In this document: in pieces, positions 1 to 35,738 of the stretch
Position numbering within the stretch: position 1 is the first letter of the stretch
Layout: each line of letters begins with the position of its first letter
Origin: Candidatus Erabacter solicola
Lineage (GTDB): Bacteria > Vulcanimicrobiota > Vulcanimicrobiia > Vulcanimicrobiales > Vulcanimicrobiaceae
Length of the DNA: 35,738 nt
Direction: 5' to 3'
NCBI GenBank assembly: GCA_003136895.1
Contig: PLDY01000068.1
Coordinates: 1-35,738 of the forward strand
The notes under the pieces: model-generated
What the model saw: only the letters and a program-made list of their open reading frames with translations
Databases searched by the model: none
What the model was told of the DNA's origin: nothing
Program-made: the position numbers and the translations under genes

Positions 1-26
1 GGTTATAACTTACTTGACGACAGTGA
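1..26 (+). repeat. Left terminal inverted repeat of the IS
   Basis: Begins GGTTATAACTTACTTGACG and ends CAGTGA. Compared with the reverse complement of 2277-2302 it differs only at positions 7, 9 and 11. The true outer end could lie upstream of the window, but the opposing repeat also starts with GGTTAT, which argues that base 1 is the tip. Confidence 0.85.
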
Positions 27-163
27 AGGGGAAAGGTTATGGTTCATCCCGACAGGGCGGCCAACAAGCAAGGGGCCTCTAGGAGGTCGCAACGGGCGGC
101 AAGTTTGAATCCGGCGACGCCACGACGTATGATAGGGTCGGCGTCGGTCGCCTCGCGTTGTCA

Positions 164-260
164 GGGAGTTCGACTCTCCCTCACGTGGCGCAAGCCCGGA
201 GTAGCTCAGGTGGTGGAGCAGCGGGCGGCCGAAGCCGCCCTCCCGCTCCGCGAGGTCCGG
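164..260 (+). other. tRNA-like fragments inside the IS
   Basis: Positions 164-180 form a perfect T-arm (GGGAG, loop TTCGACT, CTCCC). Sixteen bases later, 196-219 look like a tRNA 5' part: CCGGA, then TA, then a canonical D-arm GCTC/GAGC with loop AGGTGGTG. This is followed by a 7-bp GC hairpin with loop CGAA (223-240), and TCCGG at 256-260 can pair with CCGGA at 196-200. No complete cloverleaf with a 7-nt anticodon loop can be drawn from either piece, and the flanking acceptor strands do not pair with each other. These look like tRNA relics or a tRNA-mimicking structure carried by the element. A functional tRNA is unlikely. Confidence 0.4.
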
Positions 261-312
261 TAAGTGGATCGGCCCGAGTGGCCCATGTCGGAAGGGTGTT
301 ATAATCCGGGAA

Positions 313-465
313 ATGGCGCACAAGAAGCCGCTAGACCCGCTGATCCCGCTGGACGAACTCAAGAAGATCGTCGCGGGGATCGCGCGCGTTCCGAAGCCGG
401 ACGAGAAGCGCAAGACGACGACGGCGGCGTCGACGCCACCAAAGGCGAGCCGCAAGAAGCCCTAG
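313..465 (+). CDS. Small basic 50-aa protein in the IS, unknown function
   Basis: This ORF starts at ATG 313 (MAHKKPLDPLIPLDELKK) and ends at TAG 463-465, giving 50 aa. The N-terminal half has a regular amphipathic pattern (PLIPLDELKKIVAGIARVPK). The C-terminal half is a Lys/Thr/Ala/Pro-rich basic tail ending SRKKP, a composition typical of a DNA- or RNA-binding small protein. A TATAAT hexamer occurs at 300-305, but it is too close to the ATG to serve as an ordinary promoter with a leader. The ORF is convergent with, and overlaps by 4 bp, the end of the passenger gene on the minus strand. The balanced codon pattern makes it look real. I recognise no named family. Confidence 0.5.
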   Translation: MAHKKPLDPLIPLDELKKIVAGIARVPKPDEKRKTTTAASTPPKASRKKP

Positions 466-1274
466 ACCGTCTTAAAGAAATCCGTGACCTCGGCGACGTA
501 ATCGCAAAACGACTTAAGGTCGCGCGCTTGCACGGAGTGGCCGAGTTTGTACTTCCCGAACGCGGGTGCCCCGAAGTGCACGGAGAGGCCCGACTTCAAT
601 TCGATTTGCACTTCCTCAGGGTACGGAAGAGCGAAGCGAACGCGGACAATTTCGTACTCCGAATTCGCATCGTAGTTGACAACGGTGGGCATCTTCACTT
701 CGTCGATGATGTTAGCGCCGAAAGCTTTCAATTGGAATTGCACACTCCCGATGTTGGTCCAGGTCTGGACGATGGCGCGATGCTTGTCTGCATTCGAGAG
801 GCGATTCACAACGAACAGCGAGTCTTCTTCGGGTTCCTGCCGATGGAACGGCTGCAATTCCCAGACTTTACTCAAGCCACAAGTGACGCCATCAAGCGAG
901 CCTCCGACGACGGCCTTTTTTGCGTCGCCGACTTTAGCCTCGTAGACTTTGGAGTCGTCAAAGATTGGGAATTGATGCTGCCGTTTCAATTTTGCACCGG
1001 AACTAGCATCGACGAGGGCGGTGACGATGTAGTCGAGGGCCGAACGAAGATTGTGAACCACGTCGCCGACAACGGTTCCGAGTCTGTAGTCTTCAACGTC
1101 GGAGATTGTCATGAATCCATGAAACCAGCCCGTCTCGTGGTTCATCTCACTCCGAAACGGGTGAGGTTTCAAATTCAAGACGAAGGCGGCAATCTCTCGC
1201 TCCAAGGTGTCAACGTGTACGCGAGCGCGAGCAATCTTCGCCTCGGACGATCTAAGGTCAAGACTAACAGCCAC
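462..1274 (-). CDS. IS passenger protein, unknown function (270 aa)
   Basis: The open frame continues upstream into the transposase gene. The natural start is GTG at 1274 (VAVSLDLRSSEAKIARA), 8 bp after the transposase stop, giving about 270 aa. No strong ribosome binding site is visible, so translation may be coupled to the transposase. The protein has an N-terminal helix (SSEAKIARARVHVDTLEREI) that may be a short coiled coil. It then carries WFHGFMTISDVEDYRLGTVV, VVHNLRSALDYIVTALVD and FVVNRLSNADKHRAIVQ. The pattern HNLRSALD...SNADKHR resembles a family of conserved hypothetical proteins found sporadically in bacteria. No catalytic signature is recognised. The GC content and mobile location point to acquired cargo rather than a transposition function. 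Confidence 0.7.
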   Translation of the reverse strand: MAVSLDLRSSEAKIARARVHVDTLEREIAAFVLNLKPHPFRSEMNHETGWFHGFMTISDVEDYRLGTVVGDVVHNLRSALDYIVTALVDASSGAKLKRQHQFPIFDDSKVYEAKVGDAKKAVVGGSLDGVTCGLSKVWELQPFHRQEPEEDSLFVVNRLSNADKHRAIVQTWTNIGSVQFQLKAFGANIIDEVKMPTVVNYDANSEYEIVRVRFALPYPEEVQIELKSGLSVHFGAPAFGKYKLGHSVQARDLKSFCDYVAEVTDFFKTV

Positions 1275-1282
1275 TGTACGGC

Positions 1283-2251
1283 TTAACGCCGTGCCTTGTC
1301 TGTCAACCGCTTCCAGGTGAGCCGGCGACCGTCGGCGCGTTTCACAACGTCCGCAAAGCGCGGGCCGTCTTTTTGCTCGCGCGCATTGAAGCGACAAATC
1401 TGTTCGTCCAAGTAGCGATCCAGATGCTTCGGGCGCACCGAAATATAGGTCCCGCCGAGCGTCCGCTTCAAGACCGACCAGAAGTTTTCAATCGTATTTG
1501 TGTGGACCGATCCGCGCACGTATTCTACTGTGTGGTTCACCGTCGCGTGATACAGGAAGAACTCGTCCATGCGCTGGTACGCCTTGGCCGAATCGGTGTG
1601 CACGGTCGCGTCGTGGTGAACGTGACGACGCAGGATCGGAAGCAGCGTGTCCTTTTGGACGCTTGGCACGGTCATAGCGCGGACCTCGCCTTTGCGCCCG
1701 TCCTTGGGACGTTCGATCATACCGAACACTGCCGTCTTGGCTCCGGTGTCGCGCCATGCGCGCGGCGAGGTCACACGACGGACCTTGAGCGGTTTGTTTT
1801 CGTACATGCCGCCGATGAAAGTCTCGTCAGCTTCTACAATTCCGGTGAACTGCCGAAACTCTCCCGATCGCATAGCCTCGCGAATCCGGTGCAGCATGAA
1901 CCAGGCCGTGCGTTGCGTGACCTTGATTCCGCGCGCCAGCTCGTAGGACGAAATGCCGTTCCGGTTGCTTGCGATCAGCCACATGGCCGGGAGCCACTTG
2001 TCGAAGCCGATGGGCGAATCTTCGAAGATCGTCCCAACCTTGGCCGTAAACTGCCCCTTGCAGTCGTTGCAGTACCAGCGACGACGCTTGGGCATATAGG
2101 CGACCTTCACCGATCCACAGTCCAACGGGCAGGCAACGACGCCACCTGGCCAGCGCAACTCAACCCAAAAGTCATGGGCGGCCTGCGGATCGGCGAACTG
2201 CCGGGCGGCTTCGAGCATCGTTTCGGGGATCGGTTGCTGATCGCGTTTCAT
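1283..2251 (-). CDS. IS1595-family (ISXO2-like) transposase
   Basis: The 322-aa protein starts at ATG 2251, close to the right inverted repeat. The N-terminal third holds a zinc ribbon: a CPLDC pair around residues 40-45 and YCNDCKGQFT around 60-70. This is followed by a helix-turn-helix-like region (ISSYELARGIKVTQRTAWF). The ISXO2-like DDE-type domain shows VEADETFIGG (first Asp), VHTDSAKAY (second Asp) and HTNTIENFWSVLKR with its downstream Asn/Glu and Lys. These features are typical of IS1595 transposases, and the length fits the family. No frameshift or internal stop is present and both repeats are intact, so the element may still be active. Confidence 0.93.
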   Translation of the reverse strand: MKRDQQPIPETMLEAARQFADPQAAHDFWVELRWPGGVVACPLDCGSVKVAYMPKRRRWYCNDCKGQFTAKVGTIFEDSPIGFDKWLPAMWLIASNRNGISSYELARGIKVTQRTAWFMLHRIREAMRSGEFRQFTGIVEADETFIGGMYENKPLKVRRVTSPRAWRDTGAKTAVFGMIERPKDGRKGEVRAMTVPSVQKDTLLPILRRHVHHDATVHTDSAKAYQRMDEFFLYHATVNHTVEYVRGSVHTNTIENFWSVLKRTLGGTYISVRPKHLDRYLDEQICRFNAREQKDGPRFADVVKRADGRRLTWKRLTDKARR

Positions 2252-2276
2252 GTCGCGACCATTGTCTCACAAAGGC

Positions 2277-2302
2277 TCACTGTCGTCAAGTGATTCATAA
2301 CC
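2277..2302 (-). repeat. Right terminal inverted repeat of the IS
   Basis: Read on the minus strand it begins GGTTATGAATCACTTGACG and ends CAGTGA. It lies 25 bp upstream of the transposase ATG (2251), so the transposase promoter probably overlaps or abuts this repeat, as is common for ISs. Confidence 0.88.
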
Positions 2303-2342
2303 TCTCGCAGTGATGCCTGGCAGGCATATAAGGAGGGCCCTC

Positions 2343-3053
2343 ATGGACAACCTGTCGGGAATTCGTTACGGAGCCGCGATCCAGACGGCCGCTCGGAGCG
2401 CCGGCCTGGACCCCCGGCTGTTGGCCGCGGTCGCGGCCCAGGAGACGGGCGGGCCGGGCAGCGACTCGGGCTCGAATATCATCGGCGACGGGGGGCACGG
2501 TCACGGCGTCTTCCAGCTCGACGACCGGTATCACGCGATCGCCCGAACCCCGGCGGCGATGGACCCGGCCAGTAACGCCAACTATGCCGCCCAGATGCTC
2601 TCGGGGCTGTTGAGTCGGTATGGCGGCGACCAGCACGCGGCCCTCTCGGCGTACAATGCGGGCTCACCGACCGCGACGGGCACGCTCACGACCTGGCCGG
2701 ATGGCCGGCAACTGGGCTATGCCGATTCGGTGCAGCGTCACCTCAGCCGACTCGAGGCCCGTGACGCCCTCCTGCCCGAAACCCCCGGCGCCGCGGCGCC
2801 CTCGAACGCGCTCAGCCAACTCGCCGGTTCGAGCGCGGCGGCTCCCGCGGCGACCAGTGGAACCGCGGGCTCGGCCGGCATGCAGCAGGCGCCCACGGTT
2901 CCGACGGACACATCGAGCACGCCGCCCTTCCGCTCGTATTCGAGTGAGTACCGCGATGCGGCCGGTTCGGTCGCCGATTCGGACGATCGTTTGATGTCGA
3001 GTCTGATCGATCCGAGCGACTCGGCCGGCCCGGACCAATCCGGCGCTGCGTAG
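2343..3053 (+). CDS. Lysozyme-like lytic transglycosylase (SLT domain), no signal peptide
   Basis: The start at ATG 2343 is supported by a strong AAGGAGG just upstream. The 236-aa product has an N-terminal SLT-type muramidase fold. The catalytic Glu lies in AVAAQETGG (residues 30-38), a GVFQLDDRY segment takes the place of the usual GLMQ motif, and the classic AYNAG motif lies near residue 105. The last 100 residues are low-complexity Ala/Ser/Thr/Pro-rich. There is no signal peptide or membrane segment. A peptidoglycan-cleaving enzyme must therefore reach the wall by a specialised route (secretion machine, phage tail or lysis). It is followed on the same strand by two small helical proteins and sits just outside the IS, which may have displaced its native upstream region. 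Confidence 0.82.
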   Translation: MDNLSGIRYGAAIQTAARSAGLDPRLLAAVAAQETGGPGSDSGSNIIGDGGHGHGVFQLDDRYHAIARTPAAMDPASNANYAAQMLSGLLSRYGGDQHAALSAYNAGSPTATGTLTTWPDGRQLGYADSVQRHLSRLEARDALLPETPGAAAPSNALSQLAGSSAAAPAATSGTAGSAGMQQAPTVPTDTSSTPPFRSYSSEYRDAAGSVADSDDRLMSSLIDPSDSAGPDQSGAA

Positions 3054-3076
3054 ATCGCGGCTAGCCGTTCATCATC

Positions 3077-3095
3077 GGCCGCGTGATACGCGGCC
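3077..3095 (+). other. 8-bp perfect inverted repeat between genes
   Basis: GGCCGCGT / ACGCGGCC separated by GAT lies between the transglycosylase and the glycine-rich protein. No U-tract follows, so it is not a convincing terminator. It could be a processing or attenuation hairpin or an operator. Confidence 0.4.
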
Positions 3096-3125
3096 CCGTC
3101 AGACTACTTTGCGGGGAGAAACGAC

Positions 3126-3512
3126 ATGGGATTCAATCTCGGGGGCTTGATCCAAGGCGGGGTGACCGGCCTCGCCACCGGCGGGCCAATCTCCGGTATC
3201 GCCGGCGCGGTCGCCGGAAGTCTCAGCGGCGGCGGCCCGAGCGGTGCGGGCAACATTCAGCCCAATCAAGATCCGACGCTCGGTTTGATGCAGACTGCCG
3301 ACAAGGGCTACGAGATGGCGCAACTCGGACTCAACATCGAGAATATGCGGCACAATCTCGACCTGCAGTGGCAGTCGACGATGTTCAATGAAGTCGAAGA
3401 CGAAAAGACCGAGCAGATGCGCGAGATGAACGTCTTACGCGACGTCGCGATGAAGCAACGCGAAGCCGACGTGGCCGTGCTCAAAGAGTTCATCCGCACG
3501 ATCAAGGATTAG
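3126..3512 (+). CDS. Glycine-rich N-terminus plus helical C-terminus, unknown (128 aa)
   Basis: The ATG at 3126 is preceded by GGGGAGAAACGAC. Residues 1-50 are a Gly/Ala/Ser-rich stretch with glycine-zipper spacing (GGLIQGGVTGLATGGP, GIAGAVAGSLSGG). The rest is predicted helical and charged (LGLMQTADKGYEMAQLGLN; LRDVAMKQREADVAVLKE). The combination of a membrane-inserting or oligomerising glycine zipper with a coiled-coil tail is seen in pore-forming and translocation proteins, but I cannot assign a family. The C-terminal segment MREMNVLRDVAMKQ recurs almost unchanged in the next gene, so the two probably contact each other or a common partner. The gap to the next start is only 6 bp, which suggests one operon with the transglycosylase. 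Confidence 0.65.
   Translation: MGFNLGGLIQGGVTGLATGGPISGIAGAVAGSLSGGGPSGAGNIQPNQDPTLGLMQTADKGYEMAQLGLNIENMRHNLDLQWQSTMFNEVEDEKTEQMREMNVLRDVAMKQREADVAVLKEFIRTIKD
3420..3451 (+). repeat. Copy 1 of a 32-bp repeat encoding REMNVLRDxA
   Basis: CGCGAGATGAACGTCTTACG and the following bases match 3747-3778 at about 28 of 32 positions, in the same reading frame. The rest of the two genes is far less similar, so this is either a conserved functional helix or a recent local duplication or gene conversion. Confidence 0.6.
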
Positions 3513-3518
3513 CGCAGC

Positions 3519-3833
3519 GTGATCACCGCCCTTGCCGGGGCGCCCGTTCCCGGGCCGCCGGCCGAACCGCTCGATGTCACCGCGGAGTCCGTACCGGATA
3601 CGTCCGCAACGTTAGCCGCAGAGATCGCGCGGCGTGCCGCGCAGTTGCTGGTTGACGAGCACGAAGCGGATACGGTTCGTCAAGTTCGGCTCGACCGTCT
3701 CAAGACCGAGTTCGATCTCGATCAGCAAGAACGCGCTGAGCTACTGCGCGAAATGAACGTCTTGCGCGACATGGCGATCGAGCAGCAGAAAAAGGATGAC
3801 GAGCTACTCAAGAAATGGATCGCGCTCATTTGA
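3519..3833 (+). CDS. Small helical protein, unknown (104 aa)
   Basis: The start is GTG 3519, 6 bp after the preceding stop, so translation is likely coupled. Residues 1-30 are Pro/Ala-rich (VPGPPAEPLDV). Residues 30-104 are charged and strongly helical, with a likely coiled coil (RLDRLKTEFDLDQQERAELL) running into LLREMNVLRDMAIEQQKKDD. The REMNVLRDxA block is shared with the preceding protein and is also conserved at the nucleotide level (3420-3451 against 3747-3778). No signal peptide, membrane helix or known domain is apparent. It looks like a structural or chaperone-type partner of its neighbour. Confidence 0.6.
   Translation: MITALAGAPVPGPPAEPLDVTAESVPDTSATLAAEIARRAAQLLVDEHEADTVRQVRLDRLKTEFDLDQQERAELLREMNVLRDMAIEQQKKDDELLKKWIALI
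3747..3778 (+). repeat. Copy 2 of the 32-bp repeat encoding REMNVLRDxA
   Basis: CGCGAAATGAACGTCTTGCG and following bases are the partner of 3420-3451, lying in the next gene at the same distance (about 60 bp) from its stop codon. Confidence 0.6.
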
Positions 3834-3834
3834 A

Positions 3835-3899
3835 GGCGTCATGCTCGCGGCAGGGCCCCGTCCCGCCGGTACGGAACCGGGGAGGTCGCGGCTGACGCC
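3835..3899 (+). ncRNA. Structured 65-nt segment immediately before tRNA-Ile
   Basis: The outer arms GGCGTCA (3835-3841) and TGACGCC (3893-3899) are perfectly complementary and enclose 51 nt. Inside, CCGGT-ACGGA-ACCGG forms a hairpin, CCCC/GGGG can extend it, and CGCGGC-like strands flank it. The result looks like a multi-stem domain closed by a 7-bp helix. It begins 2 bp after the upstream stop codon and ends exactly where tRNA-Ile begins. It could be a terminator-like 3' end of the upstream operon, a tRNA processing leader or a small RNA. No family was recognised. Confidence 0.35.
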
Positions 3900-3976
3900 G
3901 GGCCATTAGCTCAGTTGGTTAGAGCGCATGCTTGATAAGCATGAGGTCCCTGGTTCGAGACCAGGATGGCCCACCA
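3900..3976 (+). tRNA. tRNA-Ile(GAU) with encoded CCA
   Basis: The cloverleaf is complete. The acceptor GGGCCAT pairs with ATGGCCC, the D-arm is GCTCAGTTGGTTAGAGC, the anticodon loop is CTTGATAAG with GAT at 3934-3936, and the T-arm is CCTGGTTCGAGACCAGG. The discriminator A is at 3973, followed by a genomically encoded CCA (3974-3976). Confidence 0.97.
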
Positions 3977-4075
3977 TCCGTTCACGGTTTGCGGAACGTC
4001 ACCGCGACACACGGGCGGTTCGGTCTCAATGCATTCGCAGAAGGAGCCTGCGCTGCAGCCGTCATAGGGCTCGTG

Positions 4076-5497
4076 ATGGATGTCCCGCGGAGCTCGGAAG
4101 CAAGCGGCTCGCCGGGACTCACTCCGGTGGTGTTCGTCGCGATGCCCTTCGGCCGCAAGAGCGATCCGACCCGGACGTTCGAAATAGACTTCGACGACAT
4201 CTACGAACGCGCGATCAGGCCCGCCGTCGAGCACTTCGATGTCGACTGCATTCGTGCGGACAAAGAGCGCAGCGGCGGCGTGATCCACCTGGCGATGTTC
4301 GAGCGGTTGCTGCTTGCCGAAGTTGCGATCGTCGACGTCACGCTCTCGAATCCGAACGTCTTTTACGAGTTGGGCGTGCGTCACGGTGCTCGTCCGCGCT
4401 CGACGATCATCGTCGGTTCGGCCGGCGGATCGATGCCGTTCGATATCGCGATGATTCGCGCGCTCCCCTATCAATTGCACGACGGCCGGCTGGAAGACGC
4501 CGACGCGGCTGTCTTTGTCGAAGGGCTCATAGAGCGTCTGCGCTATGCGCTCGAAGAGATCGAAGCGAAGGACAGCCCGCTCTTCCAACTGATACCGGGG
4601 CTCCCGGAACAGTCGCTGCCGCACGAGATCACCGAGAGCTTTCGCGATCGCGCGCGGACGATCGACGGCATACGCGAACGACTCGAGAGTGCGCGGCACC
4701 TGGCCGACACAACAGAGGCGGTACGCCAAATCGGGGAGATCGAGCGCAGCTACCTCGCCGAAATCACCAAGGTGAATGCCGAACTCTTATTCGACGTCTA
4801 TCTCAGCTACCGCGACGTCAAGGCGTGGGACGAGATGATCGCGCTCGGGGAGCGTTCGCCGCCCTGGTTGCAGATGTCGGTACCGACACTGCACGAGCAG
4901 CTCGCGTTCGCGCTCAATCGGCGTAACGGTCCCGGCGATCGCGCCCGGGCGATCGCACTGCTCGAAGCGATTATCAAGAAGCAGGGCGATTCGCCCGAGA
5001 CCTCCTCGCTATTGGCCCGCGTCTACAAGGATGAATACGTTGCCGCGCTAGCCGGCGGCGAACGCTTGCGCGCCGGCGGTTCGCTCACCCGCGCGATCGA
5101 TCTCTACCGGCGCGGCTTCAACGCCGATCCGCGCGACTATTATCCCGGCGTCAATCTCGCAACTCTCTTGGCCTTGAAGGGCACACCCGAGGCCAAGAAC
5201 GAGCTTGCGCAGATCGTCCCGGCACTGACCTTCGCGCTGGGAAGGTTGGGCGGCCTCAACTCAAGCGACTATTGGCAACTGGCAACCGTCCTTGAGATCT
5301 CCGTTCTCGGCCGCGACGCCGATGGTGCGATGCGCGCTTTGGAGATAGTAGCGAGCCTCGACGAGCAGAAAACAAAGCCTTGGATGTTCGAGACGACCGC
5401 CAACAACATGAGATTGCTCCAAAGCGCCGGAGACTCGATCGATCAGGCGATGCTTGCGGAAGTCATTGCCGAGCTCGACCGGCGCGGCGGCGCGTAG
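4076..5497 (+). CDS. Deoxyribosyltransferase-like + TRAFs-binding (DUF4071) protein, ASK1-like
   Basis: The frame is open from inside the tRNA. The first plausible start is ATG 4076 (GTG 4073 is also possible), giving about 473 aa. Residues 15-130 form a Rossmann-like domain related to nucleoside 2-deoxyribosyltransferases (FVAMPFG, DFDDIYERAIRPA, EVAIVDVTLSNPNVFYELG). Residues about 225-470 match the TRAFs-binding/DUF4071 region of the eukaryotic stress kinases ASK1/MAP3K5: FALNRRNGPGDRARAIAL, ARVYKDEYVA, AIDLYRRGF, GVNLATLLALKG and LGRLGGLNSSDYW. No kinase domain is present. In ASK1 this region precedes the kinase and helps sense stress through TPR-like helices. Prokaryotic homologues have been linked by comparative genomics to immunity-type conflict systems. 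A role in sensing or processing a nucleotide is inference. It stands alone between a tRNA and a secreted protein. Confidence 0.8.
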   Translation: MDVPRSSEASGSPGLTPVVFVAMPFGRKSDPTRTFEIDFDDIYERAIRPAVEHFDVDCIRADKERSGGVIHLAMFERLLLAEVAIVDVTLSNPNVFYELGVRHGARPRSTIIVGSAGGSMPFDIAMIRALPYQLHDGRLEDADAAVFVEGLIERLRYALEEIEAKDSPLFQLIPGLPEQSLPHEITESFRDRARTIDGIRERLESARHLADTTEAVRQIGEIERSYLAEITKVNAELLFDVYLSYRDVKAWDEMIALGERSPPWLQMSVPTLHEQLAFALNRRNGPGDRARAIALLEAIIKKQGDSPETSSLLARVYKDEYVAALAGGERLRAGGSLTRAIDLYRRGFNADPRDYYPGVNLATLLALKGTPEAKNELAQIVPALTFALGRLGGLNSSDYWQLATVLEISVLGRDADGAMRALEIVASLDEQKTKPWMFETTANNMRLLQSAGDSIDQAMLAEVIAELDRRGGA

Positions 5498-5540
5498 CTC
5501 GCTTGCAGTATTGCGTCTTCCTATGGTGAAGCTTCGAGCC

Positions 5541-6365
5541 ATGACGACAGGCCGTTACGTTCGCCTCGGGCTCAGCTTGAGTCTCGTTTTCCTTGCGGTG
5601 CTGGCCAGCGGATCGATTGCGCAGGCAAGTCAATGTCCGATTGCGGTGTCAAATCTCGTGCCGATGCCCGATGGGAAACATTACGCGGCGATCATGCAAT
5701 CCACGGCTCAGGGGGCCGCCGATCTGCGCCTGAGCCTATACTCAGATGGCGCGACGTACGTCGTGACGTTCCCGATTGTCGTCTTCGATCGGCGGCTCGC
5801 GGATCTGGCCGATGGTGAGGTTCGACCGCGCCCGTTTACGGCTGCGCCGCTCTTCTTCACGCTTCCTCAGACGGACGCGCTACTAGCCGCCCGCACCGAT
5901 ATTGTCTCGGCCGTCGCCGCGCCGGTTTGCTCTCCGGAGTATCGATATTCGACAGTTTTGGAGCAGCGGCTCGATGCCAAATTCATGCCCTCTGCCGCTG
6001 CAGTATCTGAAAGTCAAGTTCTCGTCCAATTGTTCGGACGCGTGGCCGCCGCCAATGCAGCGCTTGTCGAAGCGAATGCCAAGCTTGATTGCGACGAGCA
6101 ATACGGTAAAGCCAAACTGGATAAGTTCGCACGCCCGTTCTATCCCGAGACGCTCGCCAACCACGCGGCCGGCACGGCACTGGTTGGAGTCGACCTCACG
6201 TCGTCCGGCGCAATCGAAAACGTGTCGCTTCTGAGGAGCGCCGGCAACCACTTCCTCGATCTGGCGGCGCTCAAGAGTGCGGCCGGCTCGATCTATCGCC
6301 CAGAATATTTCAGATGTCAGCCGACGGGCGGCCGTTACGTCCTCTCGATCCGACTTTCACCCTAG
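5541..6365 (+). CDS. Secreted protein with TonB C-terminal-like domain
   Basis: The preferred start is ATG 5541, because it gives a clean signal peptide (MTTGRYVRLGLSLSLVFLAV ending around SIAQAS) and has GGTGAAG upstream. ATG 5523 is an alternative. The mature protein is about 245 aa. Its middle portion matches no family I know. The last 75 residues fit the TonB C-terminal fold: FYPETLANHAAGTALVGVDL, SSGAIENVSLLRSAGNHFLD, then a final strand YVLSIRLSP. There is no N-terminal membrane anchor or proline-rich spacer, so it is a periplasmic TonB-C-like protein and not a true energy-transducing TonB. Cysteines at the mature N-terminus (SQCP), around residue 129, around 182 and near the end (FRCQP) may form disulfides. 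Confidence 0.75.
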   Translation: MTTGRYVRLGLSLSLVFLAVLASGSIAQASQCPIAVSNLVPMPDGKHYAAIMQSTAQGAADLRLSLYSDGATYVVTFPIVVFDRRLADLADGEVRPRPFTAAPLFFTLPQTDALLAARTDIVSAVAAPVCSPEYRYSTVLEQRLDAKFMPSAAAVSESQVLVQLFGRVAAANAALVEANAKLDCDEQYGKAKLDKFARPFYPETLANHAAGTALVGVDLTSSGAIENVSLLRSAGNHFLDLAALKSAAGSIYRPEYFRCQPTGGRYVLSIRLSP

Positions 6366-6375
6366 GTTCTAAGAT

Positions 6376-6600
6376 ATGCCGCTAGCAAATTCGTCGGGAC
6401 CGGAATGGTTGCGCGGAACCGAACTCGGCCGCCGCAGCGCGCCCGGCTGGCCAAATCTCATCGGCGAGATCTTTCGTTCGATTCGCTTGCTCTTCTCGGG
6501 GAGCCGGCGTCGCCCTAAAGCGCAACGCGAGGACGAGGGCGACATTGGAAGCCTCTCCGGCGGAAACGCAGAGCGTCTCGATGACGAACCGAAACTATAG
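6376..6600 (+). CDS. Possible small protein (74 aa), unknown
   Basis: The ORF starts 10 bp after the preceding stop (ATG 6376, MPLANSSGPEWLRGTELG) and contains one moderately hydrophobic stretch (LIGEIFRSIRLLFSG) followed by a charged tail. There is no good ribosome binding site and no recognisable domain. It fills an otherwise empty 240-bp gap and is on the same strand as its upstream neighbour. An ORF of this length can occur by chance in GC-rich DNA, so the call is tentative. Confidence 0.3.
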   Translation: MPLANSSGPEWLRGTELGRRSAPGWPNLIGEIFRSIRLLFSGSRRRPKAQREDEGDIGSLSGGNAERLDDEPKL

Positions 6601-6613
6601 TGCGGAGCGCGAC

Positions 6614-7102
6614 TCACTTCAGTTGCGTGTAGACGTAGACGGCGACGTCGTGGAGGTCTTGCTTCGAGAGTTGCCAGTGCGGCATGACGGGGTTGAGCAG
6701 ATGACTCTCGTTATCGACTCCGGTCGAAATCGCGCGGGCGAGCGAGTCGACGGTGTAGGGATGTTTTTGTGCGGTCACAATCGCTTTATGCCGAAGGTCC
6801 GCACTAACCGCGCCGCCTGAGAGATGCAGGCCGCCCGAGCCGTCGGCCCGGTGGCAAGCAGCACACGATTGATAGACCGTCGACGGCTGAGCCACGATCT
6901 GGACTGCGCTCAGATCCTTGCCGGTTTGAAAGATCGCGCGGCCGTTGGCGCCGGCACGCGTCGCGGCGATGCCGCCGGGTGACGCCAGCGTGACGGCTGT
7001 CGCAGCAGGCTGCGCCGAGTTATCGCGCGGAGCCGAGCATGCAGCCAGCGCGAGCAGGCCGGCCACGAGCCATCCTACATTCGAGGGCTTCATCTGATTC
7101 AT
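6614..7102 (-). CDS. c-type cytochrome lipoprotein
   Basis: The start ATG 7102 lies 9 nt downstream of GGAGG, better than the upstream TTG at 7111. The 162-aa protein begins with a lipoprotein signal sequence (WLVAGLLALAACSAPRD, lipobox LAAC). It has a single class I cytochrome c domain: heme-binding SCAACHRADGSGG (CxxCH) around residues 80-92 and the axial Met in LNPVMPHWQLS, then a final helix LHDVAVYVYTQLK. It would be a membrane-tethered monoheme electron carrier in the periplasm. No oxidase or dehydrogenase partner is adjacent. It is convergent with the upstream gene. Confidence 0.9.
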   Translation of the reverse strand: MNQMKPSNVGWLVAGLLALAACSAPRDNSAQPAATAVTLASPGGIAATRAGANGRAIFQTGKDLSAVQIVAQPSTVYQSCAACHRADGSGGLHLSGGAVSADLRHKAIVTAQKHPYTVDSLARAISTGVDNESHLLNPVMPHWQLSKQDLHDVAVYVYTQLK

Positions 7103-7214
7103 GAGCTGCAACCTCCGTTCGAATAGAGTCTACCCAAGATCGGTCGCGCACCTCCTGCCGGAGAGCGATGGAAAGGACTGCGCCGGCGCGAAGAAAAACG
7201 GCGACGGTCGACCT

Positions 7215-7290
7215 GGGGATGTAGCTCAGTTGGTAGAGCGCCAGCTTTGCAAGTTGGATGTCAGGAGTTCGAATCTCCTCATCTCCACCA
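7215..7290 (+). tRNA. tRNA-Ala(UGC) with encoded CCA
   Basis: The acceptor GGGGATG pairs with CATCTCC. The D-arm is GCTCAGTTGGTAGAGC, the anticodon loop CTTTGCAAG places TGC at 7248-7250, and the T-arm is AGGAGTTCGAATCTCCT. The discriminator A at 7287 is followed by encoded CCA. Confidence 0.97.
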
Positions 7291-7298
7291 CGACGAAC

Positions 7299-7330
7299 GG
7301 AAACGCCGGCAAGCGATTGCCGGCGTTTCC
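7299..7330 (+). terminator. Strong hairpin terminator after tRNA-Ala
   Basis: GGAAACGCCGGCAA pairs perfectly with TTGCCGGCGTTTCC around a GCGA tetraloop (14 bp) and is followed by TTCGTTTGGG. The hairpin is symmetrical and could also act on transcripts from the minus-strand gene ending at 7356, although no long T-run lies on that side. Confidence 0.8.
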
Positions 7331-7355
7331 TTCGTTTGGGTCGCGCGCGAGAGCG

Positions 7356-8087
7356 CTAGAGGAAGTGCCTCACCGAAGGCGTTTGGCAAACGCCGATCGA
7401 GTTTGAACCCTGGCTACACGGCGGTACCGTGATGATGTTCGTGATCGTCGTATGCACGTTGTGCTGCCACCACAGGACGATCGGGATAAACAGGAAGCCG
7501 AAGCCGCCGCCGCGCGCGACGACCGGCGCCGCTGCCACGACCACCGGGGCAGGCGCGAACTCCATTGGGGGAATGGGCGCAACGGGGGGCGGAGGCGGCG
7601 TAAAGATAACGGGCGTCTCCGGCGGCTGCGGAGGCTGCGGAGGCGGCGGGGCCGGCGGCACCGGCGCGAGCGCTACGCGACGAACGGGCGCGCGGTAAAT
7701 CCGGTGAACCGCGGCGACGACCGGCTTCACGACTTTCGTGCGCGAGACTGAGAGATTGCCGCAGACCTGTGGGACGTATACCGTTGCGCCGCTCGAAAGT
7801 TTGACTTTCCAGCCCATGACGCTCGCGGGAAGGACAGCCGAGCGCACGGCATAGACGCTGCCGTGGCGATTGCCCGCCATGACGTCGATCTTGTGAGGAA
7901 GCGTTACGTACAGCGCCTTACCGTCAAGGAGCGCGTTTCGGAACTCCTGATACTCTTTGTCGGACAGGCCGATCCGGCGCGCTGCATCGCCGAACAACTT
8001 CGCGTGCTCGCGTGTTGCGTTCCAAACCTCTTCGGCGTTGGCCGGTGGTGTCGTCATCATGTGGTCGACGTAGAGGTTGACTACCAT
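7356..8087 (-). CDS. Proline-rich protein of the EPS locus, unknown (243 aa)
   Basis: The ATG at 8087 follows GGGAGG at good spacing. Residues 1-75 are helical (ANAEEVWNATREHAKLFG, LSDKEYQEFRNALLDGKA). Residues 75-115 look like a small beta domain (GSVYAVRSAVLPA, GWKVKLSSGATVYVPQV). Residues 135-190 are extremely Pro/Ala-rich (PPAPPPPQPPQPPETP), typical of an extended spacer across the envelope. The C-terminal part has a hydrophobic patch (GFGFLFIPIVLWWQHN) that may be a membrane segment. No signal peptide is evident. A DosR-box-like palindrome lies about 100 bp upstream, so expression may follow the EPS genes. I do not recognise a family. Confidence 0.65.
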   Translation of the reverse strand: MVVNLYVDHMMTTPPANAEEVWNATREHAKLFGDAARRIGLSDKEYQEFRNALLDGKALYVTLPHKIDVMAGNRHGSVYAVRSAVLPASVMGWKVKLSSGATVYVPQVCGNLSVSRTKVVKPVVAAVHRIYRAPVRRVALAPVPPAPPPPQPPQPPETPVIFTPPPPPVAPIPPMEFAPAPVVVAAAPVVARGGGFGFLFIPIVLWWQHNVHTTITNIITVPPCSQGSNSIGVCQTPSVRHFL

Positions 8088-8182
8088 CCTAGTATGCCTC
8101 CCGGGAAAGACGCTTCGTGCATCGAGTTCATCATCTCAGTTATATGCCGAACGGATCGGACGGCACAGGGACCGACGCCGGG

Positions 8183-8983
8183 TCATTGGGGACCATAAGT
8201 CCCAACCGAGGCGGTGACGCCCGTGGCCATTACCGTCGCGGGCGGCGCCGGCGACGGGATCCGCCAGAGTTGCCCGGACGTGCGCAGGACCTCGAGGGTC
8301 CGCGCCCAGAGCTTGCGATATGAGATTCGGCCGGCTGCTTTGCGCCGGTGCTTGGGCCAAGCCAGGTGCGCGGGGATTTCCCGGACGCCGTGACCCTCCC
8401 GGAGCATCTCGGCGACGGCCCAGGAATTGAATTCTCCGTCCGGCTCCGCCTCGAAGAGTTGCCGCAGCACGCGGGCATCGTAGGCCCGAACCATGCCGGT
8501 GAACGTCGCCAGCCTTCCGTGTAAGCAGAGCGAAAGCCACCAGTTGGCCGTCCAGCTCGCCACGAGGCGAACGAAAGGGACGTTGCTGACCCGGCCGCCG
8601 GGCATATACGGCGAGGCCATGATGCAGGCCGCACCGGTCCGGTAGAGGTGCTCGACCATCGGCTCGATCGTCGCCGGCTCGTAACTAAGATCGGCGTCGA
8701 GGACGACGACGTTCGGCAGTTGGGCCGCTTGCGCGCCGGTGCGGATCGCAGCGACCATCCCCTGGTTCTTCGCGTGGCGCACCAAGTGCAACGCCCCGGG
8801 ATGCTCGCGGCTGAACGTCTCAACCAGGTCGGCCGTTTGATCCGTGCTGCCGTCGTCGACGATGATCAGCTCGGAGCGGTAGCGACTCTTGAGTCCAGTC
8901 AGGTACGTATCGAGGCGATCCAGCGCCCCGCGCAGAGCCGGCCCCTCGTTGAAGACCGGGACCACGACCGAAAAAGAATTCAT
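8183..8983 (-). CDS. GT2 glycosyltransferase, dolichol-phosphate-mannose-synthase-like
   Basis: The start is ATG 8983, preceded by AAGGCAGCA. ATG 8995 is possible but has no Shine-Dalgarno. The 266-aa GT-A fold shows SVVVPVFNEG, ELIIVDDGSTDQTADLVE, the nucleotide-sugar/metal motif VVLDADLSYEPATI and a GRLATFTGMVRAYDARVL region. There are no C-terminal membrane helices, so it is a soluble or peripheral enzyme that probably transfers a sugar from a nucleotide donor to polyprenyl phosphate or a lipid-linked glycan. It is divergent from the initiating sugar transferase and shares with it a 146-bp control region holding DosR-like sites. Confidence 0.88.
   Translation of the reverse strand: MNSFSVVVPVFNEGPALRGALDRLDTYLTGLKSRYRSELIIVDDGSTDQTADLVETFSREHPGALHLVRHAKNQGMVAAIRTGAQAAQLPNVVVLDADLSYEPATIEPMVEHLYRTGAACIMASPYMPGGRVSNVPFVRLVASWTANWWLSLCLHGRLATFTGMVRAYDARVLRQLFEAEPDGEFNSWAVAEMLREGHGVREIPAHLAWPKHRRKAAGRISYRKLWARTLEVLRTSGQLWRIPSPAPPATVMATGVTASVGTYGPQ
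8186..8205 (-). promoter_or_regulatory. DosR-box-like palindrome, site 1
   Basis: The plus strand reads TTGGGGACCATAAGTCCCAA, close to the 20-bp mycobacterial DosR consensus (GGGACTWWAGTCCC core) but with one extra base in the spacer. It overlaps the last codons of the GT2 gene and lies about 100 bp upstream of the proline-rich protein, its likely target. Three related sites occur in the locus. Confidence 0.5.
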
Positions 8984-9044
8984 TGCTGCCTTCATGGTAT
9001 CGGTCGCGCCGATAGAAGAATACGGGCGTTGGGGGCAGCCGGGC

Positions 9045-9058
9045 GGGACTAAGGTCCT
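9045..9058 (+). promoter_or_regulatory. DosR-box-like site 2 in the divergent EPS promoter
   Basis: GGGACTAAGGTCCT: half-sites GGGACT and GGTCCT are separated by AA, which is the exact 14-bp DosR spacing. It lies 72 bp upstream of the sugar transferase ATG (9130) and 62 bp upstream of the GT2 ATG (8983), so it could control both directions. Confidence 0.5.
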
Positions 9059-9059
9059 A

Positions 9060-9081
9060 GGCTCAATGCCCAAATTGAGCC
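9060..9081. promoter_or_regulatory. 8-bp inverted repeat in the divergent EPS promoter
   Basis: GGCTCAAT and ATTGAGCC are perfectly complementary around GCCCAA. The repeat sits between DosR-like site 2 and a weaker GGGACT half-site, and could be a second operator or a hairpin in the leader. Confidence 0.45.
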
Positions 9082-9086
9082 CGAAT

Positions 9087-9100
9087 GGGACTGCGACCGG
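9087..9100 (+). promoter_or_regulatory. Weak DosR-like half-site 2b
   Basis: GGGACTGCGACCGG has a perfect left half (GGGACT) but a degenerate right half. It lies 42 bp downstream of site 2 (four helical turns), an arrangement that recalls paired DosR sites. A TACGAT hexamer at 9115-9120 could be the -10 of the sugar transferase promoter. Confidence 0.3.
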
Positions 9101-9129
9101 ATGACGCGTCCTGGTACGATTACGGAGTC

Positions 9130-10581
9130 ATGGAGACGCTACAGCCGAACGGACTTGCGAGCAGCCTTGGGTATGCTCTTCCACAGGTCAAGCTGCGGCA
9201 ATCGCCCGCAGCGTATGCCGGCTGGCAGCGTGTGCTGCTCCTCGCGAGCGACCTGTTCGTACTCGTAACGGCGGGAACACTGGCCCTGTCGCTTCGGCAC
9301 GTTCCCCTAGCCGATCTCCTCGAGCGCTCGGACGTCGTCATGGCGCTCGCCTTCGCGGCCACGTCGTCGCTCTTGATTAACGAACGCGTCGGCCTCTACC
9401 GGGCCTCATTCAGCGGCAATGCGCGCAATCAGATCTACGGCGCATTTGCGGCATCCGCGATGGGCATCGTCCCGCCGCTGCTTATTCTGCTGTTGCTCCC
9501 GTCGCTTTCACCATTTCGGAGCGCTCTAGCGCTCGCAGCGCTCTTCTCGGCCACCGGTCTATCGGCCACGCGTTTCGTGTTCCACGCTTTACGCGACCGA
9601 GTCGCTCCGCCCAACGCGCGACGCATTGCGATCGTAGGAAAGCCCGAACGGGTCGACTTACTCCCCGGCGATCTGTCCCTGACCAGCCGCGATTCTATCT
9701 TGCGTCTGCCCATTGTGCGCTTCGACGAGGAGATGAATGAAGCTCTGCAGGACGGTGACCTGCAACAGCTGCAATGGTTGCAGAATGCGATAGCGTGGAA
9801 CTGCGACACCCTCATCGTGACCGAAGCGCTTCCGCCTTCGGTCATGCCGGCGATCCTGCGCGTCACCGAGGCACGCGGCATCAAACTCGCTTTTGCGCCG
9901 TTACGTCTGCGGCCGCACGCCTGCGACTTCCGCGTCCATCGCGATGGCGGAGTTGCTCTGCTCTATCCGAGCAGCCTTGCGATCTGCTCGCGCGGAGTCG
10001 GCCTGCTGCGCCGCGTCTTCGATCTGGCGATCGTGATGCCGGCGCTGATCGTGCTGGCGCCGCTGCTGTTGACGATCGCGTTGCTCGTCATGCTGGACTC
10101 GGGTGCGCCGATCTTTTACCGCCAGACTCGCGTCGGGCGCTATGGCAAAGAGTTTCAGATCCTCAAGTTCCGCACGATGAGTCAGGATGCCGAGAAGCAA
10201 ACCGGTCCGACGTGGGTTCAGGCCGGCGACGCGCGTGTGACGCGTCTCGGACGCCTTCTGCGCCGCTTAAGCCTCGACGAGTTGCCGCAGTTGGTCAACG
10301 TGCTGCGCGGCGAAATGTCGATCGTCGGGCCGCGTCCGGAACGCCCCTTCTACGTCGAGCGCTTTCGCGCAATTCTGCCGCGCTACGACGAGCGTCACCT
10401 CGTTCGTCCCGGCATCACCGGCTGGTCGCACCTCAATATGCGGCGCGATGTCGTCGACACGTCGGCGATCGGCGAGCGCTTGAGCTACGACCTGTTCTAT
10501 CTCGAAAACTGGTCGATCTTCTTCGATGCGACGATCGTTTTCAAGACGGCGGCCGAGGTCTTCTTTCACAAGGCCGCCTGA
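9130..10581 (+). CDS. Polyprenyl-phosphate sugar-1-phosphate transferase (EPS initiation)
   Basis: The probable start is ATG 9130, giving about 483 aa. The N-terminal half has several membrane helices (VLLLASDLFVLVTAGTLALS and a long hydrophobic block around 9440-9560) and a CoA-binding-like cytoplasmic region. The C-terminal 180 residues are a bacterial sugar transferase domain: a membrane helix LAIVMPALIVLAPLLLTIAL, FYRQTRVGRYGKEFQILKFR, FRTMSQDAE, LSLDELPQLVNVLRGEMS, IVGPRPERPF and RPGITGWSHL. The enzyme moves a sugar-1-phosphate from UDP-sugar to polyprenyl phosphate to start repeat-unit assembly at the inner membrane. The architecture is that of WbaP/EpsE-type proteins. The substrate sugar cannot be read from sequence. 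The flippase follows 16 bp downstream. Confidence 0.93.
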   Translation: METLQPNGLASSLGYALPQVKLRQSPAAYAGWQRVLLLASDLFVLVTAGTLALSLRHVPLADLLERSDVVMALAFAATSSLLINERVGLYRASFSGNARNQIYGAFAASAMGIVPPLLILLLLPSLSPFRSALALAALFSATGLSATRFVFHALRDRVAPPNARRIAIVGKPERVDLLPGDLSLTSRDSILRLPIVRFDEEMNEALQDGDLQQLQWLQNAIAWNCDTLIVTEALPPSVMPAILRVTEARGIKLAFAPLRLRPHACDFRVHRDGGVALLYPSSLAICSRGVGLLRRVFDLAIVMPALIVLAPLLLTIALLVMLDSGAPIFYRQTRVGRYGKEFQILKFRTMSQDAEKQTGPTWVQAGDARVTRLGRLLRRLSLDELPQLVNVLRGEMSIVGPRPERPFYVERFRAILPRYDERHLVRPGITGWSHLNMRRDVVDTSAIGERLSYDLFYLENWSIFFDATIVFKTAAEVFFHKAA

Positions 10582-10597
10582 CCAACGCGACGATCCG

Positions 10598-11908
10598 GTG
10601 AGCGTTCCGAAACGCTCCCTGACGCGTCTATCGCTCAACACCTTCGCGAATATTGTGATCGGCATGGTCGCGCAGATCGCGGCCGGAATCGCGGTCGCTC
10701 GGATCCTCGGGCCGGCGAATAAAGGCATCATTACCTACGCCGGATACTTGCTCGTCTTCGCCGTCACGCTCGCCGACGGCATCCGCGACGCGATCTCGTA
10801 TCAGATCGGCAAGCGCGGACTGCCGGCAAGGGACGTATGGTCTGCCGCTCTGCGGCTCATCGCCGTAGCCGGGCTCGTAGGCTCCCTAGTCTTTATCGCG
10901 CTCGCCTGGTTCTGGCCGCTCGAGCGCGCGGCGTTCGTAGCGGCCGCAATCGCCTTCGCGTTCGCGGTCTATTTGCAGAGCGTCAATTGTCTGTATCAAA
11001 TATTCCACCGCGTCGAACGCATCAACCTGACGAACTCACTGACGGTCGGCGCCGGAGCGCCGCTGATCACGCTGCTGCTTCTCCTCGTATGGCACGTCGG
11101 CGTTCCGATCGTGCTCGGTGTCTGGGTCGCCGCGTACGTCGTCGCAGCGGTATGGAATTCGTTCGGGCTCAAGGCGATGCTCGGCGCTAAGATTTCCGGG
11201 ACGAATCTCGCCCCGCTCGTTCGTGAGCAAATTGGTTTCGGAGTCAAAGCGGCGCTCTCGTCAACCCTTGCGTTCCTGGCCTTGCGAGTCGACGTCTTCA
11301 TCGTAGCCGCCATCATGTCGGCGGCGTCACTCGGCGTTTATACGCTCGCGCTTGCCGCAGGCGAACTTATGTGGGTGTTCAGCCGGTCGCTGCTGTGGGC
11401 TTCCACCGGGCGAATCGCAACCGATCGGCACGAAGATGCCGTCGCATTAGCCGCTCGCGTCAGCCGCACGTCGCTCGCATTACATTTTGCGGTGGGGGCC
11501 GCGCTCTTCGCCGCTGGGCCCGCGTTGATCGACCTCGTCTATGGCGGTCGTTTCAGCGGCGCGGGCCCGGTCTTGCGAATTCTGCTTCCGGGCCTGGTTC
11601 TCTACGGCGCCGACGGGGCGCTGTCGTACTTCATCGCCGTTCGCGCGGGCCGGCCCGGGCTTCTGCTGGGCTTCCAAAGTATTACCCTCGCGGCTTGCGG
11701 CGCGCTGACGTATGCCGGCGTCCTCCGCTTCGGCATGGTTGGTGCGGCATGGGCGGACACCATCGCATACGTGCTCGCTTTCGCGCTGAAAGCCGGCTTC
11801 TTCGTCAGATTGACCGGCGCGGCGCCGCTCGATATCTTGCTCGCGCGGCCCTCGGATATTCCGTCTGGGCTACGGACGCGGCTGCGACAGATTCTTCGGA
11901 AGACCTGA
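10598..11908 (+). CDS. Polysaccharide flippase (Wzx-like, MOP/MATE superfamily)
   Basis: Start GTG 10598 follows the sugar transferase stop by 16 bp. The frame extends upstream, but only within the previous gene. The 436-aa product has about 12 membrane helices with the typical N-terminal signature SLNTFANIVIGMVAQIAAG and ARILGPANKGIITYAGY. It would flip undecaprenyl-linked repeat units across the inner membrane for Wzy-dependent polymerisation. The last 39 bp overlap the end of the convergent GT-C gene, an unusually long convergent overlap. Confidence 0.9.
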   Translation: MSVPKRSLTRLSLNTFANIVIGMVAQIAAGIAVARILGPANKGIITYAGYLLVFAVTLADGIRDAISYQIGKRGLPARDVWSAALRLIAVAGLVGSLVFIALAWFWPLERAAFVAAAIAFAFAVYLQSVNCLYQIFHRVERINLTNSLTVGAGAPLITLLLLLVWHVGVPIVLGVWVAAYVVAAVWNSFGLKAMLGAKISGTNLAPLVREQIGFGVKAALSSTLAFLALRVDVFIVAAIMSAASLGVYTLALAAGELMWVFSRSLLWASTGRIATDRHEDAVALAARVSRTSLALHFAVGAALFAAGPALIDLVYGGRFSGAGPVLRILLPGLVLYGADGALSYFIAVRAGRPGLLLGFQSITLAACGALTYAGVLRFGMVGAAWADTIAYVLAFALKAGFFVRLTGAAPLDILLARPSDIPSGLRTRLRQILRKT

Positions 11909-13369
11909 AAGTTCAACGACTCGGTTGAGGTAAAACGTTGCGCCGCCTGCGATTGGAAAACCTTGGGCGACCGCGCTTTCGAGGTAGTTGCAACCGTCGG
12001 CGGGATCGGCGTCCGCGCAATCCTCACCGATGACGAGCCAGACGCGATGTCCGCGAACCAGCCGCCCGAGGCCGGCCTGCGCATCGGAGGCCGACATGAA
12101 TCCCGCGGATCCTTCGTTGTATGTCTGCTGGTTCTCAGAGCGCGGGAAGGCACGCACCTCGGCGGGGCCATGGTACGAGCGCGCGAACGCGGGAAGCGCG
12201 CGCGCCGGAAAGACCGCGATGCGGTCGCCGGCCTGCGCGTGCGTCGATAGGTACAGGCCGACGCGTGGCCAGTCGCCAGGTTTGGCGAGGGTGCGATAGG
12301 TCGTAACCAACGTCGCGATCGCGAACAATGCGTAGACGACGGCAATCGCACCGGCCGCCTTGGGCCGGCCGTCGATTGCGACCCGTGAGACGAGAACGTA
12401 CAACGCCGCAAACTCAGGTACGAAGAGGCCGACGAAATGCCGTGGTAACACGTACTGGATGTGCAACAGCGTGGCGGCGAGGAAAAACACACTCCACATG
12501 ACCAACGGCACGCAGAGAATAGCCCACTCTCGGCGCTCGAGCCGGGGAACTGCAAAACGCGCCGACACCGCCCCCGCCGCCAGTCCCGCGGCGAGGTGAA
12601 GGTACACAAGCCAGCGCCAGGATCCGAACCAGTCGTAAGACCGCGGCAACGCAAACGCGACGACCGGCTGCACGGTGTGCGCGAAAATGCTTGGTATGCT
12701 CGCAGCCCCGAGATAGGCGGCGGCAGCCTGGCCCGGCGCCCACCAGAGGGTTGGTGCGATCGCGATCCCAACCACGGCGCACGCAATGATAAAAGACCGC
12801 AGTGCCACGTAACGGCGCGCGCAGATCAAACTCACGGCGCCCGCGACGAGCGCAAACGCTAGAAAATACTGGACGTAAATCGACGCGATCGCGACGGCCA
12901 CGAACCAGATGCGCGCGCTCGGCCGCGAGCCGGTCAAATAGCCGTCGTAGAAAAGTATCCAAAGAATCGCCGACAGGAGTAGCGCCAGCGCATAGAGGCG
13001 GATTTCGAGCGCGGCATATACCACGAACGGGTTCGCGAGGGTCAGTATGACAAATGGAATCGGGGAGATGCCGGGACGAATTCTCCGCGCGATCTCGCGG
13101 GCGGCGAACGCAACTCCGGCCACACACAGGATCGAGAAAAGGCGCGCGAAGAAGACGGAAGAGTCGATGCTGCGCCAGAGTGCGAGAAGGACGAAGTACA
13201 GCGGCGCCTGCAATTCGAACGAAAGGGCTCGCCCGTATGCGTAGACGGCGCCGTGCGCCGTCGTTGCCAAGGTGTACTCTTCGTCCCACCAGGTGCCCAG
13301 AATGGCGCCCAGAATGGCGAGTGCTAGGGTGATGCTTCCGACGACGACGTAGAAGCGCCGATCGCTCAC
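11870..13369 (-). CDS. GT-C-type membrane glycosyltransferase (GT39/ArnT-like)
   Basis: The 499-aa protein starts at ATG 13369, overlapping the preceding stop as ATGA. The first periplasmic loop contains the acidic catalytic motif WWDEEYTLATTAHG, characteristic of GT-C enzymes that use polyprenyl-phosphate sugars. About ten hydrophobic helices follow (RLYALALLLSAILWILFYD; FVAVAIASIYVQYFLAFALV), and a soluble C-terminal domain of about 130 residues ends the protein. It probably adds a side-branch sugar to the polymer or to lipid A-like acceptors on the periplasmic side. It is the last gene of the long minus-strand EPS operon. Confidence 0.85.
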   Translation of the reverse strand: MSDRRFYVVVGSITLALAILGAILGTWWDEEYTLATTAHGAVYAYGRALSFELQAPLYFVLLALWRSIDSSVFFARLFSILCVAGVAFAAREIARRIRPGISPIPFVILTLANPFVVYAALEIRLYALALLLSAILWILFYDGYLTGSRPSARIWFVAVAIASIYVQYFLAFALVAGAVSLICARRYVALRSFIIACAVVGIAIAPTLWWAPGQAAAAYLGAASIPSIFAHTVQPVVAFALPRSYDWFGSWRWLVYLHLAAGLAAGAVSARFAVPRLERREWAILCVPLVMWSVFFLAATLLHIQYVLPRHFVGLFVPEFAALYVLVSRVAIDGRPKAAGAIAVVYALFAIATLVTTYRTLAKPGDWPRVGLYLSTHAQAGDRIAVFPARALPAFARSYHGPAEVRAFPRSENQQTYNEGSAGFMSASDAQAGLGRLVRGHRVWLVIGEDCADADPADGCNYLESAVAQGFPIAGGATFYLNRVVELSGLPKNLSQPRP

Positions 13370-14262
13370 GACGCGGCGGTGCGGCGTACCGGACGTAGCC
13401 TACGGACGAGCGACCTTAGGAACGCAATCGCCGCGATCCGGCGCTTGCGACGCCGATCCGCCGCGAACGTCATCGCCAGTCCGGGAACGTAGCGCTCGGG
13501 CGAGCGCGCTATCATGTCACCGAGTTTAAGATCGCCGAAGCGCATCCGTCCCTCGTTCGAGGAAAGGCTTCCGGAACGCTGCAAGTACTCGACGAGGGGC
13601 GCTTCCACGAAAATAATATCGCTATGCCGAAGTGCGCGCAGCAGCCATTCGAAGTCCTCACCGACGTGATACAGCTGCGTTGAGGGTAATGCCGGGTCGA
13701 ACGGCTCCTCCAGCAGAAGCGTCCGCTCGACAACTGCGCTGGACATGCACACATACTGCCCGAATGGAAGCGTTGCCGCCGCGCTCTCGCGACCGATCCG
13801 AACCGCGTTCGTGCCGATCGGCACCCGCAGCGTCTTGCCGTACGACGGATGCACGGCATTTGCCGACGGCGTCCGTCTGCCGAGTTCGTTGATCAGTCCA
13901 ATATCCGTTGCTAGGATACGCACGTCCGGTGCGAGCAAGTGGGCCTTCCACTGCTGCGCCAGCTTGCCGGGCAGCCAACGATCGTCGGCATCGAGGAACG
14001 CGATCCACGGCTGAGTCGCCACGGCGATACCGGCGTTTCGGGCGGCCGCCAATCCGCGATTCTCCTGTCGAATCACGCTGGCGCCGGCGTGCGCCGCCGC
14101 AGCTGCGGTCCCGTCGCTAGAGCCGTCGTCGACGACGATAACCTCATTCGGCGCGAGTGTCTGCGCGCGCACGCTTTCGATCGCCTTCGCCACGTACCTC
14201 GCGACGTTGTATGCGGGGATCACGACGCTCACCGGCGCGGACGAGCACATTCCGTCGCTCAT
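13366..14262 (-). CDS. GT2 glycosyltransferase (copy B of a tandem pair)
   Basis: The start ATG 14262 overlaps the upstream stop as ATGA, giving 298 aa and trimming an upstream extension. GT-A motifs are present: VSVVIPAYNVARYVAKAIES, VIVVDDGSSDGTAAAAA, ENRGLAAARNAGIA and WIAFLDADDRWLPGKL. The C-terminal region EDFEWLLRALRHSD is shared with the next upstream gene, which points to tandem duplication. It should transfer a sugar from a nucleotide donor to the lipid-linked repeat unit in the cytoplasm. The final residues are very basic (RRRKRRIAAIAFLRSLVRRL), a likely membrane-surface helix. Confidence 0.92.
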   Translation of the reverse strand: MSDGMCSSAPVSVVIPAYNVARYVAKAIESVRAQTLAPNEVIVVDDGSSDGTAAAAAHAGASVIRQENRGLAAARNAGIAVATQPWIAFLDADDRWLPGKLAQQWKAHLLAPDVRILATDIGLINELGRRTPSANAVHPSYGKTLRVPIGTNAVRIGRESAAATLPFGQYVCMSSAVVERTLLLEEPFDPALPSTQLYHVGEDFEWLLRALRHSDIIFVEAPLVEYLQRSGSLSSNEGRMRFGDLKLGDMIARSPERYVPGLAMTFAADRRRKRRIAAIAFLRSLVRRLRPVRRTAAS

Positions 14263-15308
14263 TGTATCGTCGGCGCGGAACGGTACGCATGGCGATGGCG
14301 CCACAACGCGCGCAGACCTAAGATAACGATGCGGCCTAGACGCCAATCCCCGATCGCGGCCGGCGCCATGAGGGCCAGCGTTCGAAGCGACGCTCCCTCT
14401 CTCAAAGCGCGTCGCAACACGCGGCGCGCGTTCGTATAATCCGATTGACGCAGATACTCAAGCGCGGCGCGTCGCAGCATGACCGGGCGAGATCGACGAA
14501 ATGAGACGTCGGCTCCCTCGGCGTAACGTTCGGGCGCCCGCGCTATCAACTCGCCGAGCATCACATCGCCGCAAGCTTGCCGCCCTTTCGACGCCGACCG
14601 GCCGTTTTCGTTGAGCGTGTAGCGCGTTAGGGGCCGCTCGACCGCGACGACATCGCCATGACGAAGTGCTCGAAGTAGCCATTCGAAGTCTTCGGCAACC
14701 AGAAACTCTTTGCTCGCCGGCAACGACTCGGCAAAGCGAAGGTCATGCTCGAGCAACCAGGCCCGGTCCAGAAGCATCGTCGATGGGCTCGCGATGTTCG
14801 TGCGCACGATCGTAGCCAACATTTGATCGCGCCGAATAAAGACCGTGTCGTGCCCGACTGCCTCGCGAGCGGATCCGAGATAGCCCGGTGTTAGCGCAAA
14901 GAACGATGTTGCGACCACTTCTCCAGCGCGCACCAGTGCATAGTCGGAGATCAAGATCGGGGCTTGCGGACAGCGTTCGTGCGCCGCCCACTGGCGATCA
15001 AGTTTGTCGCGCGTCCACGTGTCGTCAGCATCAAGAAAAGCGATCCAGGCCTGATGTGCTTCGCGAATCCCGACGTTCCTCGCGGCTGCAGGTCCTTGGT
15101 TGCTCTGCACGAGGACGCGCGCGCCAAGTGCACGCGCGCTGGCCGCCGTCGAATCTGTGGACCCGTCGTCGATCACGAGGATCTCGGCCGGAGCGCGCGT
15201 CTGCGCCAGCACGCTCGCGATCGCAGCGGTGATGTAGCCTTCGGAGTTGTACGCCGGGATAACGACCGTTATCGGGAGCGTCCGGCCGGTACCGAGTTCG
15301 TCAGACAC
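14259..15308 (-). CDS. GT2 glycosyltransferase (copy A of a tandem pair)
   Basis: Start GTG 15308 overlaps the O-antigen ligase stop (GTGTCTGA), giving 349 aa. Motifs: ITVVIPAYNSEGYITAAIAS, ILVIDDGSTDSTAAS, SNQGPAAARNVGI, WIAFLDADDTWTRDKL and EDFEWLLRALRHGD. It aligns along its whole length with the following gene and is about 50 aa longer, with a C-terminal helical extension (EYLRQSDYTNARRVLRRAL). The role is repeat-unit assembly in the EPS pathway. Confidence 0.92.
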   Translation of the reverse strand: MSDELGTGRTLPITVVIPAYNSEGYITAAIASVLAQTRAPAEILVIDDGSTDSTAASARALGARVLVQSNQGPAAARNVGIREAHQAWIAFLDADDTWTRDKLDRQWAAHERCPQAPILISDYALVRAGEVVATSFFALTPGYLGSAREAVGHDTVFIRRDQMLATIVRTNIASPSTMLLDRAWLLEHDLRFAESLPASKEFLVAEDFEWLLRALRHGDVVAVERPLTRYTLNENGRSASKGRQACGDVMLGELIARAPERYAEGADVSFRRSRPVMLRRAALEYLRQSDYTNARRVLRRALREGASLRTLALMAPAAIGDWRLGRIVILGLRALWRHRHAYRSAPTIQ

Positions 15309-16710
15309 GGACAGGCCGCACGATCCGCGCTGCGATTGGATTCGCAACGGCGAGCGCGGTCGGATCGACGGCTCTCGGCGAGTACAGGTTCAGCAGCAGC
15401 AACGGGAACGATTGCGCGAGCCAGATATACTTGATCCAGATGGGATCGATGAAGAGCGACTGCGCGAAGAGCGCGATGATCGAGGCCTCCAGGGCGATTC
15501 GAATCGGATAGAACCGGTGAGTCGCCGGGATAGCACGTAATTGCCGAAAGCCTCGATACCACGCCCACAGGACGATGACGAGTCCGATGACACCGAGCTC
15601 GACCCAGGTTCCGATGACGATGTTGTGACTCGGCCGATGCCAGCCTTGAAGCTGCTGCTGGAACACACCCAGAAAATTCACATCGTACGTTTCGGGAAAC
15701 GAGCCGATGCCCGTCCCGAGGAGCCAATGCTCCTTGATCGCGTGCCATCCAACTTCCCAGATGAAGGTGCGGCCGCTGCCGCTGCCGGCGCCTTCGTCGT
15801 GGATGAAACGACCCCACACTTGCGGGAAGAATGCCGTCAGCGCCAGCGATACGGCCCCCACGCTCATGATCTGAAGCCGGTGCCGGCTTCGAAACGCGAA
15901 ATAGAGAAGCAGTAACGCGAGGGCGATGAGTCCGCCTCGCGACGCCGTCATCAAGATGCCGACCATCATGAGCGCGACGCCCGCAAAGCATGCGACGCGC
16001 AGCAAGAGCCTGCGCGACGATAGACCGATCGCCAGCGTCAGAGCGATCGGAAGGACGAAGCTCGTGGCAAATTGGTTCGGGTCCGTCGCCAAGCCCCCCG
16101 CGCCCACGAGGGTCAGACGCGCGCCGTCGAAGCTGTGGCTGAATATAGCGTAGAGCGCGCTTCCTATGCCGCCGAGCGCCGTGATGGCGATGATGGCGCG
16201 GAACTCGACCTCTTCGACGGGATAGACCGCCAGAACGGTCATGATCAAGAAGTTTTGAAGAACGATGCCGAAGACGCGCTGACTCTCCGGCAGGTCAGGA
16301 GTCCAAAGAAAGGTGAGGCCGGCCCAGGCAACGAGCGCCGCCCACGCGTACCAGCCTTGCTTCGGGAAGACGATGCGGCGTACGAGCAAGATGCGCACGA
16401 CGAATGCAAGGGCCGAGACGACGGCGATCGCGCGCACGATCGAGGCGCCGCTCGTGACCTGAAGGATGCTATCGAACGGTATCAGCGCGACGTAGAGACC
16501 GAACGGAAAGATCAACGGGTAACGGAAGGCCAGAAAAACCGCGATCGGAGCGAGTGCAAGCGCCATCGCGAAGAGTGGCAGATGCAGGCCCTCGGGCGTC
16601 GATGCTCCGCTTACCGAGCGAGCGGCTATGAGAAGATAGAACCCACCGGCCAGGATAGCGCCGGCGCGAAGGAGGAACGTACGGCCGTCCTTGCCGGCGG
16701 CGCGTTGCAT
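15301..16710 (-). CDS. O-antigen ligase/polymerase-like protein (Wzy/WaaL family)
   Basis: The start ATG 16710 lies directly after the upstream receiver stop (2 bp gap). The 469-aa protein has at least ten membrane helices and one large periplasmic loop containing SGSGRTFIWEVGWHAIKEHW, LLGTGIGSFPET and WHRPSHNIVIGTWVELGVIG. The PSHN segment with its conserved His is the hallmark of the Wzy_C/O-antigen ligase family. In this setting, with Wzx, Wza and Wzc homologues and no LPS core genes, a repeat-unit polymerase role is more likely than a ligase role. Sequence alone does not separate the two. Confidence 0.88.
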   Translation of the reverse strand: MQRAAGKDGRTFLLRAGAILAGGFYLLIAARSVSGASTPEGLHLPLFAMALALAPIAVFLAFRYPLIFPFGLYVALIPFDSILQVTSGASIVRAIAVVSALAFVVRILLVRRIVFPKQGWYAWAALVAWAGLTFLWTPDLPESQRVFGIVLQNFLIMTVLAVYPVEEVEFRAIIAITALGGIGSALYAIFSHSFDGARLTLVGAGGLATDPNQFATSFVLPIALTLAIGLSSRRLLLRVACFAGVALMMVGILMTASRGGLIALALLLLYFAFRSRHRLQIMSVGAVSLALTAFFPQVWGRFIHDEGAGSGSGRTFIWEVGWHAIKEHWLLGTGIGSFPETYDVNFLGVFQQQLQGWHRPSHNIVIGTWVELGVIGLVIVLWAWYRGFRQLRAIPATHRFYPIRIALEASIIALFAQSLFIDPIWIKYIWLAQSFPLLLLNLYSPRAVDPTALAVANPIAARIVRPVRV

Positions 16711-16712
16711 CG

Positions 16713-17072
16713 CTAGGCGGGAACCAAGGCCGCTTCGCGTAAACTCGACATGACGCGCTCGGTGCCCGAATGTTTTGAGATGACGGCGTCGGCGCCCGAG
16801 ATGAAGCATGCGGCCGCGTACGTCGGGTCGTCGGAATTACAGTACGCGATCAGCGCTGCAGACGGCGTTGCCTGCCGGATCCGGCAGAGCGCGTTCGGCC
16901 CGCCGCGCTCGAAGAAATCCACGTCGACGAAAACGGCTGCCGGTGCGTGCAAGGCAATGTCTTTACCGTCGATGTCGTGGCTCGTCGCAACCACGTCGAA
17001 GCCGGCCTCGGCCAAGAAACTTTGCAGGTAGCCGGCGAACATCAATTGCGGTTCGATCAGGTACGTGCGCAT
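16713..17072 (-). CDS. Single-domain receiver-like regulator (atypical)
   Basis: This 119-aa protein consists only of a CheY-like fold with no output domain. The phosphoacceptor position is D50 (AVFVDVDFFE), the Lys equivalent is K100 (GADAVISKHSG) and the hydroxyl residue is replaced in IAYCNSDD. The acidic pair that binds Mg in ordinary receivers is changed to Glu-Pro (TYLIEPQLMF). It begins 2 bp after the LuxR regulator stop and is followed directly by the polymerase gene, so it is co-transcribed with EPS genes. The same organisation is mirrored at 26043. It may act as a phosphate-independent partner or decoy for the adjacent regulator, which is inference. Confidence 0.82.
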   Translation of the reverse strand: MRTYLIEPQLMFAGYLQSFLAEAGFDVVATSHDIDGKDIALHAPAAVFVDVDFFERGGPNALCRIRQATPSAALIAYCNSDDPTYAAACFISGADAVISKHSGTERVMSSLREAALVPA

Positions 17073-17074
17073 CG

Positions 17075-17710
17075 CTAGTTCACCAATCCGTTGCGAACTG
17101 CGTACACGGCAACGCCGGATCGCGCGTTCACTTTGAGTTTTGCCAAGACGTGGCTCACGTGGTTTTTGACGGTCTTCTCGGAGAGCATGAGCCGCTTACC
17201 GATGTCGCGATTGGAGAGGCCGTCGGCGATGAGCCTAACGATTTCGAACTCCCGGCTCGACAGCTCGGAGACTTCGTGCGTACGGCTCGAGCGGCGGCGC
17301 AGCATCGCGCCGGCGATGCGCGGGTCGGCGTATGAATCGCCGTTGGCGACGAGGTGGACGATCTCAAGGAGCGTCGCGGGAGACGTATCCTTTGCAATAT
17401 AGGCGTCGGCCTTGGCGGCTAACGCGCGTTGCATCGCACGCGGGCGATGCTGGGTCGAGACGACGCAGACGCGGCTTTGCGGCGACGAACGCTCGCAAGC
17501 GGCGATCGCCTCTTCGACATCCACCCCAAGTGCGTCGACGTCGAGAAAGATGAGGTCGGGCCGCAATTCACCGATCGCAGCGGATTGCGGATTATTAGCC
17601 GATCCGACGATCGAGATCGATGGGTCCGCTCCGAAGACGTGACGCATTGCGTCGATCACGACCTGATGCGGTTCGACAAGAAAGACGCGAACGGTCTTAC
17701 GCTGGAGCAT
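17075..17710 (-). CDS. NarL/LuxR-family response regulator, DosR-like HTH, atypical receiver
   Basis: The 211-aa protein has a receiver (1-120) and a LuxR-type HTH (145-211). The receiver keeps D57 (LIFLDVDAL), S85 and K107 (YIAKDTSPATLL), but the acidic pair is Glu-Pro (VFLVEPHQVV) instead of Asp-Asp, which weakens Mg binding. The HTH reads LSSREFEIVRLIADGLSNRD and LSEKTVKNHVSHVLAKL. The recognition helix EKTVKN is the same as in DosR/DevR of mycobacteria. It lies inside the EPS operon, 17 bp after the Wzc-like gene. It probably binds the GGGACT-type boxes near 20933 and elsewhere, forming an autoregulatory loop. Confidence 0.92.
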   Translation of the reverse strand: MLQRKTVRVFLVEPHQVVIDAMRHVFGADPSISIVGSANNPQSAAIGELRPDLIFLDVDALGVDVEEAIAACERSSPQSRVCVVSTQHRPRAMQRALAAKADAYIAKDTSPATLLEIVHLVANGDSYADPRIAGAMLRRRSSRTHEVSELSSREFEIVRLIADGLSNRDIGKRLMLSEKTVKNHVSHVLAKLKVNARSGVAVYAVRNGLVN

Positions 17711-17727
17711 CGTGGATGGCCCTAGCG

Positions 17728-19941
17728 CTAACCGACGCGCGAGGTCTCCGGCAGCGATATCGATTGTCCTACTCCTACATAACGCTCGTAAGTATTTTCC
17801 GTAACGTCAGGCTTCACTCCGTTGAGAACGACGCCCAAGAGATTTTGGGAGCCCATGCTGCGCAGTTTATCGAGCGCGCCTTGAACCGAGCGTCCATCGG
17901 AGCGCGCCGAAGAGACGACCATGACGGTGCCCTCGGCTTTGTGCGCCAGGACGACCCCATCGACGATCGAGCGCAGCGCCGGACCGTCAATAATGATGAA
18001 GTCGAAACGCTCGCGCGCTTTCTTGAGGACGCGGTCGAACGCGGCGCCTTGCAGCAATGCGACCGGATTCGGGGCGGGGCGTCCGGCGGTTAGTACCCAT
18101 ACGCCTGTATGTCGCGACGGCTTGACGGCTTCGGGGAAACGTGCCAATCCTACCAGCACGTCGGAGAGGCCATGCTCGTTTCCGAGATTGAGTTTCTGAT
18201 GGATCGAGGGCCGGCGCAGGTCGGCATCGATGATCAACACGCGCGCGCGCATCAAACCCATGCTGATGGCGGTGTTGATGGCGACCGTCGATTTGCCGTC
18301 GCCCTGATCCGGGCTGACGAAGACGATCGAGCGCGGCGGCGCACTGGATGAATAGCGCAGCGACGCGACCAGTTGGTAGAACGCTTCGACTGAAAGCGGC
18401 TTGACCCATTGGTTGGCACGCCAGTCGCCCGAATCGATCGCCGGAACCGAAGCCAGGACCGGCAATCCAAGCCGTTCCTTGATATCCTCTTCGGAGCGGA
18501 AACGATCGTCAAGGAAATCCGCAAGGAAGGCGGAGCTGAGCGCGAGCCCGAGGCCGATGAACAATCCGAGTGCCATATTGAGGACGAAGTTCGGCGTGGC
18601 ATTATAGACCTGCGGGTCGGCGGCTTGCGTGATCGAGACATCGCTCAAGGCCGTCGTGCGCGAAATCATCGCTTCCTGATACTTGTGCTGCAGCGACTCG
18701 TAGAAGCTCTCGGTCGACTTCGCCTCGCGCTGGAGATCGCCGATGCGGCGCGCTTGCTCGGGCAGATTGTCGAGCTTTGGCCGAAACGCATCGCGCTGCT
18801 TTTGCAGGCCCGCCGCCTGCGTTAAGGCGCCGCTCGCCGTGGAGGCGAGGGTCGCGACCTGTTGCTGCAACTGTTGATAGTTCGGATTCGGAATGCTGCT
18901 GCTTCCGGAGTTCACCTGAGCCGGTTGCGCGCGCAATTCGGCCTCGGCTTGCTGAAGCTGCGCCTTTAATCCGACAACGGTCGGATGCTCGTCGGTGTAC
19001 TGTTGGCGCGCGGCGTCCAACTGAACGTGCAGGTTCGCCACCTGGGTCGCGAGCTGGGCCAATACGGGATTGGCGGCCACGTTTTGCGAGCCGACGATGA
19101 ACGCCGGCGTCGAAGCGAGGCTGCCTTGTAGTGTCTGTAACTGCGCTTCGGCCTGCTGCGCCTCCAATTCGGCCTGATGCTGGCGCGACTCAAACGAAGC
19201 GAGCGTGCTGATATCGGCTTGCGTTTGGGTCGGAAGGTCGGCGATTCCGACGCGCACTTGATAGGCGGCGAGCGCGTTCTGCGCAGCCTGCATGTGTTTC
19301 TCGGCATCGGGCAACTGCTCTTGAAGGAATCCGATCGCGGTATCGGCCTGACGCGCGACGAGCATGCGCTCGCGATCGACAAACACGGCCGCAAAGGCGT
19401 TGGCGATCTGCGCGGACGTTTCGGGGTCCGACCAAGCGACGCGTACGCCGAGGACCGACGTGTTCGTAACGGGCCGCACGGTAACGTGCGACAGCAAGGC
19501 GCCCACGGTCGTCTGCAGCTTGAGTCGTTTGATAACTTCTTCTGCCACCGGCGATTGCTGCAACAGCTCGGCATACGTCTCGGGGCTGGCGCCGTTGCCT
19601 GCCGCCAAGAGCGCGTTCAGAACGGGAAGCGACGTGCCGGCGTTCGCCGCCGAGGCATCGGTCGCACTCCCAGCGGACCCGCCGGAGATCAATTTGACTT
19701 GCGTCGCATACTGCCGAGGTTGCAGCAACGTGAAGACGAGCACCGCGCCGACGAATGCGAAGAAAACGAGCGTCATCAGTTTGCGCCGGCGCTTGAGCGT
19801 CTTCCAAATGCGGCGGGGATCGACGTCGCGGGCAAAGTTCTCGGGAATCGCTCCGCTCGCCGGCGCTGCGAACGCGGAGGCGTACGGAGCTGTGGGTGCG
19901 AGTTCTGCGCTCTTACGCCGCGCCAAGCGATAGTTGAGCAC
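17728..19941 (-). CDS. Wzc-like chain-length determinant / BY-kinase-type ATPase
   Basis: Start GTG 19941 is 4 bp after the export protein's stop. The 737-aa protein has an N-terminal membrane helix (LMTLVFFAFVGAVLVFTLL) and a Wzz-type periplasmic domain. A long Gln/Ala-rich coiled coil of about 250 residues and a second helix (MALGLFIGLGLALSSAFLAD) follow. The C-terminal P-loop ATPase has Walker A SPDQGDGKSTVAINTA (about residue 547), Walker A' VLIIDADLRRPSIHQ (about 570) and Walker B FDFIIIDGPAL (about 654). This is the single-polypeptide Wzc layout that controls EPS polymer length and export. The C-terminal tail has only two tyrosines (TYERYVG), fewer than the usual cluster, so autophosphorylation may be reduced. 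Confidence 0.93.
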   Translation of the reverse strand: MLNYRLARRKSAELAPTAPYASAFAAPASGAIPENFARDVDPRRIWKTLKRRRKLMTLVFFAFVGAVLVFTLLQPRQYATQVKLISGGSAGSATDASAANAGTSLPVLNALLAAGNGASPETYAELLQQSPVAEEVIKRLKLQTTVGALLSHVTVRPVTNTSVLGVRVAWSDPETSAQIANAFAAVFVDRERMLVARQADTAIGFLQEQLPDAEKHMQAAQNALAAYQVRVGIADLPTQTQADISTLASFESRQHQAELEAQQAEAQLQTLQGSLASTPAFIVGSQNVAANPVLAQLATQVANLHVQLDAARQQYTDEHPTVVGLKAQLQQAEAELRAQPAQVNSGSSSIPNPNYQQLQQQVATLASTASGALTQAAGLQKQRDAFRPKLDNLPEQARRIGDLQREAKSTESFYESLQHKYQEAMISRTTALSDVSITQAADPQVYNATPNFVLNMALGLFIGLGLALSSAFLADFLDDRFRSEEDIKERLGLPVLASVPAIDSGDWRANQWVKPLSVEAFYQLVASLRYSSSAPPRSIVFVSPDQGDGKSTVAINTAISMGLMRARVLIIDADLRRPSIHQKLNLGNEHGLSDVLVGLARFPEAVKPSRHTGVWVLTAGRPAPNPVALLQGAAFDRVLKKARERFDFIIIDGPALRSIVDGVVLAHKAEGTVMVVSSARSDGRSVQGALDKLRSMGSQNLLGVVLNGVKPDVTENTYERYVGVGQSISLPETSRVG

Positions 19942-19945
19942 TACG

Positions 19946-20869
19946 TTATAACCCGAAGGGCTTGACGATGCCCAGAAGGATCGCCATCACCGGGCTGAGG
20001 ACGTCGTGTTTGCCGCTCGCCTGCGGAATGAAGACGATGTCGCCTTTTTGCAAGAGGATGTCTTTCTTCAGGTCGCCGCCCTTGACGATCTCGTAGAGAT
20101 TGATGATTTGCGTCTTTGGCGTGCCGTCGGCTTGAATGCGGCGCAACGTGACGCGATTGAGATCGGGGTTCAGCGTCGGGCTCGTTCCGGCGCGAGCGAT
20201 CGCGCTCAGTAAGCGGTCACCCTCGTGCAGTGCAACGTCACCCGGATGATCGACTGCTCCGAAGACCTGTACGTTCATTGTCAGCGGCGCCGTCACGATG
20301 ATCGTCATCTGATTCGAGACCGGCACGTTAAGCGTGACATCGCCCTGTTGCAGTAACTTCTGTAACGAAACCTCGGATACGGTGCCGTCCGCAGCCTGCA
20401 AGCGTGCGTTGGGCAGTTGACCGTCGACAGGTCCAAGGCCCCCGGCGGCAGCGAGTGCGTCGGTTAAGCGCGCCTCCGGCTGAAGTGGATATTTACCGGG
20501 GGTCTTCACATTGCCGAGGACGAGAACGTCGACGGTCGCAGCGGTGACGACGGCCACGGTCACCTTAGGCTGGCGCAGATAGTGCGACAGCGCGCGAGCA
20601 ATCGCGTTCGATGCGTCGGGCGGGGTCATGCCTGCGATAACAACGTCGCCGGCGAGCGGCATCGCGACGGCTCCGCCGGGCAAAACCCGAAGGGTTGGCT
20701 GGCTGAGCGCAGCTTCGCCGTAGACCGTGACGCTCACGGTATCACCGACCCGAATATGGTAGTCGGGTGAGGGGGCAGCCAAGGCCGCGCCGGCCGAGGT
20801 TATGGCGAGCAGCGCGAAGACTGCGGACAGGACGCCTTTACGCACTAGCAGAGAAACCTCCATGCTCAT
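19946..20869 (-). CDS. Wza-like polysaccharide export protein (Poly_export + SLBB)
   Basis: The 307-aa protein has a Sec signal peptide (GVLSAVFALLAITSAGAALA, cleavage near AAPS) and no lipobox. Residues 35-110 are the polysaccharide export domain (YHIRVGDTVSVTVYGEAALS, RVLPGGAVAMPLAGDVVIAG). Two SLBB-type beta-grasp repeats follow (VLVLGNVKTPGKYPL; VQVFGAVDHPGDVALHEGD), then a C-terminal hydrophobic helix (VLSPVMAILLGIVKPFGL). It would form the periplasmic/outer-membrane export channel working with the Wzc-like protein. It is the first gene of an eight-gene operon running to 11870, with a DosR-like box 64 bp upstream of the ATG. Confidence 0.93.
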   Translation of the reverse strand: MSMEVSLLVRKGVLSAVFALLAITSAGAALAAPSPDYHIRVGDTVSVTVYGEAALSQPTLRVLPGGAVAMPLAGDVVIAGMTPPDASNAIARALSHYLRQPKVTVAVVTAATVDVLVLGNVKTPGKYPLQPEARLTDALAAAGGLGPVDGQLPNARLQAADGTVSEVSLQKLLQQGDVTLNVPVSNQMTIIVTAPLTMNVQVFGAVDHPGDVALHEGDRLLSAIARAGTSPTLNPDLNRVTLRRIQADGTPKTQIINLYEIVKGGDLKKDILLQKGDIVFIPQASGKHDVLSPVMAILLGIVKPFGL

Positions 20870-20932
20870 GTATCGTCATCGAGCATACGCCACCGTAGCC
20901 GGTTGCCGAAGCCCCATCCCGCCCCTTGGCCT

Positions 20933-20946
20933 GGGCCGATAGTCCC
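20933..20946 (-). promoter_or_regulatory. DosR-box-like site 3 upstream of the export operon
   Basis: On the minus strand: GGGACT-AT-CGGCCC, with flanks TCT and AGG giving TGGG...CCCA symmetry. It lies 64 bp upstream of the Wza-like ATG, in the 81-bp gap after the GT4 gene, a position consistent with activator binding near a -35 element. Confidence 0.5.
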
Positions 20947-20950
20947 AGAC

Positions 20951-22171
20951 CTAGCCGATTTCGATTGGGACGCGAGCCGGGACGGCAGGGCTGATTCCTA
21001 GTAGGCCGGCCAGTCGTCGGGTTGTCTCCGAGGTCTCGAAGTGCTCGACCACGCGCTGCCGCCCGGCCAGGCCTACTCGGCGCCGCTCGCCCGGGTTGGC
21101 CAGGAGCAGTGCCATCGCCTCGGCCAGCCCTTCGGGATCGCGCTGCGGCACCAGGATACCGGTCCCGTCGACCACGAGTTCGCCGATGCTGCCCGTTCGG
21201 GTCGCGACTACCGGTACGCCGGCGGCCATCGCCTCCATGAGCGCGACGGGGATGCCCTCGTGCTCGTCTTCGTCCTCGGTGCTGGCTAGCGCGACGAGAT
21301 CGTACTCGCCGGCAGCCAGCCCGGCGGTAAGCCTATCGTGAGGAACGTTACCGAGCATCCGGACTCGATCACGTAAGCCGTGCCGCGCGATGCCGGCAGC
21401 AACCTCGGCCCGGATCTCACCCTCTCCGGCTAAGTCGCAACTGAAAGCTACGCCGCGATCGCGCAGCTGCGCCAGCGCCGCTAGCAGATAACGGTGGCCT
21501 TTCCAAGTACATAGGCGTGCCGAACAGAGAATTTTCGGCTCACGCTCCGGCGGCTCCACGATGCTAGCCGGCACTTCAACGCCGAGATGCACGACCGAGC
21601 AACGGGCGGCCAGTTCGTCCGGCAGTCGCTCTTGCAAGTGCCGGCAGTTGCGCGCCGAGATGATTCGCGTGAACTGCGCTCGTGCGATCTTCGGACGCAG
21701 CAAATTGTCGAAGAAAATATCGTGCTGATGCCCCGACATGCTGAACGGCACGCCGGTAAGTTGCGACGCGACGTAGCCGACGGTCGCCGTGCTCGTCAGC
21801 CAATTCGCGTGAATGTGTTCGATGCCGAGCCGGCGGACTTCCGCAGCGAGAGCCAGCGCTTTTGGAAAGAGCAGCAGATTGACGACGTGGGCGCGCAGCG
21901 CGCTCTTTCCGAACAGCACTTCTACAAGAGCTCGCGCGACGCGCCCCGGATTCAGCGCAAACTCCCGCAGAGCCAGTCGCAGCACCGTGTCGTCGAGCAA
22001 GCCTAAATAGACCGGTGTGGCCCCGAGGTCGTGATAGCAGACGGTCGCGTGCGTGGCGCGCGATGGGATGACAAAGACCTGCGCCAGCTTCGAAAGCGAG
22101 CGAACCTCTGGTTCGAAGAACGCCTCGACGGGCGCGAAGGGAAACTCGGTCGTCAGATATGCCAACTTCAC
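20951..22171 (-). CDS. GT4 glycosyltransferase (WcaL-like)
   Basis: This is a 406-aa GT-B enzyme. The ATG at 22171 overlaps the upstream stop by 4 bp. The N-terminal domain has KLAYLTTEFPFAPVEAFFEP, IEHIHANWLTSTATVGY and SMSGHQHDIF. The C-terminal domain has ILCSARLCTWKGHRYLLAAL, DLAGEGEIRAEVAAG and the nucleotide-sugar motif EDEHEGIPVALMEAMAAGVP with GSIGELVVDGTGILV. The overall pattern resembles colanic-acid glycosyltransferase WcaL. It is a retaining transferase that probably adds a hexose to the EPS repeat unit, and is the last gene of a four-gene minus-strand cluster. Confidence 0.9.
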   Translation of the reverse strand: MKLAYLTTEFPFAPVEAFFEPEVRSLSKLAQVFVIPSRATHATVCYHDLGATPVYLGLLDDTVLRLALREFALNPGRVARALVEVLFGKSALRAHVVNLLLFPKALALAAEVRRLGIEHIHANWLTSTATVGYVASQLTGVPFSMSGHQHDIFFDNLLRPKIARAQFTRIISARNCRHLQERLPDELAARCSVVHLGVEVPASIVEPPEREPKILCSARLCTWKGHRYLLAALAQLRDRGVAFSCDLAGEGEIRAEVAAGIARHGLRDRVRMLGNVPHDRLTAGLAAGEYDLVALASTEDEDEHEGIPVALMEAMAAGVPVVATRTGSIGELVVDGTGILVPQRDPEGLAEAMALLLANPGERRRVGLAGRQRVVEHFETSETTRRLAGLLGISPAVPARVPIEIG

Positions 22172-23316
22172 GCGATCGCTCCAGCCAGAGCGCGATAGAG
22201 GCCGGCATGCCGGCTGACCATCTCGGCGAGATCAAACCGCGCCCGGCCGTACAAGCGTACGCGCTCTTGCATCGGATCTGAGCTTGCGTGTATCTCGAGG
22301 GCTCGAAGCATGGCAGCGGCAAACTGTTCGGCGCCGAAGCCCGTTGAAATGCATCCGGTCGAACCATCCTCCAAGAACTCTCCGACCCCGCGCCAGGGAG
22401 TGCTCACGGGAATGAGGCCGTTCATCATCGCTTCCCCGAGCGCTAGCGGCATTCGCTCTGATAACGAGGGCAGAACGAAGATATCCATCGCCTGCCCAAG
22501 CGAAGCCGCATCGCTGCGAAAACCAAGAAAGTGGACGCGGCCGGCGAGGCCCAATTCATGCGCAAGGGCGCGCAAAGCCGCGTCGTCAGGGCCGGCCCCA
22601 GCTATGACGAGGTGAACCTCTTTGCGATTCTGCGCGATCACGCGTGAAAGCGCTCCGATGGCCAGGCACTGATTCTTTACACGGGAAAGCCGGGCCGGCG
22701 CGTACATGAGAACGGCGTCTGGCGGCAGGCCCAAATCTCTACGGCTACCTTCGCGCGATGTGAGATGCGCGGGGCGAGCGATCCCATTTGGAATGACAAC
22801 GATGCGCTCAAGGGACACGTGTTCGCGCTCGGAAACATCCTTGCGCTGCGTTTCGGTAAAGACGATAAAGCGTGCCGTGCGGGCGTGCAGTACGCGATCG
22901 ATCGTCGCTCGGAGAGGCCCGCCGGGTTCCTCGCCGTGGATCGTCAGGACCATCGTCCCGATGCCGGCGAGGATCGCGGCGAGACGGCCTCCATACTGGC
23001 CGGTATGCAGGTGCGCGTGCACGATATCCGGTTGAAGGTCGCGCAGGGTGCGCACGAGGCGCGGAAAGTATTGCACATCGCCGCGCCCGCGCCGCCCGAT
23101 CTCGATGACGGGCACACCGAGCAAGGACTTCCGAGCGGCATCGAGTCCGGACGGATAGACCGAGACGACGGTGACGTCGACGCCCTCGGCGGGAAGGCGC
23201 GCGCAAAGACTGCGCACGAGAGCCTCGGCGCCCCCTTCCAGCAATTTTGGAACGAGATGGACGACCCGCGGCCGGGCGAGCATCCGGGATCGGCTCTCGA
23301 TCTCGGAACGGAGCAT
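22168..23316 (-). CDS. GT4 glycosyltransferase
   Basis: The 382-aa GT-B protein starts at ATG 23316, 6 bp after the preceding gene's stop. An internal ATG at 23283 would start at MLARPRVVHLVPKLLEGGAE and is also reasonable. Motifs: GGAEALVRSLCARLPAEGVD, DIVHAHLHTGQYGGRLAAI, MYAPARLSRVKNQCLAIGAL, VHFLGFRSDAASLGQAMD and PSLSERMPLALGEAMMNGLI. Its role is EPS repeat-unit assembly in the cytoplasm. It overlaps the next gene by ATGA, indicating translational coupling. Confidence 0.9.
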   Translation of the reverse strand: MLRSEIESRSRMLARPRVVHLVPKLLEGGAEALVRSLCARLPAEGVDVTVVSVYPSGLDAARKSLLGVPVIEIGRRGRGDVQYFPRLVRTLRDLQPDIVHAHLHTGQYGGRLAAILAGIGTMVLTIHGEEPGGPLRATIDRVLHARTARFIVFTETQRKDVSEREHVSLERIVVIPNGIARPAHLTSREGSRRDLGLPPDAVLMYAPARLSRVKNQCLAIGALSRVIAQNRKEVHLVIAGAGPDDAALRALAHELGLAGRVHFLGFRSDAASLGQAMDIFVLPSLSERMPLALGEAMMNGLIPVSTPWRGVGEFLEDGSTGCISTGFGAEQFAAAMLRALEIHASSDPMQERVRLYGRARFDLAEMVSRHAGLYRALAGAIA

Positions 23317-23322
23317 ATTATC

Positions 23323-24543
23323 CTATCGGCCGGCGTCTCCGGGAAACTTGGCCGTACGCTCGATGGCCTCTCCGAAGACCCCCTCGAGCCGCTCGACTTG
23401 CGTGTCCCACGAGAACTCCCGGGCGACATAGGCGTGAGCCTCGATCGAGAGCGAATCGCGCAGCGCCGGCTGCTCCAGCAACCGGGCGACCGCGCGTGCG
23501 AAGCCTTCGGGGTCGTCCGCGATAAGCAACTGGCAATCCGGCCGGGCACCGATACCCTCATTTGCGAACGAGGTCGCAACGATCGGGGTGCCGGTCGCCA
23601 TCGCCTCGAGTACTTTGGTCTGCAGCCCGGTACCACCGCGTGTGGGCGTGACGGCCAGCGTCGCACGCTCCAGATACGGCGCGATTTCGGCAACTGGGCC
23701 GACGACCTCGACTCCCGGCCTTTCTGCGAGCGCCCGGACCGCCGCCGACGGGCGTGCCCCAACGACCTGAAAACGCGCCGCGGCGTGAGCCGCTCGGACC
23801 TTGGGCCAAACATTTTCGACGAACCAAATGACAGCATCGACGTTCGGCTGGTAACCCATGTTGCCGGTCATAACGATGACGTCATCGGCGCGACCTTCCC
23901 GTACGTAGCGGAACTGCTCGAGGTCTGCGCAGGTTCGGACCACGCTGACCCGCTCACTCCCGAGCGCCACGCGATCGGCTTCAGCACAGACGACGAGTCG
24001 TGGAAAGTGCGCGCACGCAGCCATTTCGTACGCTTGCAATCGACGACGCTCGAAATCATAGGCCACGCGCAGCGGCGCCGCGACCGTTCCACGCCGCATT
24101 TCTAATCCGCGCGAAAACGCGTCCATGAGATCCATGACGACCGGCGTTCGCTCATCCCAGACCTGCGGAGCTACGCGGATCGTGCTCGCGAAGATCACGT
24201 CGAACCGTTTCCTGGCAAGCACATCTCGCGTCGCACGCCGAAAAGCGCTCGTATCGTAAAACAACGCCTGCAAAGGGAGGCGCGTTGTCGGTGTTTTCGC
24301 CAGGATGGAAAGGAGCGAGGCCGCTCCGCCAACCGGAACGACGTCCATCAGTTCACAATATTGGCGAACCTCCGAGAGCGCGGCTTCGTCGAGCGGCTCG
24401 TCTGCAGCGGCAACCAACGTGATCGAGTGCTTCCGGCTCAGTCTTCGAATCGCGTGATAGACGCGCAGCTTGTCGCCCTTCGTCGTCGGGAAAGGGAAGC
24501 GCGGCGTCAGGAAGCAGATGTCCACCAGGTTCCGGTCGCCCAC
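23323..24543 (-). CDS. GT4-like sugar transferase (PEP-CTERM/EpsH1-associated type)
   Basis: The 406-aa GT-B protein starts at GTG 24543. A second GTG at 24522 is possible. The N-terminus reads ICFLTPRFPFPTTKGDKLRV and then RRLSRKHSITLVAAAD. The C-terminal domain has VIVMTGNMGYQPNVDAVIWF, ARFQVVGARPSAAVRAL and GGTGLQTKVLEAMATGTPIV. This pattern (FPFPxxxGxxxR, GNMxYxPN, GTGLQxKVLEAMA) is that of sugar transferases seen in EpsH-type exopolysaccharide clusters. No EpsH/exosortase gene is present here. Confidence 0.88.
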   Translation of the reverse strand: MGDRNLVDICFLTPRFPFPTTKGDKLRVYHAIRRLSRKHSITLVAAADEPLDEAALSEVRQYCELMDVVPVGGAASLLSILAKTPTTRLPLQALFYDTSAFRRATRDVLARKRFDVIFASTIRVAPQVWDERTPVVMDLMDAFSRGLEMRRGTVAAPLRVAYDFERRRLQAYEMAACAHFPRLVVCAEADRVALGSERVSVVRTCADLEQFRYVREGRADDVIVMTGNMGYQPNVDAVIWFVENVWPKVRAAHAAARFQVVGARPSAAVRALAERPGVEVVGPVAEIAPYLERATLAVTPTRGGTGLQTKVLEAMATGTPIVATSFANEGIGARPDCQLLIADDPEGFARAVARLLEQPALRDSLSIEAHAYVAREFSWDTQVERLEGVFGEAIERTAKFPGDAGR

Positions 24544-24580
24544 CAGCCGGCCATTCCCCTGCTCGCGCGCGCCTGGCTAG

Positions 24581-25942
24581 TTACTGAAAAATAACGTAGC
24601 CGCTGGCCGGCGGGACGCTATTCGGCATGGAAGGGCCATTTTCGAAGATCGCGCCCGTGTCGCCATAACAGTTGCACAGCGCCGTACCATGTATGACGAG
24701 GGTATGCCGGTACGTATGCCGCAACGCCGGCGCCGCGTGCGCGGCAACCCGGTCGGGATTGACGACCGTCGCGCACGGCCCGACGGAACGGCCATTGTCG
24801 AAGCATTGCGCGAACTCGCGCACGTAGGTACCCGCAGGATCCGCTAGCGACGCCGTATTCTTCGGATAGGCTTGATACGGCTCGTAGAATGTTAGCGCCG
24901 CTTCGGGACACACGTGGATCTGCGAGCGTTCGCCGCAAGCTCCGCCCCACTGCCACAGCCGATCCGGGTCATACGCCAGCATCAGGTCGGCGAGCGCGCG
25001 GGCGCGTACTGCCGGATTCGTCACGGACGGATTGACGACGAAGACGTTCTTGCCCGCACCGATAACGCGCATCATTCCGTCGAGGCGCACCTCAAGAATG
25101 GGGCTCGTCCACAAGTAGGGATTCTGGCGATCCTCGATTCCGTAGAAGCACGTGTCGCACATCGCGCCCCACGCATTCGGCGCTGCGACCACGACCGATG
25201 CGATCGAGGCGGTGCGTTCCTTGCCGTCATAGCCCTGCAGACCGTTGAAGACGACCGGTCGCGGAGAGAGTGCAGCCAACGCGGCTTCGCCTGCTTGCCA
25301 CTGGCTGCGCGAAACGTTCGCATCGAACGGCGCCTTCGCGGTCCCACCGGCCGCGCTCGCGCAATCGTAGCCGCCGTCTTGAAGTCTGCCGACGCCCCAG
25401 CAGAGATTGCTATAGAACTCTTCGGGTGACGTCGCATCGTCGATTTCAATGAGCTCGAATTGATCGTGAGCGACCCTCTCGCGTAGCAGCGTAGTGGTTC
25501 GCGCTTGAAATTCGGGCGAGCCCGGATCGCCGTAGCGTTGAATGATCTTCCCATCGTACGACGCGGACAGCGTTCGATCGGGATGACCCGGCTGCGTATA
25601 GAACGCCCGCGAAGGCCAATCGCTGCAATCGGGTGAGGCGTACTGATTCGCACCATAGCCGCGCGTCGCCGAGCAGAGATTGGGATCGAAGTAGGTCATC
25701 GTCCTGAAATTGGCGGCGCGTACGCGCGTATTGAGGATGCCGGGGCCCGTCATCACCATGTCGAGGTACGGCGTCACGCGCTCCCAGTGATCGAATCCGA
25801 ACGCCGCATCGTACTCCTGGGGCGTGTCGAACGCCGCCTCAAATGTCAGCGAGTGCGTCCGGTGCGCGAACTCGGCCGCGCACGCGGACTTTAGCAAGAA
25901 CGCCGGCAGAACCAGAAGGCATGCGAGGATGCGAGCTGTCAT
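24581..25942 (-). CDS. Secreted protein, possible TIM-barrel glycoside hydrolase
   Basis: The open frame begins at 25978, but ATG 25942 gives a clean signal peptide (MTARILACLLVLPAFLLKSA, cleavage near ACAAE), leaving a mature protein of about 430 aa. Segments such as RTMTYFDPNLCSATRGYG, DQFELIEIDDATSPEEFYSN, PRPVVFNGLQGYDGKERTAS, CDTCFYGIEDRQNPYLW and KNVFVVNPSVTNP alternate strands with acidic loop ends. They recall hypothetical glycosyl-hydrolase TIM barrels of the GHL/DUF4015 kind. The assignment is a structural guess. At least eight cysteines indicate periplasmic disulfides. As the first gene of the GT4 cluster, an EPS-trimming or -releasing hydrolase would make sense. Confidence 0.7.
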   Translation of the reverse strand: MTARILACLLVLPAFLLKSACAAEFAHRTHSLTFEAAFDTPQEYDAAFGFDHWERVTPYLDMVMTGPGILNTRVRAANFRTMTYFDPNLCSATRGYGANQYASPDCSDWPSRAFYTQPGHPDRTLSASYDGKIIQRYGDPGSPEFQARTTTLLRERVAHDQFELIEIDDATSPEEFYSNLCWGVGRLQDGGYDCASAAGGTAKAPFDANVSRSQWQAGEAALAALSPRPVVFNGLQGYDGKERTASIASVVVAAPNAWGAMCDTCFYGIEDRQNPYLWTSPILEVRLDGMMRVIGAGKNVFVVNPSVTNPAVRARALADLMLAYDPDRLWQWGGACGERSQIHVCPEAALTFYEPYQAYPKNTASLADPAGTYVREFAQCFDNGRSVGPCATVVNPDRVAAHAAPALRHTYRHTLVIHGTALCNCYGDTGAIFENGPSMPNSVPPASGYVIFQ

Positions 25943-26042
25943 TGCTCCGGGGACTTCGCTCGCGCACGCCGGGTCCATTGTAAGTCGCCGGTGTGTCGCC
26001 CCGCACTAGCCACCGGGACCTCGCAGCGCATACAGTCGAAGC

Positions 26043-26390
26043 ATGCAAGCCGTGATCATCGAGCCGCAGGCGCTCTTCGTTCCGTTCCTCGCGCAGGCGC
26101 TTCGCCGGAGCGGGGTGGCCGTGCTTGGCTCGAGCGGCTGCGCTCACCCCGCAGCGCTCCTGAGACAGCGGCCCGATGTCGTCCTCGTCGATGTCGACCA
26201 CGTCGCAGCCCCGCTCGGGTGCCTACGCGCCCTTCGCGCGGCGCTACCCGCCGCCCGTATCGTGGCGGTCGCGGACTGCCCCGAACCCGCCTGGACCGCT
26301 CTCGCGCGTGCGGCGGGAGCCGACGCGGTCCTGAGCGCGGCGGCTGATGAAGACGTCCTCGGCAGCGCAATTCTCGCCCACGCCGCCTAG
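26043..26390 (+). CDS. Single-domain receiver-like regulator, degenerate
   Basis: The 115-aa CheY-like fold is paralogous to 16713-17072 (AVIIEPQALF against TYLIEPQLMF; DVVLVDVDHV against AVFVDVDFFE). It keeps D50, but the acidic pair is Glu-Pro and the conserved Lys is replaced by Ala (GADAVLSAAADED), so phosphotransfer chemistry is unlikely. It is followed on the same strand by a LuxR regulator, mirroring the left-hand pair, but here 209 bp separate them. Divergent from the secreted-hydrolase gene with about 100 bp between starts. Confidence 0.78.
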   Translation: MQAVIIEPQALFVPFLAQALRRSGVAVLGSSGCAHPAALLRQRPDVVLVDVDHVAAPLGCLRALRAALPAARIVAVADCPEPAWTALARAAGADAVLSAAADEDVLGSAILAHAA

Positions 26391-26425
26391 CGCCACGTCG
26401 GGGTCCGCTGGAAAACTCCTCTGAA

Positions 26426-26442
26426 CCCTAGGGGGACCCTAG
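26426..26442. promoter_or_regulatory. CCCTAG direct repeat 11 bp apart
   Basis: CCCTAG occurs at 26426-26431 and 26437-26442 (one helical turn apart), embedding GGGGGACCC. CCTAG also flanks DosR-like sites 2 and 3. This is a possible operator in the long leader of the response regulator. Confidence 0.25.
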
Positions 26443-26495
26443 CTAAAACTTTACCCTCAACTTCTATCCGCTTTGGCCCGACTTGTCGTATAAGG

Positions 26496-26509
26496 AGACC
26501 AGTAGTCCC
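26496..26509 (-). promoter_or_regulatory. DosR-box-like site 4 upstream of the right-hand regulator
   Basis: On the minus strand: GGGACT-AC-TGGTCT. It lies 90 bp upstream of the regulator's ATG (26600) and just downstream of a TATAAG hexamer (26489-26494) that could be a -10. Binding here would be expected to repress, giving negative autoregulation. Confidence 0.45.
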
Positions 26510-26522
26510 ACGGAAGGTCACC

Positions 26523-26549
26523 CTCAACGTGCTTCACCGCACACTTGAG
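26523..26549 (+). other. Hairpin in the leader of the right-hand regulator
   Basis: CTCAA-c-GTGC and GCAC-ac-TTGAG pair around TTCACC, giving 9 bp with a small internal loop. It lies 50 bp before the start codon, probably in the 5' UTR, and could affect stability or translation. Confidence 0.4.
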
Positions 26550-26599
26550 GTCAGCGGGACGATCGACTCAGACGGTCGCCTACAGAGGATGGAAGAGAT

Positions 26600-27235
26600 A
26601 TGACTACTTTCGGCTTACGCGTTGTCGTTGTCGAATCGCAAGTATTGTTCGCCAAGGCGCTCAGCGGCATTTTTGCCGATGACGCCGATTTCAAAGTCAT
26701 TGGCGACTATCGCACGCCGCTGACCGCGCCGCTGCAAACGGCCAATCCCGACCTGATCGTCATCGACCTTGACGGTCAGCCGGTCGATATCGCGCAAACG
26801 CTCGGCGCCTGCAAAGAAGGCGCGCCCGCCGCGCACGTCTGCGTTCTCTCCATGAACCTCTCGCCCGAGATCATGCAGCGCTGCCTCGCTGCCGGTGCCG
26901 AAGCGTACATCGTCAAGGACATTTCGCCCGCCGAACTTTTGCGCGCCGTCAAGACGGTCGCGGAGGGCCAATCCTACGTCGACCCGCGCGTAGCAGGCGG
27001 CTTGCTCAAGCGCCGCAGCCTCAACGGCGGCAAACCCGACATCATGGAACTCTCGCAACGCGAATCCGAAGTCCTCAAATTGATCGCCGAAGGCCTAGCC
27101 AACAAACAGATCAGCGCCCGCCTCCACCTCTCCGAGAAGACAGTGAAGAACCACGTCAGCCGCATCTTCTCCAAACTGAACATCTCCGCCCGAACCCAAG
27201 CCGCCGTCCACGCCATCCGCGCCGGCATCGTCTAG
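26600..27235 (+). CDS. NarL/LuxR-family response regulator, DosR-like HTH, atypical receiver
   Basis: The 211-aa protein has the same length and layout as 17075-17710. The ATG at 26600 is preceded by GGAAGAGAT. The receiver keeps D56 (LIVIDLDGQ), S84 and K106 (YIVKDISPAELL), but the acidic pair is Glu-Ser (VVVVESQVLF). The LuxR HTH reads LSQRESEVLKLIAEGLANKQ and LSEKTVKNHVSRIFSKLN, then ISARTQAAVHAIRAG. EKTVKN and ARTQAAV are strikingly close to DosR. It has a 209-bp leader with a DosR-like box and a hairpin. It probably controls the EPS locus together with its paralogue. No sensor kinase is encoded in the window. Confidence 0.92.
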   Translation: MTTFGLRVVVVESQVLFAKALSGIFADDADFKVIGDYRTPLTAPLQTANPDLIVIDLDGQPVDIAQTLGACKEGAPAAHVCVLSMNLSPEIMQRCLAAGAEAYIVKDISPAELLRAVKTVAEGQSYVDPRVAGGLLKRRSLNGGKPDIMELSQRESEVLKLIAEGLANKQISARLHLSEKTVKNHVSRIFSKLNISARTQAAVHAIRAGIV

Positions 27236-27258
27236 CGCGCGTCGATGACCAATAAAAG

Positions 27259-27331
27259 TGGAGGCAAGGAGACTCGAACTCCTGACCCCTTGCATGCCAT
27301 GCAAGTGCTCTACCAACTGAGCTATGCCCCC
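27259..27331 (-). tRNA. tRNA-Ala(GGC), CCA not encoded
   Basis: Read on the minus strand: acceptor GGGGGCA/TGCCTCC, D-arm GCTCAGTTGGTAGAGC, anticodon loop with GGC (plus-strand 27296-27298) and T-arm AGGAGTTCGAGTCTCCT. The discriminator A is followed by CTTTTATT, so CCA must be added after transcription, unlike the two other tRNAs here. Confidence 0.95.
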
Positions 27332-27396
27332 ACGTGTGCTCCCGTCCTCGGAAGCCGACCCGCCTACGTTCGAAGCGCCGCACGCGGAACCTTCGG

Positions 27397-28776
27397 ATGC
27401 GCGAGCGGCTCCTGATGCAAGCGTCCGTTCTCGAACCGCCTTCGCACCGGTCGCATCGCACGAGCGTCGCGATCGTCGGCGGCGGCTTGCTCGGCTTGAC
27501 ACTCGCGCTACGTCTCGCGGAACGCGGCGATGCCGTGACGGTCTTTGAATCCGCGCCGGCACTCGGCGGCCTCGCGAGCACCTGGCAGATCGGCGACATC
27601 ACGTGGGACCGGCACTACCACGTCACGCTCGCCTCGGACCGCGCGTTGCGCGGACTGCTCGGCGATCTCGCTCTGGAGAGTCAGATCGAGTGGACGCAAA
27701 CTGGAACGGGCTTCTTCACCGACGGCCGCTTCCACTCGATGAACGGTTTGCTCGATTTCCTGCGTTTTCCGCCGCTCAACCTGATCGATAAACTGCGCCT
27801 CGGTCTCACAATTCTGTACGCCTCGCGCATCGCCGATCCGACGCCGCTCGAAAACACTTCGCTCGAGCGCTGGCTGACGCGACTCTCCGGGCGGCGCACG
27901 TTCGAGAAGATCTGGCGCCCGCTCTTACGCGCGAAGCTCGGCGAGCGTTACCGCGAAGCGTCGGCCGCGTTCATTTGGGCAATCATCGTGCGCCTTTATG
28001 CGGCGCGCCGCGCCGGACTCGGCAGCGAACGTTTCGGCTACGTCCCCGGTGGATACGCCACCGTTTTGACGGCCTTGCAGGCGCGCCTCGAAGCGCACGG
28101 CGTCGAGATTCGTCTCGGCAGCGATGTCGCGCACGTAGGTTCGTCCGCCGACGGGAAAGGCGTCACCCTCACCCAAGCCGGCAGTTCCGGCGAAGATTTC
28201 GATCGCGCCGTCCTGACCGTACCGGCGCCGCGCGCGGCGCAACTGGCATCCGGCCTCAGCGCGGAAGAGCGCCGCCGGCTTCAATCCAAGACCTATCAGG
28301 GCATCGTCTGCGCCTCGCTGCTCCTGGACGAGCCACTCGGCTCGTACTATGTCACGAATCTTACCGATGCGTGGGTACCGTTCAGCGCGGTTATCGAGAT
28401 GTCGGCACTCGTCGACCGGCGTCACTTCGGGGGACGTGCGCTCGTGTATCTCCCAAAGTACGTCGCACCCGACGATCCGCTCTTCGAGCACGACGATGCC
28501 GCCATCGAGGAAGATTTCCTCACTGCGCTCGAGCGCATGTATCCGCACTTCAAGCGCAGTGGCGTTCGCGCGTTTCGCATCTCACGCGTGCGTCACGTCT
28601 TTCCGGTCGCCACGCTCGATTACTCGCGCGACGTGCCGGCGATCTCGACTTCAATTCCCAATCTGTTCGTCGTCAACTCGTCGCAAATCGTCAACGGAAC
28701 GCTCAACGTCAACGAGACGGTGCAACTCGCCGAGCGTGCGCTGACCGAACTCACGAACCCAGTGGTGTCCCGATGA
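27397..28776 (+). CDS. FAD/NAD(P)-dependent oxidoreductase (amine oxidase-like)
   Basis: The likely start is ATG 27397 (GCGGAACC upstream), with ATG 27415 as an alternative, giving about 455 aa. The dinucleotide-binding fold is at the N-terminus: SVAIVGGGLLGLTLALRLAE and VFESAPALGGLAS. It continues with ITWDRHYHVTLASDRALRGL, a pattern shared by protoporphyrinogen-oxidase/phytoene-desaturase-like enzymes and UDP-galactopyranose mutase relatives. The C-terminal FAD motif is LFVVNSSQIVNGTLNVNETV. It overlaps the polysaccharide deacetylase by ATGA, and such oxidoreductase-deacetylase pairs occur in glycan clusters. The substrate is unknown, but a sugar or polyprenyl-linked intermediate is plausible. 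Confidence 0.87.
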   Translation: MRERLLMQASVLEPPSHRSHRTSVAIVGGGLLGLTLALRLAERGDAVTVFESAPALGGLASTWQIGDITWDRHYHVTLASDRALRGLLGDLALESQIEWTQTGTGFFTDGRFHSMNGLLDFLRFPPLNLIDKLRLGLTILYASRIADPTPLENTSLERWLTRLSGRRTFEKIWRPLLRAKLGERYREASAAFIWAIIVRLYAARRAGLGSERFGYVPGGYATVLTALQARLEAHGVEIRLGSDVAHVGSSADGKGVTLTQAGSSGEDFDRAVLTVPAPRAAQLASGLSAEERRRLQSKTYQGIVCASLLLDEPLGSYYVTNLTDAWVPFSAVIEMSALVDRRHFGGRALVYLPKYVAPDDPLFEHDDAAIEEDFLTALERMYPHFKRSGVRAFRISRVRHVFPVATLDYSRDVPAISTSIPNLFVVNSSQIVNGTLNVNETVQLAERALTELTNPVVSR

Positions 28777-29741
28777 AACCGATCGCAAGCCTCTCACTCG
28801 ACCTCGACAACGAGTGGTCCTATCTCAAGACTCGCGGCGACGCAGCCTGGGAGTCGTTCCCGTCGTATCTCGACGTCGTCGTCCCGCGCTTCCTAGGGAT
28901 ATTGAAGAGCCTCGAACAGCGCATCACGGTCTTCGTCGTCGGCCAAGACGCCGCGCTCGAGAAGAACGGCGCCGCGCTGCGCAGCATCGTCGCGGCCGGT
29001 CACGAGATCGGCTGCCATTCGTTCAAGCACGAGCCGTGGCTGCATCGCTACTCCAACGCCGAACTCTCCGAAGAACTCACGAGCGCGACCGACGCCATCA
29101 CAAACGCGACGGGCGTGCGGCCGGTCGGATTTCGCGGCCCCGGTTTCAGCCTCTCGCGCCCCGCACTCGAGACCCTCGCCACGCTCGGTTACCGCTACGA
29201 TTGCACGACCTTTCCGACGTACATCGGTCCGCTAGCGCGTCAATACTACTTCTGGACCGCGAAACTTTCCAAGAGCGAACGCGCGCAACGCGAAGCGCTC
29301 TTCGGTAGTCTGGCCGACGGTCTGCGGCCGTTGCGGCCGTACCGCTGGGACCTCGGCGCGCGCTCGCTCGTCGAGATTCCGGTCACGACCTTCCCGATCG
29401 TGAAGACGCCAATTCACTTCAGCTACATTCTCTATCTCGCGCAGCTCGCGCCGGCATTGGCGATTCCTTACTTCGCTGCAGCGCTCGCTGCATGTCGCGC
29501 GCTGGGAATCGCGCCGTCGCTGCTCTTGCACCCGCTCGATTTCCTCGACAGCGACGACGTCCACGAGTCGCTGCGCTTCTTCCCCGCGATGCAGATGCCG
29601 CGCGAGCGCAAACTCGCGGTCTTACAGCGCGCGCTCGAGCTCTACCGCAAGCATTTCGACGTCGTCGCGGTCGGCGAGCATGCCGCCGCGATCGAACTCG
29701 CCGACGCCGCACCGCGCATCGTCCCGCTCTTCGCGATGTAG
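28773..29741 (+). CDS. Polysaccharide deacetylase (NodB homology, CE4)
   Basis: The start ATG 28773 overlaps the upstream stop as ATGA. A longer reading of this frame into the previous gene is a shadow. The 322-aa product has the NodB motifs: SLSLDLDNEWSYL (Asp-Asp), HEIGCHSFKHEPWLHRY (HxxxH-type zinc ligands), GVRPVGFRGPGFS and a C-terminal LLLHPLDFLDSDD. It removes N- or O-acetyl groups from a polysaccharide or lipid-linked sugar. No signal peptide is visible, so it may act on cytoplasmic lipid-linked substrates together with the coupled oxidoreductase. Confidence 0.9.
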   Translation: MKPIASLSLDLDNEWSYLKTRGDAAWESFPSYLDVVVPRFLGILKSLEQRITVFVVGQDAALEKNGAALRSIVAAGHEIGCHSFKHEPWLHRYSNAELSEELTSATDAITNATGVRPVGFRGPGFSLSRPALETLATLGYRYDCTTFPTYIGPLARQYYFWTAKLSKSERAQREALFGSLADGLRPLRPYRWDLGARSLVEIPVTTFPIVKTPIHFSYILYLAQLAPALAIPYFAAALAACRALGIAPSLLLHPLDFLDSDDVHESLRFFPAMQMPRERKLAVLQRALELYRKHFDVVAVGEHAAAIELADAAPRIVPLFAM

Positions 29742-29744
29742 GAT

Positions 29745-29773
29745 TTGCGCCGAACCGGCGCTTTTGCTACACT
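29745..29773 (+). promoter_or_regulatory. Promoter of the RNase P RNA gene
   Basis: TTGCGC (29745-29750), a 17-bp spacer and TACACT (29768-29773) sit 7 bp before the 5' end of the RNA. The -35 overlaps the terminator hairpin of the deacetylase gene. Confidence 0.6.
29747..29765 (+). terminator. Intrinsic terminator of the oxidoreductase-deacetylase operon
   Basis: GCGCC-GAACC-GGCGC followed by TTTT, starting 6 bp after the deacetylase stop codon. Confidence 0.65.
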
Positions 29774-29780
29774 GCCTGGT

Positions 29781-30130
29781 GCGGAGTATGCCGGGCAGTC
29801 GCGCGTCATACGGCGTGAGGAAAGTCCGGGCTTCACCGGGCAGCGTGCAGGATAACGTCCTGTCGGGGCGACTCGAAGGAGAGTGCCACAGAAACATACC
29901 GCCGGGCAACCGGTAAGGGTGAAATCGTGAGGTAAGAGCTCACGGAGCGTTGCGGTGACGTGCGCTCGGGTAAACCCCACGCGAAGCAAGATCGCTCGAT
30001 CGCTCCTGCGGGAGCTGGGCGGCCCGCCCAAACGAGCTACATCGCACCGAGGCGCCCGGTGACGGACGCCCCAGATAGATGGCTGCCGCCGCGCAAGCGG
30101 TACAGAATCCGGCTTACAGGCATGCTCCGC
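29781..30130 (+). ncRNA. rnpB: RNase P RNA, bacterial type A
   Basis: The catalytic RNA of RNase P, which matures tRNA 5' ends. Conserved blocks appear in order: GAGGAAAGTCCGGGCTTCAC, CAGGATAACGTCCTG, GAGTGCCACAGAAACATACC, GGTAAGGGTGAAA and GTGAGGTAAGAGCTCAC. These are followed by GTAAACCCCAC, GAAGCAAGAT, CCAGATAGATGGCTGCC and ACAGAATCCGGCTTACAGGC. The P1 helix is formed by GCGGAGTATGCC (29781-29792) and GGCATGCTCCGC (30119-30130). The length of about 350 nt is normal. Confidence 0.97.
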
Positions 30131-30169
30131 AACTCCGGCCGCAACCGTCAAGGCGGCGCCGGAGGTTGC
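30129..30169 (+). terminator. Hairpin after RNase P RNA
   Basis: GCAACTCCGGC pairs with GCCGGAGgTTGC, one bulged G, forming an 11-bp stem overlapping the last two bases of P1. There is no U-tract (ACCTAATATAG follows), so it may be a processing or factor-assisted terminator. Confidence 0.4.
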
Positions 30170-30226
30170 ACCTAATATAGAACCCGGCGCCCGCGGCGCC
30201 CGGGATGTTTCACGGAGAGGTTGCTC

Positions 30227-30631
30227 TTGAGCGCTCAATTCAACAAGGACATGACGGTCGAAAATGCGTTCAAAACGCACGCCGGCGCGCGACGCGTGTT
30301 CGCTAAATTCCACCTCGGCGGCTGCTCGAATTGCTCCATCAGCGAGACCGAAACGATCGAGCAGGTCAGCCAAAGCTATGGTATTCCCCTGCCGATGCTG
30401 ATGGAAGAACTCGATAAGCTCTTCTCACACGGCGGCCTCACCGTGGGCGACAAGGTGCGCCTGCCCGACGAGATTCGCAACAAGATTCCGCAACTCGCGA
30501 ACGTCCCTGACGTCGGCGAAGTCAAGAGCCACGACGCCGGCGCCTACACGGTCGAGTTCGGTGACGTTCGCCTGCAAGGCTTGGTCGAGGACTTCATCAA
30601 AGTCGAAACCGCTGCGGCCGCTTCCGCTTAG
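30227..30631 (+). CDS. DUF1858 domain protein (hybrid-cluster-associated redox disulfide type)
   Basis: The start is TTG 30227, six bases after GGAGAGG. TTG 30221 is in frame but too close to that site. The 134-aa product starts with a DUF1858-type domain: MTVENAFKTHAGARRVFAKF, HLGGCSNCSIS (a CxxC pair), then ETIEQVSQSYGIPLPMLMEE. The CxxC suggests thiol redox or Fe-S binding. The second half (DKVRLPDEIRNKIPQL, TVEFGDVRLQGLVEDF) is a separate small beta domain that I do not recognise. Members of this family often accompany Fe-S cluster or nitrite/hydroxylamine-related enzymes, but none is adjacent here. Confidence 0.8.
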   Translation: MSAQFNKDMTVENAFKTHAGARRVFAKFHLGGCSNCSISETETIEQVSQSYGIPLPMLMEELDKLFSHGGLTVGDKVRLPDEIRNKIPQLANVPDVGEVKSHDAGAYTVEFGDVRLQGLVEDFIKVETAAAASA

Positions 30632-30643
30632 CGCGCCCGCGCT

Positions 30644-31036
30644 TTAGAGGGCTTTGCGCTCGGAGAAGTTCTCGTCGGTGCCGTGCCAGTGAGCGATCGC
30701 GGGCTCGCCCGCTTTCCAACAGAGAAAGACGGGGCGGCCCTCACGCAAGGCTGGGAAATCCAAGAGGCCGAGGTCGGCATCTTTCACGACGCAACCGTAG
30801 GCTTCGATGCGATTGACGATGCGAACGATCTCCGCTTTCAACTCGGTGCACCGGCGGGCCTCACCGCGGCGCTCTACGTTGGTCGCGGACGTACCCATCG
30901 AGCGCCCCGCACGAAGCGCCGGATCGTTCTCCAAGAGCCGGATCGCCAGGTCGCGGCGCTTTTCCCACAGCTCCTCGATCAGCGGCGCGAGCTCCGGGAT
31001 AAGGGCAGTTGCCTTTTCGGGCGAAAACAATTTCAT
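30644..31036 (-). CDS. DUF2203 family protein
   Basis: The 130-aa protein starts at ATG 31036 with GGAGTGGG upstream. It matches the DUF2203 pattern: LFSPEKATALIPELAPLIEE at the N-terminus and a helical middle. A C-terminal block follows: GCVVKDADLGLLDFPALREG, VFLCWKAGEPAIAHWHG. The final CWK...HWH segment is the family hallmark. The function is unknown, and the conserved Cys and His residues could bind metal. It is convergent with the DUF1858 gene (12 bp gap) and divergent from the RapZ-C gene. Confidence 0.88.
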   Translation of the reverse strand: MKLFSPEKATALIPELAPLIEELWEKRRDLAIRLLENDPALRAGRSMGTSATNVERRGEARRCTELKAEIVRIVNRIEAYGCVVKDADLGLLDFPALREGRPVFLCWKAGEPAIAHWHGTDENFSERKAL

Positions 31037-31113
31037 GGGAACCCACTCCGCTTAATGACCTTCGTTCGCTTCGGTATCGGCGCGGTGCTTTCCGGTATGA
31101 GCAAAGGGGTCGT

Positions 31114-31506
31114 GTGAGCGCCGAGCACGCACTCGCGGTGCGCATCGTCGCGTTCGGTTTCAAGTACGGCCTGCCGCTCGATGCCGACCTGGTCTTCGAC
31201 GTGCGCTTCCTCTCGAATCCGTACTACGCCGAATCGCTGCGAGATCTGACCGGAGTCGATCCGCCGGTGGCCGCCTTCATGCGCGAGCTTCCAGAGACTG
31301 CTCCGTTCCTCGAGCGCCTCTTCGGATTGATCGACTACGTACTGCCTCAGTACGTCCGCGAGGGCAAGTTGCGCCTGACGATCGGCATCGGCTGCACCGG
31401 CGGCCGGCATCGCTCGGTCTACGTCGCCGAAGAGCTCGCCCAACACCTCCGCATGCGCCCGGAAGTAGCGGTTACGGTCGAGCACCGCGAAGGAGAGGCG
31501 GCATGA
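31114..31506 (+). CDS. Stand-alone RapZ C-terminal domain protein
   Basis: Start GTG 31114 follows AAAGGGG at good spacing, giving 130 aa. The protein matches only the C-terminal half of RapZ/YvcJ: VAFGFKYGLPLDADLVFDVR, LSNPYYAESLRDLTGVDPPV, VREGKLRLTIGIGCTGGRHR, SVYVAEELAQHL. Canonical RapZ (about 285 aa) has an N-terminal P-loop ATPase-like domain. That domain is absent here, and the upstream DNA carries a gene on the opposite strand. In enterobacteria the C-terminal domain is the part that binds RNA (GlmZ) and GlcN6P. It overlaps yvcK by ATGA, preserving the common rapZ-yvcK order. Confidence 0.9.
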   Translation: MSAEHALAVRIVAFGFKYGLPLDADLVFDVRFLSNPYYAESLRDLTGVDPPVAAFMRELPETAPFLERLFGLIDYVLPQYVREGKLRLTIGIGCTGGRHRSVYVAEELAQHLRMRPEVAVTVEHREGEAA

Positions 31507-32858
31507 CCAAAGGACCTCTGCGCGTTATCCGCTGGTTCTACCCGGGGCTCGGCATCAAGCGCTGGCTGCTGCTGGCGATCCTTGGCGTCGTCCTCTTGGT
31601 CAACGGAGCCTTCCGTTGGTTCACCGCCGAGGGCGCGCATTTCACGATCAATCAACTCGTCGACGACATCGTCGACGACTTCATGCCGCTCTCCGTGCTG
31701 CCGTACGTCTTCATGGGCCTCGGTCTCGTCTTCGTCTTCTTCGGGATTCGCCAGTGGATGCGCGCGATCGTGCATGCGGTGACGCCGGAGAACAAGGATC
31801 GCATCGTCGATGCGTTGCTCGATATGCGTTTGCGCCGCGGCTACAAAGTCGTTGCAATCGGCGGCGGAACGGGCCTCTCGACGCTCTTGCGCGGACTCAA
31901 ACGCTACACGAGCAATCTGACAGCGGTCGTAACCGTGACCGACGACGGCGGCAGTTCGGGCCGGCTGCAAAAGGAACTCGGCATTCTGCCGCCCGGCGAC
32001 ATTCGCAACTGTCTGGTCGCGCTCGCCGACGACGAAGCGATGGTGACCGATCTCTTTCGCTATCGCTTCAGCGAAGGCGAAGGGCTCTCAGGACACTCCT
32101 TCGGCAACCTTTTTCTGGCCGCGATGACCGGCATCACCGGCAACTTCGATCGCGCCATCAAAGAGTCGAGCCGCGTGTTGAATATCGAAGGTCGCGTGCT
32201 CCCATCGACGCTCGAGAGCGTGCGCTTGCGCGCGACGCTGGAAGACGGCAGCGAAGTGCGCGGCGAGACCAGCATTTCGACATCGACCGCGCCGATCTCG
32301 CAGCTGCTTCTCGACCCGCCGGGGGCCGAGCCGCTCGACGAGGTACTCGACGCCATCGCCGAAGCCGACGCGATCGTTCTCGGCCCCGGCAGTCTCTATA
32401 CTTCGATTCTTCCGAACCTGCTCGTTGGCCAGATCGCGACGGCGATTGCGAACGCCACATGTCCGAAGATTTACATCTGCAACGTGATGACCCAGCCGGG
32501 CGAGACGGACGGCTACACCGCGGCGAAACACGTCTCGGTCTTGTTCGCGCAAAGCGCCGCGCGCGTCTGCGATTACACGATCGTCAACCTCGAGCCGCCG
32601 CAACGGCTGCTCGAAACCTACGCAGTCGGCGGGCAGATCCCGGTCGAGCCGGATCGCGACGCGATCGAAGCGCTTGGCGTTCGCGTCGTGGGCGCGAAGG
32701 TGATGAGCGAAACCGATACGGTGCGACACGATCCGCAGAAGCTTGCCGAGGTCGTCCTCAAACTGATCGACGACTGCATTGCCGAACGCTCGTCTTTCGT
32801 TCGGCTCTCCGCTCCGGCCCCGGCGATCGCCCTCAAGGAGTCGCGGCCGGCCCCCTAG
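31503..32858 (+). CDS. yvcK: YvcK/CofD-family UDP-sugar-binding protein, membrane-anchored
   Basis: This 451-aa protein has two N-terminal membrane helices (RWLLLAILGVVLLVNGAF and LSVLPYVFMGLGLVFVFFG) before a YvcK/CofD-like domain. The domain has the signature VVAIGGGTGLSTLLRGLKRY, then TVTDDGGSSGRLQKELG, LPPGDIRNCLVALAD, GHSFGNLFLAAMTGI and AIVLGPGSLYTSILPNLLV. Family members bind UDP-GlcNAc and influence peptidoglycan precursor supply and growth on gluconeogenic carbon. The start ATG overlaps the RapZ-C stop. The membrane anchor is seen in a subset of the family. The last 4 bp overlap the convergent glycerate kinase gene. Confidence 0.93.
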   Translation: MTKGPLRVIRWFYPGLGIKRWLLLAILGVVLLVNGAFRWFTAEGAHFTINQLVDDIVDDFMPLSVLPYVFMGLGLVFVFFGIRQWMRAIVHAVTPENKDRIVDALLDMRLRRGYKVVAIGGGTGLSTLLRGLKRYTSNLTAVVTVTDDGGSSGRLQKELGILPPGDIRNCLVALADDEAMVTDLFRYRFSEGEGLSGHSFGNLFLAAMTGITGNFDRAIKESSRVLNIEGRVLPSTLESVRLRATLEDGSEVRGETSISTSTAPISQLLLDPPGAEPLDEVLDAIAEADAIVLGPGSLYTSILPNLLVGQIATAIANATCPKIYICNVMTQPGETDGYTAAKHVSVLFAQSAARVCDYTIVNLEPPQRLLETYAVGGQIPVEPDRDAIEALGVRVVGAKVMSETDTVRHDPQKLAEVVLKLIDDCIAERSSFVRLSAPAPAIALKESRPAP

Positions 32859-33991
32859 CCCGTCGACAAGAGCTGGGCGGAGCGCTCGGCCGCGGCGGCG
32901 AGCAGTCTGCCTGCATCGCGCATCGCTTCGTCGCGCGGCATGGCAGCATCGGCGATCGCTATAGCGGTCACACCTCGCGCCCGCAAGGCTTCTTTCACAC
33001 CCGGCTCGACGCGACCGCCGAAAGCGATGATCGTCACGGCACCGGCCGCATGAGCCAGACGTGCGACCCCGTCGACGGTCTTTCCGCGCAGCGTTTGCTC
33101 GTCGATACTTCCCTCGCCCGTGAAGACGGCTTCAGCGTTTTCGAGCGCGCGCGATAAGCCGCGCAACCCGGCGACGATCTCGACACCCGGCCGTAACGTT
33201 GCCGCCGTAAAGGCCAAGAGAGCGAACCCGAGTCCGCCCGCCGCGCCCGCGCCCGGATGATTGCGCCAATCGGCGCCAAGCGCGCCGGCGCCAATATCGG
33301 CAAAGTGCGCCAGTGCGGCATCCAGCTCGCGTACGTCGGCTTCGCTCGCCCCTTTCTGCGGACCGAAGACCGCGCTAGCTCCGCGCGGGCCGCAGAGTGG
33401 ATTGTCAACGTCGGCGGCGACTTCGATCGTGGCCCGCATCGCGCGCGCATCGAGACCCGAGAGATCGATCTTCGCAAGCCCCCGTAACGTTGCGCCGCCC
33501 GGCGGCAACTCGTTTCCCGCTCCATCGATCAAGCGGATGCCGAGCGCTTGCAGCATACCGGCGCCGCCATCGTTCGTGGCGCTGCCCCCGATGCCGATGA
33601 CGATGCGCGTGGCGCCAAGATCGAGCGCGGCACGGAAGAGTTCGCCCGTACCGTACGTCGTTGCTCGAAGAACGTCGCGGCGCGTTTCGGGCAACAGTTC
33701 GAGACCCGACGCGGCGGCCATCTCAACGATCGCCGTCGTGCCGTCGAGTGCGAACGCCGCTTCGACCGGCTCTCCGAGTGGCCCGCGCACCGTGCGCACG
33801 ACGCGTTCGGCTCCGCTTGCCAAGAACGCGTCGACGGTGCCTTCACCGCCGTCGGCCATCGGCACGCTCGCGAGTTCGACTTCATCCGGAAGGGCGCGGC
33901 GCAGCCCGCGTTCAATCGCGGCCGCCGCTTCGAGCGCGCTCAGACTCCCCTTGAACTTGTCGGGCGCGACGACGATGCGCCGCAGCGTCAC
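32855..33991 (-). CDS. glxK: Glycerate kinase (GlxK/GarK type)
   Basis: The 378-aa protein starts at GTG 33991. It shows the glycerate kinase type-1 motifs: IVVAPDKFKGSLSALEAAAA at the N-terminus, SVPMADGGEGTVDAFL, ATRIVIGIGGSATNDGGAGM and VDNPLCGPRGASAVFGPQKG. Further on are HPGAGAAGGLGFAL and ENAEAVFTGEGSIDEQTLRG. It phosphorylates D-glycerate to 2-phosphoglycerate, feeding glyoxylate or glycerate carbon into lower glycolysis. The length is normal. It lies 12 bp after a small lipoprotein gene on the same strand. Confidence 0.95.
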   Translation of the reverse strand: MTLRRIVVAPDKFKGSLSALEAAAAIERGLRRALPDEVELASVPMADGGEGTVDAFLASGAERVVRTVRGPLGEPVEAAFALDGTTAIVEMAAASGLELLPETRRDVLRATTYGTGELFRAALDLGATRIVIGIGGSATNDGGAGMLQALGIRLIDGAGNELPPGGATLRGLAKIDLSGLDARAMRATIEVAADVDNPLCGPRGASAVFGPQKGASEADVRELDAALAHFADIGAGALGADWRNHPGAGAAGGLGFALLAFTAATLRPGVEIVAGLRGLSRALENAEAVFTGEGSIDEQTLRGKTVDGVARLAHAAGAVTIIAFGGRVEPGVKEALRARGVTAIAIADAAMPRDEAMRDAGRLLAAAAERSAQLLSTG

Positions 33992-34003
33992 GTTACGCTC
34001 GCG

Positions 34004-34342
34004 CTAGATGTGCGTGAGCTGAATTGTGAAACTTCGCTGCTCGCCAGGCAGCAACGGCGGCGCGTTCGTATTTCCATTCGATTGATAGTTTGCCGCCGAT
34101 GCGCTCCACGACCACGGGCCGTTCGGCACGTTGGGGATCCGGTAATTCCCATTCTGGTCCGTCGTCGCGTTCAGGACGAAATTGACCGTGACGCTCGCGC
34201 CCGCAATCGGCGCATTGCCGGTTGCGTCGGTTACTTGACCAAACACGGTCGCATAATTCCCGACCGCCGGGGTTTGGGGTCCGCAGCCCGCGAGGATCGT
34301 TCCCGCGAGCGCAAGGCTAAAAACAAAACACGCGACCTTCAT
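34004..34342 (-). CDS. Small lipoprotein with carboxypeptidase-regulatory-like domain
   Basis: The 112-aa protein has a lipoprotein signal (VFSLALAGTILAGCGPQ; lipobox LAGC at C20). It is followed by one beta-sandwich domain of the CarboxypepD_reg type: TVFGQVTDATGNAPIAGASV, TTDQNGNYRIPNVPNG and a final strand SFTIQLTHI. These domains are usually adhesion or structural modules, and no catalytic residues are evident. The start codon lies in the loop of a 12-bp hairpin (34326-34356). Confidence 0.85.
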   Translation of the reverse strand: MKVACFVFSLALAGTILAGCGPQTPAVGNYATVFGQVTDATGNAPIAGASVTVNFVLNATTDQNGNYRIPNVPNGPWSWSASAANYQSNGNTNAPPLLPGEQRSFTIQLTHI

Positions 34343-34356
34343 AGTCGCGCGTTTTC
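34326..34356 (-). terminator. Hairpin enclosing the lipoprotein start codon
   Basis: On the minus strand AAAACGCGCGAC pairs with GTCGCGTGTTTT (one G-T wobble) around TATGAAG, followed by GTTTTTAG. It starts 2 bp after the DUF5069 stop codon and looks like an intrinsic terminator for that gene. Its loop contains the ATG (34342-34340) of the next gene, so it could also gate lipoprotein translation. Confidence 0.6.
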
Positions 34357-34358
34357 AT

Positions 34359-34712
34359 TCATGCGGGCACGCCGCCCTCTTCGGCGTCTTGCCGGTCCAG
34401 ATTTTCCGCCTTCTCCACCTCGACCCAGCGGTTGGCAGCTTCGCGCGCTCCGTCGCCGGCGCGCTCTTTCAGCCATCCTAAAATCGCATCGTCGCTGCGG
34501 CGGGTCGCGATGGCCGCATCGAAATCCTCGGATGTGACCCCCCAGCGCTCGAAGACGCCTTTGTCCATTGGGCAGGGATAGATGTAATCGTGAATCGTCC
34601 CATCCGACGCCGCGCGAGCCTTGTCGAAGACGCGCAGCAGCCACAGGTAGCCGCCGCACTCATCCCGGCCGCGCCGCGGGAACGTCTTGCCGTCGCGAAA
34701 ATCAGTCGCCAT
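34359..34712 (-). CDS. DUF5069 domain protein
   Basis: The 117-aa protein starts at ATG 34712 with GGAGGAGC upstream. It has the DUF5069 pattern: FPRRGRDECGGYLWLLRVFD, KARAASDGTIHDYIYPCPMD, FERWGVTSEDFDAAIATR and SDDAILGWLKERAGD. The function is unknown. It is a soluble, acidic protein with no signal peptide, divergent from the PLP enzyme gene at 34792 with a 79-bp gap. Confidence 0.87.
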   Translation of the reverse strand: MATDFRDGKTFPRRGRDECGGYLWLLRVFDKARAASDGTIHDYIYPCPMDKGVFERWGVTSEDFDAAIATRRSDDAILGWLKERAGDGAREAANRWVEVEKAENLDRQDAEEGGVPA

Positions 34713-34791
34713 CGTTGGTAGCTCCTCCGCTCCGTGGGACCCGTCGCGCGGGCGATGAGATTCACCTCGCCGAGCCGAACCTCGCAGCGTT

Positions 34792-35738
34792 ATGTTGCTT
34801 CACGAGCCGCGTCAGCGGCAGTATTTCGAAAGTGCCCTCGAGGCCGTCGGCCGCACGCCGCTGATCCGGCTGCGCCGCATCATCGATGGAGCTCCGTGTC
34901 TCGTGCTGGCCAAAGTCGAGTACGTCAATCCGGGCGGCAGCGTCAAGGACCGGCCCGCCGTCCGCATGATCGTCGAGGCCGAGAAAGCCGGCCTGCTGGC
35001 GCCCGGCGCGACGATCATCGAGGCGACCAGCGGTAATACCGGCACGGGCCTCGCCATGGCGGCGGCGATTCGCGGCTATCGCTGCATCCTCGTGATGCCC
35101 GACAAGATGTCGAAGGAAAAGATCGATCTGTTGCGCGCGTACGGTGCCGAGGTCGTCATCACGCCGACCAATGTCCCGCCGGATTCGCCCGAATCGTATT
35201 ACGGCGTCGCATCGCGGCTGGTCGCCGAGATTCCCGGCGCATTTATGCCCAATCAGTGGCACAACCACGCGAACCCCGACGCGCACTATTACACGACCGG
35301 CCCGGAGATCTGGGAAGCGACCGGCGGAACGATCACGCACTTCGTCTCCGGCGTCGGCACGGGCGGAACGATCTCCGGAACGGCCCGCTATCTGAAAGAA
35401 ATGAATCCAAACATTCACGTCGTCGGCGCGGATCCCGAAGGTTCGATCTATTCGGGCGACACGCCGAAATCGTACGCGGTTGAAGGCATCGGCATGTCCT
35501 ATCTGCCGGAGACGGTCGACCTCAAAGTGATCGACGAGATGGTGCGCGTCTCCGATCGTGAGTCGTTCGTCATGGCACGTCGCATAACGCGCGAAGAGGG
35601 ACTGCTGGTCGGCGGCTCGTCCGGTACCGCGGCCGTCGCGGCCGTACGGCTCGCCCAGACCCTCCCGCCCGAAGCGGTGCTGGTCGTGGTCTTCCCTGAT
35701 TCCGGTCGCGGCTACATGTCGAAGATCTTCAACGACGA
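34792..35738 (+). CDS. Cystathionine beta-synthase / cysteine synthase, partial (3' end missing)
   Basis: The frame starts at ATG 34792 (MLLHEPRQRQYFESALEAVG) and is open to the window end (315 codons). It is a fold type II PLP enzyme: VGRTPLIRLRR, NPGGSVKDRPAVRMI with the Schiff-base Lys, EATSGNTGTGLAMAAAIRGY, VSGVGTGGTISGTARYLKEM, GGSSGTAAVAAVRLA and FPDSGRGYMSK. The GYMSKIFND ending resembles the linker of cystathionine beta-synthases, which continue into two CBS domains, but the downstream part is missing. It makes cystathionine from serine and homocysteine, or cysteine from O-acetylserine. The start lacks a strong Shine-Dalgarno. Confidence 0.93.
   Translation, partial: MLLHEPRQRQYFESALEAVGRTPLIRLRRIIDGAPCLVLAKVEYVNPGGSVKDRPAVRMIVEAEKAGLLAPGATIIEATSGNTGTGLAMAAAIRGYRCILVMPDKMSKEKIDLLRAYGAEVVITPTNVPPDSPESYYGVASRLVAEIPGAFMPNQWHNHANPDAHYYTTGPEIWEATGGTITHFVSGVGTGGTISGTARYLKEMNPNIHVVGADPEGSIYSGDTPKSYAVEGIGMSYLPETVDLKVIDEMVRVSDRESFVMARRITREEGLLVGGSSGTAAVAAVRLAQTLPPEAVLVVVFPDSGRGYMSKIFND

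What the first reader, a model, noticed from the sequence alone, without database searches (positions are those of the whole stretch)
4076..5497. Bacterial ASK1-like sensor module: deoxyribosyltransferase-like domain plus TRAFs-binding region, without a kinase
The C-terminal 250 residues match the eukaryotic MAP3K5/ASK1 regulatory region at many motif positions (FALNRRNGPGDRA, ARVYKDEY, AIDLYRRGF, GVNLATLL, LGRLGGL..YW). The N-terminus has the NxxVFYELG-type signature of nucleoside deoxyribosyltransferase-like folds. Established knowledge: DUF4071/TRAFs-binding regions precede the kinase domain in ASK1, and prokaryotic relatives have been discussed as immune or conflict components. Inference: a stress or nucleotide-signal sensor that here acts alone beside a tRNA gene and may be of defensive or mobile origin.
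Basis: partly seen in the sequence, partly recalled or inferred. Interest (0 to 1): 0.8.

Follow-up and report, generated by a model that had tools for sequence, protein, structure and literature searches.

The report
Bacterial ASK1-like nucleotide-hydrolase/TPR immune protein
This bacterial gene encodes the same two-domain sensor front end as the human stress kinase ASK1, without the kinase and with its catalytic glutamate intact, and its relatives sit beside bacterial immune-signalling genes, so it most likely belongs to a nucleotide-signal anti-virus system rather than acting alone.

Summary
Window 4076-5497(+) encodes 473 aa matching Pfam MAP3K_TRAF_bd (E 2e-48) and TPR-S (E 2e-22). Human ASK1 is the best PDB hit by sequence (E 1e-20) and by fold (8qgy, E 7e-12, spanning both domains; AlphaFold pLDDT 87.8). 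The N-terminal domain belongs to the DNPH1/nucleoside-deoxyribosyltransferase (DRHyd) class. The predicted catalytic Glu98 (YELG) is invariant in 92 unique relatives but is His in ASK1. No kinase or PH domain is present.

'Acts alone' is not supported. Plasmid relatives usually neighbour Thoeris-type TIR (ThsB_TIR) and/or SLATT genes. In the window's own phylum, relatives lie in or beside clusters with a SLOG-SLATT two-TM protein, a patatin phospholipase and a CHASE2-TIR protein. The window's genome carries that four-gene cluster on another contig (C58). All 10 phylum genomes with the full-length gene also carry SLOG-SLATT, against 36 of 149 overall.

Best reading: a catalytic or sensor component of a nucleotide/NAD-signal abortive-infection system; substrate and ligand unknown. 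Bacterial origin of ASK parts is already published, so this is a member of a known kind. The useful new point: this clade is ASK1-like yet apparently catalytic, with a named partner cluster.

The parts
4076..5497 (+). DRHyd-TPR-S protein (ASK1 TBD + TPR-like), 473 aa
4124..4555 (+). N-terminal alpha/beta domain (residues 17-160), DNPH1/NDT-like (DRHyd)
   Evidence: and AlphaFold model
4349..4375 (+). NPNVFYELG motif (residues 92-100); predicted catalytic Glu98 is codon 4367-4369
   Evidence: invariant in 92 unique domains; aligns with the DNPH1 GYELG motif; His in ASK1
4622..5488 (+). all-helical TPR region (residues 183-471), matches the ASK1 central regulatory region
   Evidence: 5ulm rmsd 3.4 over 276 columns
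4826..5170 (+). TPR-S (PF20308) match, residues 251-365
   Evidence: E 1.9e-22
3900..3976 (+). tRNA-Ile(GAT) 99 bp upstream; neighbour, no evidence that it is part of the system

Best explanation
The gene encodes a bacterial DRHyd-TPR-S protein: an N-glycosidase-type alpha/beta domain of the DNPH1/NDT class, with its catalytic glutamate, joined to an ASK1-type TPR sensor/scaffold. Shown here: homology to both ASK1 N-terminal domains by sequence and fold, the conserved catalytic signature, absence of a kinase, and association of relatives with TIR, SLATT, SLOG-SLATT and patatin genes. Inferred: it works within a nucleotide/NAD-derived-signal immune system. The TPR domain senses infection or binds a partner or ligand, this switches the DRHyd domain on nucleotides (NAD+, a (d)NMP or a TIR product), and the outcome is coupled to membrane effectors (SLOG-SLATT two-TM protein, patatin phospholipase), stopping phage growth by dormancy or cell death. 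In this genome the partners are predicted to be the CHASE2-TIR / FecR-TPR / SLOG-SLATT / patatin cluster on contig C58, acting in trans.
For: Pfam and PDB matches. Fold match to 8qgy over 466 columns and to 5ulm at 3.4 A, model pLDDT 87.8. E98, Y97, N92, N94, R60 and D123 invariant in 92 unique domains. DNPH1 match at E 3e-4. ThsB_TIR or TIR_2 neighbours on plasmids and in Polyangiaceae; DUF4231/SLATT neighbours. In-phylum linkage to SLOG-SLATT, patatin and CHASE2-TIR. G000 C58 cluster. Co-occurrence with SLOG-SLATT 10/10 vs 36/149, p 2e-7 by genome, 2e-5 by genus; control ThsB_TIR 3/10 vs 18/149, p 0.10.
Against: No activity data; substrate and ligand unknown. In this genome the gene is not linked to the C58 cluster as assembled, and contig ends do not overlap. 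Several relatives (L021, L022, L025, L031) also have no recognisable partner adjacent. Genus-level counts only partly correct for shared ancestry. SLOG-SLATT clusters exist without this gene in 26 genomes, so it is not obligatory for them.
Confidence: 0.58

Rival explanations
1. Signal terminator or regulator: the DRHyd domain hydrolyses the nucleotide signal made by TIR partners, or restrains it, acting as an off-switch rather than an effector.
For: TIR genes are the commonest neighbours; the DNPH1 class hydrolyses small nucleotide monophosphates (established knowledge); SLOG-SLATT/patatin/TIR clusters exist without it, as expected of an accessory part.
Against: No ligand evidence; the window's genome has no ThsB-type TIR, only the CHASE2-TIR protein was seen.
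Confidence: 0.17
2. Stand-alone stress or nucleotide-pool sensor, unrelated to the C58 cluster.
For: No immune neighbour in the window; several relatives also look solo.
Against: Partners are adjacent in many relatives, and co-occurrence with SLOG-SLATT is complete in 10 genomes.
Confidence: 0.15
3. Catalytically dead scaffold like ASK1, with the DRHyd domain used only for protein contacts.
For: The ASK1 N-domain works as a thioredoxin-binding/dimer contact domain (PMC10972558).
Against: E98 and its companion residues are invariant here across 92 unique domains, whereas ASK1 has His at that position.
Confidence: 0.1

Closest known systems
ASK1/MAP3K5 N-terminal half (thioredoxin-binding domain + TPR central regulatory region; PDB 8qgy, 5ulm)
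   Same: Same two-domain order and fold; 27% identity over 250 TPR-region residues; fold E 7e-12.
   Different: No PH, kinase, coiled-coil or SAM domain; catalytic Glu kept where ASK1 has His.
Bacterial 'TRAFs-binding domain-containing proteins' (PF13281/PF20308) of plasmids
   Same: Same architecture, 38-40% identity in Rhizobium/Agrobacterium/Aliarcobacter plasmids, conserved Glu.
   Different: Plasmid copies are mostly linked to TIR and/or DUF4231 genes; the window copy is not. The ThsB-adjacent clade (tested with L129) is too distant from ASK1 to be found by phmmer.
DNPH1/Rcl and nucleoside 2-deoxyribosyltransferases
   Same: Profile match E 3e-4 with the YELG glutamate aligned; T. brucei NDT E 0.7.
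   Different: Those are stand-alone small enzymes; substrate here unknown; PF05014 itself is not hit.
Thoeris (ThsA/ThsB) and CBASS (TIR or patatin effectors)
   Same: Relatives adjoin ThsB_TIR genes; PADLOC matches the N-domain to a TIR effector model at E 3e-9 and the C58 patatin to phospholipase effector models at E 3e-41.
   Different: No ThsB or ThsA in the window or adjacent; no CD-NTase was seen in the neighbourhoods examined (not searched for genome-wide).

Membership tests
MAP3K_TRAF_bd (PF13281) | Score over the Pfam gathering cut-off (24.1 bits) | tested here: met
   165.6 bits, E 2.1e-48
TPR-S (PF20308) | Score over cut-off (27.6 bits) | tested here: met
   80.2 bits
ASK family kinase (MAP3K5/6/15) | Protein kinase domain and PH domain after the TPR region | tested here: not met
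   Protein ends after the TPR helices; no kinase match
ASK family kinase (MAP3K5/6/15) | TBD-TPR regulatory module fold | tested here: met
   Foldseek 8qgy E 7e-12, 466 columns
DRHyd / DNPH1-NDT superfamily | Rossmannoid alpha/beta domain with catalytic Glu in a YELG-type motif | tested here: met
   Profile match to DNPH1 E 3e-4; E98 invariant; alpha/beta model
DRHyd / DNPH1-NDT superfamily | N-glycosidase/hydrolase activity | not testable with these tools
   needs biochemistry
DRHyd-ASK (PF20309) | Match to the Pfam DRHyd-ASK model | tested here: inconclusive
   No match in G000, but the search rang in no control genome; 36-position model
Thoeris | ThsB TIR gene adjacent to a ThsA effector gene | tested here: not met
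   No TIR or ThsA next to the gene; no PF08937 match in G000
SLOG-SLATT/patatin/TIR conflict cluster of this phylum | Gene lies in the cluster | tested here: not met
   Cluster is on C58, gene on C55; linked only in relatives such as G041, G060 and G070
SLOG-SLATT/patatin/TIR conflict cluster of this phylum | Anti-phage activity | not testable with these tools
   needs a phage challenge

The most novel reading that the evidence does not exclude
The window's clade is a living bacterial counterpart of the ASK1 core in a catalytically active state, working in trans with a five-component system (CHASE2-TIR, FecR-TPR, SLOG-SLATT, patatin, DRHyd-TPR-S). ASK1 would then be a bacterial nucleotide-hydrolysing immune sensor that lost catalysis and gained a kinase output.
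Probability: 0.3. Interest if true: 0.75.

Novelty: new member of a known kind. Interest (0 to 1): 0.5.

Why it matters
ASK1 is a major human stress kinase; its N-terminal domain is known as a thioredoxin-binding contact domain, with no nucleotide chemistry that I know of. A close bacterial relative that keeps the catalytic glutamate, with identified candidate partner genes, makes it directly testable whether the ASK1 sensor began as a nucleotide-hydrolysing immune enzyme and what ligand its TPR region evolved to read.

Tried and rejected
Mobile insertion at the tRNA: no duplicated tRNA 3' end in the window, native GC/GC3, and the downstream neighbour is not syntenic in relatives, so no empty-site comparison was possible. 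Alternative N-termini in L026/L027 (about 165-200 extra residues) look like out-of-frame overlap ahead of the true start, not domains. The single-sequence AlphaFold model (pLDDT 46) was discarded. A direct Thoeris assignment was rejected: G000 has no ThsB_TIR match. Joining C55 and C58 by end overlap found nothing. Rooting ASK1 inside the bacterial tree is unresolved (support 56, long branch, one eukaryotic sequence). Viral-contig searches for further full-length homologues gave only L033. The key 2015 NAR paper (Burroughs et al.) is not in the library.

Full report
Observation. The ORF at 4076-5497(+) encodes 473 residues. It matches Pfam MAP3K_TRAF_bd (E 2.1e-48, residues 96-454) and TPR-S (E 1.9e-22, residues 251-365). 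By phmmer the best solved relative is human ASK1 (8qgy, E 1.2e-20; 5ulm, E 9e-20) over residues 200-442, with FALNRRN.PGDRA almost letter for letter. A profile of 14 relatives raises this to E 4e-34. It is the only copy in the genome.

Structure. The alignment-based AlphaFold model has mean pLDDT 87.8 and pTM 0.76: an alpha/beta domain (about 17-160) followed by paired helices to the end. Foldseek ranks ASK1 first (8qgy_A, E 7e-12, 466 alignment columns, i.e. both TBD and TPR regions) and then the isolated central regulatory region (5ulm, rmsd 3.4 over 276 columns). Among viral models the top hit is annotated CMP/hydroxymethyl-CMP hydrolase. The global rmsd to 8qgy is large (15 A), which I read as a different inter-domain angle; the helical part alone superposes well.

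N-terminal domain. A profile of this domain finds DNPH1/Rcl at E 3e-4 and T. brucei nucleoside 2-deoxyribosyltransferase at E 0.7, with YELG aligned to the YELG of DNPH1. E98, Y97, N92, N94, R60 and D123 are invariant in 92 unique relatives, including short phage-borne versions. Human ASK1 has FYHLG at this place, so the glutamate that is the nucleophile in the DNPH1/NDT class (established knowledge) is kept here and lost in ASK1. Catalysis is inferred, not shown.

Distribution and neighbours elsewhere. Plasmids hold 67 records with relatives, many already annotated 'TRAFs-binding domain-containing protein'. Next to them are ThsB_TIR-type TIR genes (Pseudomonas, E. coli IncP, Acinetobacter, Klebsiella, Lactiplantibacillus, Pediococcus), TIR_2 genes (Agrobacterium leguminum, Vibrio) and DUF4231/SLATT genes (Agrobacterium, Rhizobium, E. 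coli, Klebsiella) (Pfam check of a subset). The nearest relative from outside the window's phylum (Polyangiaceae, 53%) has a ThsB_TIR gene directly upstream.

Neighbours in the window's phylum. In G070 the order is DRHyd-TPR-S, SLOG-SLATT, patatin, overlapping head to tail. In G041/G060 it is SLOG-SLATT, DRHyd-TPR-S, CHASE2-TIR, FecR-TPR, and a second copy lies about 4 bp downstream of a patatin gene. In G068 and G003 the partners are within about 2-5 kb. Other genomes have SLOG-SLATT, often with patatin and TIR plus nSTAND1 proteins, but no DRHyd-TPR-S. The SLOG assignment rests on weak DprA/ShosA matches and the VGVTGHRD motif; the SLATT assignment on weak Pfam matches and two or more hydrophobic segments.

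The window's own genome. The immediate neighbours are an IS1595 transposase, an SLT protein, small ORFs, a TonB_C protein and a cytochrome c, none immune. But contig C58 carries CHASE2-TIR (about 71% identical to G041's), FecR-TPR, SLOG-SLATT and patatin in a row (L231 3751-10873). No ThsB_TIR was found. The contigs could not be joined by their ends, so 'in trans' means as assembled.

Co-occurrence. All 10 phylum genomes with a full-length DRHyd-TPR-S gene also have SLOG-SLATT, against 36 of 149 (hypergeometric p 2e-7; by genus 6 of 6 against 14 of 70, p 2e-5; within the family 8e-5); patatin 8 of 10 against 21 of 149. The control family ThsB_TIR shows no clear link (3 of 10 against 18 of 149, p 0.10), and ThsB_TIR against SLOG-SLATT gives p 0.45. 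Five of these genomes (G000, G030, G061, G075, G076) have the two genes on different contigs. The SLOG-SLATT alignment was built from five of these genomes, which favours detection there, but the matches in the other genomes are strong too (G000 E 2e-193) and the window genome was not in the alignment. Genus counting reduces but does not remove shared ancestry.

Relation to ASK1. Detectability of ASK1 falls from the window's clade (E 1e-20) to the Rhizobium clade (E 2e-9) to the ThsB-adjacent plasmid clade (not found with L129); identity in the TPR region is 22-29%, 18-20% and 12-18%. A tree with one ASK1 sequence does not place it reliably (support 56).

What is known. The bacterial origin of ASK-signalosome components is stated in PMC8195603, citing Burroughs 2015, which I could not read. 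DRHyd domains are described there and in PMC9503650 as NAD/nucleotide-processing components of conflict systems. The ASK1 TBD-TPR structure is from PMC10972558. So the kind is known; the partner cluster in this phylum and the intact glutamate in the ASK1-like clade are what I could add, without being able to check that they are unreported.

Verdict. Homology and architecture are near certain. A role in a nucleotide-signal immune system is likely; the in-trans partnership with C58 is plausible; substrate and direction of signalling are open.

Noticed in passing
G000:C58 (locus L231) 3751-10873: Four-gene cluster CHASE2-TIR, FecR-TPR, SLOG-SLATT two-TM protein and patatin in the window's genome; related modular clusters with TIR + nSTAND1 recur across the phylum (L023, L232, L235, L236, L239, L249).
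   Followed up: partly
window 3126-3512 and 3519-3833 (+): Two adjacent small ORFs share a repeated motif (REMNVLRD(V/M)A) just upstream of the tRNA-Ile, after an SLT-domain protein; no Pfam match.
   Followed up: no
window 1283-2251 (-): IS1595-family transposase with zinc ribbon near the contig end.
   Followed up: no
L034-L112, and Streptococcus/Staphylococcus phage records: Many temperate phages carry short (about 170-400 aa) DRHyd proteins with the invariant YE motif and no full ASK1-like TPR match; annotated as hypothetical proteins in the phage records seen.
   Followed up: partly
L015, L016, L128: Rhizobiaceae plasmid islands beside the homologue hold TIR, 7-cyano-7-deazaguanine synthase-like, DNA lyase-like and carbohydrate-kinase genes in a conserved order.
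   Followed up: no
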